From: a virus
Strand: one strand, 5' to 3'
Virus record (IMG/VR): IMGVR_UViG_3300045120_000102
Span: 1-55,693 of that record
Length of the DNA: 55,693 nt
The position numbers were made by a program, and so were the translations under genes. The notes under the pieces were generated by a model that was given only the letters and a program-made list of their open reading frames with translations, did not search any database and was not told where the DNA came from. How positions within the stretch are numbered: position 1 is the first letter of the stretch; every line of letters starts with the position of its first letter. Positions 1-55,693 of the stretch are shown piece after piece.

Positions 1-292
1 GGGCGATGATGAGATCGGCGTTTTTCGCCCGGTACAGGTTCGCCCGGTACAGGTTCGCCCCGGACAGGTTCGCCCCGGACAGGTCCGCCCGGGACAGGTC
101 CGCCCCGGACAGGTTCGCCCCGGACAGGTTCGCCCCGGACAGGTTCGCCCCGGACAGGTCCGCCCGGGACAGGTCCGCCCGGGACAGGTTCGCCCGGGCC
201 GCAACGGCTTCCGCGACAGCCGTGCGGACATCTGCCGCGGAATCAGCGGTGTAGAGAATCTTGCCGCCGGTCGATTTGATGTCGATGCTCAC
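1..292 (-). CDS. Pentapeptide/octapeptide repeat protein, N-terminal part (continues at 55693)
   Basis: Starts at GTG 292, overlapping the upstream stop as GTGA, and stays open to base 1. After about 30 ordinary residues ([20 protein letters not shown]...) it becomes A(N/D)LSG, A(N/D)LSR and ANLYR pentapeptide repeats, the A(D/N)LXX pattern of right-handed quadrilateral beta-helices. The last codon before the edge uses base 1 as its first position. Joining it to bases 55693 and 55692 gives CGT and continues in frame into the gene at 55059-55693, for a total of 308 residues. I see the repeats and the in-frame join; the function is not known. Pentapeptide repeat proteins in other systems can mimic DNA, but nothing here shows that. 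Confidence 0.85.
30..196 (-). repeat. 15-base tandem repeats encoding pentapeptides
   Basis: Tandem units of 15 bases (plus-strand form close to aggttcgccccggac), about 11 copies with a few substitutions. They encode the A(N/D)L-S/Y-G/R pentapeptides of the gene that crosses the window ends. The identity between copies is high enough for slippage and copy-number change. Confidence 0.85.
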
Positions 293-708
293 GCGGTCGC
301 CTCGATCTCACCGAACGGCTGCGACCACGAACCCGCACCGGCTTTCACCTTGCACGCCCGGTCTATCGGGTCGATCCACACCCTTACCACCGGAGGCACA
401 TACGGGCGGGATGCGATCTCCCGGAACAGGTTCAGCAGAAGTCGTAGATCGTCCCCGGTTACCGACACGACGGGCGCCTCAGCGGGCGCATCTGTGGTGT
501 TGGTGAGGTGGGTGACCCACGTCAGCGCGGCGGCCTCCCCATCAGCACGCAGCAACGGCAAACCGCCACCAGTGGACAGGTTTATGAACCATCCGCCGTC
601 ATCCTCGACCGCAAATGCGACGAGTACGCCGCTGCGTCGACCGCTGATGACGGGCCCCATCATGGTGTCCCGGGTTTCCACGGTCACGGTGCTAGTTGTG
701 GGATTCAT
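289..708 (-). CDS. Hypothetical protein (139 aa)
   Basis: Not recognised. The ATG at 708 overlaps the stop of the preceding gene (ATGA), and its own TGA overlaps the GTG of the pentapeptide gene, so it is translationally coupled on both sides. It has no signal peptide or membrane segment. A beta-rich N-terminal half ([20 protein letters not shown]) is followed by a helical patch ([15 protein letters not shown]) and a strand VVRVWIDP. Its position near the end of the leftward early operon fits a small accessory role. Confidence 0.75.
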
Positions 709-1139
709 GCCAGCTCACCCATGACGCCGTTGACCAGATCGGCCAGCGCCTCCGTGGTCACGGAATGCCGCATCCCTAGCTTCTCCGCGAGATAAGCCGG
801 ATGCAGTGGGTTGCTGCGTTCGATGCCGAAGCCGAACATTCCGTAACCGGAGACCGCGACGAACAGCTTCCGCGGCCGGTTGTCCATCCTGTTCGACGGG
901 CCGACCTGCGGCGGCACCGCCAGCAGGATGTCCATGTGGGAGCTGGCGTTATCGGTCCAGCCCAGCGAAACACACCCGCTGGTCCGAAGCTTCTCAGTGG
1001 CGGCGCGGTAGGTGTCGGGCGAGTTGGCGACGACGCCGTACTCGTCCTGCGTGAACGCAGGTCCGACCTCGGTAGTATCTGGTGTTGGCACAACAGTCCT
1101 TTCTTGGTTGGGTTGTGTCGGGGTGGGGTCGTCGGGCAT
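705..1139 (-). CDS. Hypothetical protein (144 aa)
   Basis: Not recognised. Two starts are possible. ATG 1139 has a GGTGGGG just upstream. GTG 1091, residue 17 of the long form, has a better ribosome site (AGAAAGGA with 6-base spacing), and the first 16 residues of the long form are low-complexity Pro/Thr/Gln. The body is a soluble alpha/beta protein with VSLGWTDNASSHMDILLAV and KLFVAVSGYGMFGFGIE segments. The stop overlaps the next ATG. Confidence 0.7.
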   Translation of the reverse strand: MPDDPTPTQPNQERTVVPTPDTTEVGPAFTQDEYGVVANSPDTYRAATEKLRTSGCVSLGWTDNASSHMDILLAVPPQVGPSNRMDNRPRKLFVAVSGYGMFGFGIERSNPLHPAYLAEKLGMRHSVTTEALADLVNGVMGELA

Positions 1140-1154
1140 GGCGGCCCCACCGAT

Positions 1155-1583
1155 TTATTCGGGGTGTTCGGCGGCAGCTATGAGCCGGTCCAGGATTGGG
1201 CCGTGGTGTTCGAACTGCCGGTACTCGTCGGCGAACACGCGCAGCTCCTCGACGAGGTCGTTTCCTGGCAGAAGCATTGAAATCACACCCCTTGCCTCGT
1301 CAAGGATTTCCGAATGGAGTCGGGTGGCCCGCGCCTCAACCGTGGGAGGTGCGGGAGGCGCGGGCCGGGTCTGCCGACCACCATGGTCGGGGGGGACCAC
1401 AGCGGTGGCAGACGTTTGGGTGGAACTCATCCACATGGGGTACCGCTCTGATCCATCGGTCCAGCGGAAACCCGGTGAAACTTCTTCGGCGGCTTCGTCT
1501 TCCGCCAACGCATCCGCAGCCGCATACGCTTGCCGGTGCGGGTCCGAAGCCCAAAAGCTGAACAACCAACTGAGGCACATCAC
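1155..1583 (-). CDS. Hypothetical protein (142 aa)
   Basis: Starts at GTG 1583 (GTGA overlap with the upstream mini-ORF) or at the adjoining in-frame ATG 1580. A short hydrophobic N-terminus (CLSWLFSFW) is followed by an acidic Ala-rich helix, a Pro/Thr-rich middle and a helical C-terminus (LVEELRVFADEYRQFEHH). No family recognised. The 15-base gap to the next gene is longer than usual for this operon. Confidence 0.65.
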   Translation of the reverse strand: MMCLSWLFSFWASDPHRQAYAAADALAEDEAAEEVSPGFRWTDGSERYPMWMSSTQTSATAVVPPDHGGRQTRPAPPAPPTVEARATRLHSEILDEARGVISMLLPGNDLVEELRVFADEYRQFEHHGPILDRLIAAAEHPE

Positions 1584-1666
1584 CTAGACATCCTCTCGGT
1601 GAGACGCATGCCCAGCCAGAACATGACCGGCTGCGAATACCACAGCCCCCATTCAAGATTCGTCAT
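1580..1666 (-). CDS. Mini-protein (28 aa)
   Basis: A 28-residue ORF with the strong ribosome site AGGAGGGCTGT directly before ATG 1666. Its stop overlaps the next GTG. The sequence begins MTNLEWGLWYSQPVMFWLGM and is aromatic and hydrophobic, possibly membrane-associated. Good initiation signal and coupling at the stop support it; length and lack of homology information weaken it. Confidence 0.45.
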   Translation of the reverse strand: MTNLEWGLWYSQPVMFWLGMRLTERMSR

Positions 1667-1844
1667 ACAGCCCTCCTAGATGCTCATTCATTGCGGCGTC
1701 CAAGCGGTCCATGTCGATGTCCGCCAATGTGGTTGCGATGCAGCGGTTGATGACGCCGACCACACACCGGGCCTGTCTGGCTTTAAGCCACACACCTGCC
1801 GAGACAAGAGCAGCCAGGAAGGCGGGGCACATGGCGGCGTTCAT
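1653..1844 (-). CDS. Hypothetical protein (63 aa)
   Basis: ATG 1844 overlaps the stop of the preceding zinc-ribbon gene (ATGA). It is mostly helical, with a hydrophobic N-terminus (MCPAFLAALVSAGVWLKA) that could be a weak membrane segment and a soluble acidic end (DIDMDRLDAAMNEHLGGLYDES). No family recognised. Confidence 0.6.
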   Translation of the reverse strand: MNAAMCPAFLAALVSAGVWLKARQARCVVGVINRCIATTLADIDMDRLDAAMNEHLGGLYDES

Positions 1845-2077
1845 GGCGCGCAACCCCCAGCCAAAGAACAGTCAGGGCAACGGAACCGCGACCCCAGCGA
1901 CCCATCCGTGTTGACGTAAGTCGCATCCCGCGGGACACATGACCAGCCCGGAGACAGCCCCGCTATTTCCGGGTGCCCGTCTCGCCTAACGCGCAGTTTG
2001 TTGGATGTTATGCCGCACTTCCAGCACACGGCTAGCAGTGAGCTGCCGGGGCCGCGGACCCAGTTCACGGGGGTCAC
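1841..2077 (-). CDS. Small zinc-ribbon-like protein (78 aa)
   Basis: Start chosen at GTG 2077, which overlaps the upstream stop as GTGA; an ATG 39 bases further upstream would lie inside the preceding gene. CWKCG near residue 20 and CPDC near the C-terminus form two CXXC pairs consistent with one zinc site. A role in nucleic acid or protein binding is possible but not shown. Confidence 0.65.
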   Translation of the reverse strand: MTPVNWVRGPGSSLLAVCWKCGITSNKLRVRRDGHPEIAGLSPGWSCVPRDATYVNTDGSLGSRFRCPDCSLAGGCAP

Positions 2078-2292
2078 CACGTCGTCATCCCAAGATCGGT
2101 TGCCGGGCAGTCGCATTCGTCGAGCAGCGTTTCGACTGCTTTGGCGAGCGCCGCTATCAGCGCGAACGTGTCGAACGCAACCATGGAGACGGCCTGCGCG
2201 TTGAACGGCCGCGTTTCCATGGTTGCGGTTTGGCGGCCACTTTCGGCGATCACCCAGCGGACAAGGTCTTGGGCGTCTGATCGTTGGCTCAT
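2074..2292 (-). CDS. Hypothetical helical protein (72 aa)
   Basis: ATG 2292 overlaps the upstream stop. It is helical throughout (SDAQDLVRWVIAESGRQ, then AFDTFALIAALAKAVETLL), with a short DECDCPATD tail. No family recognised. Confidence 0.65.
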   Translation of the reverse strand: MSQRSDAQDLVRWVIAESGRQTATMETRPFNAQAVSMVAFDTFALIAALAKAVETLLDECDCPATDLGMTTW

Positions 2293-2444
2293 GCGATCAC
2301 CCCGTGGACGGGGCAGGTGCAGGTGCGGTCGGCTTGCGGAGCCCTCAGCGCCGCTGCGGTGATCTCCTGCCGCACAATTTCCCGGACACGCTTCTCGGTG
2401 ACACCTTTGGCGCTGAAGTCGGTGGCCTCTGATCGGGGGGTCAT
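2289..2444 (-). CDS. Small protein with C-terminal CxC/H motif (51 aa)
   Basis: ATG 2444 overlaps the upstream stop (ATGA) and its TGA overlaps the next ATG, so the reading frame is held between two coupled genes. A helical N-terminal half (VTEKRVREIVRQEITAAAL) precedes CTCPVHG, a possible metal site. The coding frame is supported by coupling; function unknown. Confidence 0.6.
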   Translation of the reverse strand: MTPRSEATDFSAKGVTEKRVREIVRQEITAAALRAPQADRTCTCPVHGVIA

Positions 2445-2632
2445 GGCTCAACCTCGATGGTTACATCCATGCCGTCGATGAACTCGTCTAAGCTCATTGC
2501 CCCGTCGTCGAGCTGCTCGACATCGAATTTGGCTGCCTCTAAAGGAGTTTCGACGGCTTTCCCATCGACATACGCGCCCTCGTAGTGCTCAAGTTTTGGC
2601 TCGTAAGTCGCCCTGATCACTATCGTGGGCAT
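2441..2632 (-). CDS. Small acidic protein (63 aa)
   Basis: ATG 2632 is chosen because GGGGGAA lies about 8 bases upstream; the frame is open further upstream but without a good site. Beta-strand start (TIVIRATYEP) and acidic C-terminus (LDEFIDGMDVTIEVEP). Single-domain soluble protein, not recognised. Confidence 0.65.
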   Translation of the reverse strand: MPTIVIRATYEPKLEHYEGAYVDGKAVETPLEAAKFDVEQLDDGAMSLDEFIDGMDVTIEVEP

Positions 2633-2669
2633 AGTTTCATTCCCCCAGTCGAAGAGTTGTCGGGAAGAT

Positions 2670-2828
2670 TCATGCGAACACCCGCTCGGCGAGGACGGCG
2701 ACCGCTGACCCGGCCCACCACGCCCCGTACCCGATGATGCCAACCGGCGCAGCGAAGAGTGTGCCCATCAGCAGCGGGTATGTGAGGGCGACGAACCGGG
2801 GTGTCTGGTTAGGTTCACGGTGCGTCAT
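2670..2828 (-). CDS. Small membrane protein (52 aa)
   Basis: ATG 2828 overlaps the stop of the upstream gene. After a polar N-terminus (MTHREPNQTPRF) come two hydrophobic stretches around YPLLMGTLFAAPVGIIGYG and WWAGSAVAVLA, so one or two membrane helices. Function unknown. Confidence 0.6.
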   Translation of the reverse strand: MTHREPNQTPRFVALTYPLLMGTLFAAPVGIIGYGAWWAGSAVAVLAERVFA

Positions 2829-3355
2829 GCGCCCCCTCCCAGTTCGGAGATGCGCGCCTTCGGTACCAGCTCGCCAACCGTGGGGATGCGCCCGAGGAAC
2901 TGTTGCGCAGCGTCTGAGTCCAGCGCGCCAATCGTCAACTCGCGCAGAAGGTTCAACTCCTGCTGGTCCAAGCGGGTGGAGGCGTCGGCGATCTGCTGCG
3001 GAACGGAGGCGATCAGTGCCTTGTGTAGTTGACTGCGGCTTGGGTCGGAGACAAGTAGGCCGTTGTATCCCACGCTCAAACTCAGGGTCGGCTCCAACTC
3101 TTGAAGTGCGCCCATGATCTGCTGGCACACCGTTTCGTAGTCCCGCTTCGCGGCGGATAGGTCACGGCGGGCCTGTTCGATGCGCTCGTCTTGCTGGCGG
3201 TATCGGCGCAGTAGCTCGGACTCGATTTCGCCGACGAGTTCGTCTTTGCGGCGCTTCACGTCATTGCGCAGGATCGCGAATTGCTTCTTGATCAGCGAAC
3301 GCAGTTCACGCCGGTCGCCGGGGGTTAGTTCACGGGCGATGTCTGCCGCGCTCAT
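2825..3355 (-). CDS. Coiled-coil protein of the excision/antirepressor operon (176 aa)
   Basis: ATG 3355 overlaps the stop of the antirepressor gene (ATGA). Residues about 15-85 form a long charged helix (KKQFAILRNDVKRRKDELVG...RRYRQQDERIEQARRDLS) predicted to be a coiled coil. The second half is also helical (LDQQELNLLRELTIGALD). Its position directly after the antirepressor suggests a partner or regulator in the lytic switch; this is inference. Confidence 0.75.
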   Translation of the reverse strand: MSAADIARELTPGDRRELRSLIKKQFAILRNDVKRRKDELVGEIESELLRRYRQQDERIEQARRDLSAAKRDYETVCQQIMGALQELEPTLSLSVGYNGLLVSDPSRSQLHKALIASVPQQIADASTRLDQQELNLLRELTIGALDSDAAQQFLGRIPTVGELVPKARISELGGGA

Positions 3356-4164
3356 GCGGTCCCACCCGTCACCAGCGTCAGAGCGGACTCGGATACAACG
3401 TTGGCGTAATGCCGGGCCCACACCGAATCGAACAACGCTCGGTCGGCCTCGGTGTAGGCGTTTACCTCACGGATGGAGCCGTTGGGCAACTCCTGGTGAT
3501 GCCGCTGAGGTTCACGGTCGTGCTCGACGATGTAGCGGGCCTTCAGTCGCTTCCCGAACCCGGATGCCTTCGCCGATATCAGGGTCTGCGAGAGTCCCTT
3601 CGACTTGAGGTAGTCCCACACGTAGAGGGGGATGTCGTCGTGTGAGATTTCGGGGGCTTCGCCGAGTGCCCGGGCCAGGACGACGCGGCCCTTGGCTTCG
3701 AGGTGCCGGGGGTCGACGATGCCTTTGAGTGCTTGGAGTACGGCGGCTTGGGTTTGAGCTTGGCGGGCGAGGCGGTCGAGCTGGTCTTCGGTGGCGCGGT
3801 GGTTGATGGCGCCGCCGTCGTTGAAGTAGGCGTCGAGCGCGTCGGCGGCTTCGGCTTGGAACGCTTCGATGATGGGGCGTGCGGTGGCGGATACGCGGCT
3901 GCTGTCGATGGTGGCCAGCCACATCGTGAAGGTGCGGCGGTCGATCATCGCCATTTCGCGCGATTTGCCGTCCGTGCCAACCGTGTCCGTCATGTACACG
4001 GTTGCCCATGACCTGCTGTTCAGCTTCTGGATCTGGCGCGAGGGCTCTAGGCCGATGGCCTCGCATGAGTGCCGCAAGGACACCAACGGCTTGCCTTCAA
4101 CCAGGGTCGCTGTGATGTTCCGGTCAGTCCCGGGCACCGGGACGTGTACCAGCTCGGCGCTCAC
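3352..4164 (-). CDS. Phage antirepressor (P22-type N-terminal domain)
   Basis: 270 residues from GTG 4164 (GTGA overlap with the Xis/Cro gene). The first about 115 residues look like the phage antirepressor N-terminal family: PLVSLRHSCEAIGLEPSRQI, then SWATVYMTDTVGTDGKSREM, DRRTFTMWLATI and RPIIEAFQAEAADALDAYF. The C-terminal half is a second helical domain ending in ADRALFDSVWARHYANVV. Antirepressors of this class bind or titrate repressors to favour lytic growth. It sits second in the leaderless operon that diverges from the repressor, so it should be made when repression is lifted. Confidence 0.82.
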   Translation of the reverse strand: MSAELVHVPVPGTDRNITATLVEGKPLVSLRHSCEAIGLEPSRQIQKLNSRSWATVYMTDTVGTDGKSREMAMIDRRTFTMWLATIDSSRVSATARPIIEAFQAEAADALDAYFNDGGAINHRATEDQLDRLARQAQTQAAVLQALKGIVDPRHLEAKGRVVLARALGEAPEISHDDIPLYVWDYLKSKGLSQTLISAKASGFGKRLKARYIVEHDREPQRHHQELPNGSIREVNAYTEADRALFDSVWARHYANVVSESALTLVTGGTA

Positions 4165-4358
4165 GAAGCTGCCTCGTCGGTCAGCAGCTCTTGAATGTCC
4201 GAGCGTGAGTAGCGCCGATGTCCGGTGGGGGTCCGTAGGGCGGTGATGCGGCCGGACTTCTCCCAGCGACGGAGCGTGTCCGTGGAGATTCCGAGAATGT
4301 AAGCGGCCTCACCAACGCTCAGTTTTCCGTCTTCAGGTACAGCATGCTTATTTCGCAT
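4161..4358 (-). CDS. MerR-like helix-turn-helix protein, Xis or Cro
   Basis: 65 residues. [20 protein letters not shown] is a clear winged-helix MerR/excisionase recognition motif, followed by [14 protein letters not shown], the usual wing. It is the first gene of the minus-strand operon diverging from the repressor-integrase pair. That position is used by either excisionase (directing integrase) or Cro; the MerR fold favours excisionase, possibly with a regulatory role. The promoter at 4366-4394 would start transcription at or within a base or two of the ATG. Confidence 0.82.
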
Positions 4359-4365
4359 ACCGCAG

Positions 4366-4394
4366 ACTTAAGCAGGCTTAGCCTCATGTGTCAA
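4366..4394 (-). promoter_or_regulatory. Promoter of the Xis/antirepressor operon, probably leaderless
   Basis: On the minus strand, a perfect -35 TTGACA (4394-4389), a 17-base spacer and -10 TTAAGT (4371-4366). Seven bases separate the -10 from ATG 4358, so the transcript should begin at about the start codon. Leaderless mRNAs are common in mycobacteria. Confidence 0.65.
4374..4384. promoter_or_regulatory. Candidate operator: AGGCTTAGCCT inverted repeat
   Basis: Perfect inverted repeat (AGGCT-T-AGCCT) lying wholly inside the -35/-10 spacer of the lytic promoter. This is where a repressor of the neighbouring XRE type would block polymerase. Confidence 0.5.
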
Positions 4395-4434
4395 GCATGG
4401 GGGAGCGTGTGTCTGTCGCGACCGGATCTGATCA

Positions 4435-4463
4435 TTGCGCGGGTTACATGGGTCTGCCACACT
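4435..4463 (+). promoter_or_regulatory. Weak candidate promoter for the repressor
   Basis: TTGCGC (4435-4440), 17-base spacer, CACACT (4458-4463), then 6 bases to ATG 4470. Each box matches only 3 of 6 consensus bases, but the spacing and the leaderless geometry mirror the divergent promoter. Confidence 0.3.
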
Positions 4464-4469
4464 TTGCAC

Positions 4470-4820
4470 ATGAGTGTTGACATTGCCTACGTGATCCCGG
4501 TATGGACACTTGGGGACCGTCTACGGAAGATCCGGGCCGATCTTGGCCTCGGCCAAAAGGAGTTCGCGTTCTCGATCCAGGTGACGGCGAGTGCACTGGC
4601 CCAGTGGGAAACCCACCGATCTAAGCCCAGGGATCAGGTTGAGATCGCCCGACGCATCGAGAAGGCCCACCGTGTGCCAGCGGCCTGGACGCTCGGCTTG
4701 GCTACGTCCAGTGATGCCGACGGGGGTTTGCTGCTCCCTTGGATAGATTCAAACGTGCAAACGCACGGTTGCCGTGGCAAATCCTTTTGGCCTGCACGTG
4801 AGCTAGTTAACGTGGCCTGA
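4470..4820 (+). CDS. Immunity repressor (XRE family)
   Basis: 116 residues from ATG 4470; the frame is open further upstream, but this start places the helix-turn-helix near the N-terminus and fits a leaderless transcript. [20 protein letters not shown], then [20 protein letters not shown], form a standard HTH_3/XRE domain at about residues 15-75. Only about 40 residues follow, with no peptidase-type domain. It ends ...ARELVNVA and its TGA overlaps the integrase ATG by one base. The small size, the fusion-like overlap with int and the repeat-rich 3' end resemble the repressors of integration-dependent immunity systems (as in mycobacteriophage BPs), where integration truncates the gene. Confidence 0.82.
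4750..4800. other. Candidate attP region inside the repressor 3' end
   Basis: Within 51 bases: a direct repeat CAAACG (4750-4755, 4758-4763), a dyad CGTGC-AAAC-GCACG (4754-4767), a dyad TTGCC-GT-GGCAA (4769-4780) and the palindrome CACGTG (4795-4800). Because repressor, integrase and the following gene overlap, there is no space next to int for attP, so it is likely here. No tRNA-like core was identified. Confidence 0.4.
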
Positions 4821-5713
4821 TGACCACGACAATTTGTAGTAGCAAACAGTTAGCTGGTATTTGTCAGAGCATGACACAACGAACGTACAGCCTGCCCCCG
4901 GGGTGGGAGGAAGCCATCGGGCAGTGGGTCGCGTGGATGACCATCTCCGCTGCTAGCCCGGAAACCATCCGGGTCCGCAGGGGCGCGGTGCGCTACATCG
5001 CCCGACACACCCAGAGCGAATCCCCCACAGACATCACGACCAGCCAGCTCGTCGCGGTGTGCGCAGCCCGGCGATGGTCGAACGATCACCGACGCAACAT
5101 GCGGTCCCACATGGTCACGTTCTACGACTTCTGCACCCAAACAGGGATATGTGAGGCAAACCCGGCGCGTAACCTGCCCGTGGTGCCGGAATCGAAACCC
5201 CGCCCCCGCCCCGCGACCGACCAAATCTGGTCCGACCTGCTCACCGCCGCACCCCCACGCGAACAACTGATGGCACGCCTCGCCGGGGAAGCCGGACTCC
5301 GACGGGCGGAAGTCGCCCAGGTGCATCGCGACGACCTGATCCACGACCTCGGAGGGTGGTCGCTGATCGTTCACGGCAAAGGCGGCAAGCAACGCACGGT
5401 ACCAATCACCGACGGTTTGGCGGCAACGCTCCGCACTCACCGCTACGGGTATTCGCCGCGCGGCTACCTGTTCCCCGGCCGCACTGACGGTCACGTCTCC
5501 CCCGGGCATGTCGGGGTGCTGATCTCGCATCTCATGCCGGACGGCTGGTCAATGCACAGGCTCAGACATCGGTACGCGTCTCGCGGGTACGCGGGGACCG
5601 GGAACCTACGCGCGGTGCAGGAAGCCTTAGGTCATGCGAGTGTCGCCACGACAGAGCGCTACACCTTGGTCACCAGTCGTGATGTGCGGGCAGTAACAGA
5701 AGCAGCAGCGTGA
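4820..5713 (+). CDS. int: Tyrosine integrase
   Basis: 297 residues. The N-terminal half carries a SAM-like core-binding domain (about 30-120: WVAWMTISAASPETIRVRRG). The catalytic domain has R161 in GLRRAEVAQ, K187 in HGKGGKQRTVP, H246 and R249 in MHRLRHRYAS, H272 in ALGHASVATTERYT and the nucleophile Y281, so all catalytic positions are present. It lacks the long arm-binding N-terminus of large integrases. The protein ends TEAAA, a small-hydrophobic tail like ssrA-type degradation tags, which are known on integrases of integration-dependent immunity phages. An internal ATG at 4871 (MTQRTY) is an alternative start. Confidence 0.93.
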   Translation: MTTTICSSKQLAGICQSMTQRTYSLPPGWEEAIGQWVAWMTISAASPETIRVRRGAVRYIARHTQSESPTDITTSQLVAVCAARRWSNDHRRNMRSHMVTFYDFCTQTGICEANPARNLPVVPESKPRPRPATDQIWSDLLTAAPPREQLMARLAGEAGLRRAEVAQVHRDDLIHDLGGWSLIVHGKGGKQRTVPITDGLAATLRTHRYGYSPRGYLFPGRTDGHVSPGHVGVLISHLMPDGWSMHRLRHRYASRGYAGTGNLRAVQEALGHASVATTERYTLVTSRDVRAVTEAAA

Positions 5714-6186
5714 GGGTTACCATTCCAGCCATGACGGGGGCATCGAACGCGACGAAACGCTACTTCTTCTGCCCGCACTGCGGGGCGGGGCTCACAATTC
5801 CAGCGGACTCAACCGCGACCAGGTTCAAGTGCGGGGAGTGCGGCCAATCAGCACCCGTCCCGTCGGTCCCACCCACGGTCCGGTACCCGGTGCCCGACTC
5901 CGATACCAGCAGGGCAACGGCCGTAGCGGTCGGCGTCTGCCTGCTCATCGTCATCGGGTTCGTGATGTCAATGCAGCCAGTGAGCCTCATGAGTGGTTCA
6001 GCGGTGGTGTGGACTGGGGCGGCCGTCGTAGCGGCCGGGACCGCCGCCGCGTTCTTCTTACGCGCCGCCATGTGGGTCCGCGTCGTCGCCGCCGTGGTTT
6101 TAGCTCTCGCTCTCATCAACGCGATTTCCCTTGAGCACGAGATGTCGAAGAGGCGCGACGAGGTTACTCGGATACTCCACAGGTAG
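5710..6186 (+). CDS. Zinc-ribbon membrane protein expressed with integrase
   Basis: GTG 5710 overlaps the int stop (GTGA); ATG 5731 is an alternative. The N-terminus has a zinc ribbon, FCPHCGAG...FKCGECGQ. Three hydrophobic segments follow: AVAVGVCLLIVIGFVMS, SAVVWTGAAVVAAGTAAAFFL and VRVVAAVVLALALINAI, then a charged tail. It is the only other gene on the lysogeny strand next to rep and int, so it may be made in lysogens. Membrane proteins in this position in other mycobacteriophages can block superinfection; that role is inferred here. Confidence 0.75.
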   Translation: MRVTIPAMTGASNATKRYFFCPHCGAGLTIPADSTATRFKCGECGQSAPVPSVPPTVRYPVPDSDTSRATAVAVGVCLLIVIGFVMSMQPVSLMSGSAVVWTGAAVVAAGTAAAFFLRAAMWVRVVAAVVLALALINAISLEHEMSKRRDEVTRILHR

Positions 6187-6206
6187 ACCCCTGGACGCAG
6201 AAGAAT

Positions 6207-6241
6207 GCCCCCGCCCTAGACTTGAGTCCGAAGGCGGGGGC
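6207..6241. terminator. Bidirectional hairpin between convergent transcripts
   Basis: Perfect 9-bp stem GCCCCCGCC/GGCGGGGGC with a 17-base loop, placed 20 bases after the zinc-ribbon membrane gene and 60 bases past the end of the minus-strand lysis operon. There is no U-tract on either strand, which is common for mycobacterial terminators. Confidence 0.7.
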
Positions 6242-6301
6242 GTATAACGCTCATTGGGGGTGTGCGGCGAACCTACAACATTTCGGGGCGCAGCTTATAG
6301 G

Positions 6302-6538
6302 TCAGTGGAACAGTCCGAGGATGTCGGCGCCGCCAGCCTCGACGACACGCAGCTCTCTGCTAAGCCGTGCAACATCGCGTTGGATTTGTGTCTCAGCGCG
6401 GATCGCCTGCAAGTCGGAGATGCTGTAGCCGCGACCCGGCGGCCTGCAGGTCAGGCAGTACAGGCGGTGGACCTCACCGACGATCTCCAGGCAGGCGTTG
6501 CCGGGGTCGATCTCGACGGCGCACCCAACGCACTCCAT
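6302..6538 (-). CDS. Small zinc-finger protein (78 aa), last gene of the late operon
   Basis: Start chosen at ATG 6538 (MECVGCAVEID); the frame is open upstream to a TTG. CVGC and CLTC about 25 residues apart can hold one zinc ion. The C-terminal half is a helix (IQRDVARLSRELRVVEAGG). It ends about 60 bases before the convergent hairpin. Function unknown. Confidence 0.6.
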   Translation of the reverse strand: MECVGCAVEIDPGNACLEIVGEVHRLYCLTCRPPGRGYSISDLQAIRAETQIQRDVARLSRELRVVEAGGADILGLFH

Positions 6539-6560
6539 GCTTGAACAGCGTAGACCCCTG

Positions 6561-6668
6561 TCACCGGCAGAGTGCTCCTGCCTTGAAACACAAGTCGACG
6601 ATCTCAACGACCAGCACCATCACCAAGAGTGTGACCAACACCCAGAACGGGTGATCGGTGAACTTCAC
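6561..6668 (-). CDS. Tiny single-pass membrane protein (35 aa)
   Basis: GTG 6668 overlaps the stop of the next upstream mini-gene (GTGA). The protein reads MKFTDHPFWVLVTLLVMVLV then VEIVDLCFKAGALCR: one membrane helix with a short basic tail. Coupled translation and a clean helix support it. It sits in the lysis region with other tiny membrane ORFs. Confidence 0.5.
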   Translation of the reverse strand: MKFTDHPFWVLVTLLVMVLVVEIVDLCFKAGALCR

Positions 6669-6763
6669 AGCCGGTCGGCAATCCAGCAGAGCAGCAGGGA
6701 GAGCAGGACCAACCCGGCCCACCCGGCGAGCATGTGCATGTGCAGCACGTACAGGGCCGTCAT
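6665..6763 (-). CDS. Tiny single-pass membrane protein (32 aa)
   Basis: ATG 6763 overlaps the stop of the coiled-coil membrane gene (ATGA). Sequence begins MTALYVLHMHMLAGWAGLVL and ends LLSLLLCWIADRL: one membrane helix with two Trp near its ends. It overlaps the following 35-residue gene by 4 bases, so the two are made together. Confidence 0.5.
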   Translation of the reverse strand: MTALYVLHMHMLAGWAGLVLLSLLLCWIADRL

Positions 6764-7164
6764 TTCCTCGCTGTCGTTAGTCGGTCGCGGATCTTCTCAA
6801 GCACGTGACGATCGGGCGGCAAACCGGTGGTGTTATCCAGGTGGTTGGTGAGTGCGTCACGGGATACAACGATCGTGTCAGATAGGACAGCTATCTCGTT
6901 GCGGGCGTTAGACAGCTCGTTGCGCAGCTTGCCCGCCTCTTTGCGGGCCCTGTCCGCGTCCTTACGCTCGTTGTCCGCTGCTGCTGCCAGCACCGCCATC
7001 TGCCCGAGCAGGACACCTGTGTAGGCGGCTTGTTTGCCGGCGACGTCCGCTTTCTGAACTGATCGGTTCGTCAGCCACGCGAACGTGGTGGCTAGGGGGA
7101 CGCCGATCAGGGCGCCGGCTGCTGTGACGAGGGTGGCGACCGCTCCCCAGTTAGCTACGTTCAT
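6760..7164 (-). CDS. Membrane-anchored coiled-coil protein (134 aa)
   Basis: ATG 7164 lies inside the end of the upstream gene (14-base overlap). One N-terminal membrane helix (AVATLVTAAGALIGVPLATT) is followed by a long charged coiled coil (residues about 60-110: NERKDADRARKEAGKLRNEL) and a soluble tail. The layout, an anchor plus a periplasm-sized coil, resembles a spanin-like or holin-associated factor, but no family was recognised. Confidence 0.7.
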   Translation of the reverse strand: MNVANWGAVATLVTAAGALIGVPLATTFAWLTNRSVQKADVAGKQAAYTGVLLGQMAVLAAAADNERKDADRARKEAGKLRNELSNARNEIAVLSDTIVVSRDALTNHLDNTTGLPPDRHVLEKIRDRLTTARK

Positions 7165-7645
7165 CGCCCAGGTCAATCTTGACCTTGCGGGCGTTGATGT
7201 AGTCGTTGACGGCGAGCATGGCCGCTGATGCTGACAGCCCGGACATGAACAAAACCCACATCGTTTCGCCGGCCGCGTACGCGGTGAACATTGTGGTGGC
7301 TGTCATCAGGCAGATAGCGGCATCGCCGGCCAGTTGGTACCCCCAACCGGCTCGTTCGCCGAGTTTCGATCGGCATCCTGTGACGGCGAAGTGGCGGACA
7401 GTCTGCCCGAGCCACACCAGCGGGGGGGCCAGGACGTGCAGGAGCGCCCACACCCAGTACACCCTTCCGGGTAGGGCAGCTGTGACGTCTATGGGTGCGC
7501 CGACACCAGAGCAGGCGAGGATGCCCCACAGGAACACGCCGATCAGGATGAGGGCGTGGTAGGTGGTGAGGCTGCTGAACAGCACATGCCAGCCGAGTGG
7601 TTCGTCGGCGCGGCGGCGGTCATGGAACGGATAGTGAACGTTCAC
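7151..7645 (-). CDS. Four-helix membrane protein (164 aa)
   Basis: GTG 7645 overlaps the upstream stop. Four hydrophobic segments: ALILIGVFLWGILACSGV, VYWVWALLHVLAPPLVWLG, GDAAICLMTATTMFTAYA and MWVLFMSGLSASAAMLAV. It lies between two other membrane genes in the lysis region. A holin or accessory lysis role is likely but not proven. Confidence 0.72.
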   Translation of the reverse strand: MNVHYPFHDRRRADEPLGWHVLFSSLTTYHALILIGVFLWGILACSGVGAPIDVTAALPGRVYWVWALLHVLAPPLVWLGQTVRHFAVTGCRSKLGERAGWGYQLAGDAAICLMTATTMFTAYAAGETMWVLFMSGLSASAAMLAVNDYINARKVKIDLGDERS

Positions 7646-7989
7646 CGTGACTCATCGGATGGGTCGATGTCCAGCACGATGTCTTCGTCGACGGGGAACT
7701 CGCCCGGTTTGGCCTGGTAGGTCTGCTGTGCCGAGCCGCCGAGGAAGCCGACCAAACCGCCGAAGATCAGTGAGAGCACGCTGGCGAGCAGTGTGTTGTA
7801 GTTCCCTGCGAGGTCGTTGACTTCAGGGTTGGCGAGGTTGTTCCAGACCGATCCGACGGAGATGACCAGCAGTGAGAGGCCGGCGAATACGCCGAGGATG
7901 ATCGCTAACCAAACGCGCGCGGCGTGGGTTTCTACGACACGGACCCATAGCTTGTGCTTAGGCTTCGGTTTCTTGTCGCCATTTTCCAC
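7642..7989 (-). CDS. Two-helix membrane protein, possible holin (115 aa)
   Basis: A basic N-terminus (ENGDKKPKPKHKLWVR) precedes a helix (VWLAIILGVFAGLSLLVISVG) and a second one (LLASVLSLIFGGLVGFLGG). An acidic tail follows. Basic end, two helices and short length match class II holins; the acidic C-terminus is atypical. Confidence 0.65.
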   Translation of the reverse strand: MENGDKKPKPKHKLWVRVVETHAARVWLAIILGVFAGLSLLVISVGSVWNNLANPEVNDLAGNYNTLLASVLSLIFGGLVGFLGGSAQQTYQAKPGEFPVDEDIVLDIDPSDESR

Positions 7990-7994
7990 AGTCC

Positions 7995-8240
7995 TCAGCC
8001 TGGCTGTGCGTGGCTGCCGGTGACCGCTTTAGGGTTCGGCCCATTAGCTGGCGCATGATAAACCGTGATCGCAGCCGCGCAGGAAGCGAAGAGCAGTGCT
8101 GCCCACCCCTTAGGTGTCTGCGGTAGCGGCTCATTGTTTTTCGCCCACCCAGTGACCATGATCGTCACCACCGACACAACGAACGTGGCCACCGCCTTCG
8201 AGGCGTATTTCACATACGCCAGCGCATCCGTTTTGGTCAT
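7995..8240 (-). CDS. Probable holin (81 aa, two membrane helices)
   Basis: ATG 8240 overlaps the upstream stop. Helix 1 is AVATFVVSVVTIMVTGWA, a short linker NNEPLPQTPKG follows, then helix 2 WAALLFASCAAAITVYHA and a short tail. The TPKGW linker and helix spacing are like the small holins found after lysin genes in actinobacteriophages. The best holin candidate of the several membrane proteins here. Confidence 0.65.
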   Translation of the reverse strand: MTKTDALAYVKYASKAVATFVVSVVTIMVTGWAKNNEPLPQTPKGWAALLFASCAAAITVYHAPANGPNPKAVTGSHAQPG

Positions 8241-8470
8241 TCAACCTCTCCTCTGAGCTCTCGTTTCACTTCGATGATGGCGTGCTCAGCCCAGTCATCG
8301 ACGAACCCGAAACCCTCCGTGCAGTAACACAACACATGCTTCGTGTCGCCCGGGTCGGTGTCCACGTCGATGATCGGGATGTGATGCGCCACAGCGTGCG
8401 TCAGGTCTTCGATGCGAGGTTCAAGCCGCTGCCACAACTGCGAGCACAGGCCGTCGGTCAGACCGCTCAC
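8237..8470 (-). CDS. Hypothetical soluble protein (77 aa)
   Basis: GTG 8470 overlaps the upstream stop (GTGA) and the gene's stop overlaps the holin ATG. It contains HHIPIIDVDTDPGDTKHVLC and DDWAEHAIIEVKRELRG. It has no membrane segment, unlike its neighbours. Not recognised. Confidence 0.65.
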   Translation of the reverse strand: MSGLTDGLCSQLWQRLEPRIEDLTHAVAHHIPIIDVDTDPGDTKHVLCYCTEGFGFVDDWAEHAIIEVKRELRGEVE

Positions 8471-8754
8471 AACCTGATCCCGAACCCGCCGAGAAAGTCC
8501 CTGACGATTGGGCTGCCGAACACCTGGGACACAATCGGGTCGATCAGTTTATCGTCAGCCGTCCCCGGGATGGCATCCGTGATCTTGTCGACGGTGCCCG
8601 AGGCAAGCTTCTCGGCAGCAGCGAGCTGCGCGACCACGGTGGCTTCCATCAGTTTCGGCATCCACTCCTTGAACAAATCGACGAGCAGATCCCGCAGTTT
8701 CGGCCACAACAGCTCGAACAGCTTCCCGACAACCACAGCCACCAGAGCATTCAT
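8467..8754 (-). CDS. Amphipathic helical protein of the lysis region (95 aa)
   Basis: N-terminal hydrophobic and amphipathic helix rich in Leu and Trp (ALVAVVVGKLFELLWPKLRD then LLVDLFKEWMPKLM). The rest is helical and ends in FLGGFGIRL. It may be membrane-associated. Coupled on both sides (ATGA, GTGA). Function unknown. Confidence 0.65.
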   Translation of the reverse strand: MNALVAVVVGKLFELLWPKLRDLLVDLFKEWMPKLMEATVVAQLAAAEKLASGTVDKITDAIPGTADDKLIDPIVSQVFGSPIVRDFLGGFGIRL

Positions 8755-8834
8755 GCGAAAACCGCCAATGTTAGAAGGTAGAAGAAGAACACGACGAATA
8801 TCGTGATCAGCACGCGGTTTACGCGGTCAGTCAA
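8751..8834 (-). CDS. Tiny membrane protein (27 aa), TTG start
   Basis: A TTG at 8834 overlaps the preceding mini-gene stop (TTGA), and the stop overlaps the next ATG. The product is TDRVNRVLITIFVVFFFYLL plus TLAVFA: a short polar end then one membrane helix. Support is the coupling pattern and the helix. Confidence 0.45.
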   Translation of the reverse strand: MTDRVNRVLITIFVVFFFYLLTLAVFA

Positions 8835-8905
8835 CCGAGCAGCACTATCAGGACGGCGACCAATACCACGCACGTCAGGAACCACAACCAGTCGTTACGG
8901 GTCAT
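8831..8905 (-). CDS. Tiny membrane protein (24 aa) directly after lysB
   Basis: ATG 8905 overlaps the lysB stop (ATGA). Product MTRNDWLWFLTCVVLVAVLI plus VLLG: a near-minimal single membrane helix. It is coupled to lysB and to the following TTG mini-gene. Confidence 0.48.
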   Translation of the reverse strand: MTRNDWLWFLTCVVLVAVLIVLLG

Positions 8906-9858
8906 GCCGCGCGCAGGTAGTCGATAGCGGGGCCGATGTTGTAGTTCACATGCGGTCCCGTCTGATGAACGAAGAACAGGCCCGCATCCCACAATGCTTT
9001 GAACATTGCGGTTATCTCGATCAGCCGGGCGATCTCACTCTTCGGGTTCAGGATTTCCAGCACCTGCGCGAGGATCGAATCAGGCCCGGACAGCACGTCC
9101 ATGTTCATGATGAATTTGTAGATCGCGGTCTTGTCTTCAGCACTCTGACCGGAACAGTCCGTGTACAGGTCCGCTCTGTGGGCGTAGTCGCGCCACCACG
9201 GCGGGGTGTTCGTCAGCAATTCGTCGGCGATGCCATGCGACGTTGCTTCCGCTGTTGGTGCGCCCGGATCGGCCCACGCTTTGCCCTGTTCCCGCATCGG
9301 GTTGCCGAACGTGACCGCTTTCAGCATGTGCTGTTTAGCCCAGTGCAGGCGCCCGCCCTCCGGTTCGATGGCGTACTTCCACAACTTGCTGGTGATGACG
9401 GCGCCCTGGCTGTACCCGATCATTGAGACGCCGTGCTGCTCGATGCGGCGCCGGTGCTCAAACCCGGGTTCCATCCGTTCGAACTCGACGCACGCAGCCT
9501 CATAGCCTTCGTCAACCGACTTGCCCATAGGGAACACCGCAGCCGGATAGCCGACCCACTGCCACCGATACTTGTTCTCGACAGCGCGGGCGGTGTCCGC
9601 GTCAGGGCCAACCCATCCCGGCACACCAGTACCGCACACCGTCAACAACAAAGGCCGAACGTCCGGGCCCGGTGGGCGTTTCAGGTAGCCCATCACATAC
9701 TTCGTCTCGGCGTTAATCACACCCGGCAGATACTTCTCCTTAGGGAGGCGTCCCTGCTCCTCATACCGTGACTGCATCTCAGCGACCGCCGCCGTCATCG
9801 CGTCGTCGTAGACGGTGGTGTCAGCCAACTCGTGGGCGTAGGAGAAACGTGGACGCAT
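8902..9858 (-). CDS. lysB: LysB mycolylarabinogalactan esterase
   Basis: 318 residues from ATG 9858. Alpha/beta hydrolase with the nucleophile S150 in MIGYSQGAV, LLTVCGTGVPGW near the oxyanion hole, Asp in DYAHRADLYTD and a C-terminal His in HQTGPHVNYN. LysB proteins cut the ester linking mycolic acids to arabinogalactan and free the outer membrane at lysis. The frame stays open upstream of the only ATG. Codons back to about 9936 encode RIGDDYVGIGSG...EEVRKIKAW, which looks like the peptidoglycan-binding N-terminus of LysB, but no ATG, GTG or TTG is present before the in-frame TAG at 9963. See findings. Confidence 0.9.
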   Translation of the reverse strand: MRPRFSYAHELADTTVYDDAMTAAVAEMQSRYEEQGRLPKEKYLPGVINAETKYVMGYLKRPPGPDVRPLLLTVCGTGVPGWVGPDADTARAVENKYRWQWVGYPAAVFPMGKSVDEGYEAACVEFERMEPGFEHRRRIEQHGVSMIGYSQGAVITSKLWKYAIEPEGGRLHWAKQHMLKAVTFGNPMREQGKAWADPGAPTAEATSHGIADELLTNTPPWWRDYAHRADLYTDCSGQSAEDKTAIYKFIMNMDVLSGPDSILAQVLEILNPKSEIARLIEITAMFKALWDAGLFFVHQTGPHVNYNIGPAIDYLRAA

Positions 9859-10000
9859 CCACGCCTTGATCTTCCGAACTTCCTCGCTGTTGTCTCCGCT
9901 ACCAATTCCTACGTAGTCGTCGCCGATTCTAATGATGTCCTGCTTTCCACCAGTCCGCGACTATCGCCATCTGGCTGACTTTCTTTCATCATGGGGCGGT

Positions 10001-10501
10001 TCAGCCAGCCTTCGCTGGCCGTCTGCTGTTGCGCTTACAGGGGAGACACACTCGCTGCCGCGCAGTCTGACGAGTATTAACCGCGTTGAACTCATGGCCC
10101 CACTTGCAGTGAGTGCTCCGAGCCCGCGGGTTAGTGCCATGCCTGCGCATGTCTTGCATATTCGCAAGGTGTGTGTCGTATCGAAGATTCTCGACACGGT
10201 TATCGGTTGGCTTGCCGTTGTTATGGCACACCTCAAGCCCGGGCGGGCATGGACCGATGAACACCGCCGCGACAAGCTGATGGACATAGCGGCTATTACC
10301 CTTGCCAAGGTTCACGTATTGGTGCCCTTGGCGCCGTAGGTGGCCGGGCTTCAGGGCACGGCCCCGGGCGAACCTCCGGCGTCCATCTGGAAAGATCACT
10401 ATCCGGTCAAGCGACCGGACCATGCCACGGTCGGATACCTCGTAACTACCTTCATATCCGGGGATTGGGCGCCATACTTCGGGCTCGTGGGTAACATCCA
10501 C
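10001..10501 (-). CDS. NUMOD4-HNH homing endonuclease between lysA and lysB
   Basis: 166 residues from GTG 10501, with AAAGGGGG upstream. EVWRPIPGYEGSYEVSDRG is a classic NUMOD4 DNA-binding motif. HQLVAAVFIGPCPPGLEVCH followed by NNGKPTDNRVENLR is the HNH core. The C-terminus adds a zinc ribbon (CKWGHEF...CLPCKR). Free-standing genes of this kind cut intronless or gene-less alleles and spread by repair. It separates the two lysins, and the damaged-looking start of lysB lies just downstream. Confidence 0.88.
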   Translation of the reverse strand: MDVTHEPEVWRPIPGYEGSYEVSDRGMVRSLDRIVIFPDGRRRFARGRALKPGHLRRQGHQYVNLGKGNSRYVHQLVAAVFIGPCPPGLEVCHNNGKPTDNRVENLRYDTHLANMQDMRRHGTNPRARSTHCKWGHEFNAVNTRQTARQRVCLPCKRNSRRPAKAG

Positions 10502-10584
10502 TTCTAGCCCCCTTTCTGCTGATACCAGATGGGCGGGTCAGGGGTCGGGATGCGTTAGCGCGCACCCGGCCCCGTCTATCAATT

Positions 10585-11925
10585 CTACTGTGTCTGTCCG
10601 ACTTTCCAGTCGTGGTAATCGGTTGTGCCGCAAACCTTGTCGCGGACTTCGCCGAGCGCGTTGACGAGCGTCTGACCACCCAATTGCGGCCAGCCTTTGC
10701 CGTCAATGCCGCGGAGTTGGTCCCAGTTCTCTTGCAGCAACTGCCGGTCGGTGAGTTGCTTCGGCGGCGGCTGGCTCGGGACGTCTGGCGGCGGGACCGT
10801 CCCCTCGACGTACTTGCGTACCGCGACAGTGAACACGTCCCACGGGAAGCCATTGCCTACGTCGGTGTGGTTTCCGATCCCCAACGCTTGGGTGACGAAT
10901 TTATGGTCAGAAATTCCCGGCCCCTTCGTCGCGTAGGGCGGAATGATGACGTTAGCCGATATCGTGGGGTACTTCTTGCAGTCCTGCACCGCCAGGTAAG
11001 CCATCACGTCGATAGCGCGCCCGAACTTCGACAACCATTGCTCGCGGGTCCATCCGGCGAATGAGCCGGCGAAGCAGCCGTTGATGCTGAACACGTTGGC
11101 GTCTAGGACGGACCATGAGTAGAGGTCGGTGTCGATCACGTCTACGACGGTGACGCCGTGATCGTTCGGGTCTTCGTGCACTGTGTAGTGGTAGCTGACA
11201 GCGTTGTTGCCGGTTGTGGAACGCATCCACGCAGCCAAATCAGTGGCGTTGCTGTTCGCTTCCTGGGTGTGGATGAACCAGTTGATCGGCGGACGGCTAC
11301 GGATGCTGCCGTGCGGGTCTTCGTGGTCCCAGCCGATCTGGTCTATCTCGTTGAAGTCCGGGCGGTTATCGGGCGCTGCTGGCACGGGTGGTTGTCCTTT
11401 CGCCACTCTGTCGTACAGTTCGTTCACCGGACCCCAGTGCTTCGCGTAAGCATCAGGGACACCTGACCGCTGAACCGTTTGCGCCCACTTGTTTGCTTCG
11501 AGCGCATTGTTAGCGGCGTACGGGGAACGTTTCAGCGAGCCCATGAACAGCACGGTGGAGTCGTGTAGGTCCATGCGTTTGCGGGTGCCTTCGGGGTCGC
11601 CGTATAGGCCGCCCCATCCCCACGGGTTCGGGTCGTTCGGCCCGGAGGTCTGCTGTTGATATAGCCCTACGCTGCGTGAGTCGTTGCCGAGGCTGTCGTG
11701 CGGGAACCGGTCGGGGTCGGCATCGAAGCACGGGTCTGCGTGATTACCGGGGCACCAGAACTGCCCGCCCGCCCCCACTTCCTGGGATACGGTCATCCCG
11801 GCGATGATGCAGGCGCCACGCTTGTCAGGCATGTTCAGCTCGTCGGCGACGGCAATCATCATGGCCATGACCTGCTCGCGGGTGTGCAGCGGCTTCGGGG
11901 CAAATGCGCCTTGAATGAAGCTCAC
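10585..11925 (-). CDS. lysA: LysA endolysin (lysozyme-like, amidase_2, wall-binding)
   Basis: 446 residues from GTG 11925. Residues about 15-175 look like a transglycosylase/lysozyme-type domain (E49 in TVSQEVGAGG, then SRSVGLYQQQ at 84-93). Residues about 195-375 match amidase_2: FIHTQE gives a zinc His at 219 and NHTDVGNGFPWD gives His 353. A Pro-rich linker (377-389) leads to a C-terminal wall-binding domain (390-446). It cleaves host peptidoglycan. HNH insertion separates it from lysB. The exact type of the N-terminal domain is uncertain. Confidence 0.9.
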   Translation of the reverse strand: MSFIQGAFAPKPLHTREQVMAMMIAVADELNMPDKRGACIIAGMTVSQEVGAGGQFWCPGNHADPCFDADPDRFPHDSLGNDSRSVGLYQQQTSGPNDPNPWGWGGLYGDPEGTRKRMDLHDSTVLFMGSLKRSPYAANNALEANKWAQTVQRSGVPDAYAKHWGPVNELYDRVAKGQPPVPAAPDNRPDFNEIDQIGWDHEDPHGSIRSRPPINWFIHTQEANSNATDLAAWMRSTTGNNAVSYHYTVHEDPNDHGVTVVDVIDTDLYSWSVLDANVFSINGCFAGSFAGWTREQWLSKFGRAIDVMAYLAVQDCKKYPTISANVIIPPYATKGPGISDHKFVTQALGIGNHTDVGNGFPWDVFTVAVRKYVEGTVPPPDVPSQPPPKQLTDRQLLQENWDQLRGIDGKGWPQLGGQTLVNALGEVRDKVCGTTDYHDWKVGQTQ

Positions 11926-11929
11926 AGCG

Positions 11930-12070
11930 TTACCACCAGTACCGCCGACCGCCTACGGGTCCGTTGATCTGACCGACCAGCAGCAGCACTACCCCGATGA
12001 CTAGGCAGATCCAGCCCAGCGTTACAACCACGGGCGGGACAGGAACGAGGTAGCCGAGGACGACGAGCAC
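11930..12070 (-). CDS. Small two-helix membrane protein ending PVGGRRYWW
   Basis: 46 residues from GTG 12070. In the frame with GC-rich third positions the peptide reads (IIILGI)VLVVLGYLVPVPPVVVTLG then WICLVIGVVLLLVGQINGPV and GGRRYWW, two membrane helices with a conserved-looking basic-aromatic end. It resembles small actinobacterial and phage membrane proteins (DUF6131-like, from memory). The first helix seems to begin about 6 residues before the GTG, with AAGAAGG at the right distance from ATC 12088, so a non-canonical start is possible. A competing frame (11922-12107) is discussed in findings. Confidence 0.6.
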   Translation of the reverse strand: MLVVLGYLVPVPPVVVTLGWICLVIGVVLLLVGQINGPVGGRRYWW

Positions 12071-12103
12071 AATTCCTAAGATGATGATGGTTCGGCCCTT
12101 CTT

Positions 12104-12229
12104 TCACTGGTGGTAGTCGCGGTAGTGGTGCTCTTCGAGAAGGAATGCTGACGCGGCGCCGAGGATGAATGCGGCGGAGAACGCGGCGAAGAACAGGGCG
12201 ACGATGCCGATGCCGAGTTGGATGGTCAC
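12104..12229 (-). CDS. Small single-helix membrane protein (41 aa)
   Basis: GTG 12229. TIQLGIGIVALFFAAFSAAF then ILGAASAFLL is one long membrane helix, followed by EEHHYRDYHQ, a His/acid-rich tail. It sits upstream of lysA. The frame is open further upstream, but that part overlaps the preceding gene. Confidence 0.55.
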   Translation of the reverse strand: MTIQLGIGIVALFFAAFSAAFILGAASAFLLEEHHYRDYHQ

Positions 12230-12239
12230 ATCAGGATCA

Positions 12240-12341
12240 TCAGAACGGCGGATCGTTGAACGTTTCGTCTTCGGCCACCTGGACCAGGTACACCGGATCA
12301 CCGACGATGTCGGTGGTGTCGAAGTCAAGGAAGTCGTCCAC
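12240..12341 (-). CDS. Acidic mini-protein (33 aa)
   Basis: GTG 12341 has AGAAGGG 6 bases upstream, one of the better ribosome sites here. Product MDDFLDFDTTDIVGDPVYLV then QVAEDETFNDPPF: acidic, soluble. It is the first gene after the tandem hairpins at 12356-12407, so it may open a separately started lysis transcript. Confidence 0.5.
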   Translation of the reverse strand: MDDFLDFDTTDIVGDPVYLVQVAEDETFNDPPF

Positions 12342-12355
12342 GATTCACCCTTCTC

Positions 12356-12407
12356 GTATAGGAAGTGCCGGGTTCCTATACCTGTCGCCGAACGGTTATA
12401 GGTTCGG
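12356..12407. terminator. Two tandem hairpins between tail and lysis genes
   Basis: Hairpin 1 has a perfect 9-bp stem GTATAGGAA/TTCCTATAC with an 8-base loop (12356-12381). Hairpin 2 has stem CCGAAC/GTTCGG with an 8-base loop (12388-12407) and contains the TAA of the preceding gene in its loop. Together they are a likely terminator or RNA processing site at the tail/lysis boundary. Confidence 0.6.
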
Positions 12408-12566
12408 TTCCTTCACCAGTAGTTGCCAGACCTGATCGGACTGCTCGGTGTCGAACCCGTACAGTTCGTCGAATGTTCCGCAGCGTTGGCAGCACGTCAG
12501 CAGCGTCATACGTTCGTTGTCCCGCAACGCCATAGCCATCACCCAGTCATGGGAACAGGCGGTCAT
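12396..12566 (-). CDS. Small zinc-ribbon-like protein (56 aa)
   Basis: ATG 12566 overlaps the stop of the repeat protein. CSHDW near the start and CCQRCGTF in the middle give a C-H...C-C set typical of small zinc ribbons. The rest (DELYGFDTEQSDQVWQLLVK) is helical. Last gene before the tandem hairpins. Confidence 0.6.
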   Translation of the reverse strand: MTACSHDWVMAMALRDNERMTLLTCCQRCGTFDELYGFDTEQSDQVWQLLVKEPNL

Positions 12567-14422
12567 CCGACCCCCGCTGACACTGTTTCCCGCCTGACGC
12601 CCGAGTTGACGGTTTCGGCCCGTACTCCTGCGTTGGCGTTCTGCGCCCGGATGACGGTGGTGTTGTGGTCGGTGGCGGTAGGGATTCCTTCGCTGACCAT
12701 GCCGGCGGCGATAAGCCCGACCACAGCGAGAAGGTAGGACTGCCCGGACCATGTCAGGCTGCCGCCCGCGGTCAGCTGGACAGTGACGGTTGTGTTGCCG
12801 CCAGCGCCGGCGGCGACTACACCCGCCGCGGACAGCGCGACTGTGGCCGACATGACGGCTGTGTTGGTGGCTGTCGTCGCCCCGGCAGCGGTCAGGCCGA
12901 CGGTGACGGTAGTCGAGGCGGTACGGGTGAAGCCCAACACGCCCGAGGCGGTGAGGCCGACCGTGACCGTAGTTACTGTCGTGCTGCGCGCGACTCCGAC
13001 CGCGCCCGCAGCGTCCCGGGTCACGCTGACCGTGATGGCGGCGGAGCCTGTGGCTGCGACGACGCCGTCCGCTGAACGTCCCACCGAAACGGACGTTGGG
13101 GCCGACCCGGCGGCAGCCATAGCTCCGGCTGCGGTCAAACCTGCTGCGACGAAGGTGGCGGCTTGGCCGGTCATCACTGCGCCAGCCGTACCCGCCGCCG
13201 TCAACCCGACCGTGACTACGGTTGGTGTTGTGGAGGTGCTAGCAGCTACCGAACCTGCAGCAGTCAGACCTGCCGCAACGGTGGTTGATGCTTGCCCGGA
13301 GCCGCCCCCAGACGCGGTCAAGACTGCCGCGACCGTGGTAGAAGCTGCCCCCATCATGCCGCCGGCGCCCGCAGCGGGACGCCCAACGGTGACAGTGGTG
13401 GCGGTAGACCCAGCCGAGAACCCTACTGCGCCAGCCGCTGAGCGCCCTACGGTGGCAGTGGTGGCTGTGGTAGGTGCTGCGATGGCTACAAAGCCTGCGG
13501 CGGTCAAGCCTGCCGCGGCGGGGGTTGAGGCGGCTCCGAGCACCCCGGCGACTGTGCTTCCGGTCGCCGTCAATCCGACGGAAACGGCGGTAGTTGCGGA
13601 CCCGCTCGATGCCGCTACGGCTCCAGCGGCGGTCAGGCCGACAATGCCGGTGGTGTTGGCGGCGCCGGTGGATGTACCGGCAGCGGTCAGGCCGACGGTG
13701 ACAGTAGTTGATGCCGCGCCGGAAACGGTGACGGCCCCAGCCGCCGACGGGACAACCGCGATTGCAGTCCCTGGCGACCCGGAGATTGCAGCGACTACGC
13801 CTATAGCGGTGCGGTCGACGGTGACCGGGGTTGATGCCGACCCGGTGACTCCTGCGGTTACGGTGCCAGCCGCGGTCAATGTGACCGTAATTGCGGCGTT
13901 CGAGGACGCCGCGGATGTAGCTACCGAACCGGCCGATGTGACTGCAACAGATATGGGCGCTGACGTCGATCCGGTTACCGCTACAGTGCCGGTCGCTGAA
14001 CGGCTGGCCGTGACCGTGGTAGAAGTTGATCCGCCTGATATGCCGACAGCACCGGATACGGTCAGACCAGCCGATACAGCGGTGGGTGTCGAGCCAGCAG
14101 CTGCGGTGACCGAGCCGGCCGCTGCGAGTCCGGCTGCTGCCGCGGTTGTGGCCGTGCCTGTGGATGTGCCGCCGGCAGTGACGCCGACAGTGACGGTGGT
14201 GGGCGCCGAGCTGGTCGTAGCGGCGACAACACCCGCCGCCGGACGGCCCACCGCGATGGCGGCGGTGGTGGTGCCGGTGGATGCGTCGACAACTCCCGCA
14301 GCGGTAAGACCGACTGCTACCGCAGTGGTGGCCGTTCCGCTGTACCCGGCTACCGCTGCAGTCGCATAAACGACGCGGGGTCGCAGCGCACCAACCGGAT
14401 AGCCCCTACCGGCACGAGCCAT
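12563..14422 (-). CDS. Repetitive structural protein, about 28 repeats of about 20 residues; probable minor tail protein
   Basis: 619 residues. The N-terminus MARAGRGYPVGALRPRVVYA is basic. From about residue 22 to 560 it is a tandem array with consensus GSASTTVTVGLTAAGTVAAS: an alternating strand (TTVTV), a conserved (L/R)(T/S)AAG turn and a second strand. The C-terminus has three near-decamers, RAQNANAGV, RAETVNSGV and RRETVSAGV. Almost only A, T, V, G and S are used. A beta-solenoid or fibre is the likely form. It follows the KLHIGDPG-type tail gene, and some mycobacteriophage minor tail proteins have similar basic starts and TLTATG-like repeats (recollection). A 528-codon open frame on the opposite strand is a composition shadow. 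Confidence 0.75.
   Translation of the reverse strand: MARAGRGYPVGALRPRVVYATAAVAGYSGTATTAVAVGLTAAGVVDASTGTTTAAIAVGRPAAGVVAATTSSAPTTVTVGVTAGGTSTGTATTAAAAGLAAAGSVTAAAGSTPTAVSAGLTVSGAVGISGGSTSTTVTASRSATGTVAVTGSTSAPISVAVTSAGSVATSAASSNAAITVTLTAAGTVTAGVTGSASTPVTVDRTAIGVVAAISGSPGTAIAVVPSAAGAVTVSGAASTTVTVGLTAAGTSTGAANTTGIVGLTAAGAVAASSGSATTAVSVGLTATGSTVAGVLGAASTPAAAGLTAAGFVAIAAPTTATTATVGRSAAGAVGFSAGSTATTVTVGRPAAGAGGMMGAASTTVAAVLTASGGGSGQASTTVAAGLTAAGSVAASTSTTPTVVTVGLTAAGTAGAVMTGQAATFVAAGLTAAGAMAAAGSAPTSVSVGRSADGVVAATGSAAITVSVTRDAAGAVGVARSTTVTTVTVGLTASGVLGFTRTASTTVTVGLTAAGATTATNTAVMSATVALSAAGVVAAGAGGNTTVTVQLTAGGSLTWSGQSYLLAVVGLIAAGMVSEGIPTATDHNTTVIRAQNANAGVRAETVNSGVRRETVSAGVG
12740..14360 (-). repeat. 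About 28 tandem coding repeats of about 60 bases
   Basis: Each unit encodes about 18-22 residues around T-T-V-T-V-G-L-T-A-A-G. On the plus strand the recurring core is gcggtcaggccgacggtgac with variation. Copies differ at many synonymous and some coding positions, so they are old or under selection, not a fresh slippage array. Confidence 0.8.
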
Positions 14423-14426
14423 TGGG

Positions 14427-14825
14427 CTATGCCATCAGCGGCGTTATCGACACCCCGAGCGTCGTCAGCGTGAACGTGTTCGTGTTGTTCCACGGCTGCG
14501 TCGACGATAGTGCCGCCGTCCACAACGGATTACCCGCCGAGACGTTGTCCCAGTTGCTGACATGCGACAGGGTTTCCGTTGTGGACACGTTCGTCCACTG
14601 CGGAGCGTTCGACAAGGCGATAGCACCAGCGGACGGGGCGGCGAACGTCGCAACCTTACGGGTAGCGTCACCCACCGCCGGAGCTGTCGCAGCAGCTGCT
14701 CCGGGGTCACCGATGTGGAGCTTTACGTTGATGCTGGTTGGGGCGGTTGCGTTGGTGCCGCGTATCCAGTTCAGCCACACGTTGACGGTATTTACGGTAT
14801 GGAGTCCAACTGTAATGGTGACCAC
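14427..14825 (-). CDS. Tail fibre-like protein (KLHIGDPG type)
   Basis: 132 residues. NVWLNWIRGTNATAPTSINV then KLHIGDPGAAAATAPAVGDA, a WTN...ETLSHVSNWD middle and a strand-rich end (TFTLTTLGVSI) match the small phage tail fibre family with the KLHTGDPG motif. The GTG 14825 lies almost on top of the AAGAAGG ribosome site; the ATT four codons later has better spacing, so the start is unsettled. Upstream is the antisense HNH gene. Confidence 0.75.
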   Translation of the reverse strand: MVTITVGLHTVNTVNVWLNWIRGTNATAPTSINVKLHIGDPGAAAATAPAVGDATRKVATFAAPSAGAIALSNAPQWTNVSTTETLSHVSNWDNVSAGNPLWTAALSSTQPWNNTNTFTLTTLGVSITPLMA

Positions 14826-14858
14826 CTTCTTTTACGATGAACCTAGTTCTCGTGTAGA

Positions 14859-15695
14859 TTGCTAGGTGTGGGTAAATGTGCTGTCGACTTGACGGGTCGA
14901 CGTTTTGAGCGGCTGACGGTTGTTGCCGCTGCTCCTACTCGGACTTATCCGAGCGGGAAGACGGTGCGCTACTGGGCTTGCCACTGCGACTGCGGGAATG
15001 AAGTCGAAGTGAGTAGCGGCGGTTTGAACAATGGACACACCCGGTCTTGCGGATGCCTCAAACGGGGCATCTCCCCTAGGCGAATAGACTTAGCAGGGCG
15101 AGTCTTCGGCCGCCTCACCGCTGTACGCATGGCTAAGTCGCGTCAGCAGAGTGGAACCACAGTGGGCTACTGGGTATGCCTCTGTGAATGCGGGACGGAA
15201 ACGGTTGTTCCCACAAATAACCTGACCAGCGGCAACAGCACCTCATGCGGCTGCTATCTGGGTAGTCCAGAGCATCGGGCCGTTGTATCCGCGTCACTGA
15301 CCCGCCACGGGCACAACATGAGCAACAGCACAACGTACCGTTCCTGGCAGGGCATGCGCAGGCGGTGCGCCAGCCGTCCGGGCTATGCGGACCGCGATAT
15401 ATTCTGTGTCCCGCGATGGGATTCGTTCGAGAACTTCTTCGCTGATATGGGTGAGCGGCCTATAGGTTGCACGCTTGACCGGGTCGACAACGATGGCCCG
15501 TACTCGCCGGAGAACTGCCGTTGGGCTACGCGGACGGCCCAGTCGAACAACCGGCGGAACACCTGCTACCTCACCTATCGGGACCGGACGCAACCGTTGG
15601 CTGATTGGGCTAGAGAGGTTGGGGTTAGGCCGAATGTGCTCTATAACCGCGTCTACACCCTCGGTTGGCCGCTTGAATGGGCGTTGGCGCCTTAA
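14859..15695 (+). CDS. Antisense HNH-type homing endonuclease with two zinc-binding repeats
   Basis: 278 residues on the plus strand, opposite to all neighbouring tail genes. Two similar N-terminal units (LTGRRFERLTVV...YWACHCDCGNEVEV...SCGC and LAGRVFGRLTAV...YWVCLCECGTETVV...SCGC) are zinc-binding repeats. The C-terminal half has TYRSWQGMRRRCAS, then CTLDRVDNDGPYSPENCRWA, the core seen in many phage homing endonucleases. TTG 14859 and GTG 14868 are possible starts. Its stop overlaps the convergent 54-residue gene by 3 bases. It is a selfish insertion in the tail operon. Confidence 0.85.
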   Translation: MLGVGKCAVDLTGRRFERLTVVAAAPTRTYPSGKTVRYWACHCDCGNEVEVSSGGLNNGHTRSCGCLKRGISPRRIDLAGRVFGRLTAVRMAKSRQQSGTTVGYWVCLCECGTETVVPTNNLTSGNSTSCGCYLGSPEHRAVVSASLTRHGHNMSNSTTYRSWQGMRRRCASRPGYADRDIFCVPRWDSFENFFADMGERPIGCTLDRVDNDGPYSPENCRWATRTAQSNNRRNTCYLTYRDRTQPLADWAREVGVRPNVLYNRVYTLGWPLEWALAP

Positions 15696-15856
15696 TCGTC
15701 CGTCACTTGTAGGAGATTTTCGGTTCCGAGGGCTTTCAGCCTGGCCTGGGCGGCTTTCTCGCTGGAGTCGTCGATGATGTTGCCGTCAGCGTCTTTTACG
15801 ACACCGCCAGCGAAGAACTCCAGTTTGTACGCCGTACCTAGGGGTGCGTCAGTCAT
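15692..15856 (-). CDS. Small acidic protein of the tail region (54 aa)
   Basis: ATG 15856 overlaps the upstream stop (ATGA). It begins MTDAPLGTAYKLEFFAGGVV, has KDADGNIIDDSSEKAAQARL and ends in an acidic tail. Its TAA overlaps the stop of the convergent homing endonuclease. Position suggests a tail-fibre accessory; not recognised. Confidence 0.6.
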   Translation of the reverse strand: MTDAPLGTAYKLEFFAGGVVKDADGNIIDDSSEKAAQARLKALGTENLLQVTDD

Positions 15857-16167
15857 GATGTGCGTTCCTTCACTGTCAGCGTTTTGGTGTCCTCGAATTG
15901 TTCTCCGGTGGACACTGTTATCAGGTTGGTGACGTCGTAGGCGCCTGTCGACACGGGGTTAGATAATCGGACCCGTACCCGTTTGTTGTCGGCCTCGATG
16001 GCGTCTGAGACTTTTGTGATGCCGGCGGATACGGTGACTGTGGAGCTGGCTATGTCCACACTGTCGGGTAGGAACCGTTCGAGCGGATCGAGTGCGTCGC
16101 TGCCCCAGTCGAACCAGTAATCGCGGATGTCGTTGGGGTCCATCGGTGACCACTTTTTTGCAGCCAT
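15853..16167 (-). CDS. Fibre-tail adaptor-like protein (104 aa)
   Basis: WSPMDPNDIRDYWFDWGSDA and then DSVDIASSTVTVSAGITKVS and RVRLSNPVSTGAYDVTNLIT resemble the small Ig-like phage fibre-tail adaptor proteins (PKDPDEVLDYxxDW...I.SSTWTV). It probably packs between tail tip and fibres. Coupled to the next gene by an ATGA. Confidence 0.7.
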   Translation of the reverse strand: MAAKKWSPMDPNDIRDYWFDWGSDALDPLERFLPDSVDIASSTVTVSAGITKVSDAIEADNKRVRVRLSNPVSTGAYDVTNLITVSTGEQFEDTKTLTVKERTS

Positions 16168-16168
16168 G

Positions 16169-16678
16169 TCATTTCAATTCGATGATCACGTAGCACAGCA
16201 TGTTCACCGTGGTCGCTGTGGTGACCCGGATACGGAGATAGTCGCTGTCTAAAACGCCCGGTTCGCGATCAAGAGGCCATTGCTGCACATACCCTGCGGC
16301 CATCGGAATTCCAACATCCAGCAGGCGGGTAGCGGTGATTGATCCCTCAGTGGGTGCTGTCGTGGCGAACCCTGATGCGCCGGTACCTAAGGTCAATTCG
16401 GCCGCGGTCTCACCTCCATCATCCCATTTGACGATGTCACCGACGTTGTACGAGGTGAGCCCGGTAGCTGCGACGGTGCCGGTGGTCAGCAACTCAACTT
16501 TGACCGGGACAGTCGGGGTGGCGTCGAGGGAGTAACCCCATTCGACGACGGTGAAGTTTGGTTTCGCAGATTTAACTTGCAGCATCGTTTTAATGGCGGT
16601 GCCGGTGGCGACATAGGTGGGGGATGCGGTCAGGGCCGCGGTTGCGGCGTTCGCGATCAGAAAGTTACGGCCGGACAT
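16169..16678 (-). CDS. Structural protein of the tail-fibre region (169 aa)
   Basis: Thr/Ala-rich beta protein (NAATAALTASPTYVATGTAI, then VVEWGYSLDATPTVPVKVEL and DSDYLRIRVTTATTVNMLCY). The single-domain all-beta pattern is common for phage tail or decoration proteins. No catalytic motif. ATG 16678. Confidence 0.65.
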   Translation of the reverse strand: MSGRNFLIANAATAALTASPTYVATGTAIKTMLQVKSAKPNFTVVEWGYSLDATPTVPVKVELLTTGTVAATGLTSYNVGDIVKWDDGGETAAELTLGTGASGFATTAPTEGSITATRLLDVGIPMAAGYVQQWPLDREPGVLDSDYLRIRVTTATTVNMLCYVIIELK

Positions 16679-16688
16679 CTATCGCCTC

Positions 16689-16961
16689 TCAGAGGATGTC
16701 GAAAGTGAGGTTGAATTCGTCCCACGTTTTGCAGGACACAACCTGCGGGGCCGGGTTGGTGCGGTAAACGATCACATCACCCACAGCCACGTTCACGGTG
16801 ACAGCGTCCGGTGCGTCCACATTCAAGCGGGCCGAATCCGCTCCGGTTGTGAAGCTCCCCCGGTACCCGATCCCGTACAGCAGCGCTTCGCAGTCCCGAA
16901 CCTGCTGCACCGTCGTCAGGTGCAGGTATTCGAGGGGTTCCGTTTTAGCTTGGCAGGGCAT
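16689..16961 (-). CDS. Minor structural protein (90 aa)
   Basis: Begins MPCQAKTEPLEYLHLTTVQQ, then EALLYGIGYRGSFTTGADS and a strand-rich C-terminus (VNVAVGDVIVYRTNPAPQVV). It has no membrane or signal segment. Lies in the minor tail cluster. Confidence 0.6.
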   Translation of the reverse strand: MPCQAKTEPLEYLHLTTVQQVRDCEALLYGIGYRGSFTTGADSARLNVDAPDAVTVNVAVGDVIVYRTNPAPQVVSCKTWDEFNLTFDIL

Positions 16962-16973
16962 AAGTGGTTCCTT

Positions 16974-18254
16974 TCACCAGAGGCTTGCTCGTTGGAGTGC
17001 GGTCCACGTTTCTTGCACAAAGATCGGGGCCGTCACGCCCGCAGCTTTGGACAGGGCCAGGGTGATGGAGCAGTATTCGGCTGTAGCGGACGCTGTGGCT
17101 GTTCCCGCCGCCAGGTTCGTTCCCGCCACCATCGGAAGCCCGTAGGAGCAGACCACTTTGCCCATGTTGGTGTTGCTGGAGGCGAGTACCTGCCAACCGT
17201 TGGACAGGGTGTACGTTCCTGTCGCGCGTTTCACGACGATCCCGACCGCAAGTGAATCGGTGGACAGGTTCGACCCTGTCAGGCTGGGGATGACGTGGGC
17301 GGTTGTGTTGTTGACGTTGGAGCTGGTGTTGCTGGAGTCGATCAGGTTCGCCACATCGGCGCCCCGCACAACGATGCCTACCGTGTTCCCGGTCTGCGCG
17401 ACCGAGTACAGGTTCGTCGCCGTATAGGTTCTGACCACGCCGGAAGCGTCCGAAGACGACACCGGGTACGCCACAGCGCACAACTGATGCACGTCGCTGC
17501 GTACATCGGTGGTCCCGCCGAGAACGTTCGTCCACCCACCGGGGGCGGTGATCGTCGCAGTCAACGCAGTCGACGACGGCGCCAGGATCACCACATCATC
17601 AGCTGCGGGTATCCACGAGGTGGGGAACGTCACCGTGGGGCTACGGGACGCTGTCAAAGTGGAGGACGCTGTTGATACGACCGTGGGGGCGGTCCACGCC
17701 GGAATGGTGATGTCCGCGATGGTGTAACTGTTGGCGCCTTTGTTGGCGACCGCGTTGGTGAACGCGAACCCACCCAGCCGGTGCGTCGAGTTGACGTTCG
17801 CGTACAGAACGTTCCCGGGGTCCTGCCACGAAATGACCGGTGCGCTGTTCTTCATGGCGGTGTAAACGCCGTTGAATGCCTGCGTTTCCAGCACATCCGT
17901 AGCCACCCACGACGTGGTGCCCGGGGCGACGATCAGGCCGTCAGTATCAACGCCGTCCTTCGTGTACGAGAACGACAACGCGCCGCCCGCCGACCATTTG
18001 GCCTGCACCATGTCGTAGTTCGCGGCCGCATCACCGAGGCGGCAGAACTGATCCATCGCGTCGACACCATCGGTAACGGTCGTCGCGACCCGCAGATTGT
18101 CCGTGGCCGCAGCTTGGTCGCACACCGCGTAGCTGTAGGCGGTGGAGTCAGCTACGAGGGCGTTGGAGACGATGGTCATGCCGCCGATGAGGGTGTCCCA
18201 GTCGGCGCCGGGCGCCCCGTTCGCCCGGTTGAAATCGTCAGTGAACGAAGCCAT
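16974..18254 (-). CDS. Minor tail protein with lectin-like N-terminus (426 aa)
   Basis: DDFNRANGAPGADWDTLIGG, followed by strands such as MVQAKWSAGGALSFSYTKDG, has the look of the concanavalin/LamG-like domains found in phage fibre proteins (residues about 5-190). The second half (about 205-415) is a Ser/Thr-rich beta domain: DDVVILAPSSTALTATITAP, VGIVVRGADVANLID. Such domains bind surface glycans; the ligand is unknown. Confidence 0.75.
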   Translation of the reverse strand: MASFTDDFNRANGAPGADWDTLIGGMTIVSNALVADSTAYSYAVCDQAAATDNLRVATTVTDGVDAMDQFCRLGDAAANYDMVQAKWSAGGALSFSYTKDGVDTDGLIVAPGTTSWVATDVLETQAFNGVYTAMKNSAPVISWQDPGNVLYANVNSTHRLGGFAFTNAVANKGANSYTIADITIPAWTAPTVVSTASSTLTASRSPTVTFPTSWIPAADDVVILAPSSTALTATITAPGGWTNVLGGTTDVRSDVHQLCAVAYPVSSSDASGVVRTYTATNLYSVAQTGNTVGIVVRGADVANLIDSSNTSSNVNNTTAHVIPSLTGSNLSTDSLAVGIVVKRATGTYTLSNGWQVLASSNTNMGKVVCSYGLPMVAGTNLAAGTATASATAEYCSITLALSKAAGVTAPIFVQETWTALQRASLW

Positions 18255-18258
18255 TACG

Positions 18259-20142
18259 TTAGAACGTGACCCAGTGGGAGCCGTCGTTGATTAAACGGCC
18301 ACCCGCGCCCGCGGCAATCGTGTAGGAGGTGACCTGCGCGGCAGCCCAGATCGAGTTCGTGGCACCCGCGATGGTCAGGTTGCCGCTGCCCTCGTTTTTG
18401 AAGATGAACTCCACGCCCTTGTACTGCGCCAATGTGAGATCGGAGGGCAGGGTGAACGTGTTCGTGGTGCCGGTCGCCGTGTTCAGTTTGATCGCCGGGA
18501 TCAGTGTCCGCGCCCCAGAAGCGCGCAAACTGTTGACTTTCGTTCCCGACGCGTTCTGCGGCTGATACGGGATCGTGCCGGTGACCGCGGTGACCAGATT
18601 CGCGGAAGACTGCACGAACTGATCGTTTATCCCGTTGAGCATCGGGCCGACGGTGTTGCCGTTGAAATAGGCGGGGTCGATACCCGTGGCGTTCAGGATG
18701 CGCAGCAATGCGATGTCGGATGCGCCCGACTGGAACACCGGCCCGATCTGGCAGCCGAAAATGTTCGGGGTCGTCGAATGCACCAACGGAACCTCACCCG
18801 TCGCGTTGCACGAATGCACAACGTCACGGATGGTGTGCCCGACCACATACCCGGTTGATGCGGTATAGCTCGGTAGCTTCGCTTCGAACCCTGTCCCGGC
18901 GGCGGCTTCGTCGGCGTACAGAACACAGAAGTCGTTGTTGTCTTTGCCTTCGTTGCCGAATTTCACGTCGCGGATGACGAACCCGTCGCCGCCGTTGTCG
19001 CCGGACACGAACGGATTTGTAGGCCACGGCGGCAACCAAACATCGGTGCGCGGGAAAGTTGTGTAAGCCGCATACCTGAGGAAGTTCCCGCCGCGGATGT
19101 GGGCATTCGACCCGACCAGCCCCAGCTTGACGCCGATCTGGTAGCAGTAGAAGTCGCAGTTGTCGATGTTGACGGTGTCGACCAAACCGCTCAATGCGAG
19201 ACAGATGGTGCCCGCGGACGCAGCGTCAGTGGCGAACGACGCGGCGAACGCGCAATCCCGCACCGACCAATACGGGCTGTCGGTGTTCCGGTGCCCGACC
19301 GCGCACTGGGTGAAATCCTCGAAGCGGCAGTTCTCGATGATCCTGAACCCGGACACGGTCGTGTTGGCGTAGGTGGACCGGATGGCCCCCGCGCCGCCGG
19401 CGAACCGGATACCGGACACTTCCATGCAGTCGAAAAAGTCCGTCTTGTCCCAGAACCGGTTCCCCGCGCTGATACTGATCTGCGTCTGCCCGGGCCCGTC
19501 GCCGTGAACGATCAGGTTGTCGGTGCTGATCGGGGCGCCGTCGAAGATGTAGTTACCCGCAGGGACGCGGATCGGTCCTGCCGCTGCTGCGGCGCGGAAA
19601 GCGTTACCCGAAGAGGTCGCGCCGGTCGGGTCGGCGTTGAACGGGGAATCAACGACGCTCGGCATCGAGCCGCTGCCGCCACCACCGCCGGTGTATAGCG
19701 GAATGTTCAGTGTGTTCCCGGACAGTGTTGCTGCGCCGCTGGTGCCGGTGGTTGTCAGCCGCAGCGGTGCAGCGTAGGACCAGTGCGCCGCCGTCGTCGG
19801 GGTCGCCTGCTTCGCGGTGAACTCGGCGGTCGTGCCCGGACCCATCACGAGGACCGAGTTCGCGCCCGAGCTTTGAACTGTCACGTTGCCGGTCGAGTTG
19901 TTGATAACTCGCCACGCCGCGCCCTGCGGAACCCCTGTCGTCGGCAACCGAACGGTCTGCGTGGTGGTGCCTGTGAACTCCTGAGTCCGCTGCGACGCTA
20001 CCGTGAGCGTTGTGATACCCGCCGCCGTGGCCGTCGTGGCGAACCCTAGGAACGTGTTCAGCGCCGACATGTTGCCGTTGCTGTCAACGTTCAATGCGCT
20101 GCTCTGCAGCGAATTACCGTTGATGATCAGCGCATTACCCAT
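18259..20142 (-). CDS. Tail spike-like protein with parallel beta-helix (627 aa)
   Basis: N-terminal particle-binding part (about 1-170) with Gly-rich linker. Residues about 170-450 have pectate-lyase-like features: PSVVDSPFNADPTGATSSGN, IRVPAGNYIFDGAPISTDN, LIVHGDGPGQTQISIS, then repeated strands such as FRIIENCRFEDFTQ and VNIDNCDFYCYQIGVKLG. The C-terminal part is beta-rich (TNTFTLPSDLTLAQYKGVEF). Likely a spike that binds or degrades cell-surface sugars. Catalytic residues were not assigned. Confidence 0.78.
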   Translation of the reverse strand: MGNALIINGNSLQSSALNVDSNGNMSALNTFLGFATTATAAGITTLTVASQRTQEFTGTTTQTVRLPTTGVPQGAAWRVINNSTGNVTVQSSGANSVLVMGPGTTAEFTAKQATPTTAAHWSYAAPLRLTTTGTSGAATLSGNTLNIPLYTGGGGGSGSMPSVVDSPFNADPTGATSSGNAFRAAAAAGPIRVPAGNYIFDGAPISTDNLIVHGDGPGQTQISISAGNRFWDKTDFFDCMEVSGIRFAGGAGAIRSTYANTTVSGFRIIENCRFEDFTQCAVGHRNTDSPYWSVRDCAFAASFATDAASAGTICLALSGLVDTVNIDNCDFYCYQIGVKLGLVGSNAHIRGGNFLRYAAYTTFPRTDVWLPPWPTNPFVSGDNGGDGFVIRDVKFGNEGKDNNDFCVLYADEAAAGTGFEAKLPSYTASTGYVVGHTIRDVVHSCNATGEVPLVHSTTPNIFGCQIGPVFQSGASDIALLRILNATGIDPAYFNGNTVGPMLNGINDQFVQSSANLVTAVTGTIPYQPQNASGTKVNSLRASGARTLIPAIKLNTATGTTNTFTLPSDLTLAQYKGVEFIFKNEGSGNLTIAGATNSIWAAAQVTSYTIAAGAGGRLINDGSHWVTF

Positions 20143-20152
20143 GCAACACCTC

Positions 20153-20665
20153 CTAGGCCAGCGTCACCGGAGTTTGCGGCTCGAACAGGACAGATGTAGC
20201 CGACAACGCAACCCCGATTGGTTGCACGATGTTCCCAGTCGTTGACGGTGCCGTCCCGGTAGCGCCGCCCGCCGTGGTAGACAGGAACACATCAGCGCCG
20301 ACCGTCTGACCGGTAACAGCGGTGTTGATGCTATTGGTGTACACGGTCGCCGAGGCGCCGGAACCGAACGCCGCCAGCACGTAGCCGTGCGCCCGCTTGG
20401 CCGCGGTCGTCGCGTTCGCCTTCTGCGCCTTCAGCCCAGAGCTGTTGAACAGGTTGACGAAGTCGCCGGCGGCCAGCGCTTCGCTCGTCGTGACCGTGGT
20501 GGTGAGGGCCGAACCGCCACCACCCGAGATCATCGTTGCGTCGATAACACCCGACGCATTCAGCGATACGATCTTGTTGGCGTCGGCCGCACCGGCCGAG
20601 GAATTAGCTGACGCAACTTCGGTTGCCGTGCCCGAAGCAAGGGCTAGGTACTTGTTACCGGCCAT
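20153..20665 (-). CDS. Fibre/decoration protein A of a tandem pair (170 aa)
   Basis: An N-terminal fibre-like part (MAGNKYLALASGTATEVASA, ANKIVSLNASGVIDATMI) and a C-terminal domain (LAAGDFVNLFNSSGLKAQKA, HGYVLAAFGSGASATVYTNS, VGADVFLSTTAGGATGTAPS). The C-terminal domain is nearly repeated in the adjacent upstream gene at 20686-21189, a local duplication. Confidence 0.72.
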   Translation of the reverse strand: MAGNKYLALASGTATEVASANSSAGAADANKIVSLNASGVIDATMISGGGGSALTTTVTTSEALAAGDFVNLFNSSGLKAQKANATTAAKRAHGYVLAAFGSGASATVYTNSINTAVTGQTVGADVFLSTTAGGATGTAPSTTGNIVQPIGVALSATSVLFEPQTPVTLA

Positions 20666-20685
20666 TCAACATTCTCCTAAAGGGG

Positions 20686-21189
20686 TCAGGCGACCGTGAT
20701 CGGGGTCAGCGGATGGAATATGTAGCTTGTCGCTGACAGCGCTTTGCCGACCCGCTGCGACAGATTTCCCGCCGTCGACGGGGCTGTAGCCGTGGCGCCG
20801 CCAGCTGAGGCGGCCAGATAAACTGGCGCGCCGACCGTCAAGCCTGTAGCTGCGGTGTTGACGCCGTTCAGATACACGGTCGCGGTCGCGCCCGAACCAA
20901 CGTTGGCGAGGACATACCCATCCGCGGTAAGCCCTGTTGTTGTCGCGTTCGCCCGACGCGCTTTCAGTCCGCTCGAATTCCACAGGTTCACCAGGTTGCC
21001 GGCGCTCAACGCCTCTGATGTGGTCACCGTCGTGAACAGCGCGCCGCTAGACGACATCCCAGCAATATCGGCGGTGTTCTGATTGATCTGCGTTGTGATT
21101 GCATTCAGCCCGCGCGGCGTAGTAGCCGGAAGTTCCGACAGGGCCCCCGTCGGGGTAAACGCATCCGTGTAATCAACCGGCAACGGCAT
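20686..21189 (-). CDS. Fibre/decoration protein B of a tandem pair (167 aa)
   Basis: A distinct N-terminus (MPLPVDYTDAFTPTGALSEL, ATTPRGLNAITTQINQNTAD) joins a C-terminal domain similar to the neighbouring gene: LSAGNLVNLWNSSGLKARRA, DGYVLANVGSGATATVYLNG, VGAPVYLAASAGGATATAPS. The shared part starts at a VTTSEAL junction, as expected of domain duplication with swapped attachment ends. Confidence 0.72.
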   Translation of the reverse strand: MPLPVDYTDAFTPTGALSELPATTPRGLNAITTQINQNTADIAGMSSSGALFTTVTTSEALSAGNLVNLWNSSGLKARRANATTTGLTADGYVLANVGSGATATVYLNGVNTAATGLTVGAPVYLAASAGGATATAPSTAGNLSQRVGKALSATSYIFHPLTPITVA

Positions 21190-21213
21190 CCGCTAAACCT
21201 CCTTCCGCATGCT

Positions 21214-21399
21214 CTACGGCTCCGGCGGCGGCTCAACGACCGCCATGTCAAGCCACGCCGACGCAGCCATATCGGCGTCGGTGATGTAGTGCGGCTTCTT
21301 GTTCGGTGGGAACACCCTCCACGCCTGCGGATCACCCAAACCGGTTTCCTGCGCCAACCAGCTCGTGGCCGGGTCCATCTTCACCGCCGGATGCGTCAC
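21214..21399 (-). CDS. Small protein of the tail region (61 aa)
   Basis: MTHPAVKMDPATSWLAQETG, then DPQAWRVFPPNKKPHYITDA and a Pro-rich end. Soluble, no family recognised. It lies between two minor tail genes with small gaps. Confidence 0.6.
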   Translation of the reverse strand: MTHPAVKMDPATSWLAQETGLGDPQAWRVFPPNKKPHYITDADMAASAWLDMAVVEPPPEP

Positions 21400-21408
21400 T
21401 CAACCCCC

Positions 21409-23364
21409 TTATAGGTAGCTGCGGTTTACGCCGGTCACAGTGACCCACGTCTCCGTGCCCGTCGACTCAGCCTGGATGTAGTTGCCGGCGATGCCGTTGT
21501 GGTAGGTGGCGATCTCAATCACGTCACCAGCAAGGAAATAATCGGACCATGTCGCGGACAGCGCGTCACCTATCGCGATGCTGCCGCTGCCCATCGGGGT
21601 CGCCTTCAACAGTGACCCGTTGACCCACAGCCCGAGCTTCATCACAGCAGTCAGGTTGCTGCCGATCCGTATGCACGTGTTGATCGAATAGTTACCCTCG
21701 TCGAGGAACGTGAACGTACCGGTGACCGGGTCCGCGTCGATGTTCACGCTGGCCCTGGCGACGACCTGCCAAAAATTAGCAGGCAACGGCGACCAACCGT
21801 TCGGGTAAGACACCGCCGTCGTGCTTGTGCGGTACATTTCCGCGGTCGGCCCCAACAATGTCGGAGGCAGGTTGTCGGTGACCGACGTACCTTTGATGGT
21901 GCCCGGCCCGATCGCACCGAAAAGGTCCGTCTTCATCTCCGTGCGGGAGCCCCAGTACCGGAACCCGGCACCCATCTGCGACAGGTTCGCGGCCGTAACC
22001 TCCGCTGGCACAGCCAGATTCGGGAACCGCTTGACTAGGGTGTCACCGGAATATATCTCGAACTGCTTAGGGTTCGCGCCGACCCCGGCGACCACCTTGA
22101 TGTCCAACGACCACGTCAATGGAATGTTGCTTGCCCACACCGTGTCCACCCCACCAATACGGCAGCCGATGTCACCGCGGTACGTCAAAAAGCTAGGTGA
22201 GTACGCGCGCGCCCACACCCCGTTCGCCGGTGTGGTCGTGGAGTCTGCGCGCACCCACGACCAAATGCGTGGTGTCCCACCAGAGCCTGTCTGGGTTGGC
22301 GGGGACGCCATCGAGCCGCGCACAATCTGGTAGTCGGTGTCGGTGGGCACCGTGTGCATCACGTCGGCGCCGCGGTTGCCGTTGTTAACCAGATTCCATG
22401 CGGCCTTGCCGTCTTCGATTACGACAGTCGAAGTAGCACCAACGGCGCCGAAGTAGGTGACGACGAACTCCACGGGCATCGGCCCGTCCGGGTAGTCACC
22501 GAAGTCGACGTCGATTGTTTTGCCCGCATACCGCGAGCCCGTTGCTGTCGACTGCAAGCTCTGCAACTGCCTTGCATGCGAAAGGATCTCGTTGTAGATG
22601 GTCGTCATGAACTGCTGCGCATCCGAAACATCTGTGCCGGTCAGGGATGTGAGCCCGGACCACGCCTGCGAAGCGGCGTCCTGGATGGCCTGCAGGCCAG
22701 GCACGCTCGCATCCGGTATCGGCGGCATGCCGAGGAGGTTGACCAGTTTGGCTGCATCCAGATCGGATGCGGCGGTCAGCAAATCGGCCAGCCATGTGTT
22801 CTGCTGCGCCGGGGTCGATCCGGTGAGGCCGGTGAGGAAATCCATCACCTGCTGGTATGCGTCGGTGACCGCATCGGTGATCGCATCATTGAGATCCGCC
22901 CACCCGGCAGCGATCTCAGCGGGTGTCGGATACCCGGCACCCGTCCCCGAGAACAACTGCACCAGTTTCCTGATGGGCGCAAAAATGTTCTGCACCGCAA
23001 GCAAAGTCGGATCAGTGCCCGTGAAATTCCCGTTGATCGCGTCAAGCAGGCCGAGCAGCTCCCCGACAAGCGGAAGGTTTTCGATGAACTCAACGAACAG
23101 CGGCGGCAGATCGTCGGGGCCGGTGATGTCAGCCGGATCAGATTGCGCGATCAGCGAATTCACGCCAGCCCAGATGGTTGTCATCACCCCGAACAGGCCG
23201 CCTCCCGAGGGGTTACCGCCCGTCGAGGTGTTGAACGTGGCAGGGAACCGGGCGTCGGCGCGTGACTTCATCGCCGCCTCGGACATGTCTTGCAGCGAAC
23301 TGGCCAACGTGGCAGGCGTCAAAGCGCCCTGCGGCAGGTTCGGGACACCGCCGGGTGTCGTCAC
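21409..23364 (-). CDS. Minor tail protein with C-terminal C1q-like domain (651 aa)
   Basis: Residues about 1-280 are helical (SLQDMSEAAMKSRADARFPA, repeated SLLGLL/NLLGMPP helices), a tail-core section. The middle has a lectin-like jelly-roll look (VDFGDYPDGPMPVEFVVTYF, SWVRADSTTTPANGVWARAY). The last about 110 residues (FTFLDEGNYSINTCIRIGSN, GLWVNGSLLKATPMGSGSIA, VIEIATYHNGIAGNYIQAES) look like a trimeric C1q/TNF-like tip. Probable receptor-contact protein. Overlaps the previous gene by 4 bases. Confidence 0.8.
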   Translation of the reverse strand: MTTPGGVPNLPQGALTPATLASSLQDMSEAAMKSRADARFPATFNTSTGGNPSGGGLFGVMTTIWAGVNSLIAQSDPADITGPDDLPPLFVEFIENLPLVGELLGLLDAINGNFTGTDPTLLAVQNIFAPIRKLVQLFSGTGAGYPTPAEIAAGWADLNDAITDAVTDAYQQVMDFLTGLTGSTPAQQNTWLADLLTAASDLDAAKLVNLLGMPPIPDASVPGLQAIQDAASQAWSGLTSLTGTDVSDAQQFMTTIYNEILSHARQLQSLQSTATGSRYAGKTIDVDFGDYPDGPMPVEFVVTYFGAVGATSTVVIEDGKAAWNLVNNGNRGADVMHTVPTDTDYQIVRGSMASPPTQTGSGGTPRIWSWVRADSTTTPANGVWARAYSPSFLTYRGDIGCRIGGVDTVWASNIPLTWSLDIKVVAGVGANPKQFEIYSGDTLVKRFPNLAVPAEVTAANLSQMGAGFRYWGSRTEMKTDLFGAIGPGTIKGTSVTDNLPPTLLGPTAEMYRTSTTAVSYPNGWSPLPANFWQVVARASVNIDADPVTGTFTFLDEGNYSINTCIRIGSNLTAVMKLGLWVNGSLLKATPMGSGSIAIGDALSATWSDYFLAGDVIEIATYHNGIAGNYIQAESTGTETWVTVTGVNRSYL

Positions 23365-23798
23365 CTACGGACCGCCCTAGCTGTGGCGCCGATCGCCTTC
23401 GGGCATTTCGGGGCTTCCGCTGTGCCGGCCACGAACGGCTCCGCGGTGGTGTGCTGCGGCGGATCAGGCACACTGACCGACTCCTGCCGCACACCGTCAA
23501 CAATCCACGCAGGCGCACGCACGACAGCCGGGTCGATGTGCCCGGTCTGCCGGACGCCGAGAGCCACCAACTGCTCAGACAGCTTCCCCACCCACGGCTG
23601 CAACGCGGTCAAAGGCATATCAGTCGCTATCAGCAGCGCCGACGCCAGGGCCCCACCGACCGCCGCTATCTGCGCCGGAATGTCTTCGCTATTCGGGATT
23701 TTCTTCGGGATGAACGCATTGTGCACAACCCGCTCCGCGATCGCCTGCGCCGCCTCCGCAGTCAACTCTGGTGCGCCCGGACCCTCAGGTGTGTTCAT
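23361..23798 (-). CDS. Minor tail protein (145 aa)
   Basis: A conserved-looking core, AERVVHNAFIPKKIPNSEDI then PAQIAAVGGALASALLIATD and MPLTALQPWVGKLSEQLV, is typical of a small minor tail gene found next to the large Gp37-like gene in mycobacteriophages. A Pro-rich C-terminus follows. Overlaps the next gene by 4 bases. Confidence 0.72.
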   Translation of the reverse strand: MNTPEGPGAPELTAEAAQAIAERVVHNAFIPKKIPNSEDIPAQIAAVGGALASALLIATDMPLTALQPWVGKLSEQLVALGVRQTGHIDPAVVRAPAWIVDGVRQESVSVPDPPQHTTAEPFVAGTAEAPKCPKAIGATARAVRR

Positions 23799-23801
23799 TG
23801 G

Positions 23802-25616
23802 CTACCACAACCCGATCTCTCCGAGCCCGCCGATCGCCCGCGACGTCAACTCCGCTAACCGTTCGATAGCGTCCTTCTTGTTGCGGGTGTCACCGAACTT
23901 CGCGACAACCAACCCTTTACCCGCACCCCAGTCGAGGTCGAGTTCTCGGCAGCGGCGTACGAACACCCTTGGCATCAGATACTTTTGCGTTCCGCCGACA
24001 CGGTCGCCGAGCCACCAATGCCCGAATCCGTTCGCCCCGATCAGCCACGGCGACGCATTCGCAACCGTCAGCGTGAACGCCGTGTCGGGGTCCGTTTCGC
24101 GGCGTCGGCGACGTAAATCCATGACACTGGCCGCGGTGTAGGCCTGCGTAACCTGGCTGGAGTTCGTTTCGAGGTAGTGACCCCAGCCCTGCCTGGCGAC
24201 CCTGTCCAGCAGGGGGACGCTCATATGGGCGAGGATCGAATCCCGGTAGATCGGCTCCAGGAAAGCGTTCAAAGCGCCGCCGAGGGAACCCACGGAAATG
24301 TTGTAGCCGATACCTACCGAGATGACCGCACCAATGTTGTCGCCGGCTACATCGCCGCCGTACTGGATTGCCGCGGCGATCAGCTCGTCGACGCCGGGCA
24401 TCGACTCGCCCCCAACTGTGATCCGGCCAGGGCCGCCCGGCGACCGGGAGAACTCCGACGTTTGAATGCCGGTGATGTCGCCGTCCCGGTAGATCACATA
24501 TGGGTGCGCGGGCAGCGTACCCAGGATGCCGGGCAGTCGGTACCCGGTTTCGTCGATCGCCTCACCTGTGAACAGGTTGTAGGAGTCCTCAACATAGTTG
24601 GATGTCACATCGGCGATGCTGCGGGTCAACCCGGTCAGAAGGTTCCCGCCCAGCGAGGTCCCTTGACGGAACCCTGATTTGTCGACAATTCCGACCATCA
24701 GAGTGCCGTCACGGAAATTGGTGCCGGCCCCCGGCCACGGCTCAGGATCACCTTTGAACCAGCGCCGCAAATCCCACTGCAACTCGGCGTCCTCAAGGAT
24801 CGGCGCCGCGACATCGAAAATGCTGGTGCGGATACTGCCGACCACCAAAGCGGGCGGCGCCACCGAATCGCCGAAGTTGCTTGGCTTCACAACAATCTGG
24901 GATTGCTCCCACACATGCGTCACATGGTCGATAATCCCGGGGACAGTCCAATTCGCTGGGACCAGCAGCGCCTGAAGGTCGTCCACGGAGATGTTGAAAA
25001 GCTGCAGACGCAGCTGGTTCGCCATCAGCGTCAAAAGGATGCCTTGATCCGCCGGGGCGAGCAGCATCCACGCTTTCGGCTGCTGAATCAGGCTGATCGG
25101 CAGGAACGGGTTGCCTGCGGTGTGAACGTATTTCAGTTCTTCGATGTCGTCGAAGAAGTCTATGACAACTTCGTCGCCCGCCTGATCGCGGACGACGGTC
25201 ACACCGTTCTTTGGTTTCATCCTGCCGCCGAGGCGGGCGCCCATCGTTTCGACGATGATGTGGATATTTGAGGTGCCGCGGCCCTCTTCGTCTAAAGCCC
25301 AGAACGCGGCCCATGTGCGGCGCGGCTCGTCCAGGTCGATGGGTAGCCGGAGTTGGATGGTGCCGGTTTCGTTGACTTGAACGTTGACGCTGCCCGCGTT
25401 TTCGCCATGGACGGTTCCGCGGTACTGCCAGTCGCCGTCATACAGTTTTATGACGGGTCGGTCGTTGGCGCGTTCGATACGATAGTCGCGCAGTTCACGC
25501 GCCCATGCGGCGAAGTCGTCGTGGTCGGTGCCGGTGAACGGCTCCCCGAACGTGAACGGCCCTGATGGGGCGGCACCGCCTAGTGTGAACGGTAAAGTCG
25601 CCGGCAGGGTAGCCAT
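23802..25616 (-). CDS. Minor tail protein, Gp37-like (604 aa)
   Basis: Second tail-tip protein after the tape measure. RDYRIERANDRPVIKLYDGD, WQYRGTVHGENAGSVNVQVN and ETGTIQLRLPIDLDEPRRTW form the N-terminal barrel-like part; later FFDDIEELKYVHTAGNPFLP and RDGDITGIQTSEFSRSPGGP. This matches the Gp37-like minor tail family of siphoviruses that infect Actinobacteria. It probably closes the baseplate. The start ATG overlaps the upstream TGA by one base. Confidence 0.8.
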   Translation of the reverse strand: MATLPATLPFTLGGAAPSGPFTFGEPFTGTDHDDFAAWARELRDYRIERANDRPVIKLYDGDWQYRGTVHGENAGSVNVQVNETGTIQLRLPIDLDEPRRTWAAFWALDEEGRGTSNIHIIVETMGARLGGRMKPKNGVTVVRDQAGDEVVIDFFDDIEELKYVHTAGNPFLPISLIQQPKAWMLLAPADQGILLTLMANQLRLQLFNISVDDLQALLVPANWTVPGIIDHVTHVWEQSQIVVKPSNFGDSVAPPALVVGSIRTSIFDVAAPILEDAELQWDLRRWFKGDPEPWPGAGTNFRDGTLMVGIVDKSGFRQGTSLGGNLLTGLTRSIADVTSNYVEDSYNLFTGEAIDETGYRLPGILGTLPAHPYVIYRDGDITGIQTSEFSRSPGGPGRITVGGESMPGVDELIAAAIQYGGDVAGDNIGAVISVGIGYNISVGSLGGALNAFLEPIYRDSILAHMSVPLLDRVARQGWGHYLETNSSQVTQAYTAASVMDLRRRRRETDPDTAFTLTVANASPWLIGANGFGHWWLGDRVGGTQKYLMPRVFVRRCRELDLDWGAGKGLVVAKFGDTRNKKDAIERLAELTSRAIGGLGEIGLW

Positions 25617-27022
25617 CAGTCTAGACCCGCTTCCGCGCTCCAGAACCGTCTCTGTCGGAGTGTGGCTTTCGCTCCGGACGGCCCGTTACACACCACCGGC
25701 ATGAGGATCGGCGCGACCTCGGTGCCCGTGCCCGGCGGAACCATGTAGATCGGTTCAACCCCATTGAACAGGCCCGCAATGTTCGACAAATCCGCCGACA
25801 CGTAAGTGTCCATGAACGGATCGGACATCACCGACAGCATGGACACCAGTTGTGGTGTCACAATCATGCGGGCCGCGTCCTCACCGACAGCACGCCCCCA
25901 ACGGCGTTCATTCCCGAAACTGTGATCCGGGAACTGCCACTGCACTGCCGGGTCGAGTTCCCATTCCAGCCATAACGGCTGATCGGTAGGGTTCCACACG
26001 TCGAACCATCCCTGATTAGGGTTCGCCGCTACCCTGATAACGGGCGCTATGCCGGTCGTCTTCCCCATGAACAGTGCCGCCAGGAACCCCGACAGCGGGC
26101 CGCTGGAGAAATTCAGCGTGAACCCGAAGAACGTTGCACTGACGGACACGCCGCCAGTGCCGACCGTGGACAGTTGCTCCAACGCCGTTTGCAGCGTCGA
26201 AGCGGACGAAAAGAACGATAGAGGGGTTGTCGTTTGGCCGCCCACAGCGAGCGAGTAGGTCAGGCCGCCGATGGTGATGGTGAAGTCGAGCGGCGCCAAC
26301 CCGGACCCGTCAACGGTCAGCATCCCCGGCTTGGATGTCGGGGTGATGACTGTCCACTTCCCCGGCGAACCGGACACTGTGACATTCCCGACGCCGCCGA
26401 TAGACGGCAACGCTGCCAGCGCGGTCCGCACCGTCGCGGTGGACGCGTTCCATGCGAGGGGCGGTGTCAACGCCGACCCGCCGTATGCAAGTTTGAACGT
26501 GCCGCCCGACGAGTTCGTGTAGATGGTGAAGTTCCCCGAATTCACCCATTCGGATACGTCTTCGACGCCCTCGAACATCGGGTTTACCGCGATCGCACTG
26601 ACGACGGCGTGATACACGTCGTCGATGTCGGCGTCGAACCCGTCTTCGGTGGTGTAGTCGATCTGCTTCGCCAACTTCAGCGTTAGTGACCGTCTGCCGC
26701 TGGGGCCGTCGTAATGCCATCGGACACGCTCCAAGGTGTCCGAATACATTGATGGTGTGCCCCAAAGCTTCTGGAACCGTGGACGACTGGCGGGGGTCAG
26801 CCAGAACGGGAGAGTCATTTCCCGGATCGGTATCGACTGCCCGGTGATGCGGCCACCGACCTCGAACGCCCCGGATTGGGTTCGCGCAGTGAACCCCGCG
26901 TCGTACGCACCTTTGGGGTCGGTGTCTAAAATGATGTCGTCGACAAGGAAGGCGTCGTCGGGGGCCGACACAACCACCGAGTCACCGTTGGATGATTCCA
27001 GGGTGATCGTTGCTACCGGCAT
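25616..27022 (-). CDS. Distal tail (Dit-like) minor tail protein (468 aa)
   Basis: First gene after the tape measure. Its N-terminus has PDDAFLVDDIILDTDPKGAY and FEVGGRITGQSIPIREMTLP, then RFQKLWGTPSMYSDTLERV, the layout of Dit proteins. A central insert of about 180 residues contains Ig-like strands (FTIYTNSSGGTFKLAYGG, NVTVSGSPGKWTVITP). The end (PTDQPLWLEWELDPAVQWQF) returns to the core domain. Dit forms the hub at the tail tip. Confidence 0.8.
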   Translation of the reverse strand: MPVATITLESSNGDSVVVSAPDDAFLVDDIILDTDPKGAYDAGFTARTQSGAFEVGGRITGQSIPIREMTLPFWLTPASRPRFQKLWGTPSMYSDTLERVRWHYDGPSGRRSLTLKLAKQIDYTTEDGFDADIDDVYHAVVSAIAVNPMFEGVEDVSEWVNSGNFTIYTNSSGGTFKLAYGGSALTPPLAWNASTATVRTALAALPSIGGVGNVTVSGSPGKWTVITPTSKPGMLTVDGSGLAPLDFTITIGGLTYSLAVGGQTTTPLSFFSSASTLQTALEQLSTVGTGGVSVSATFFGFTLNFSSGPLSGFLAALFMGKTTGIAPVIRVAANPNQGWFDVWNPTDQPLWLEWELDPAVQWQFPDHSFGNERRWGRAVGEDAARMIVTPQLVSMLSVMSDPFMDTYVSADLSNIAGLFNGVEPIYMVPPGTGTEVAPILMPVVCNGPSGAKATLRQRRFWSAEAGLD

Positions 27023-27025
27023 GAT

Positions 27026-30000
27026 TTACAGGTGATCCAGCTTCGCAGAAGACACGCGGTCCTGCCACCGCTGCCACTCAGCCATTGCGCCCTCAGCGTC
27101 ACGAACCTGAATATTCGTGTTGAACACAGGGCCAGGCCGGCCACCGGTGCCGCCGTGCATGGCGCCGGACGGCATCGGAGGCGCACCACCCATCGCGCCC
27201 GCCGCCGAGAGCGGGGCTGCCCCACCGAACGACGAACCACCACCACCGATCGAGATGCCACCTATGAACTGCCCGATGCCTTGCAGCCAGCCCGGCGAAT
27301 CACCAACGCCGAACACGTCCAGCGCTGACCCGATCTGGCCGCCCGCGAACTCGCCGAGCGCCGACCCGATACCAGAGAAGTTAGTCAACGACGGAAACCC
27401 GAACCCAGAGCCAGAACCTTTTTCGGATTTAGTCGCCCGAGTGAACCGGCCCTTAGCCGCTTCCGCGGCAGCCTCAACAGCATCTGATGCGCCCTCGCGG
27501 GCGTCAGCAGCGGAGCGCTCCGCCTGCGCAACGTCCCGAGCCGCCTGTGCTCGGGTTTTAGCGGTCCCGTAGATATCTTCTTCTGCTTCAGCCTGTTTGG
27601 CTTTCGCAGCAGCGATCCGCTCGTCGGCGTCGGCGATGGCCTGCTGGGCGTCTTCGGCGCGGCGCTGCGCGTTCCGCACCTCCTTGGGGTCAACCCGGTA
27701 GTAGCCTGGTTCGCCGTATTCGTCGTAACCGGGGGTTCCGATTCCCGGCTTGAAGTCCGCGCCGAACGCGTTCACCAGGCCGCCTGTCGTGTTGGCGCCC
27801 AAGCTCAGTGACTGCGACGGATACGTCGGCATGTCCGCCAAGCCGGGGAGCTGGCTGCCCGCCTTCCATGCGAACGTTTTTCCACCGGCCCATGCATTCG
27901 GTCCCTGCTTGGCGAGAATCTTCTCAGCGACCGCGATCTGCTGCTCTTTGCTGGCCTGCCAGGGGGACGGCGCGTACCGCTGGCCGCCGAAGTCGTTCCA
28001 CGTTCCCTGACGGATTTGCAGCCCGCCTGTGCTGTCACGATCACCTGAGGGTAGGTTCCAGCGGCCTGTGCCGGCCTGGCCGGGTGTCCCCGACTCGTTG
28101 GCGGCGATAGCGTCCCAATCAGGTACCTTGCCGCCCGCGGTAGCGGTGTCGGCCAGCGCGGATAGACTACCCGATGGGCTCGTCCTGCCGACCTCGGACA
28201 GCGCCGCCAGGTGGATATGGTCCCCGTGCTGCTTCATCGTGGATTCGCCGTAGATTCTTCGCGCGGCGGCGCCTTCGGCCCGCTCACCGTGCATGTTGTA
28301 CCAAACGTAATTCGGGTCGTCGTAGATGATCATCGACAACTTGTCGCGGTTGGCCCACGCCCACGCAAGGTTTTCCCTCGACGGGTCCACGTCGATGGCT
28401 TTGCCTTTGGGGTGCTCGCCGCTGTCCTGGCTGTGGTCGGTCATTCCGCTGATGAGCTTCGCGCCGGGGTTGGTGCCGCGCAGCGATGTCAGGATCGACG
28501 TGTTGATTGAGGCACCACCGAGGCGTGACGCCTCTTCAGCGGTGACCGTGCCGAGCGCGCCGAGCGCGCCGCCCGGTTGAGCAGCAGCGGGCGAACCGAA
28601 CCATCCGGCGCTACCGGCTGGCATGTCCGCGATCTTGTCGCGCAACGCATCAAGCTTCCCGCCGGTCGTATCGGCTTTGGTCCCAAGCCGCGCCACATCA
28701 TCACCCAACCCGGCTGTGCCCTTACCGGCGTCCTTCGTCCCATGACCGATCGCCTTCAGTTTGTCGATGAACCCGCCGCCCTTTTCGGACAGCTTCCGCA
28801 GCTCCTCCCCAGAGGCGTATAGGTCTTCACCCCAGCCGAACGCCGCGTCCGCGTCCTTATCGAGCTGATCAGCGATTTCGCCGTGCCCGAGCAGTCGTTG
28901 CGCCGCCGCGTGCGCCCGGGTGATGGTCCCGTACACATTGCCGACGCCGCCGATCAGGCGTGAAAACGCCTGCAAAGTCAGGCCGACATCATCCAAGACA
29001 CTGAGGGACGCCGAGGTGACAGAGGTCGCGACCGCCCCGAACGCCGCGGTGATCTGGTCCTTATGCGCGACCACACTGTCGGCCAGCTGCTTGAGGCCCG
29101 GCCCGAACGCCGCCGCCAGATCGTCCTGAATCTCGTCGACCGCCACACCAATGGTGCGTTTCGCGGACTCGAACGAGCCGACCACACTGGTGCCCATCGT
29201 GTCTGACGCGGCCTGCGCAGCACCCTCGACCGACCCGAAATCCGCTACCGCCTTCGACGGATCCCACTGCGCGAACGTACCGATGAAATCCCCGGCGGTG
29301 TCACCCAACAGGGCCATAGCCGCCTGATTGCGGCGCACCGGGTCTTCGATGCCGCGGATCGTGTCGAATACTTGATCGAACGCCTGAAACGCTGCGGGGC
29401 CGCCCTGCTTGAACTTGTCGAATGTCGCCTCGCCGTTGAGGCCGATGTTGTCGAGGACCGCGACTATTTTCGGGCCTTCTTCGCTGACCCGCCGGCCGAA
29501 CTCACGCAGCGCGTCCGCGCCGCGATCAGTGTTGTCGACACCCATCTGAATTGACTGGTTGATCAACGCCAACGCCTGCTCAGCCGACAGGCCGGCGTTC
29601 TTCCAGCCCGACGAGTATTCGCCGAGCGAGTCCATCAGGTCGCCGCCGAGGTCGCCGCCGAGCTTCGTGTAGCCGGCGGCGATGATGTCGAAAGCCTCCG
29701 TGGCGGACGCCGCGAGGCCGCTGCGCAGCAGCACCGACGCCGCTTTCGTGGTGTTCGTCAGATCACCGTCGATCAGCTGGTTTAGCGACAGCAGTTGCTC
29801 GACGACCGGCCGCAATTCCGCTTCAGTCGCTGAGGGGTCGATCAGCCCTCCCTGCGCCGCCCTGCGGGCCGCGTCGAACGCCTCGTCACGGCTGGCCCCG
29901 AAGTTGTTCGCGAACGCAGCCGATGCGGCTGTTCCGAGCCGCGCCATAGCCGCTTCGTCTATACCGAGCTGCGCCTGGATTTTGTCGCGCAACGGTTCGC

Positions 30001-30634
30001 GTTCCAGCCCGGCCATGATTCCCTTGACCAGCAGGCCGCCGCCGACCGCACCCGCCGCCGTCAACGCCAACCCGATCGGACCACCAGCCGCACCGAGACG
30101 CGTCAGCGCCGTAGCACCACCGAACCCGGCAACGAAACTGCCCGCCGCATCAGAACCCGCCGACCGCACCTCCGAACCCAGCCCACGTAAACTGGACGTA
30201 ACCCCAGAACTGACCTTCCCACCCGACTCCGCCGCCGACTTAGCGGCCCGCTCATACTCCTTGAACGCATCCGACGCCGTTTTCGCAGCCCGCGTCTCCT
30301 CACGCAACGCTTTGTCCCGCGCCTCAATCGCCTGCTCGAACCGCTTCCCCGACGTCACACCCTTGTCGATGACATCCTGCAAACCGGCCTGAGCGACCTT
30401 CAGCTTCCCTGTCGAGTCGGCTGCTTTGTCGGCCAGCTTCGCGTGCGCGTCGAACGCCCTTTTAACGTCCGCCTCAGACGCCTTTATGCCTTCGGCGATC
30501 CCCTTGCCGAGTTTCGCGCCAGCGCGTTTCCCGGGACCGCTGAGCGCCCCGTCGAGCTGCTTATCAACCGCCTCCGACACCCCTCGGAGGCTAGGAATCA
30601 GCTGCAAGGTGGCGTACCCGATGGGCGTCGTCAT
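27026..30634 (-). CDS. Tape measure protein with M15-like peptidase and Rpf-like domains
   Basis: 1202 residues, the longest gene, placed directly after the frameshifted chaperones. Long N-terminal coiled region (about 20-160) and a hydrophobic patch (GGPIGLALTAAGAVGGGLLV). At about 725-810 there is a zinc peptidase-like motif set, DHSQDSGEHPKGKAIDVDP and GDHIHLA, as in D-Ala-D-Ala peptidases of the M15 type. At about 840-915, WDAIAANESG, STGGLQIRQGTWNDFGG and QQIAVAEKILAKQG match resuscitation-promoting-factor transglycosylases, with Glu as catalytic acid. The C-terminus has more coil and Gly-rich segments. These would open the wall during DNA entry. Confidence 0.95.
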   Translation of the reverse strand: MTTPIGYATLQLIPSLRGVSEAVDKQLDGALSGPGKRAGAKLGKGIAEGIKASEADVKRAFDAHAKLADKAADSTGKLKVAQAGLQDVIDKGVTSGKRFEQAIEARDKALREETRAAKTASDAFKEYERAAKSAAESGGKVSSGVTSSLRGLGSEVRSAGSDAAGSFVAGFGGATALTRLGAAGGPIGLALTAAGAVGGGLLVKGIMAGLEREPLRDKIQAQLGIDEAAMARLGTAASAAFANNFGASRDEAFDAARRAAQGGLIDPSATEAELRPVVEQLLSLNQLIDGDLTNTTKAASVLLRSGLAASATEAFDIIAAGYTKLGGDLGGDLMDSLGEYSSGWKNAGLSAEQALALINQSIQMGVDNTDRGADALREFGRRVSEEGPKIVAVLDNIGLNGEATFDKFKQGGPAAFQAFDQVFDTIRGIEDPVRRNQAAMALLGDTAGDFIGTFAQWDPSKAVADFGSVEGAAQAASDTMGTSVVGSFESAKRTIGVAVDEIQDDLAAAFGPGLKQLADSVVAHKDQITAAFGAVATSVTSASLSVLDDVGLTLQAFSRLIGGVGNVYGTITRAHAAAQRLLGHGEIADQLDKDADAAFGWGEDLYASGEELRKLSEKGGGFIDKLKAIGHGTKDAGKGTAGLGDDVARLGTKADTTGGKLDALRDKIADMPAGSAGWFGSPAAAQPGGALGALGTVTAEEASRLGGASINTSILTSLRGTNPGAKLISGMTDHSQDSGEHPKGKAIDVDPSRENLAWAWANRDKLSMIIYDDPNYVWYNMHGERAEGAAARRIYGESTMKQHGDHIHLAALSEVGRTSPSGSLSALADTATAGGKVPDWDAIAANESGTPGQAGTGRWNLPSGDRDSTGGLQIRQGTWNDFGGQRYAPSPWQASKEQQIAVAEKILAKQGPNAWAGGKTFAWKAGSQLPGLADMPTYPSQSLSLGANTTGGLVNAFGADFKPGIGTPGYDEYGEPGYYRVDPKEVRNAQRRAEDAQQAIADADERIAAAKAKQAEAEEDIYGTAKTRAQAARDVAQAERSAADAREGASDAVEAAAEAAKGRFTRATKSEKGSGSGFGFPSLTNFSGIGSALGEFAGGQIGSALDVFGVGDSPGWLQGIGQFIGGISIGGGGSSFGGAAPLSAAGAMGGAPPMPSGAMHGGTGGRPGPVFNTNIQVRDAEGAMAEWQRWQDRVSSAKLDHL

Positions 30635-31316
30635 TCCGTCACCCCCATCCCGTATCGGCGTTTACGTTTCTCATACACAGCCCGCAACTCAACGACTTTC
30701 GCCAACTGGGCTTCTGCGCGTGCCTTCGCGACCATCTCAGCCCGCTGCGGGTGATCCTTCTTAGCCCACAACGCCCACAGATCGGCTATCAGGTGATCGG
30801 TCCGCGTCCACGGCCGCTGCCCGCCGTTGAGTGCCCGCGGCAGCGCCCCCTCCGAAGGCAGTTGCCGCACAAGAACACCCAGACGCCGCGCCGACAGGGA
30901 GCCGCGATAGTAATCCAGCAAATCAACCTGATAGAACCGGAGCAGATCAGCCTCTATCTCATCGCCGTACTCTTCGAGCAGACGGCAGAGGCCTCCTAGT
31001 TTCCCAGTGCCTCACGAAGTTTGGTGCCCAACTCGTCAAGCTGGCCCATCGTCATTCCGGCGTCACTGAGCTGCTGCCACTGCTCCACGCCGATCATCTG
31101 TTTGGTGCCCTCGTAGTTGTCGCCCGCCCGGAACGCGTCCGTGGCGGCTACAGGTATTCTCCCGCGCACCGGGATGCGCAGTTCCACGCCGCACTGCTCG
31201 ACGGTCACATATCCGTCGCCGTCGGCTTCCGCTTCGCGCGCCTGCACGGACGTCTTCCCCTTCTTGGCTTTACGTGGCGGCGGCGCGGGAAGGTGCGACA
31301 CGTTCGCGGCGGTCAC
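30631..31316 (-). CDS. Tail assembly chaperone, -1 frameshift product (gpGT-like)
   Basis: Predicted 228-residue fusion. Translation of the 106-residue short chaperone slips -1 at GGGAAAC (31005-30999). It goes on as KLGGLCRLLEEYGDEIEADL, LRFYQVDLLDYYRGSLSARR and WTRTDHLIADLWALWAKKDH, ending MGVTE. The aligned sequence DLLDYYRGSLS...LARL-like is typical of the T domain. The product chaperones the tape measure and tail tube; the ratio of short to long form matters for assembly. Confidence 0.88.
30996..31316 (-). CDS. Tail assembly chaperone, short form (gpG-like)
   Basis: 106 residues from 31316 to the TAG at 30998-30996, which immediately follows the slippery site. N-terminal basic stretch (PPPRKAKKGKTSVQAREAEA), then YVTVEQCGVELRIPVRGRIP and GVEQWQQLSDAGMTMGQLDE. 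It lies between the major tail protein and the tape measure, as expected. Confidence 0.88.
   Translation of the reverse strand: MTAANVSHLPAPPPRKAKKGKTSVQAREAEADGDGYVTVEQCGVELRIPVRGRIPVAATDAFRAGDNYEGTKQMIGVEQWQQLSDAGMTMGQLDELGTKLREALGN
30999..31005 (-). promoter_or_regulatory. Programmed -1 frameshift site GGGAAAC
   Basis: Heptamer G-GGA-AAC in the zero frame, one codon before the TAG stop. Shifting back one base gives GGG-AAA-C and opens the 3' frame. The heptamer and stop distance are canonical for tail chaperone frameshifts. Confidence 0.85.
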
Positions 31317-32119
31317 GCGACGGTCACCGTGCCGCCCGTACCGGTCGCGATGACCGTCGTCACGGGCCCGGTGAACGTCGCCACCAGCGGGCCACCAGTC
31401 GGACCCACCACCGTGACACCAGGCGCGGGCAGCGCAATAACGGGTGCGATCAACCTCAGAGCGGACTCCAAAGCCAGCGCCGTCTTCGTCGCGATCGACG
31501 CAGTCGGGACACCGTTGACGGTCGACGTGTACGTGGTGACAGCAGGCGCGATCGTGTACGTCTTCACCACATCATCGAGGGTGGCGTCGATGACGTGGAA
31601 CGCGTCACCGGCCGCGGAACCTGTGTGCAACACCTTCACCGTCCGCGACCACGGCTCACCTTCCTTGATGCCCGTCGATGCTGTGATCTGCGCCGCGCCG
31701 GGACGCTCCGACACCCACACGGTGGTGCGGTCCTCGTCAACGAACCGGTACAGCACATAAATTTGCACATCCCTGGGGATGCCGATCTTGTTGTTCGCTG
31801 AACCGGGCAGCGCGATGGCGCGGGTTGCCGCATTGTTCTCCAGCATCGTGAACCCCGTGTCGAGTTTGCCTTTCCGTAGCTTCACCCGATACCTGGGATG
31901 CCCGAACGCATCGTATTCGCGGACCTCGATCGACGGGTCCAACGGAATGCCGGCGTCAGCGTCGACCAGCCCGACGAACTTCCAGCCCAGAGCCTGCGGG
32001 TCAGCGGTTGGGGTCGCCGGATACCACGCAGATATGTCGACGACGTCCGCCTTTAGCGCGTACCACGCCTCAGCCTGATCGGGGATAACAGTGAGATCGG
32101 CATTAACGGTTGCAACCAT
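31313..32119 (-). CDS. Major tail protein
   Basis: 268 residues with a very strong ribosome site (AAGGAGGGAACC) and therefore high expected expression. The N-terminal two thirds form the tube domain (VVDISAWYPATPTADPQALG, YRVKLRKGKLDTGFTMLENN, IYVLYRFVDEDRTTVWVSER). The last about 70 residues are Thr/Val/Pro-rich and may form an Ig-like surface domain (VTVVGPTGGPLVATFTGPVT). Located between connector genes and chaperones. Confidence 0.85.
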   Translation of the reverse strand: MVATVNADLTVIPDQAEAWYALKADVVDISAWYPATPTADPQALGWKFVGLVDADAGIPLDPSIEVREYDAFGHPRYRVKLRKGKLDTGFTMLENNAATRAIALPGSANNKIGIPRDVQIYVLYRFVDEDRTTVWVSERPGAAQITASTGIKEGEPWSRTVKVLHTGSAAGDAFHVIDATLDDVVKTYTIAPAVTTYTSTVNGVPTASIATKTALALESALRLIAPVIALPAPGVTVVGPTGGPLVATFTGPVTTVIATGTGGTVTVA

Positions 32120-32193
32120 GCGAGGTTCCCTCCTTAAAGGGCATTTCCGAGATTAAAGGGACGACCTTCGCCCTGAATTGGGTGAGGCCAGAT

Positions 32194-32589
32194 TTATTGC
32201 GGTACAGCGGTGCGGACACGGGTCAAAACAGTGAACGACGCAAGGTCGCCGCCCGTCGCCTCATCGCGGCCCTCAAGAATCCCAGTACCCGGCAGTACCG
32301 CGGCGACACCAGGAATTCGGGCCTCATGCACCCGCCCGAACAACGCCTGAATGTAGGTGCGGTTACGGCCGGACGTGTACGTGGTGAAACGGATCGTCGG
32401 TGATGTTGCTGCCGGCCACACCGCCAGCGGATCGCCGTCGTCCTCGACGAGGAGCACAGGACCGGACCCGGTAGTCCAGTCGGACGGCAACCAGAGACGC
32501 ACAGACAACTCCGGGAACCGGGCGGCTAGATCGGTTTTCGCCCAGTCTTTCACCAGCCGCGCCACGTCGACCGGTTCACGGCTGGTCAC
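32194..32589 (-). CDS. Tail terminator/completion protein (131 aa)
   Basis: Starts at GTG 32589 (GTGA overlap). DVARLVKDWAKTDLAARFPE and SVRLWLPSDWTTGSGPVLLV fit the tail terminator fold that caps the tail tube and joins it to the head. Fourth connector-type gene after the capsid, immediately before the major tail protein. Confidence 0.75.
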   Translation of the reverse strand: MTSREPVDVARLVKDWAKTDLAARFPELSVRLWLPSDWTTGSGPVLLVEDDGDPLAVWPAATSPTIRFTTYTSGRNRTYIQALFGRVHEARIPGVAAVLPGTGILEGRDEATGGDLASFTVLTRVRTAVPQ

Positions 32590-32831
32590 CGTTTCGGCCG
32601 CACTTCCAAACCTGCCGCGGACGCTGCCCGGGTCAGCACCCCATGTTTGGCCTGCAACCCGGCTGGGACGGACACCGACGCCGCGGCACGATCCGTCGTG
32701 TATGTGCGCAAGACCGCAGCCTCACCGGCTTGCTCGGCTACTTTCCTGCCGAGGTCGTCGATTACGTCTCGGGCAAGCACCTTGAGGACTTCCTCAGCGC
32801 CCGCATGATTCACCTTGAAATTGCCTGTCAT
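32586..32831 (-). CDS. HK97 gp10-like neck protein (81 aa)
   Basis: ATG 32831 overlaps the upstream stop (ATGA). GNFKVNHAGAEEVLKVLARD, VIDDLGRKVAEQAGEAAV and SVPAGLQAKHGVLTRAASAA match the short minor neck proteins that follow the head-tail stopper. Confidence 0.72.
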   Translation of the reverse strand: MTGNFKVNHAGAEEVLKVLARDVIDDLGRKVAEQAGEAAVLRTYTTDRAAASVSVPAGLQAKHGVLTRAASAAGLEVRPKR

Positions 32832-33139
32832 CCTTGGCTCCTCATGCACACCACTTCCAGGACGCCGAAGTCGCCTCGATGCCAGTCGTTGACGACGATC
32901 CGGTACCGGTGCCCGCGCACGGTCAGCTCATCTGAGTTGATGATGTCGGCGCTGAGCGGGAAATAAACCGTACAGGCGATGTTCTCGCTGTCACGGCCGC
33001 GCGCCAATTGTTCTGTTCCGGCGCCCGGTGCGATCAGGATCGCCAACACAGTGGTGTCGGTGGCGGTGATCAGCGCACCGTCCTCATCGCGGCCGCCGCC
33101 CCGATGTCGGGTCACCGGCTCAACAGGCTCGAAGATCAC
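32828..33139 (-). CDS. Head-tail stopper (103 aa)
   Basis: GTG 33139 (GTGA overlap) gives MIFEPVEPVTRHRGGGRDED; the frame is open upstream but would overlap the adaptor. Contains TVLAILIAPGAGTEQLARGR, TVYFPLSADIINSDELTVRG and HRYRIVVNDWHRG, a beta-barrel pattern as in SPP1 gp16-like stoppers. Position agrees. Confidence 0.75.
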   Translation of the reverse strand: MIFEPVEPVTRHRGGGRDEDGALITATDTTVLAILIAPGAGTEQLARGRDSENIACTVYFPLSADIINSDELTVRGHRYRIVVNDWHRGDFGVLEVVCMRSQG

Positions 33140-33603
33140 GTCTGCTGCTCGTAGAGCGGATACCCGGCCAGGACGGCTCCGCACGAACAGTACGATCCAC
33201 CGAAGTACAGGGCGCAGATCGGTGAGTGATCGACGCGGCACGACACGGTGTCAACGGAGTACGCCTTACCCTCTGAACCGTTCTTGCAGATGTCCTGCAG
33301 TTGAGTGATTTCGCTAGGCCACAGGTTGAACCCGCCACGTTGACGGGTGTCAAGAGTGACCCCGAGCGGGCCCAGGGTTTGCGACTGCAAAGCTCCCGCC
33401 CCGGCCTGCGCCCAGCGGGTCACAGAGCCGATCAGGATCAGCCGCGCCTCAGCTAACTGATCTTCGGTGGGAGCCGGATCGGTCGACGCCAGGCAGGGCG
33501 CAACCCGCGACGCGCGAGCATTCGCGCCGTCAACCCACGTGTCCGACATCGCATTCGACGCGACATCGGCAGGCAGGTCGGAGGAGCTGATGATCTCAGC
33601 CAC
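33136..33603 (-). CDS. Head-tail adaptor (155 aa)
   Basis: LPADVASNAMSDTWVDGANA, then EDQLAEARLILIGSVTRWAQ, helical, fits the connector that binds the portal. The C-terminal CRVDHSPICALYFGGSYCSC is Cys-rich, which is unusual for the family. First of the four connector genes. Confidence 0.72.
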   Translation of the reverse strand: MAEIISSSDLPADVASNAMSDTWVDGANARASRVAPCLASTDPAPTEDQLAEARLILIGSVTRWAQAGAGALQSQTLGPLGVTLDTRQRGGFNLWPSEITQLQDICKNGSEGKAYSVDTVSCRVDHSPICALYFGGSYCSCGAVLAGYPLYEQQT

Positions 33604-33618
33604 GGGTCACACCACCAT

Positions 33619-33795
33619 CTAGTCGTTGACCGGTTGGGCTGCCCGACCCTTGGCCGGAGTGGGCTTGTCCTCGGGCGTTTCCGCCGGGAGTCGGTAGCCG
33701 GCTGCGAGACGCTCCACCTTCTTCGATTCCGCTACCGACACCCTCTGACCGTTGGGTGCGACCAGGGTGACAGTCTCAACCTTCTTCTCGACCAT
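33619..33795 (-). CDS. Small protein between capsid and adaptor (58 aa)
   Basis: ATG 33795 has a strong GGGGAAAG site. MVEKKVETVTLVAPNGQRVS, then VAESKKVERLAAGYRLPAET resembles small VTLVAPNGxxVxVPxxxVxxLLxxGYR proteins located here in many actinobacteriophages. A head-joining role is inferred from position. Confidence 0.65.
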   Translation of the reverse strand: MVEKKVETVTLVAPNGQRVSVAESKKVERLAAGYRLPAETPEDKPTPAKGRAAQPVND

Positions 33796-33829
33796 GTTCT
33801 TTCCCCTTTCCCGGGTTTAGACGTTGGCT

Positions 33830-34765
33830 TTACGGCGTCGCGTCGATGACCTTGGCGAACGCATCCAGCGCCATGATTCCGATGCCGTACACAACCTCGG
33901 AGCGGATCGCGATCTGGTTCTGCCGCTTCAAATCGCCAAGCCCGTCGGGGTCGCCGTACTCGATCAGCTCCAACGGAATGTTCACTTGCACGCCCCACCG
34001 GAACGCGCTGAAGTCGCCGACGACGGCCTTCACGTTCGGGTTCGTCGACACGTAAGCCCCAGTCGCTGGTGTTACCGCCTCAGGTCCGCCGCGGACAGTG
34101 TCTGACACCGCCGCATTCAGGCCGGCGAACGTGGACGTGTTCGTTCCGAAACCGAGTTCCGGGTACAGCTTCTGATCGGTGGTCACACCGCGCTGCGTGG
34201 CCAACTTGAAGCTGAAGGAGTTATCGAGCGCGATCCCGTCCGGCGCGATGCTGTCGTCGAGCACCAACTGGACGGCAGCCTCAATAGCCTGGTCGGGCTT
34301 GAGGATCGTGGTGGGCGTCAGCTCGACCACGTTCGTTGTGTCAAGGATCTTCGCCGGCGAACCCGCAATCAGGGTGCCGGTCCGCGGATTGATGCCGTGG
34401 ATCGCGATCAGGTCGAGCGCACGCCCGAGAGCGACACCAGACAAGTCCCGCATCGTCTGCAGGACGCCGAGCTGACGCGACTCATCAGCCCACATAACTT
34501 CCTGGTTGAACCGTTGCGTGACATGCACCTTCCGGGGGATCGCGGTCACCGGGGCGAACACCGCAGTGCTTTCTGCTTTCTGCGCGCCTTCACCCACAAC
34601 CTCACCGCGAGGTGGAGACGTCAACGTCATGTACTGCTGGTCCCCGAACTCCTGCGGCTCAGCCGAAGACAATTTGGCAAGTACAGACTGGCCTTGCGCC
34701 CTCTGCCACACACCGGAAACCATGTGCTTGGGCAGCGAAAAGGTTCCGGTTGCAAGTGCGACCAT
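33830..34765 (-). CDS. Major capsid protein (HK97 fold)
   Basis: 311 residues. FSLPKHMVSGVWQRAQGQSV, EFGDQQYMTLTSPPRGEVVG, KVHVTQRFNQEVMWADESRQ and IALDNSFSFKLATQRGVTTD, then VVGDFSAFRWGVQVNIPLEL and QIAIRSEVVYGIGIMALDAF are the E-loop, spine helix and A-domain pattern of HK97-type capsids in actinobacteriophages. No protease gene is seen next to it. Good upstream GAAAGGAACAAGAA ribosome site. Confidence 0.92.
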   Translation of the reverse strand: MVALATGTFSLPKHMVSGVWQRAQGQSVLAKLSSAEPQEFGDQQYMTLTSPPRGEVVGEGAQKAESTAVFAPVTAIPRKVHVTQRFNQEVMWADESRQLGVLQTMRDLSGVALGRALDLIAIHGINPRTGTLIAGSPAKILDTTNVVELTPTTILKPDQAIEAAVQLVLDDSIAPDGIALDNSFSFKLATQRGVTTDQKLYPELGFGTNTSTFAGLNAAVSDTVRGGPEAVTPATGAYVSTNPNVKAVVGDFSAFRWGVQVNIPLELIEYGDPDGLGDLKRQNQIAIRSEVVYGIGIMALDAFAKVIDATP

Positions 34766-34784
34766 TTCTTGTTCCTTTCGTGTT

Positions 34785-35336
34785 TTAGGAGCCGCCGCCG
34801 AAGAATCCCCTAGCGAAAGCTAGGTCGTCCTCGTTGGTGGTGGTTCCGGTCTGTGTCGACGTGCCCTCTTTGGGCACGTTCGGGTGTTTCTTCTTGCGCT
34901 CGGTCTCGGCGTTCGCCATTTCGGCCGTGCGGTCTGCGAGTCGCTTCGCCTGGGCGGTTAGCGTCTCTTCGTCGGTTCCAGTGAGGAACAGGTCAGCGTC
35001 TTCCAATGAGATGCCGTGCGTGACAGCGATGCGTAGACGCAGGGATTCCGCTTTCGCGGTGTCCCGGTCCTTCTCGGCGGTGGTGATACGACCGTTAGCC
35101 TTCTCAAGTTCGGAGAGGTTGGCCTGCTCGATCTGGTCGAGCTTGGCGGCCTTAGACTTGAGGTCGTTGTAGTCCTTGAACTTTGCGCGTTCCCGGTCTA
35201 AACGATCTTTCAGCGCCGCGTTCAGCTCTTGCTGCGAGTTGATTGGTTTGAACTCGTCAGCGGCGGGCGTCTCTCCGCTGGCGTTTCCGCCCTGGCCTTC
35301 TGCCGTGTTGGTCGTTTCGGGTGCTGCATCTGACAT
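34785..35336 (-). CDS. Capsid scaffolding protein (183 aa)
   Basis: Acidic disordered start, then a long coiled coil (residues about 38-135: LNAALKDRLDRERAKFKDYN, EQANLSELEKANGRITTAEK) and a basic C-terminus that binds capsid. Upstream AGGAGGAACAACC. Location right before the capsid gene is standard. Confidence 0.88.
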   Translation of the reverse strand: MSDAAPETTNTAEGQGGNASGETPAADEFKPINSQQELNAALKDRLDRERAKFKDYNDLKSKAAKLDQIEQANLSELEKANGRITTAEKDRDTAKAESLRLRIAVTHGISLEDADLFLTGTDEETLTAQAKRLADRTAEMANAETERKKKHPNVPKEGTSTQTGTTTNEDDLAFARGFFGGGS

Positions 35337-35367
35337 TGGTTGTTCCTCCTGGTGGACCGCCCGTTAA

Positions 35368-35384
35368 CCGCCGGACGTAGGCGT
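35368..35384 (-). repeat. 17-base intergenic direct repeat, copy 1
   Basis: CCGCCGGACGTAGGCGT. It matches 40404-40420 (CCGCCCGACGTAGGCGT) at 16 of 17 bases. Both copies are in short intergenic gaps, one before the scaffold gene and one before the terminase operon. A control site is possible. Confidence 0.45.
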
Positions 35385-35387
35385 ACA

Positions 35388-35409
35388 CCCGTCAAATTTG
35401 AGTGACGGG
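35388..35409. terminator. Hairpin between MuF-adjacent gene and scaffold gene
   Basis: Perfect 7-bp stem CCCGTCA/TGACGGG with 8-base loop in the 103-base gap (35337-35439). Could be a partial terminator, RNA processing site or 5' end stabiliser for the highly expressed scaffold-capsid transcript. Confidence 0.45.
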
Positions 35410-35439
35410 AAGAATTGGTGGGGGTTAAATCAGCCGAAT

Positions 35440-35640
35440 CTAGTTTGGCTTTTGCGCCCGCGCGTTCATATAAGCCTGCCGGTGCGGCGACGTGTACCAC
35501 CGCTGCAACAGCATCGACTCGTAGCCTTCCATCCACATCTGCGCCAACGCCAACGACCTACCCGCATAAGGATTCGAGGCACCAACCTCCGCCGCGCGGC
35601 CCTCAGCCAGCGCACGTACCGCGTCATCCTTCATGGTCAC
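35440..35640 (-). CDS. Small protein between MuF and scaffold (66 aa)
   Basis: GTG 35640 overlaps the MuF stop (GTGA); ATG 35634 is two codons later. Helical: DDAVRALAEGRAAEVGASNP, then RSLALAQMWMEGYESMLLQR and a basic tail (SPHRQAYMNARAQKPN). It may be a head assembly accessory; not recognised. Confidence 0.62.
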   Translation of the reverse strand: MTMKDDAVRALAEGRAAEVGASNPYAGRSLALAQMWMEGYESMLLQRWYTSPHRQAYMNARAQKPN

Positions 35641-37166
35641 TGCAAATAGTCCTGATTCTGGGCGGCGAACTTGTTGATACTGTACTCGCCGCGCAGCACC
35701 ATTTCCCGCAGAATCGGCCTCGTCAAACGTCCGTTCTTGTCGAACCATTCAGCCATCTCAGGGGTCATCCATTTACGGGCCGTCGCATCGTTCACAGACC
35801 ACAGTTCTTTCGGGTTCACCTTCAACTCGAACGGCTTCCGAACCATGTACCCGTTGGTGGCGTTCTCCGCCTCCAGGGCCATCTCACCGACCCTGCGATG
35901 GAACACCGACGCCAGCAGTTGGTCGAACCCTTCGCCTCTATGGCCTTCCGCGCGTGACTGCGCGATAAAATCCCTGCGCCGGATCGAGCTCACCGATTTG
36001 CCGGTGACCTCGGATTCGGCTTCTGCCGGGTCGGCGCCTTCCTCGATTAGCGCGATTATGCGGTCGGCGTCAGCTTCAGCTTTTGCCGCTTTCCGAGTCT
36101 CGGCGCGGCCTGCGCGTTCAGCTGCGCGGCGTTCGGCGTCCTCGAGCGCTTCGAGCGCCGCGACGGCCGCCTCAACCCGGTCGTCGTCACCGGCGTCGAT
36201 GGCTTCCCTGAGTTCGCGGGCCGCGCGGTTCATCGGTGTCTCGCCGACCGCCTGCGCCGGTTCGGCGGCTACCGCCGTGGGAACACTGTGCAGGTCTTCG
36301 GCATCTACACGCTGCCAGTACTCAAGGGCATGCAGGTAGTCATCCTCAGCGTCCAGCCAAACCGCTGTATCTCTGCGCTCTACGGCCCGCTCTCCTGCTA
36401 CCACGGCCCGCTCACCGCTGGCTCTCTCCATCGCCAACGCAATCTCCTTGGCGCTGCTCGCCCCCGCCCGCGTGGCGGCCTTGTAGTCGGCTTCCCACTG
36501 CTTCACGTACGGGGCCGGCTCAAACGTGCCGCCTTTACGGACGGGTACCGCGGTGCAATGGCAATGATCGTGGTAGCGGTCGCCGAGTTTCTGCGTGCCC
36601 TGGGTGCGGCCACCACGACCGATAACTTTCGTGCGGTACGCGCCGAGCTCCTTGTCGAAAACGACGCCACTAGCTTTGTACAGATACTGCTCGTCACGTG
36701 TGGCTAGCATGCGGCAGAATCCGCACGCCGACGCTGAAGCGTGACGCGCCCAACGGGCACCTTCACGGCCGGCGTTGATGAGCACCGTGTCCCGCGACGC
36801 CCCGAACACCGCACGACTAGCGGTGCCCTTCAGCGCTGATGCCGGGTCGGCTTGAAGCATCGCCCACCGACCCGACGCCGCTAACTGCTCAACCGGCGCC
36901 AACTCTGCGGGCTCAACGACGAACCCGGCGTTCTTCGACGGCTGCTCCCCGTACCACACCGCTGTCGCGCTCGCCGCCGACGCCAGATACGGGGTAGCCA
37001 ACGCCGGGTAGGCGTCACTAATGAACCCCAGCAACTCCGGTTGACTCAACCGACCCAACCTCGGGCCGATCTTGTCTATCCGCGTGCCGAGTTCGTTGCT
37101 GATCCCGGTCAGGAGCCGCTGAAACTCAGCTACCGCCAGCGCCACTGACGGCCTGCTGTGTTGCAT
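35637..37166 (-). CDS. MuF-like minor head protein (509 aa)
   Basis: GREGARWARHASASACGFCR and RYHDHCHCTAVPVRKGG (residues about 135-215) are the characteristic Cys/His MuF core. GTG 37145 is an alternative start, shortening the overlap with portal. The C-terminal half has a long Ala/Glu-rich helix (AALEALEDAERRAAERAGRA) and a final unrecognised domain (FDQLLASVFHRRVGEMALEA, LKVNPKELWSVNDATARKWM). MuF proteins often carry C-terminal effector domains injected with DNA; none was identified. Confidence 0.85.
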   Translation of the reverse strand: MQHSRPSVALAVAEFQRLLTGISNELGTRIDKIGPRLGRLSQPELLGFISDAYPALATPYLASAASATAVWYGEQPSKNAGFVVEPAELAPVEQLAASGRWAMLQADPASALKGTASRAVFGASRDTVLINAGREGARWARHASASACGFCRMLATRDEQYLYKASGVVFDKELGAYRTKVIGRGGRTQGTQKLGDRYHDHCHCTAVPVRKGGTFEPAPYVKQWEADYKAATRAGASSAKEIALAMERASGERAVVAGERAVERRDTAVWLDAEDDYLHALEYWQRVDAEDLHSVPTAVAAEPAQAVGETPMNRAARELREAIDAGDDDRVEAAVAALEALEDAERRAAERAGRAETRKAAKAEADADRIIALIEEGADPAEAESEVTGKSVSSIRRRDFIAQSRAEGHRGEGFDQLLASVFHRRVGEMALEAENATNGYMVRKPFELKVNPKELWSVNDATARKWMTPEMAEWFDKNGRLTRPILREMVLRGEYSINKFAAQNQDYLQ

Positions 37167-38619
37167 TCGGCGGTGGCGGTGGCACAGCGGGCAACTCCGC
37201 GGTCGGCGCCGTCAGTTTGTCGACCAACGACGTAGCCGTGGCGAGCCGCGCACCAGCCATCGCCTGCTTGATCTCCTGAGGAGTCAACCCAAGCAGTTTG
37301 TAACCCACTTCGGTGCCCGCCAACTCCGGCGCCGCAGCCAACTGCTTCATGCCCGCATCCGCTTGCGCCGCGCGGGACTGGTACCGCGGGTCACGCCACA
37401 GCGCGTCAATCGACTTCCATTCAGGCGGCACATCATCCGCGCCGATTTTGTTCAGCATCAGTAGAGCCCGCATGAACGAATTCCGCAGCGCGGGCGTGAA
37501 GTCATCAACCGCGCCCTCCGCTTCGGCGATCAGCTCATACTGCGAAGCGTCATAAGACTCCGCCGAAGTCGGATTCGCCATGTCGGCGATCGCGACAGCC
37601 GTATCCGGCAACTGCGCCTCCCTGGCGAACAGCTTCGCGAGACCGTTGATGTCCGTCCAGTGCGGCTCCGGGGACTGAGCCGGGAACTGCCTCACATCAG
37701 GGCGGGCCAAACTAACATCCACGTCCTGATCATCCGGGATCGCCTTGATCCGACCCAGGCGTATCTCCCACATCGTTTGCTGGGTGCCGTCAGCGTTCCT
37801 GAACACCGAAGCGTCCGCGCCGAGCAACCAAAACTCCGGATAAGAGAACACATCCATGTGCCCCTCGCGGCGAACAAGATTACGCACCGCCGCATCCTGC
37901 AACCCCATGATCGGCCGCGTGATCCGAGACTGCCCGAACGGACGCTTCGGTGCAGGCTTGTACGGCAGCACCTCCGCGGGCACCCCGTACACATGGGGGT
38001 ACCGTTCGACCTCCCATTTTAGGGTCGCTTTGTCGCGGTGAGCTGTGATCGTCTCATCGTCGAGGTATAGGGCGAACTCCAGCAGGTTGCCGTCTTTGTC
38101 CTTGTCGATCACCGACAGCAGATTGTCCAGATGACGGCGGCGACGATTCCACTGCCCTGACGCCTCCGTCGCATCCAGCACGTGGATCAGCGCGCCAGGC
38201 TCGTCGTCCTCGCCGACCGTGTTCACGAGGAACGCCGGGCCGTGCTGCAACGCCGCGACGATCGCCCCGTCAACCTCAGAGTCGAGATGATTGTCATCCC
38301 ACACCTCGGCGCCACCCAAGCTGTCAAGGTCACCGTCAGGCCACACAAACCCATCCAAATTACACCTGCGGGCGAGCGCATCGACCGCCTTACCAGTCCA
38401 ACCAAGAACAAGCCCCAGGTTGTAATACTGCGGCGGGATCATCGTCCCCACGAAACGAACCGACCGCTTATTCTCGTAATACGAGGTGCGCAGCAAATTC
38501 GTCTGACGGCGCCGCTCAATCTCCCCGTGCAGCCCGCAGATGAGGGCGTTCTCATCGTCCGACAAACCAGGAATACGGACGGCCGTCATCTCAGGCAGAT
38601 CAGTGACGGCATACTCCAC
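37126..38619 (-). CDS. Portal protein
   Basis: 497 residues, GTG 38619 directly after the terminase stop. EIERRRQTNLLRTSYYENKR, WTGKAVDALARRCNLDGFVW, KRPFGQSRITRPIMGLQDAA and DLANPTSAES-like DMANPTSAESYDASQYELIA are typical of actinobacteriophage portals. Forms the dodecameric channel at the head vertex. Overlaps MuF by up to 41 bases. Confidence 0.92.
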   Translation of the reverse strand: MEYAVTDLPEMTAVRIPGLSDDENALICGLHGEIERRRQTNLLRTSYYENKRSVRFVGTMIPPQYYNLGLVLGWTGKAVDALARRCNLDGFVWPDGDLDSLGGAEVWDDNHLDSEVDGAIVAALQHGPAFLVNTVGEDDEPGALIHVLDATEASGQWNRRRRHLDNLLSVIDKDKDGNLLEFALYLDDETITAHRDKATLKWEVERYPHVYGVPAEVLPYKPAPKRPFGQSRITRPIMGLQDAAVRNLVRREGHMDVFSYPEFWLLGADASVFRNADGTQQTMWEIRLGRIKAIPDDQDVDVSLARPDVRQFPAQSPEPHWTDINGLAKLFAREAQLPDTAVAIADMANPTSAESYDASQYELIAEAEGAVDDFTPALRNSFMRALLMLNKIGADDVPPEWKSIDALWRDPRYQSRAAQADAGMKQLAAAPELAGTEVGYKLLGLTPQEIKQAMAGARLATATSLVDKLTAPTAELPAVPPPPPNATQQAVSGAGGS

Positions 38620-40152
38620 CTAGATCACCGACGCGCTTCTACGCCCAGACGACACCCGGCGCCCCAACGACGACGCCCGACCATTCCCGGTCGGCGCACG
38701 CACCGTCATCGCCGCATACAACGCCTCCGTCATCGCGACAGCCGGCCCAATATCGAACGACTCCGACCGCGGCACCAACACCCACCCACCTTGGGCCCGA
38801 TCCTGCCTGCGCGACCCGCGGACAGCGGCCTCTAAATCCGGGTGACCGTCATGCGACAACCTACGTTCCTCCACCATCCCCAACCACAGGGCGTTACCGG
38901 CCCCGACCTCGTTCTGCGTATACGCAGACACCCGGTAACCGGACTGCCGAAGTTTCTCACCCAGCGCCTTCGCAGCACCGGTCGAATCGTGCTTCATCGG
39001 AGTACGACGGGTAGCGTGACGGACCACAAAACTCATCGCCTCCCTCTCTGACTGTGTACCCAATGCGATCTCGACGTGCGCGGAACCACCCTCAGACCAG
39101 CAAGCAGCGACCCAAAACCATCCCCCGCGTGTCGCGTTGATCCCGAACGAAGAAACCTCGGGCAGATTGTCCGGCCGCGCAGCCAAACTGTTCCAGTCGT
39201 CCTTCGGTATAACTGCGATCGTTTCGTTGGTCTTATCCCAAATGCCGAACACTTCGCGCAGCACATTCTCCGGCGACATGTTCTCCACGAGGCGCTCGAT
39301 CGCGGACTTACCGACCCTGAAACCGTAAGAAGGGTTCGCCTCGGCGAGTGACTCCCAGAACCCTGGGGAATCAATGTCGTCAGCCACAACGTCGTGAGGG
39401 GACTCCGGGGAGAACTCCACGAAGACACCCTTGAACGGCCGCCGCCTCTTCAAGTCCAGCGCCCGATCCCTGCGCCGCTTAAACGCTTCGTTCACGCCGA
39501 GCGCCACCTCCGCCGGCCGCGGAGGGGTACCCATGAAGAACGCCAAACCGACATCGGACACGTTCATCGCCGCGAGCATGTCAGTCAACGCCGCCTCGCG
39601 AAGGTTCTGACACTCGTCATACACCTGAATATCGACTTCAGAGAAGCCGCGACCGAACCCCGACGAACGGGCACCGAACAATATTCGCGACCCGTTCTCG
39701 AAATGAACACCACGGTTGTCATCCGCGAAAACGACCGGATACGAGGCACGCATCTTCGGCCGAATGGCAGGCTTCTCCACAATGCCCGCGATTTTCGTCA
39801 ACGTCTCCGACGATGTGCGGTCGTGGTGCGATGACCAAATCACCAACGTTCCCGGACGTGACAGGCAGATCGCGATCAATCCGACCATGACAGCCCAAGT
39901 TTTCCCGGCCTGCCTGGAGATACTCAAAGTCACGCCCATGACATCGCAGGCAAGCGAACCGTCCGCGCGCAACCCAAGGGCCGCGTACCAGATATCTTCC
40001 TGCCACCGGTCCAGCACTACGCCCATCCCGGGCAGCTCCGGTGCGATCAATTCGCCGTACCGGGTGAACACCATGTCATCCGGGACGATGCAATGCCGGG
40101 CGGCCTCGACGAGCGGGGCCGGATTAGCCAGACTTACGGAAGCGGGCGGCAT
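38620..40152 (-). CDS. terL: Terminase large subunit
   Basis: 510 residues from ATG 40152, preceded by AAGGTGG at 9 bases; an ATG at 40185 is also possible. Walker A is SRQAGKT (residues about 79-85), Walker B VDIQVYDECQN, and the nuclease domain has FEVHFENG-like GVHFENGSRILFG, KHDSTGAAKALGEKLRQSGY. ATPase pumps DNA into the prohead and nuclease cuts the concatemer. It follows a small helical gene. Confidence 0.93.
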   Translation of the reverse strand: MPPASVSLANPAPLVEAARHCIVPDDMVFTRYGELIAPELPGMGVVLDRWQEDIWYAALGLRADGSLACDVMGVTLSISRQAGKTWAVMVGLIAICLSRPGTLVIWSSHHDRTSSETLTKIAGIVEKPAIRPKMRASYPVVFADDNRGVHFENGSRILFGARSSGFGRGFSEVDIQVYDECQNLREAALTDMLAAMNVSDVGLAFFMGTPPRPAEVALGVNEAFKRRRDRALDLKRRRPFKGVFVEFSPESPHDVVADDIDSPGFWESLAEANPSYGFRVGKSAIERLVENMSPENVLREVFGIWDKTNETIAVIPKDDWNSLAARPDNLPEVSSFGINATRGGWFWVAACWSEGGSAHVEIALGTQSEREAMSFVVRHATRRTPMKHDSTGAAKALGEKLRQSGYRVSAYTQNEVGAGNALWLGMVEERRLSHDGHPDLEAAVRGSRRQDRAQGGWVLVPRSESFDIGPAVAMTEALYAAMTVRAPTGNGRASSLGRRVSSGRRSASVI

Positions 40153-40375
40153 CGAACGCAACCACCTTGCCAGACTCCCCAGCATCTGAAGCGCCAGATA
40201 CCTGCGCACGCAACCGCAGAATCTCGGCCTTAGTCCGCTCAATCTGACCATTCAACTGCGACCGCATCGTCGGCAGATTTTCAAAAGCCTGAGATAACAA
40301 AAGGTACCGCAGCTCCGCCTCGCCAAGCTCATCACCGGCGACCATCGCTTCATTCAACGTCGCATAGTTAGCCAT
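40124..40375 (-). CDS. Possible terminase small subunit (83 aa)
   Basis: ATG 40375 with GGAAGGTGG upstream. Helical throughout: NEAMVAGDELGEAELRYLLL, ENLPTMRSQLNGQIERTKAE, ILRLRAQVSGASDAGE. Overlaps terL. Position fits the small terminase, but no helix-turn-helix is clear and it may be a different accessory. Confidence 0.55.
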   Translation of the reverse strand: MANYATLNEAMVAGDELGEAELRYLLLSQAFENLPTMRSQLNGQIERTKAEILRLRAQVSGASDAGESGKVVAFDAARFRKSG

Positions 40376-40394
40376 CAGAGCCACCTTCCAAACC

Positions 40395-40434
40395 CGTCGG
40401 TTTCCGCCCGACGTAGGCGTGACTGCGCCGCAGT
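40395..40434. promoter_or_regulatory. Cluster of dyads upstream of the terminase operon
   Basis: CGTCGG/CCGACG with 7-base loop (40395-40413) and a near-contiguous palindrome ACTGCG-C-CGCAGT (40422-40434) in the 128-base gap between the terminase operon and the antisense HNH gene. A candidate late operator or part of cos. Confidence 0.45.
40404..40420 (-). repeat. 17-base intergenic direct repeat, copy 2
   Basis: CCGCCCGACGTAGGCGT; 16 of 17 bases match 35368-35384 in the same orientation. It lies between the hairpin and palindrome upstream of the terminase operon. Confidence 0.45.
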
Positions 40435-40503
40435 GGCACAGAGGTTTTCGGACCGGATTAACGTCAACGCTCTCCGGTGGCGTGCGCTGCTAAACTTGGC
40501 AGC

Positions 40504-41049
40504 ATGTGCAAAGTGGATTCTTGCGATCGCTCTCCTCATGTGCGCGGCTATTGCCGCGGGCACTACGAGCGCGTAGTCATGCACGGAGACCCACGCACTG
40601 GCGATCCCCTTCGCTCACCAGGCGTGCGTCACAAGTGTGGCGTTGAGGGCTGCGTTCACCCCAGTAAGGCAAGGAACATGTGCAACACGCACTACTACCG
40701 CTGGTTCACAACCGGAAGTACTGATGCGCCTGACGCTCCTCCGACTAGGAAGAGTGGGGATCGGTTACTACTAAATGACGATGGTTACCGAACTGTTTAT
40801 CTTCCTGGTCATCCGATGTCGAATGCCGCAGGCATCGTCTTTGAGCATCGACTGGTGATGGCGCAGAGCCTTCAGCGCAACTTGCTCCGCAGTGAGACCG
40901 TCCACCACCGAAATGGGATTCGTGCCGACAACCGTATTGAAAACCTGGAGCTTTGGAGCAAGGCGCACCCAACAGGCCAACGCGTAGAGGACAAGGCCCT
41001 CTGGGCAGAAGAGTTCCTACGCTTATACGCGCCCGAGAAGCTTAAATGA
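40504..41049 (+). CDS. Antisense HNH homing endonuclease in the packaging region
   Basis: 181 residues from ATG 40504 on the plus strand, against the packaging operon. Two Cys/His repeats, CKVDSCDRSPHVRGYCRGHY and CGVEGCVHPSKARNMCNTHY, probably bind DNA. The C-terminal HNH is EHRLVMAQSLQRNLLRSETV, HHRNGIRADNRIENLELWSK. Overlaps the 3' end of the convergent HNH gene by 8 bases. Inserted between the packaging HNH gene and the terminase. Confidence 0.85.
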   Translation: MCKVDSCDRSPHVRGYCRGHYERVVMHGDPRTGDPLRSPGVRHKCGVEGCVHPSKARNMCNTHYYRWFTTGSTDAPDAPPTRKSGDRLLLNDDGYRTVYLPGHPMSNAAGIVFEHRLVMAQSLQRNLLRSETVHHRNGIRADNRIENLELWSKAHPTGQRVEDKALWAEEFLRLYAPEKLK

Positions 41050-41368
41050 AGCGCGGGTTCACATACGACGCACGAACCAACACCACACCACCAGCAGACT
41101 TCTCCCGATTGCACTGCCGACACACCGCCTGGCAATTATCCAACGCATCAGCCTCAACTACCGACCAACCCAAACGCATAGCCTCATCAGAACTGACAAT
41201 ATGGTCAACCTCAAACGAACGAGGGTGCGGCGGGCGGGCCTCATAGTCGATCAGCCCGCCAAACGCCTGGCAATCAGCCGTAATCTGCAACGCACACGGA
41301 TCATCCCCATCACGCCGACGAACCTCAGCCCGACGACGAGTCCGGATCGTGGTCGACGAGAACGGCAC
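41042..41368 (-). CDS. Packaging-associated HNH endonuclease
   Basis: 108 residues. RAEVRRRDGDDPCALQITAD, FEVDHIVSSDEAMRLGW and NCQAVCRQCNREKSAGG form a canonical HNH domain (D-H pair, then CXXC). Small HNH proteins next to terminase are conserved in cos phages and assist genome cutting (HK97 gp74 type). It is on the same strand as terminase but separated from it by the antisense HNH gene. Confidence 0.85.
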   Translation of the reverse strand: MPFSSTTIRTRRRAEVRRRDGDDPCALQITADCQAFGGLIDYEARPPHPRSFEVDHIVSSDEAMRLGWSVVEADALDNCQAVCRQCNREKSAGGVVLVRASYVNPRFI

Positions 41369-41516
41369 GCCAACCTCCTACCCGAAATCCCCCATCCCTG
41401 GGTGACACACACACTGGCCTATGCCGGGAGAGGCGGTGGTGGTGGCTTGTGGGGGTGGTCCCCCTGGGGCCTATCGTGTCGCCGCGTTGAGTAGGCGTGT
41501 TCCTGGCCAAGGGCAC
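41369..41516. other. 148-base noncoding gap, candidate cos region
   Basis: No convincing ORF on the late strand. It contains a G-rich block (41424-41460: ggcggtggtggtggc), a hairpin GGGGG-TGGT-CCCCC (41451-41464) and a run of CA dinucleotides (41405-41412). Placement beside the packaging HNH gene makes it a candidate cohesive-end site or terminator. No cos overhang can be identified from sequence alone. Confidence 0.35.
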
Positions 41517-41804
41517 TTATGGGCGGACGCTTGGGTCTAGCCATGCGTGGTAGGCGTCCCGGTATTGGGGACAGACGTTCAGTTCTGCTTCGGTCTGATC
41601 CCGCCATGCCTTGGCTGACTCGTTGGTCGATCCGTCGCCGCCTATTGCGGCCATCATCGCGAGGCTGTTGAACGCTGCCGGGCCTTCTTTGTCGAGCAGT
41701 GTGCAGGTTGTGTTTGTGGCTGGTGCCTGTGATCCGCAAGCGGCGACCAATGCGAGGACGGTCACGGCGGCGGTCAGCCACATGGTGCGGGGTGCGGGTG
41801 GCAT
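41517..41804 (-). CDS. Lipoprotein (95 aa) with its own leaderless promoter
   Basis: ATG 41804 gives MPPAPRTMWLTAAVTVLALV followed by AACGSQ: a signal peptide with lipobox VAAC, then a Ser/Thr linker and a small domain with two more Cys (TTCTLLDKEG, ELNVCPQYRDAYHAW), possibly a disulfide. It would be lipidated on the outer face of the cell membrane. A promoter with -35 TTGCCC and -10 GATAAT ends 7 bases before the ATG. Separate expression and surface location resemble superinfection-exclusion lipoproteins, which is inference. Confidence 0.75.
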   Translation of the reverse strand: MPPAPRTMWLTAAVTVLALVAACGSQAPATNTTCTLLDKEGPAAFNSLAMMAAIGGDGSTNESAKAWRDQTEAELNVCPQYRDAYHAWLDPSVRP

Positions 41805-41811
41805 GGCGTTG

Positions 41812-41840
41812 ATTATCCCGGAGGAGGGGAGAACGGGCAA
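41812..41840 (-). promoter_or_regulatory. Leaderless promoter of the lipoprotein gene
   Basis: On the minus strand: TTGCCC (41840-41835, 4 of 6), spacer of exactly 17, GATAAT (41817-41812, 5 of 6), then 7 bases to ATG 41804. It overlaps the 3' end of the preceding aromatic/Cys-rich gene. Same geometry as the promoter at 4366-4394. Confidence 0.6.
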
Positions 41841-42136
41841 TCAGCCGAGGCACCTATAGTGCTGCCCGAGTAGTACACCCACAGAGTATCAACCCACGGT
41901 CCGTTACCCGTTCCGAACGGGCTCCCTGTCCAATACGACCAGACGTACAGTCTGCCGCCGCAGCACGCCTCATACTTACGTCGGAACGGTGACCAAGAGA
42001 AGCGGGTGCGCCACGGACGGAACTCGTACCTGTACCGGGTAACTTGGCGGGTCTTCCGGCACGGATAAGGGAAGATCCATCGCCAACAGATGGACCAATA
42101 CGTGACTGTGACTGTTTCCCGGTCGCCGCATGCCAT
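41813..42136 (-). CDS. Aromatic- and Cys-rich basic protein (107 aa)
   Basis: ATG 42136 overlaps the upstream TGA by one base. Very rich in Trp, Tyr, Arg and Cys: YWSICWRWIFPYPCRKTRQV, TRYRYEFRPWRTRFSWSPFR, EACCGGRLYVWSYWTGSPFG. No membrane helix is long enough to be certain and no signal peptide is seen. No family recognised. Codon positions favour this frame. The gene ends inside the lipoprotein promoter. Confidence 0.55.
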   Translation of the reverse strand: MACGDRETVTVTYWSICWRWIFPYPCRKTRQVTRYRYEFRPWRTRFSWSPFRRKYEACCGGRLYVWSYWTGSPFGTGNGPWVDTLWVYYSGSTIGASADCPFSPPPG

Positions 42137-42474
42137 CAGGAGGTCGGTTCGACCGCTTCGTCGGCGGCCTTCAATGCGTCGAGGTCGGACTGGAATGCGG
42201 CTGCATCTTCGGCTTCCTTGGCGGCGAGCTGACTCGCATCGGTCACCGCGTCGTCGGCTACGAAAGCCTGCAAAGCGTCGGCATTCTCCTGCGCCTTCAC
42301 AGCGTTCGCCTCAGCGAGAGCGAGAGCGGCGTCCCTTTGCGCTTTCAGCTCCTCGGCGTAGCTCCGGTAGTCGGCGCGTACCTGCTCGATAGTGGCGGCC
42401 ATAGCGGTCAGTACTCCTTCGATGCGGTTCAGTTGGTTGATGATCGGTTGTAACAGCCATTCAGTGAAGGTCAT
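42136..42474 (-). CDS. Coiled-coil protein (112 aa)
   Basis: ATG 42474 preceded by AGGAAGG; the upstream extension lacks a site. TFTEWLLQPIINQLNRIEGV is amphipathic, then a long Ala-rich coil (ADYRSYAEELKAQRDAALAL, AEANAVKAQENADALQAFVA) and an acidic tail. Possibly a scaffold-like or trimeric protein; no family recognised. Confidence 0.65.
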   Translation of the reverse strand: MTFTEWLLQPIINQLNRIEGVLTAMAATIEQVRADYRSYAEELKAQRDAALALAEANAVKAQENADALQAFVADDAVTDASQLAAKEAEDAAAFQSDLDALKAADEAVEPTS

Positions 42475-42501
42475 GTCGCCTTCCTGGTTTGCTGTGGTTG
42501 T

Positions 42502-42517
42502 GGACCTGAAACGGTCC
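42502..42517. promoter_or_regulatory. Small dyad in an 86-base gap
   Basis: GGACC-TGAAAC-GGTCC in the gap between two genes (42475-42560). Short; could be an operator half or a hairpin. Confidence 0.25.
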
Positions 42518-42560
42518 GACCTGCAGTTATTGCTAGGATTTTCGGGCTGAGCCGTCCGGG

Positions 42561-42767
42561 TCACTCTGACGGGTTCTTTGCTGCCTGCTGCCGGGGCGCA
42601 CTTCCCCAGAACATGTCCACAGAGACATGGGAGGCACCGGCGAGTTTGGCGTCGAGCAGTAGATCCATCTCACGGCGCTCCCACCGAACCTGCCGCATAT
42701 CCCCACGCTCAGCAGCGTTCCGTATCCGCCTGCACCGGCGTTTGAACTCTTCGGTGGTGGGTTGCAT
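42561..42767 (-). CDS. Small basic helical protein (68 aa)
   Basis: ATG 42767 is preceded by GGGGAGG at about 8 bases and gives MQPTTEEFKRRCRRIRNAAE, then RQVRWERREMDLLLDAKLAG, basic and helical. The same frame is open up to an ATG at 42890 (MSKTWFIPKRC...), which would give 109 residues. The dyad at 42866-42900 overlaps that upstream start. Function unknown. Confidence 0.6.
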   Translation of the reverse strand: MQPTTEEFKRRCRRIRNAAERGDMRQVRWERREMDLLLDAKLAGASHVSVDMFWGSAPRQQAAKNPSE

Positions 42768-42865
42768 CAGGGGAACCTCCCCGACAAACGTGGTCAGCGT
42801 GCAGACATGCGAAAGCCTCATAGAAGGCGGATCATCAGGGGGAACCTCGGCTTGGAGGCATCGCT

Positions 42866-42900
42866 TCGGTATGAACCATGTTTTAGACATGGTGAACCGA
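42866..42900. promoter_or_regulatory. Imperfect 35-base dyad upstream of the lipoprotein operon
   Basis: Outer arms TCGGT/ACCGA and inner arms ACCATG/CATGGT around TTTTAGA, with a two-base difference in the spacers. It sits at the head of the group 42890->41517 and covers a possible start codon at 42890. Operator or translational-control hairpin. Confidence 0.45.
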
Positions 42901-42958
42901 TGCCGCCACCATAACAGACAAACCGCAGACCAGGCAGACAACTAGTGCGGCGTGTCGA

Positions 42959-42980
42959 TTGGCGGGTCGTTGTCGGCCAA
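42959..42980. terminator. Weak hairpin after the early operon
   Basis: TTGGC/GCCAA stem with 12-base loop just past the stop of the last early gene (42984-43190). Weak as a terminator; position supports it. Confidence 0.3.
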
Positions 42981-42983
42981 CGG

Positions 42984-43190
42984 TCATTGTTCGGGGTTGT
43001 CTCGGATCATGTCGGCCGCGATGCTCAATTTGGCGAACTCCAGTAGTCCGAGCGTGTCGAGCATGGTCAGTCCTTCGCTGGTGTCCACGTTCACGTCGTC
43101 GCGGTCGTCGGGGTTGTCGCGTGTGGGGTAGTAACGCCTGGTGATCGTGACCGTTGAGACGACCACGTCCTGGTGGTCATCGTCATCCAT
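42984..43190 (-). CDS. Small acidic protein (68 aa)
   Basis: ATG 43190, 8-base overlap with the upstream gene. MDDDDHQDVVVSTVTITRRY, YPTRDNPDDRDDVNVDTSEG and a helical end (LDTLGLLEFAKLSIAADMIR). Last gene of the early operon. Not recognised. Confidence 0.62.
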   Translation of the reverse strand: MDDDDHQDVVVSTVTITRRYYPTRDNPDDRDDVNVDTSEGLTMLDTLGLLEFAKLSIAADMIRDNPEQ

Positions 43191-43476
43191 TGGGGTCGTC
43201 CCTTACTCCGATGCATGGGCTTTGGCATGGCGTGCCTTCCGGTTCGGCGTTGTAGCCGTATCGCATTCTGCTTTCGTCTGGGTTGCAGCGACCCTTGCCG
43301 ATGTGGCCGCTGTCGAGTGCGTGGACCCAGCCTGTCTTTGGGTTTCCTGCCGCGATGGTTCTTCCGCAGTGTTTGCATGACTGTCCGGGGCCGAAGTCTG
43401 GTTCGTCGTCCGAAGGTGCTTCGTCAAGGCTGCTCGCTAGGGTCCACCTCGGCGCGCCGGTCCTTTCATTCCTCAC
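43183..43476 (-). CDS. Zinc-binding small protein (97 aa)
   Basis: GTG 43476 overlaps the upstream stop. SCKHCGRTIAAGNPKTGWVH, ALDSGHIGKGRCNPDESRMR and CQSPCIG supply several Cys/His pairs in the style of actinobacteriophage zinc-finger proteins that pair CxxCG with H-C. Probable zinc protein of unknown role. Confidence 0.65.
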   Translation of the reverse strand: MRNERTGAPRWTLASSLDEAPSDDEPDFGPGQSCKHCGRTIAAGNPKTGWVHALDSGHIGKGRCNPDESRMRYGYNAEPEGTPCQSPCIGVRDDPNG

Positions 43477-44150
43477 TGTAAAACGCCGGCCGGGAGCGGG
43501 TATCCGAGCGTCGCAGCCAGCAGCGAAAAATGCTGGGGAGACCACGTGTATCGGCAGTGCTGGCATGTGCAACCCTCAGCACTGATCTGCAACGCAGGCC
43601 GGCGGACCTGTTCGCCGGCGTATTCGCGGTAAACGACACCGACACCGCAGGCGGGGCACGGGTTCGGGAGAGTGCATTTAGGGGCGTCTGTGAGCAGATC
43701 GCGGATCTTGTCGCACCACCCGAGGATGCTGTTCGTGTAGCTGTCAATCAAACCGCAATCCTGCGGCCGCCACTTTCTCCGTTCGAGCAGTTGTAGGCGT
43801 TGCACTGTCGGCCAGGTGTCCTCATACGCCCACTCCCACACGGTTGGCAGCGGGATCGGCCAGTGCGGCTCCCAGCCTGTCACTGTCTGGTCGATCAAGT
43901 GCCGCAAATCCGATGCATCTAGCCACATCGGCGGTGTTGATGCCGATACCCCTGCCCGGTGCCTTCGTTCACCCGGTACAGCCTCCACCAGCTGTGTGTA
44001 CAAAGAATCCAGCCATTCGATTTTGATGTGCCCGTCTTCGAGGTGCCGCGTTTCCGGCTTCGGATCGATCAACTTAGAGATCGCATCGGATAGGCGTTGT
44101 TTCGCTCCGATCACATCACCATCAGGCGCTACGTTCACAGCGTTAGGCAC
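43473..44150 (-). CDS. Conserved phage protein with C-terminal zinc ribbon (225 aa)
   Basis: GTG 44150 overlaps the upstream TAG (TAGTG). The N-terminal helical region (KQRLSDAISKLIDPKPETRH, DGHIKIEWLDSLYTQLVEAV) and the middle (TVWEWAYEDTWPTVQRLQLL) precede a zinc ribbon (CPACGVGVV...CTCQHCRYTW). This architecture is shared by an uncharacterised mycobacteriophage family (recollection). A DNA-binding role is possible. Confidence 0.7.
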   Translation of the reverse strand: MPNAVNVAPDGDVIGAKQRLSDAISKLIDPKPETRHLEDGHIKIEWLDSLYTQLVEAVPGERRHRAGVSASTPPMWLDASDLRHLIDQTVTGWEPHWPIPLPTVWEWAYEDTWPTVQRLQLLERRKWRPQDCGLIDSYTNSILGWCDKIRDLLTDAPKCTLPNPCPACGVGVVYREYAGEQVRRPALQISAEGCTCQHCRYTWSPQHFSLLAATLGYPLPAGVLQ

Positions 44151-44422
44151 TAGTCCTCCTCGTGGTGCGCCCAGTTGGTCAAATGCTTCTCCGTCCACCG
44201 TTCCTCAGCCGCCTCGCTCAACTTCCGGGTCGGCTTCACACCCAAATTGACGGCGAAGTTCCGGCCGTCCGGCGTGCCGATGTTCATCCACCACGAACCC
44301 GTGTCCATGACTTCAAAATGCAGGCTTACGTTGGTGGCGACTATCTCGTCTATCACATCCCCGTAGTACCTGAACTCGATGTGCTCGTTCGGTTTGTCGA
44401 TCCGGTGTTCACCGTCGCTCAT
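44150..44422 (-). CDS. Small beta-rich protein (90 aa)
   Basis: ATG 44422 overlaps the upstream stop. HIEFRYYGDVIDEIVATNVS, LHFEVMDTGSWWMNIGTPDG and RNFAVNLGVKPTRKLSEAAE. A compact beta sheet with two Trp and a helical end. Not recognised. Confidence 0.65.
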   Translation of the reverse strand: MSDGEHRIDKPNEHIEFRYYGDVIDEIVATNVSLHFEVMDTGSWWMNIGTPDGRNFAVNLGVKPTRKLSEAAEERWTEKHLTNWAHHEED

Positions 44423-44694
44423 TCGGTCGCCCACTTTGTGACGTATCGAGTGACGACGTATCCGCCGTCGAGGTTGGTGGCGTCTTCTTCGGCATCGGAC
44501 CTTTGATCCCCGGAATGGGTGTACGGAACAGGTGCGCCGGGGTCATCTACAGCGGAGGCCCACTGCTGGCTCAGTCCTAACTGTTCGACAATCACCTCAG
44601 CGACGTACGCCGCCCACCCAGGCGTTAAGGCATCTTTCCAGTAGTCATTCTCCCGGACGATGGCCGCTATGCGGTCGGTGATGGAATCACTCAT
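44419..44694 (-). CDS. Small acidic protein (91 aa)
   Basis: SDSITDRIAAIVRENDYWKD, GWAAYVAEVIVEQLGLSQQW and DLDGG-like NLDGGYVVTRYVTKWATE. The first half resembles small helical proteins common in mycobacteriophage early regions. Function unknown. Confidence 0.65.
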   Translation of the reverse strand: MSDSITDRIAAIVRENDYWKDALTPGWAAYVAEVIVEQLGLSQQWASAVDDPGAPVPYTHSGDQRSDAEEDATNLDGGYVVTRYVTKWATE

Positions 44695-44849
44695 CGTTCA
44701 TCCTCGTAGGTTTCGGGGTCGGCCTCACTGAACCCGTCGCACGTGCAAACCAACAACAAGTGGTCACTGACGTGGCATCGGTTGTTATCTTCGGGGGCGT
44801 GCATATACCGGGTATGGCTGCACACGCAACGCACTCCGGGAGCGGTCAC
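44691..44849 (-). CDS. Cys/His mini-protein (52 aa)
   Basis: GTG 44849 overlaps the upstream stop; an internal ATG 44804 would lose the first Cys pair. CVCSHTRYMHAPEDNNRCHV and CTCDGFSEA give a C-C-H...C-H...C-C set. Probable zinc protein. Confidence 0.55.
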   Translation of the reverse strand: MTAPGVRCVCSHTRYMHAPEDNNRCHVSDHLLLVCTCDGFSEADPETYEDER

Positions 44850-45076
44850 ATTGCCTCCCTTGCGTCTAGGTATTCACGTATCCGCGCCAACGACGGACCC
44901 AGATCCACCTTCGGCTTCTCGGGTTTCTCGGCCCGCCTAGCGGCCTCCCGTTCCCGGCGCCTATCCGAGTCCTGTTTCTGCGCCTTCTTACACGGAACAC
45001 ACAACGGGGTTCCAGCACGATGATGGCGCTGCACACCCGCCATATCACCGTGCCGTGCATTCTTCAGACGCTTCAC
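44846..45076 (-). CDS. Small basic protein with HG...C..C motif (76 aa)
   Basis: GTG 45076. RHGDMAGVQRHHRAGTPLCV followed by PCKKAQKQ fits the HGTxxGYxxHxRxGxxPCxxC pattern common in actinobacterial phages. The rest is a basic helix (RREREAARRAEKPEKPKVDL). Probably nucleic-acid-binding. Confidence 0.62.
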   Translation of the reverse strand: MKRLKNARHGDMAGVQRHHRAGTPLCVPCKKAQKQDSDRRREREAARRAEKPEKPKVDLGPSLARIREYLDAREAM

Positions 45077-45282
45077 CGCGCACCGCCGTGGATCGCCTCA
45101 GCGGCCCGCTTTTGTTCCTCGGTAATCGGGACGTACTCGTAGCAGGAATCGGGATCGAAAACGTTGATAGGTCGGTCCCGGATCAGACGCGCATCGTGGG
45201 TGTGCTCCCAGAACGGCAGCCCGCAACGATCACAGCACGCGAACGACTGACCGATCCACATAAACCCCCTACAGGCGCTCAT
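45073..45282 (-). CDS. Cys-rich small protein (69 aa)
   Basis: ATG 45282. CACCDRCGLPFWEHTHDARL-like segment FACCDRCGLPFWEHTHDA gives CxxC with a nearby HxH. The C-terminal part (FDPDSCYEYVPITEEQKRAA) is helical. Zinc binding is likely. Confidence 0.62.
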   Translation of the reverse strand: MSACRGFMWIGQSFACCDRCGLPFWEHTHDARLIRDRPINVFDPDSCYEYVPITEEQKRAAEAIHGGAR

Positions 45283-45497
45283 CGTGCGTCTGCCAATCCC
45301 ACGTAATAGCGGTCCTCATCGCTGTGCCTTTTACATCCGCAGTCCCCGACACAGAAGTAGCGGACACGCAGCGGATGAAACGGGTGCACGTCGCGGTTCA
45401 GCTCCCTCCCGTGCTTACCTTTGAGGTGGCCACAATGCAGACACGGTTTCGCGAGGACGTGAACCTTTTCAGGACGTGTCCAGGATGTTGCGCTCAT
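45279..45497 (-). CDS. Zinc-binding small protein (72 aa)
   Basis: ATG 45497 overlaps the upstream stop (ATGA). KPCLHCGHLKGKHGRELNRD, HPFHPLRVRYFCVGDCGCKR contains C-C, H, H and C-C-C, enough for one or two zinc ions. Function unknown. Confidence 0.62.
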   Translation of the reverse strand: MSATSWTRPEKVHVLAKPCLHCGHLKGKHGRELNRDVHPFHPLRVRYFCVGDCGCKRHSDEDRYYVGLADAR

Positions 45498-45754
45498 CTC
45501 GCGTCTACCAATCCTTGAAATCCCCACAACACCCTGTGCAACACCAACCGACAACCCCGAATCTGGGTTACCGACCCCTCAGACCGGCGGTACCAGCCCG
45601 GAGCCACCCACAACCCATCCCCGCCGACCCGTACCGTGCTCCAAACGCGCAACCCCGAGAATTTCAAGTAGTGGACGCCGACTGGGGTGCCCGTTCCTGC
45701 CGTCTGGTTAGCCCGTGGAGCGACGTAGACGGGTTGGTTGGTGTCAGGCATCAT
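45494..45754 (-). CDS. Small beta-rich protein (86 aa)
   Basis: ATG 45754 or the next ATG 45751. VYVAPRANQTAGTGTPVGVH, SGLRVWSTVRVGGDGLWVAP, then WYRRSEGSVTQIRGCRLVLH. No family recognised. Overlaps the upstream mini-gene by 11 bases. Confidence 0.58.
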   Translation of the reverse strand: MMPDTNQPVYVAPRANQTAGTGTPVGVHYLKFSGLRVWSTVRVGGDGLWVAPGWYRRSEGSVTQIRGCRLVLHRVLWGFQGLVDAR

Positions 45755-45896
45755 GCGGCCTCAGTTCTTCGCTCCACATCCTCCAGTGTGGCCAACTCAG
45801 CCCCGGCGTATGCACTGGACATGTCGTGCTCCACGCTTCTCGGGCGCAGATGCACCTCGGATCATCCAAGCCATCGTCTCGGGCGGCGGCGTTCAT
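45744..45896 (-). CDS. Cys/His/Trp mini-protein (50 aa)
   Basis: ATG 45896 overlaps the upstream stop (ATGA). CICAREAWSTTCPVHTPGLS, then WPHWRMWSEELRPHDA. CXC...CPXH looks like a minimal metal site. Kept for the coupling at the start and motif. Confidence 0.5.
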   Translation of the reverse strand: MNAAARDDGLDDPRCICAREAWSTTCPVHTPGLSWPHWRMWSEELRPHDA

Positions 45897-46081
45897 GCGG
45901 TAGCACCCTTCTCGGCGTTCCTGCGCTTCGACTCGTTGATCCGCGACGTATGAGCCGGGAACGCCACCAACGGCTTCCCATCCGCCTTAGCCACACACAG
46001 CTCACCCTCAACCGCGCCGCAGTACAGGCAGGGAACAGTCAGGGCATTGGATTGGATGCGCGAACCAGTCCAGTCACGCAT
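45893..46081 (-). CDS. Zinc-finger protein (62 aa)
   Basis: ATG 46081. NALTVPCLYCGAVEGELCVA and FPAHTSRINESKRR give C-C-C-H, as in the small actinobacterial phage zinc-finger family with ...PC..C...G..C....G....PHxxR. Likely DNA- or RNA-binding. Overlaps the replication gene by 8 bases. Confidence 0.68.
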   Translation of the reverse strand: MRDWTGSRIQSNALTVPCLYCGAVEGELCVAKADGKPLVAFPAHTSRINESKRRNAEKGATA

Positions 46082-46871
46082 GAGCCATCGCCCGGTGGTC
46101 GCAGCGACGAACCGAGTCGTCGAACGTGATGTCCCCGAACTCGTCGCAGAGTTGGCAGGCGTCTATCGCGGCCTGACGTTCGGCAGCGTCGGCAGCTCGT
46201 CGCTGCGCGTCCCATGCGGCTTTGCGTGCATCGAAGGTTCGCCGGGATTGCCCGCAGGCGAAGCAGTTCAGGTCCGTGCCGTTTGGATGCTCGGAGCAAA
46301 ACGGGGAGGGTTCCCCAACTGAACCAACAACGGAACAGATACCTAATACCGTTACTGTTCCTGTACTGGGGGGTTCCGAAACCCTTCCCGAATCACGAAG
46401 AGTTCCCGAACCCTTCGTCGGGTCTGGACGATGGGTTCCGCTGGGGTCCAACAGATCCGCCAGCTTGTCGGCTTCCGCGCGGTGCAACCGCCGCAACTCC
46501 GCCGCAACTTCAACCCGCAGTTTCGCCGACGCCACCATTTTCGCGGACTTCAGAGCGCTCTTGAAGATGTTAGGGGACTTCACCACCTCCGCTGTACGCA
46601 TGTAGGCGCGGATGAACAGTTCGTCGGTGTCCTGGTCGACGAACACGAACCGCTTAGCCTCGAGCTGCATGAGGTCGGATTCGATGTCATCCACACTCAG
46701 CTCGTCACACCCCTTCGTGAGTAATCCGGTGTTCAGGGTGAGCAGGCCGGCGCAGTCTAGATCCTTCTGCGAGCACAGTTGGAGGTAGGTACATTGGGCG
46801 ACGCGGGGAAGTTTCCGAAAGTCCCTGTCGCGCCATATGGATTCACGGATTAGTCCTGCTGTGTTAGCCAT
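46074..46871 (-). CDS. DnaD-like replication initiation protein (265 aa)
   Basis: ATG 46871, 8-base overlap with the HNH gene. LIRESIWRDRDFRKLPRVAQ, CTYLQLCSQKDLDCAGLLTL and KGCDELSVDDIESDLMQLEA are a winged-helix N-terminus typical of phage replication initiators. The middle is disordered (DPTKGSGTLRDSGRVSEPPS). The C-terminus adds a zinc-like part (CFACGQSRRTFDARKAAW, CQLCDEFGDITFD). It probably recruits host helicase at the phage origin. Confidence 0.75.
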   Translation of the reverse strand: MANTAGLIRESIWRDRDFRKLPRVAQCTYLQLCSQKDLDCAGLLTLNTGLLTKGCDELSVDDIESDLMQLEAKRFVFVDQDTDELFIRAYMRTAEVVKSPNIFKSALKSAKMVASAKLRVEVAAELRRLHRAEADKLADLLDPSGTHRPDPTKGSGTLRDSGRVSEPPSTGTVTVLGICSVVGSVGEPSPFCSEHPNGTDLNCFACGQSRRTFDARKAAWDAQRRAADAAERQAAIDACQLCDEFGDITFDDSVRRCDHRAMAHA

Positions 46872-47793
46872 CGATGAGCGCCTCCGCTTCATCTATTACC
46901 GCTTTGTCGCGACGCGTCTCGTCCGACCTAGTTGTTGCGTACCAGGTAAGTTCGGATGCATAGGCGACTGCGCACACCGAATCTCCGCAATGGCCCCGCT
47001 CGGAATCACGGCGGTGCGGGCAGCGGAGTGGAGTGTCTTCGGCCGATATCCCCAGCGTCTTAACGTTGGAGACGATCGTTCTGATGTAACTGTCGACCTG
47101 CGGTTGCGTCCAAATTGTCGATAACGTCGGCGCGGCCGTCCTCGCCTCACTTTGGGCTGGTTCCGCTTCCAGTAGCTGCCGGGCGGAGTCCTGACGGTCG
47201 CGGATCATTGCCCAGCAGATGCCGCAGAAGTACTTCCAGTTGTGCTGGTCGCTGATAGCCCGGTTCGATGCTGCCTTGCGTAGCGCCCACTCAAGGTCGT
47301 CGAGGTTCAGCCCACAATCTCTAAACTGGATCACCGATCTCTTGAAACCGGCGGTGCCACCAACGGCGGGTGAGGATATCTCGGGGATGCTGTAGTTGAG
47401 TTCATCCGGGTCTGCGTTGGCGATGGCCACGATTCGTTCGGCGAAGTCGGCGACGAACTTTAGGTCGCTATTCCGCTTTCCGCGTTGCATTTTGGCGGCG
47501 CGCTCCATGGCACGCCCCCATCGGACGGCGTCGGCGGCTACATCGTCAACTAGTGCAGCATCCGCTGAAGCCGACGACTTGCCAGCGTTGCAGTCTTTAC
47601 ATGCGGTGACCAGGTTTGATGGTTCGTTGCTTCCACCCAGCGTGACGGGCACCACGTGGTCGACTGTCAGCGGCGCGTCGGGTGCTGATGCCCCGCAGTA
47701 GCGGCACTGGTGGTTGTCTCGGCGCAGAATCTCGAACCTGAGCCGCTTCGATACGGCCGCACGGCGAGGGGGTGGCGCGCTAATATCTGTCAT
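46864..47793 (-). CDS. HNH endonuclease fused to a replication-type domain (309 aa)
   Basis: Residues 15-75: FEILRRDNHQCRYCGASAPD, LTVDHVVPVTLGGSNEPSNL, VTACKDCNAGKSS, a complete HNH domain. Residues about 95-215 are helical (KFVADFAERIVAIANADPDE, WALRKAASNRAISDQHNWKY) and recall C-terminal regions of phage replication proteins. The end has RCPHRRDSERGHCGDSVCAV, a Cys/His patch. Such fused HNH genes are common next to the initiator in actinobacteriophages. Confidence 0.75.
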   Translation of the reverse strand: MTDISAPPPRRAAVSKRLRFEILRRDNHQCRYCGASAPDAPLTVDHVVPVTLGGSNEPSNLVTACKDCNAGKSSASADAALVDDVAADAVRWGRAMERAAKMQRGKRNSDLKFVADFAERIVAIANADPDELNYSIPEISSPAVGGTAGFKRSVIQFRDCGLNLDDLEWALRKAASNRAISDQHNWKYFCGICWAMIRDRQDSARQLLEAEPAQSEARTAAPTLSTIWTQPQVDSYIRTIVSNVKTLGISAEDTPLRCPHRRDSERGHCGDSVCAVAYASELTWYATTRSDETRRDKAVIDEAEALIDG

Positions 47794-47825
47794 TGCGGGG
47801 CTTCCTTAACTCGGTCCCTGCCATA

Positions 47826-47853
47826 CCCGGGCCTGTTACTAGCAGGCGCCGGG
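47826..47853. promoter_or_regulatory. Leader hairpin upstream of the HNH-replication operon
   Basis: CCCGG-GCCTG / CAGGC-G-CCGGG, 10 pairs with one bulged base and loop TTACTAG. On the minus strand it lies between a TATAAT box (47879-47874) and the ribosome site TTAAGGAAG of the HNH gene. Attenuator or terminator. Confidence 0.5.
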
Positions 47854-47873
47854 CCTTTACTTACGTCCATCCG

Positions 47874-47879
47874 ATTATA
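47874..47879 (-). promoter_or_regulatory. Perfect -10 box TATAAT
   Basis: TATAAT on the minus strand in a 112-base intergenic gap. No good -35 at 16-18 bases upstream, so it may need an activator. A 26-residue ORF (47870-47790) begins too close to the box to be read from this promoter. Confidence 0.35.
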
Positions 47880-47905
47880 TCCGAAATGTGCTGGTAGAGA
47901 TACGT

Positions 47906-48310
47906 TCACGCGGTCACCTCAACCTGCTCAGGTAACACCAACAAGCGTGTACCGGCCTCAGGGCGCGGGAACAATCCGTCCATGCCGGACGGGTCACGCT
48001 TAGGTCGTGGCGGTCCAGCGCCGTCGTCCGGGCCGCGGAACTCGACGCAGTGATAGCGGTCCGGGCCTGATTCCTGCTCGAACCATTCTGCTGGGGTGTG
48101 ACCGACATACGCTGCCATCAGCAGCGGGCAGCCGCCCTCGAAGCCTTTGAGTTGCGTTTTACGTTTACCGTTCGAATAGGCTTGCCACGCCACCTCCACG
48201 GGGTGGTGGCATCGGTCGCACCAACGCGACATCCAGTCGTAGCCTTCGGTGCCGTTGGAGAATGGTGACCGTTCCGGCGAAGTGTCCATGACTTCCGACA
48301 GATTCCTCAT
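47906..48310 (-). CDS. Zinc-binding conserved phage protein (134 aa)
   Basis: ATG 48310 overlaps the upstream stop (ATGA). WMSRWCDRCHHPVEVAWQAY, KGFEGGCPLLMAAYVGHTPA and EWFEQESGPDRYHCVEFRGP. WCxxC...GGCPLL...CxEF recurs in mycobacteriophage early proteins (recollection). Pro-rich tail. Confidence 0.68.
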   Translation of the reverse strand: MRNLSEVMDTSPERSPFSNGTEGYDWMSRWCDRCHHPVEVAWQAYSNGKRKTQLKGFEGGCPLLMAAYVGHTPAEWFEQESGPDRYHCVEFRGPDDGAGPPRPKRDPSGMDGLFPRPEAGTRLLVLPEQVEVTA

Positions 48311-48435
48311 GGCTTCTCCTGTGGGCAGTCGGGGTGATGAGACTGCTCCCGTGGAGACCAACCACACGCAGTGCAACGCTTCATGGCTAGTAGCTCTTTG
48401 GGGTTGAACAGCAACCGGATACGCGAGTCAGGCAT
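48307..48435 (-). CDS. Cys mini-protein (42 aa)
   Basis: ATG 48435 lies 1 codon inside the methyltransferase end. MPDSRIRLLFNPKELLAMKR, CTACGWSPREQSHHPDCPQE. CxxC...H-H-DC is a typical zinc knuckle. Confidence 0.55.
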   Translation of the reverse strand: MPDSRIRLLFNPKELLAMKRCTACGWSPREQSHHPDCPQEKP

Positions 48436-49408
48436 CGAGGGCCACCTCGTCGAACAACACGTCGTCGGCAACTTCAGCTTCCGTATCGACCTCCGCCAGG
48501 TTGCGTAACGTCTGCTGGAAGTAGGACGGCTTGAGTTCCGCGCCGATTCCGTAGCGGCCCATGCGGACAGCGGCGTACACCTCGGAACCGACACCCATGA
48601 ACGGAGTGAGCACCTTTTCGCCCGGAAGGGTGCGCAGATCAAGGAAGCGCTCGATGACATCCAACTGCAACGGGTGGACGTGCTTCTCGTCGTCCTCGTC
48701 ACGAGCATCACGAAACGGGAGCACATGGTCGATTCGGATGTCATCCCACACCGATGAGGCATATCGGCGCCAAATCCAGTGCGAGTACCGGTTAAGTTTC
48801 TGGTCGCCATTCCAGCCCCGGAACTTCAGTAGGTCGTGCGGGATTGTTTCGCCGCCCGCGTATCCGTTCGTTAATCCGCATGGGTGGCTGATTGGTGTAT
48901 CCCCGCCTGGTTTACGGAAGATCAGCAACTCGTCTGGTGCGGCCACCCCACCGTATGAGGCGTCTTCGCAGATTTGCCGATGGGCGAGGTTCTTCGCCAT
49001 CGTCCGGTTACGGACAGCTAGTGGCTCCTTCCAGATGACATGTCGGGCGATGAACAGCCAGCCGGCCCGTTGGTGTGCGCGTATCACATCGCCAGGAAAG
49101 TCGGTGTATGAGTCTTTTCCGCTGTTCCCTGACGGGACTAAGGCGGTGTGTACGCCGGACAATCTTCCGGGCATCGTCACCCGGTATTTTTCGGCGATGA
49201 TGTAGCCGTAGTGGGTGAAGAAGTCGGCGTAGTCACGCGCGTTGGACAGGTCGCGGTCATCGGAACTGTACTGGTACAGCCCGGAGAACGGCGGGGAATA
49301 GCAACTCGCGTGGATGGAATCGCTTGGTATCTCGGCCAGCAGGTCCATGCAGTCAGCGTTATATATAGCCCACCGGTCGGTTATTTGTTGGTCTTTCACG
49401 CCAGCCAT
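48428..49408 (-). CDS. DNA methyltransferase (N4-cytosine or N6-adenine type)
   Basis: 326 residues. NADCMDLLAEIPSDSI is followed by motif IV SPPF (residues 38-41 in CYSPPFSGLY). Motif I is LTPFMGVGSEVYAAVRMGRY near the C-terminus, so the order is the permuted beta class. SPPF instead of DPPY suggests N4-cytosine or a variant adenine specificity. It is 13 bases overlapped with the helicase. No restriction enzyme is seen, so it may protect phage DNA from host systems. Confidence 0.87.
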   Translation of the reverse strand: MAGVKDQQITDRWAIYNADCMDLLAEIPSDSIHASCYSPPFSGLYQYSSDDRDLSNARDYADFFTHYGYIIAEKYRVTMPGRLSGVHTALVPSGNSGKDSYTDFPGDVIRAHQRAGWLFIARHVIWKEPLAVRNRTMAKNLAHRQICEDASYGGVAAPDELLIFRKPGGDTPISHPCGLTNGYAGGETIPHDLLKFRGWNGDQKLNRYSHWIWRRYASSVWDDIRIDHVLPFRDARDEDDEKHVHPLQLDVIERFLDLRTLPGEKVLTPFMGVGSEVYAAVRMGRYGIGAELKPSYFQQTLRNLAEVDTEAEVADDVLFDEVALDA

Positions 49409-50763
49409 GCAGGAACCTCCAGAGTGTGGGCGTATTTGTGCGCGTCGATAGCTCTTGCTTCGTTCATGTGCGCGACGAGACTGGTGAACATCCGGTCGGC
49501 CTGGTCGGCTTTGCGTTGTAGGTTCGCGAGCACCTTAGAGCCGCCTTCGGTGGTGATCACATCCACCGTGACAGGGTGTTGCTGCCCGAATCGCCAGCAG
49601 CGGCGCACCGCCTGATACCACTGCTCGTAACTATGCGAAGGGAAGTAGGTCATGCGGTGGCAGTGCTGCCAATTGAGTCCGTACCCGGCGATGCTGGGCT
49701 TGCTGACCAGGACACGTATCTCACCCCGGGTGAACGCCGCCAGTTTGTCCTCTTTGGATTCCGACGACTCTGCGCCGACCACTTCGACAGCACCGTCGAT
49801 CAGCTCGGTAAGCAGTGCGGACTCGTCGTTTAGGTGGCACCACGCGATCCCCGGCTGGGCGTCCGAAAGTTTCTCAGCCGCTGTCTCGCATCGCTCCACC
49901 AGCGTTCGCCTGGTTTCCTCGCGTTCCTCCGCCAAGCCGTGCGCCGGTACGTCGAACAGCGTGCCCTCAGCGGGCCGGTTAGCGTCCACCCTTGTCTCGA
50001 CCACCCTCAAGGCAGGAAGGTGGTGGCCGTCGTCGGAATACCCGTAGTCGGACGGTTTACGGATCGCTCGCGCCCAGGATGACACCCACCGCCAGAACGG
50101 CTCACCGGCATGGCCCTTCAGCCGCCACTCCAAGGCTTTGCCGTTCATCCCTCTGCCACGCGACGAAACCGACCGGTTGTCGTTGACGAAGAACCGGCCG
50201 AGCATGTCGACGTATCCGAGATCCCCCAGTGCCTCCGACGATGTGCCCAGCTCTATGTAGTCGTTGGGTGCGGCTGTGGCGGTGTCCAGTAGCCGGTATT
50301 GGATGCGGCGCATGAATTCGGTGACCTCAGCCCGCCGGACACCGTCGAACGATTTGATCGCAGATGATTCGTCGCACACCACACCGCCGAACTGCGATGA
50401 GTCGAACTTGTCGAGTTGCTCGTAGTTGGTGATCGTGGTCTTTGCTGTGATCTTCCCGTCGCGTGAAATGGCCGCATCGTGCCCGAACTTGACTGCCTCA
50501 GCAGCGATTTGGAACCCAACCGCCAATGGTGTCAGGAATAGCACGGGCTTCCCTGTGTGTCGATGCACCTGCTCAGCCCACGCCAACGCCATCGGAGTTT
50601 TACCTAGCCCGCAGTCCGCGAAGATTCCGCCGCGGCCCTTCCTGACAGACCACTCCACCAGCGCGCGTTGATAATCGAACAGGTGCTCGGGTAGGTCGAT
50701 CGGCTCGAATCCGCCCGAGTCGGCTAGTTGTGCTCGGTTGGCGAGAAATTCCGCGTAGTTCAT
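49396..50763 (-). CDS. SNF2-like superfamily 2 helicase (455 aa)
   Basis: ATG 50763 (TGATG). Walker A GGIFADCGLGKTPMAL (about residues 45-60), Walker B VVCDESSAIKS, and a C-terminal motif VI YQAVRRCWRFGQ, all of the SNF2 type, with IRVLVSKPSIAGYGLNWQHC before it. It translocates on duplex DNA. Paired with the methyltransferase and a RecA-like ATPase, it may assist recombination or modification. Confidence 0.88.
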   Translation of the reverse strand: MNYAEFLANRAQLADSGGFEPIDLPEHLFDYQRALVEWSVRKGRGGIFADCGLGKTPMALAWAEQVHRHTGKPVLFLTPLAVGFQIAAEAVKFGHDAAISRDGKITAKTTITNYEQLDKFDSSQFGGVVCDESSAIKSFDGVRRAEVTEFMRRIQYRLLDTATAAPNDYIELGTSSEALGDLGYVDMLGRFFVNDNRSVSSRGRGMNGKALEWRLKGHAGEPFWRWVSSWARAIRKPSDYGYSDDGHHLPALRVVETRVDANRPAEGTLFDVPAHGLAEEREETRRTLVERCETAAEKLSDAQPGIAWCHLNDESALLTELIDGAVEVVGAESSESKEDKLAAFTRGEIRVLVSKPSIAGYGLNWQHCHRMTYFPSHSYEQWYQAVRRCWRFGQQHPVTVDVITTEGGSKVLANLQRKADQADRMFTSLVAHMNEARAIDAHKYAHTLEVPAWLA

Positions 50764-51218
50764 CAGAGCACCACCTCCGGGTACTCGCCTTGCGGCCACA
50801 CGTCATCGTCCAAACCTTCACCCAGGCCGGGGGTTTCGCCCCACGCACCCGTAGGTGGCAGCGGTGTCACAGAACCGTCATCGGCGAGCAGCACCAACTG
50901 GCCCCGGCGCCGTACAGGCACCAACGCCGGGGTAGCCGCCTGTTCGACGCGCCACCCATATGCCTTGGCCAGCTCGGGATGCGCTTCGATCCAAGCGTGA
51001 TCGGCGTAGCAGACCGCTAATCCGTTTGCGGCCTGATTAGTGTCCGGTCGGCGCGTCGACCCCATCCCCCGGGCGCGGCGGTGATGCAGCTGCACCGCTT
51101 CCGCGCCTTGGCAGATTTCCATGACCTCGCAGATCGGGGCGGTTGGATTCCCGAACTGCCCGGAGATGGCCGCGCGGTCGTAGATGGCCAGGACCGTTCG
51201 CCGCGAGAAGCCGTTCAC
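50763..51218 (-). CDS. HNH-like nuclease (151 aa)
   Basis: GTG 51218. CEVMEICQGAEAVQLHHRRA, RGMGSTRRPDTNQAANGLAV and CYADHAWIEAHPE give the HH...N...H core, like the HHRRARGMGG HNH proteins found near phage recombination genes. The C-terminal half is Pro/Gly-rich with a strand (RRRGQLVLLADDGSVTPL). A structure-specific nuclease role is likely. Confidence 0.75.
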   Translation of the reverse strand: MNGFSRRTVLAIYDRAAISGQFGNPTAPICEVMEICQGAEAVQLHHRRARGMGSTRRPDTNQAANGLAVCYADHAWIEAHPELAKAYGWRVEQAATPALVPVRRRGQLVLLADDGSVTPLPPTGAWGETPGLGEGLDDDVWPQGEYPEVVL

Positions 51219-51382
51219 AATAAAAGCCCTTCGTGAGGGGTATCCAAAACTTCGGTGATAGCGCAGTCATGCCCCAGCAGCCAGCGATGCCGCCGCACTA
51301 CCTGACGGGCTGAATACCTAGACGGGCACACCGCCAACGGCTTAGCCCCTAAACAGGGTTCGCAATGCACGAGGAACCTCAC
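51215..51382 (-). CDS. Cys/His small basic protein (55 aa)
   Basis: GTG 51382 overlaps the upstream stop and its TGA overlaps the HNH start. MRFLVHCEPCLGAKPLAVCP then RYSARQVVRRHRWLLGHDCA. HCxxC with C and HxC later. Zinc binding is likely. Confidence 0.55.
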   Translation of the reverse strand: MRFLVHCEPCLGAKPLAVCPSRYSARQVVRRHRWLLGHDCAITEVLDTPHEGLLL

Positions 51383-51555
51383 AGCGTCGCCCCGTTGACG
51401 GTTGGTGTGTAAACCTCACAGCAGCAAGGCGTCACCTCACGCCCCTCATGCAGATGCGCTGTGTTGCCGGGGTTGTCGACAGCTGGGCCGGACACCCGGA
51501 CCACGCTGCACGTCCGGTCGGGGTGGTGGTGGCCGCAATGCTGGCACCCGGTCAA
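51379..51555 (-). CDS. Cys/His small protein (58 aa), TTG start
   Basis: TTG 51555 overlaps the upstream TGA. MTGCQHCGHHHPDRTCSVVR and CCCEVYTPTVNG. Three Cys in a row is unusual. Identified by coupling on both sides and by metal-site motif. Confidence 0.5.
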   Translation of the reverse strand: MTGCQHCGHHHPDRTCSVVRVSGPAVDNPGNTAHLHEGREVTPCCCEVYTPTVNGATL

Positions 51556-51902
51556 TGGACACCGCCCAGCGTGATCTCCGCGCGGAGGGCTGCTGCGGCA
51601 CTACGACCCACGTCGATGCGCGTTTGGAGCACCTGCAGCTGACGCTTCCGTCCAGTCACCATGCACTTCGCTAGATCGGCGGCCAGCTGCGGTTCGGCGC
51701 TGCCCTGCTTGGCTAGAACTTCCCGCAGGTATTGCGGCCCTTCAGCTTTCAGGAACGCCTGGAGATAGGCGTTGGTGGCGTCGTGTGCAGCGTTCACGGC
51801 GTCGACCTCGAGCGTGTCCAGACCGCGGGACAGCTCATTGAGTTCTCGCGATAGCTCCATGAGGTTGAGCACTACCTCGTTCGCGGTCATCTGGCCGGTC
51901 AT
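51552..51902 (-). CDS. Conserved coiled-coil phage protein (116 aa)
   Basis: ATG 51902 (ATGA overlap). NEVVLNLMELSRELNELSRG, LDTLEVDAVNAAHDATNAYL, then KRQLQVLQTRIDVGRSAAAA, an all-helical coil. A similar gene next to the RecA-like ATPase occurs in other mycobacteriophages and may be its partner (recollection). Confidence 0.7.
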   Translation of the reverse strand: MTGQMTANEVVLNLMELSRELNELSRGLDTLEVDAVNAAHDATNAYLQAFLKAEGPQYLREVLAKQGSAEPQLAADLAKCMVTGRKRQLQVLQTRIDVGRSAAAALRAEITLGGVH

Positions 51903-52888
51903 GCTGCCGCCTCAACTTTCAGGTTCTCCAGCAAGGTTCGGATGGCCTGCGGGTCGCGGGTGTCCTCCAAAGACTCGCCCTGCTCCGAATGGAACCGTTC
52001 CGCTATCGCCTTGTACGGCAACTTGTTTTCGCGGATGAACGCCCCCAGCTCGGCGCGAACCGAATCAGCTAGCCCCTGCTCATCGGCGACCAACTCGACG
52101 ACGTCCCTGGTCTGCGCCTGCCCTAAGCCCATCACGTCGAAGATCAGGTCTTCCAGCGTGAAGTCCGGGTAGCGTTTCGGCTTGTCCACCCCTGGCCGCA
52201 ATCCCTTTGTCGCGGACCTGAAACTGATCACCTGGGGTGGTTCGTCGCGGGATAGCCGCACCCACACGTTCGCCGCGTAGGGCAGCGACTTGTGCCCTTC
52301 CACCGAGTAATCCTTGACGCCAGGGATAGGGCGGCCCTCGCTGTCTATGGCGACCGTTTCCTTGCCCTTGGCGGTCATCACAACGATCCCCGGGAAGCTG
52401 GTGAGCAGCCGGATCAGTTGGTGGTGCCGGTCCCCGGCGTCGTTCCACAGGTTCATTCCGGCTTTGATCTCCGCGTCCGGGTCGGACGCCAGAATCCTTT
52501 TGCTGTTCTTCGACGACCTGGCCCGGACGTTCGTCCACGACTTGAGTTGGTCCCACACGCTGCTCATCGAGTCCATGACCAGCACGGGCGGCAACACGGG
52601 GACACCTCCGCGCTGCGTTGCGAGGGCTTCGTCCCGTACCGCGGTTATTTGGGCGATGATGTCCGACCATGTGCCGTCATGCTCGACGATCAGGTAGTCG
52701 GCGCCAGGAACCGCCCCGTACTCGTCACCGATGCCTTCCCCAAAGTCCAGCCAATACGCTTGCCCGACTTTGTCGCAGCCGGTGAATTGCGCTGCCTGGT
52801 AAGACTTCCCAACCTGGGCGGGGCCTTCGATGAGAATCATGGGCCAGTTCGGGACGCCACTCGGCTTCCTCACTCGCGGCGGCGTCAC
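51899..52888 (-). CDS. RecA-like Sak4-type ATPase
   Basis: 329 residues from GTG 52888. Walker A GPAQVGKSYQAAQF (residues about 23-36), Walker B LVMDSMSSVWDQLKSW, then GIVVMTAKGKE as the sensor. Small RecA-core ATPases of this type (Sak4) anneal or pair single strands in phage recombination. The C-terminal region (GLADSVRAELGAFIRENKLP) is helical and may contact partners. Central gene of the recombination cassette. Confidence 0.85.
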   Translation of the reverse strand: MTPPRVRKPSGVPNWPMILIEGPAQVGKSYQAAQFTGCDKVGQAYWLDFGEGIGDEYGAVPGADYLIVEHDGTWSDIIAQITAVRDEALATQRGGVPVLPPVLVMDSMSSVWDQLKSWTNVRARSSKNSKRILASDPDAEIKAGMNLWNDAGDRHHQLIRLLTSFPGIVVMTAKGKETVAIDSEGRPIPGVKDYSVEGHKSLPYAANVWVRLSRDEPPQVISFRSATKGLRPGVDKPKRYPDFTLEDLIFDVMGLGQAQTRDVVELVADEQGLADSVRAELGAFIRENKLPYKAIAERFHSEQGESLEDTRDPQAIRTLLENLKVEAAA

Positions 52889-53340
52889 GAATCCAGCTCC
52901 CTTATGCCGTCGATACCGACCAGCCCTGACTTGAGCAGTTCCCCGACAAGCTCCCCGGTTTCGTCATTGCCCTTCACAACCAGATACGGGTCGCCTTGCT
53001 TCACGCCCATCCCCGGCACGGGTTCCCCGTTGCTGTCGATCACGACGCCGCCGACAGCTTTGAACGTGGACAGGTAGGCGGGGTTTACGGATTCCACCAA
53101 TTCAGTCGGATGGTTGCGTTTCACCCACTCCAGCAGTGCGGCAGCGTCTTCGGTGACAACTGTCTGGCGTCCCTTCGTCCACGATGCTTTCGCGACGATC
53201 CGGCCATCCGTACGGCCGGCGACGGTGTCACCGAACGGCAGCTCCCGCAGCTCCGTCTTCGCTTGCGCGAGGAGTTCCCCGGCCCGTTTCTGTATGTACG
53301 AGTAGATACCCGCCCGGAGTGCGGCGTTGTGGAGACTCAT
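52885..53340 (-). CDS. Conserved phage protein next to Sak4 (151 aa)
   Basis: IYSYIQKRAGELLAQAKTEL, FGDTVAGRTDGRIVAKASWT, EWVKRNHPTELVESVNPAYL. Alpha/beta, soluble. Its placement before the RecA-like gene is shared by related phages; it might be a single-strand binding or annealing partner (inference). Confidence 0.72.
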   Translation of the reverse strand: MSLHNAALRAGIYSYIQKRAGELLAQAKTELRELPFGDTVAGRTDGRIVAKASWTKGRQTVVTEDAAALLEWVKRNHPTELVESVNPAYLSTFKAVGGVVIDSNGEPVPGMGVKQGDPYLVVKGNDETGELVGELLKSGLVGIDGIRELDS

Positions 53341-53558
53341 GCGGAAGCCTCCGTGTGTGCGAGTAGTTTCCTGAGCATCGCCTCTGCCGAATCCATGTGG
53401 TGCAGGGCGGCATTCAGATGACTGCTAGCTGTATACGCGTCGGCGTCACGCTGTCGGAATGACTCCACATAGTCCGCTAGCGCGGTGCGTGAATCGTCCA
53501 CGCACGCTTTCCCCGCCAGCGGATCATCCAACGCGTGTTGTATACGGGGGTCAGCCAT
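53337..53558 (-). CDS. Small helical protein (73 aa)
   Basis: ATG 53558, 8-base overlap upstream. ADPRIQHALDDPLAGKACVD, ALADYVESFRQRDADAYTAS, NAALHHMDSAEAMLRKLLAH. Two long helices. Function unknown. Confidence 0.62.
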   Translation of the reverse strand: MADPRIQHALDDPLAGKACVDDSRTALADYVESFRQRDADAYTASSHLNAALHHMDSAEAMLRKLLAHTEASA

Positions 53559-53718
53559 TGAACTGCCGTTCCCTCTGATGCCCACACGTCGGGCATGCCT
53601 CGAAAAATTCGTGAACGTGATAACAGCCAGGTGATGGGCATACCTGGGCGCAGTCAAAGCAAACACACCCACCCGGGCCTGCTGGCTTCTGGTCACACAG
53701 AACACATTTCGTCGTCAT
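53551..53718 (-). CDS. Zinc-ribbon mini-protein (55 aa)
   Basis: ATG 53718 has GGAGGTG upstream. CVLCDQKPAGPGGCVCFDCA, QVCPSPGCYHVHEFFEACPT, CGHQRER. Three CxxC pairs, one of which resembles double zinc ribbons. Function unknown. Confidence 0.62.
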   Translation of the reverse strand: MTTKCVLCDQKPAGPGGCVCFDCAQVCPSPGCYHVHEFFEACPTCGHQRERQFNG

Positions 53719-53888
53719 GACGCCACCTCCTGGAATTCGGGTTCGCTGAGGACGGTGATCGTCCACGGGTTCCCCGACCCGGGGCATGTGTCGCGTCGGA
53801 TGCTGTCGCGGTGCCCGTAAATGTTGCCGCCGCGTGTTGGGGCGACGTTGCGTAGGCATACGGGGCACAGGTTCAGGGCGCGGCTCAC
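53715..53888 (-). CDS. Zinc-binding mini-protein (57 aa)
   Basis: GTG 53888 (GTGA overlap). MSRALNLCPVCLRNVAPTRG, YGHRDSIRRDTCPGSGNPWT. CxxC...H...C fits one zinc ion. The stop overlaps the next ATG. Confidence 0.58.
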   Translation of the reverse strand: MSRALNLCPVCLRNVAPTRGGNIYGHRDSIRRDTCPGSGNPWTITVLSEPEFQEVAS

Positions 53889-54058
53889 AGGCTTGCCTTC
53901 CAGTTCTTGTGTTCGCGTTCCCAGCGGTCGAAGTCCGCTATCCGCATGGCGTCGTTGACGTGCTTATCCCACGCGAACGCGGTGCGCAGTGTGCGAACGG
54001 AGTCCCACATGGCGGCGAGAGCACCAGCCGATGCAACGATGGCAATGATGAGGGTCAT
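53885..54058 (-). CDS. Small membrane protein (57 aa)
   Basis: ATG 54058 overlaps the upstream stop. MTLIIAIVASAGALAAMWDS is one N-terminal membrane helix; the rest (HVNDAMRIADFDRWEREHKN) is soluble and charged. Function unknown. Confidence 0.62.
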   Translation of the reverse strand: MTLIIAIVASAGALAAMWDSVRTLRTAFAWDKHVNDAMRIADFDRWEREHKNWKASL

Positions 54059-54387
54059 GACACGGTCACCCACTCCGAGCACGTCGACAGCAGCTCGTCG
54101 TAATCGCATGCCAGAGCCTGATCCCGGAACTCCGAGACGGTGTTGCGGTCAACCCCGGAGTCTTTCAATGCCGTCACGACAGCGCCGATGATGTTGTAGG
54201 CGTTCAATTCGTAACCTGTGAGATCAGCTATATTTGTGTGCGGCTCACCGGTTATGAGCCGCACCGTTATATGTGGATACCTGGGCGTTTTCGGTGCCCG
54301 GTATTCGGGATGCCCCCTAGGTACCGGGATGTGCATACCGCCGATCATCGGAAGGCCCGACCAATCCTGTTCGATGGCCTCACTCAT
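54055..54387 (-). CDS. Conserved phage protein (110 aa)
   Basis: MSEAIEQDWSGLPMIGGMHI, then YPHITVRLITGEPHTNIADL, GYELNAYNIIGAVVTALKDS, DYDELLSTCSEWVTVS. Alpha/beta, soluble. Its segment HITVRL...GxANA-like recurs in mycobacteriophage early proteins, role unknown. Confidence 0.68.
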   Translation of the reverse strand: MSEAIEQDWSGLPMIGGMHIPVPRGHPEYRAPKTPRYPHITVRLITGEPHTNIADLTGYELNAYNIIGAVVTALKDSGVDRNTVSEFRDQALACDYDELLSTCSEWVTVS

Positions 54388-54638
54388 GGCTGCGGTACCC
54401 CCGGGTACACCCGGTAGCAGTTCCGCCCACCGATCCCGAACACGTAGGTGCTCTCACAATGCGTGTAGCTGCCGTCGCTGGCGTAGTCGAAGTCGCAGTA
54501 CCCGCCGCCGAAGCCGAACGCGCCCCCGGACGCGCAGCCGGTCGCATTTGCGACATCGGTAGCACCCGTCGCGGCGAACCCTGCAGCAAGTCCGGCCGCG
54601 ATGAACGGTGCCGCAACAAGTTTCAATCCTAATCTCAT
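54384..54638 (-). CDS. Secreted Cys-rich protein (84 aa)
   Basis: ATG 54638 with GGGGAAG upstream; GTG 54659 is an in-frame alternative. MRLGLKLVAAPFIAAGLAAG is a signal peptide, with likely cleavage after ATDVANA. The mature part (TGCASGGAFGFGGGYCDFDY, THCESTYVFGIGGRNCYRVY) has four Cys, likely two disulfides. It resembles small mycobacterial secreted proteins. It would act outside the cell, and its part in phage biology is unknown. Confidence 0.72.
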   Translation of the reverse strand: MRLGLKLVAAPFIAAGLAAGFAATGATDVANATGCASGGAFGFGGGYCDFDYASDGSYTHCESTYVFGIGGRNCYRVYPGVPQP

Positions 54639-54655
54639 ACTCTTCCCCTTCAAGT

Positions 54656-54742
54656 TCACAGCGACACCAGGGCCAGGTACTCCAACGCCTTTGCCGCGCA
54701 ATACAATCCGACCAAACCAGCTACCGTCCGCAGGCATGTCAT
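54656..54742 (-). CDS. Mini-protein (28 aa)
   Basis: ATG 54742 overlaps the DUF732 gene stop (ATGA). MTCLRTVAGLVGLYCAAKAL then EYLALVSL: one hydrophobic helix. Its stop overlaps the alternative GTG of the next gene. Confidence 0.42.
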   Translation of the reverse strand: MTCLRTVAGLVGLYCAAKALEYLALVSL

Positions 54743-55062
54743 ACCGCCATCTCGTGACGGCCACGGCGACCGATCTGCTCCAAAAGCGGCCACCACTCAG
54801 GGCACAACTCATGGACGGACGCGTTGACGATGTCTGCTGTCGATTCGTCATCCCATCCGTCGACATGGACAGCGCCAGCGACTCTGAGAACCCCAGCTTC
54901 GGTCGGGTAGGTGGCGATTAGGCCGCATATCGTGTAGCCCCACTTCTCCGCGTAGGCCAGTTCAGCGGCGGATAGGTAGCCGTCCGCGCGGGCCAGGCCG
55001 GGGAACAGGATGCCGCAGAAGATGAGCAGTGGGCATGTCCACCAAAACCGCCACGGCTTCAT
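54739..55062 (-). CDS. DUF732-type secreted protein (107 aa)
   Basis: MKPWRFWWTCPLLIFCGILF followed by PGLARA is a signal peptide. The mature part (YLSAAELAYAEKWGYTICGL, IATYPTEAGVLRVAGAVH, ASVHELCPEWWPLL) has the helix pattern and paired Cys of DUF732, a family of secreted mycobacterial proteins also seen in mycobacteriophages. It would be exported by the host. A host-mimic or cell-surface role is possible. Confidence 0.78.
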   Translation of the reverse strand: MKPWRFWWTCPLLIFCGILFPGLARADGYLSAAELAYAEKWGYTICGLIATYPTEAGVLRVAGAVHVDGWDDESTADIVNASVHELCPEWWPLLEQIGRRGRHEMAV

Positions 55063-55693
55063 GCTGACACCGCCTCAACCACATCGCCGAACCGATCCAC
55101 CTCAACACACCCGATAACGACCCGCCGCGCCTTCACCTTGTCTCCCAACGTGACAATCTCATCCAGGCGCACACCACATTTGACGAACCTCGCCTCATCA
55201 GCTGGGCAACCAAGGAATCCGAGCGACCTGAGTGGGTGGTCACAAAAATGCAGACCACGTCCGCAATCTCGCCAAGACGCATCCCAATCAGGTGCCTCAG
55301 GGGTCGAACCTGGCGAGTAATCAACTCCGCGGTCGGTCGTCCACTCCCGGGTAACCGCCTTGTACACGTAGGCGATGCCGTCTTCGACGGTCACCCCGTG
55401 GTATGCGCACCATTCGGCCGGATCGTTGAAATCAATGGCAGTGCAGTCGATGATGTGGCCGTCCCCGTTGATGGTTACTCGCTGCGACCAAAGGTGTACG
55501 GCAACATATTTGGACGCCTCGACACGGCTGGAGTCCCACGCCTCGACACGGCTGGAGTCCCGCGCCACGACACTGCTGGAGCCCCGCGCCACGACACGGC
55601 TGGAGCCCCACGCCACGACACGGCTGGAGTCCCACGCCACGACACTGCTGGAGTCCCACGCCACGACACGGCTGGAGCCCCACGCCTCGACAC
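55059..55693 (-). CDS. Pentapeptide/octapeptide repeat protein, C-terminal part (begins at 292)
   Basis: The frame is open to the window end and joins the gene at 1-292. It begins with about 9 octapeptides of the form (D/G)SS(R/S)V(V/E)A(W/R), then ASKYVAVHLWSQRVTI and a domain of about 140 residues: YVYKAVTREWTTDRGVDYSP, DCGRGLHFCDHPLRSLGFLG, RFVKCGVRLDEIVTLGDKVK, ARRVVIGCVEVDRFGDV, like DUF7666 (recollection). The repeats probably form a solenoid that continues the pentapeptide helix. Function unknown. Confidence 0.85.
   Translation of the reverse strand, partial: VEAWGSSRVVAWDSSSVVAWDSSRVVAWGSSRVVARGSSSVVARDSSRVEAWDSSRVEASKYVAVHLWSQRVTINGDGHIIDCTAIDFNDPAEWCAYHGVTVEDGIAYVYKAVTREWTTDRGVDYSPGSTPEAPDWDASWRDCGRGLHFCDHPLRSLGFLGCPADEARFVKCGVRLDEIVTLGDKVKARRVVIGCVEVDRFGDVVEAVSA
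55519..55693 (-). repeat. 24-base tandem repeats encoding octapeptides
   Basis: About seven 24-base units (plus-strand form near acgccacgacacggctggag, then tccc) encode DSSRVVAW-like octapeptides. The copies are close to identical and differ mainly in codon 3, 6 and 8, so copy number could change by slippage. Confidence 0.85.

Follow-up and report, generated by a model that had tools for sequence, protein, structure and literature searches.

In E. coli, the small lipoprotein Llp of phage T5 blocks an outer-membrane receptor. Streptococcus phage TP-J34 encodes Ltp (Lipoprotein_Ltp, PF07553), which is expressed from the prophage, sits anchored on the outside of the membrane, and prevents the injection of DNA (PMC3952083). 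In the cluster K mycobacteriophage Adephagia, lysogen expression was reported for gene 40, a lipoprotein gene beside the integrase, and, strongly, for gene 90, which lies near the right end and has a putative leaderless promoter (PMC11373665). The same report described late transcription that starts to the left of cos and runs through cos into the structural genes. Prophage-expressed genes usually adjoin the attachment site (PMC8092301). Mycobacterial prophages protect their hosts in many ways, and a surface exclusion lipoprotein is not among them in the papers searched; no exclusion lipoprotein of a mycobacteriophage was found in that literature.

The whole stretch of DNA analysed here (the window, 55,693 nucleotides) is the record of a temperate siphophage of the cluster-F/Phistory-like type, and it encodes a predicted lipoprotein of 95 amino acids (41517–41804, minus strand) close to its cos site. 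Compared by description, T5 Llp resembles this protein only in being a small lipoprotein, and no corresponding PHROG was matched. Ltp is likewise a small phage lipoprotein, but the window protein has no Pfam match and its gene lies outside the lysogeny module. Adephagia gene 40 (LprJ-like) was also likened by description, as a mycobacteriophage lipoprotein, whereas it lies beside the integrase on the opposite strand. Gene 90 shares with the window gene the position near the right cos end and a putative leaderless promoter with a 7-nt spacing (TAACAT-7-ATG), but it encodes a cytoplasmic HicB-like antitoxin, and a strong hairpin marks the end of its transcript. Our preferred reading, to which we give a probability of roughly 0.4, is that the window carries a putative accessory (moron) lipoprotein gene with its own leaderless promoter, perhaps expressed from the prophage.

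The lipoprotein gene at the right cos end

The terminase of the window is 74–79% identical to those of Mycobacterium phages Soul22, Yoshi, Avani, and Zapner (Avanivirus) and of Gordonia phages Phistory and Horus. The window record is circularly permuted relative to the packaged DNA. When the ends of the Phistory and Horus records are joined, they align with the window at CTCTCCCGGCAT / AGGCCAGTGTGTGTGTCACC, where the slash marks the junction, so the left chromosome end was placed at 41420 (running along the minus strand) and the right end at 41421. Chromosome ends of the form ...GGCAT / AG... recur in further relatives. Gene 1 of the left arm, an HNH endonuclease gene (41042–41368, minus strand), adjoins cos. 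Another HNH endonuclease gene, of opposite strand (40477–41049, plus strand), is located between it and the small terminase gene; it is not at that position in Phistory or Horus, and is probably a homing endonuclease insertion. The two contig ends (1–254 and 55475–55693) both lie within short tandem repeats, and the gene at 55664–55059 covers only residues 84–283 of its 288-residue family. The record is therefore probably a circular genome broken within a repetitive gene.

The lipoprotein gene starts with an ATG at 41804, its last codon ends at 41520, and its TAA occupies 41519–41517. It is the final gene of the right arm, with cos about 100 bp downstream of its end. The late/early boundary at which the earlier note had placed it is in fact the cos site at 41420/41421. 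The precursor begins with MPPAPRTMWLTAAVTVLALVAA followed by CGSQAP..., and has the n-region, h-region, and lipobox (VAA/C, with the cysteine at residue 23) of a bacterial lipoprotein signal. The mature part contains Cys34 and Cys78. A well-formed lipoprotein signal is present in only this one of the 372 window ORFs of at least 50 amino acids, and none was found among ORFs of 10 shuffled genomes, which confirms the earlier identification of a 95-residue lipoprotein with lipobox VAAC.

The codon score of the ORF is positive but modest (+6.6), the highest coding score among the same-strand frames at this locus, and its GC content by codon position is 0.63/0.58/0.69. Homology searches returned no credible relative by tblastn in phages (E up to 10), in plasmids, or in scans of viral and genome contigs. 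A search of 297 genomes belonging to the genus of Mycobacterium sp. DL99 gave a best per-genome E value of 0.001 and no credible match; the matches mostly reach into the signal peptide, and some contain stops. No Pfam family matched at E ≤ 1, including the Ltp family (PF07553) and Phage_VG64 (PF25682), for which the positive control, a protein of relative L111, matched at 3e-56. Neither NCBIfam nor PDB sequences gave a credible match, and the PADLOC defence models contained no family for the protein. That the ORF is spurious could be argued from the lack of a homologue in any collection searched and from the modest codon score. We consider this very unlikely in view of the complete lipoprotein signal, absent from shuffles, the best same-strand coding score, and a promoter sequence at leaderless spacing. 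A single-sequence AlphaFold2 model is three-helical at low confidence (mean pLDDT 63.5), and a Foldseek search with this weak model gave nothing below E 3.

Among PHROG families no match was convincing; there was a weak match to PHROG 456 (Rz-like spanin, E 0.019), which would make the product a lysis protein, an outer-membrane spanin. The lipoprotein of another relative, L010 (IMGVR_UViG_3300047472_000152), unrelated in sequence, matches PHROG 456 weakly as well, so the match probably reflects the signal peptide. With neither a significant match nor a position in the lysis cassette, with the gene located at cos and outside the lysis region near LysB (8902–9858), and with no adjoining gene for an inner-membrane partner, a spanin is extremely unlikely.

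The cos-adjacent slot in related phages

The genes at the right end vary from phage to phage, and include glycosyltransferases, HNH endonucleases, and small membrane or unknown proteins; by sequence comparison, the slot beside cos is hypervariable. The window lipoprotein has no counterpart in close relatives and lies in this slot of differing right ends, as would a moron. No lipoprotein gene on the coding strand beside cos was found in the regions of 40 relatives, which were mostly whole right arms. The idea that phages of this kind generally carry a lipoprotein at the right end was thus rejected, the arrangement being confined to the window and L010.

In L010, the last gene before cos encodes a lipoprotein of 149 amino acids. 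It shares with the window protein the slot at cos, the lipoprotein signal, the absence of a Shine-Dalgarno sequence, a −10 sequence near the ATG (TAGCAT, 8 nt before it), and a helical model (pLDDT 81, with only generic helical bundles retrieved in the structure search). A 7-bp hairpin directly follows its stop codon. In contrast to the window protein, it is longer, shows no sequence similarity to it, and has clear relatives in Mycobacterium hosts: a search of 98 genomes around Mycobacterium sp. DL99 found them in 23, the best with 39% identity and E 2e-20. Since the L010 and window lipoproteins are unrelated in sequence, the slot has gained a lipoprotein gene on at least two independent occasions, one of them apparently by capture from a host. 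Lipoproteins of the VG64 family (PF25682) are encoded in the right arm of the cluster F relatives L105 (1490–1792) and L111 (5300–5731). They resemble the window protein as right-arm lipoproteins, but belong to a different family and lie 14–18 kb from cos; the L105 copy appears truncated.

The sequence preceding the lipoprotein ATG

Independent scans agreed on the layout TTGCCC-17 nt-GATAAT-CAACGCC-ATG on the minus strand, as the earlier note had described. The −35-like hexamer TTGCCC (41835–41840) matches the consensus at 4/6 positions, and the −10-like hexamer GATAAT (41812–41817) at 5/6. The latter ends 7 nt before the ATG, so that transcription is predicted to begin (+1) on the A of this codon, and the base at −1 is C. 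These two bases fit mapped start sites of M. smegmatis (PMC6448022). The claimed likeness to the lytic-switch promoter was also borne out, in that TTGACA-17-TTAAGT-7-ATG precedes the start at 4358 (minus strand). The repressor gene start at 4470 is preceded by TTGCGC-17-CACACT-6-ATG. No operator-like sequence common to the switch region and the lipoprotein promoter was found, and an operator shared by the two was therefore rejected.

The repressor gene (4470–4820) is followed on the same plus strand by the integrase gene (4871–5713), and both are divergent from a small MerR/excisionase-like gene (4358–4161, minus strand). This arrangement resembles integration-dependent immunity systems. The attP site was not located, and a host search via attP gave partial matches only, of 28–34 bp.

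We scored sigma70-type sites uniformly, with a cut-off of at least 9/12 and a leaderless distance defined as 5–8 nt before a start. On the minus strand of the window, no site other than TTGCCC-17-GATAAT reaches the cut-off, and in the whole window no other lies at leaderless distance from a start. The right arms of 37 relatives, which are not independent of one another, offer 13,646 candidate starts, and none of these has such a site at that distance; the lipoprotein site itself was picked after the fact. The earlier statement that no other gene outside the switch has such a promoter holds under this joint −35/−10 scoring. It fails under a rule for the −10 alone, since uniqueness depends on the −35. 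In M. smegmatis, ANNNT at −13 to −6 defines promoters, a −35 consensus is not needed, and TANNNT is stronger than VANNNT (PMC6448022). By this rule GATAAT belongs with the weaker VANNNT sequences, and ANNNT at leaderless distance occurs before 19 of the 93 predicted window genes against a background of 13%. A leaderless promoter of the lipoprotein gene's own is thus supported at the level of sequence, as a statistically unusual site with only 4/6 matches in the −35 and with a −10 that passes the looser rule together with those of many other genes.

The number of minus-strand sigma70-like sites (at least 9/12) was itself low, 1 in the window compared with about 8 in dinucleotide shuffles. This depletion suggests selection against stray promoters in the window genome.

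Alternatively, the gene may have no separate promoter: the hexamers would be a chance match, and the gene the distal cistron of a long early operon, dependent on coupling or re-initiation. Its orientation is that of the whole right arm, and the TAA within GATAAT doubles as the stop codon of an upstream ORF of 107 amino acids (42136–41813, minus strand), which ends 8 nt before the lipoprotein ATG. The frequency of ANNNT at leaderless distance is in line with a chance match, and the lack of a Shine-Dalgarno sequence, which the gene shares with more than half of the predicted window genes, fits as well. However, the ORF needed for coupling is a doubtful gene, with a codon score of −3.0, a GC content of only 0.45 at codon position 1, and no homologue in a search. 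Given the poor coding statistics of this ORF and its lack of relatives, the lipoprotein gene may be preceded by about 330 bp of non-coding DNA instead of a gene, and the last well-supported gene before it is a coiled-coil-like early gene (42136–42474, minus strand) that matches PHROG 25837. The uniqueness of the leaderless site in the window, its absence from the starts of relatives, and the independent occurrence of the arrangement in L010 also speak against the operon, which we regard as possible but doubtful.

Expression and candidate roles of the lipoprotein

A promoter at this position could also serve late transcription, starting at 41804, passing through cos, and entering the HNH-terminase-structural operon, with the lipoprotein as its first cistron. 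In phage ZoeJ, too, the start of late expression lies close to the right cos end (PMC11373665), and the window has no clear terminator ahead of cos. The terminator scan found no consensus terminator between the lipoprotein gene and cos, and no Rfam match was obtained in the 40–45 kb region. The one hairpin between the lipoprotein stop and cos is weak (GGC....GGGGG ACCA CCCCC....GCC; 41444–41471, minus strand), and folds hardly better than shuffles (z = −0.93); a conserved pre-cos hairpin acting as terminator was rejected on this ground. A late promoter would be expected to be conserved with the late genes, whereas the last 9 kb of relatives gave no comparable site beyond three weak matches, and a SigA-like leaderless site suits constitutive more than activator-dependent use. 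We consider a late promoter unlikely. Even so, prophage expression is not to be assumed, because late mycobacteriophage transcription can start at the same position.

We favour, for the reasons of sequence given above, the reading as an accessory gene of a temperate siphophage, occupying the variable slot beside its right cos end. A SigA-type promoter would be placed so that transcription starts on the A of the ATG. Since it has no sequence in common with the switch region, this promoter may lie outside the control of the immunity repressor, and if so, the prophage would give rise to a leaderless mRNA of the gene. Host Lgt/LspA would lipidate the exported product, which would stay anchored on the outer face of the cytoplasmic membrane. 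Its mature part is predicted to fold into a small domain of helices, which a Cys34–Cys78 link may staple together, and the anchored lipoprotein would alter an envelope-level process. The sole lipobox ORF, the sole leaderless sigma70-type site, and the repeat of the arrangement in L010 favour this reading. Against it, no homologue shows selection on the protein, the gene is not next to the attachment site, unlike most prophage-expressed genes, and, with no clear terminator before the late operon, a constitutive transcript would run on across cos and reach the packaging genes. By analogy with Adephagia gene 90, lysogen-expressed and leaderless near the right end, expression of the lipoprotein gene in the lysogen is plausible.

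As to function, the protein might hinder the entry of DNA from other phages, a candidate role that is quite unlikely in itself; an influence on the fitness or stress response of the lysogen is an equally open candidate. Exclusion of other phages, as the earlier note had proposed, is a guess that would make a reasonable experiment and does not follow from the data; the searches for homologues, for the Ltp family, and for defence models gave nothing in its favour. If expressed from the prophage, the gene would be a small and easily tested candidate for exclusion, and searches for lysogen-expressed genes could take in the right cos end in addition to the better-known neighbourhood of the attachment site. 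A broader picture, which we offer as speculative and improbable, is that the cos-adjacent slot repeatedly gains self-contained, prophage-expressed lipoprotein genes, captured from a host (L010) or orphan (the window), that alter the lysogen envelope and exclude competitors.

Two more exported proteins, which lack a lipobox, are encoded in the early region (54384–55062, minus strand). One of them has a borderline match (E 0.003) to DUF732, a family typical of mycobacterial secreted proteins.
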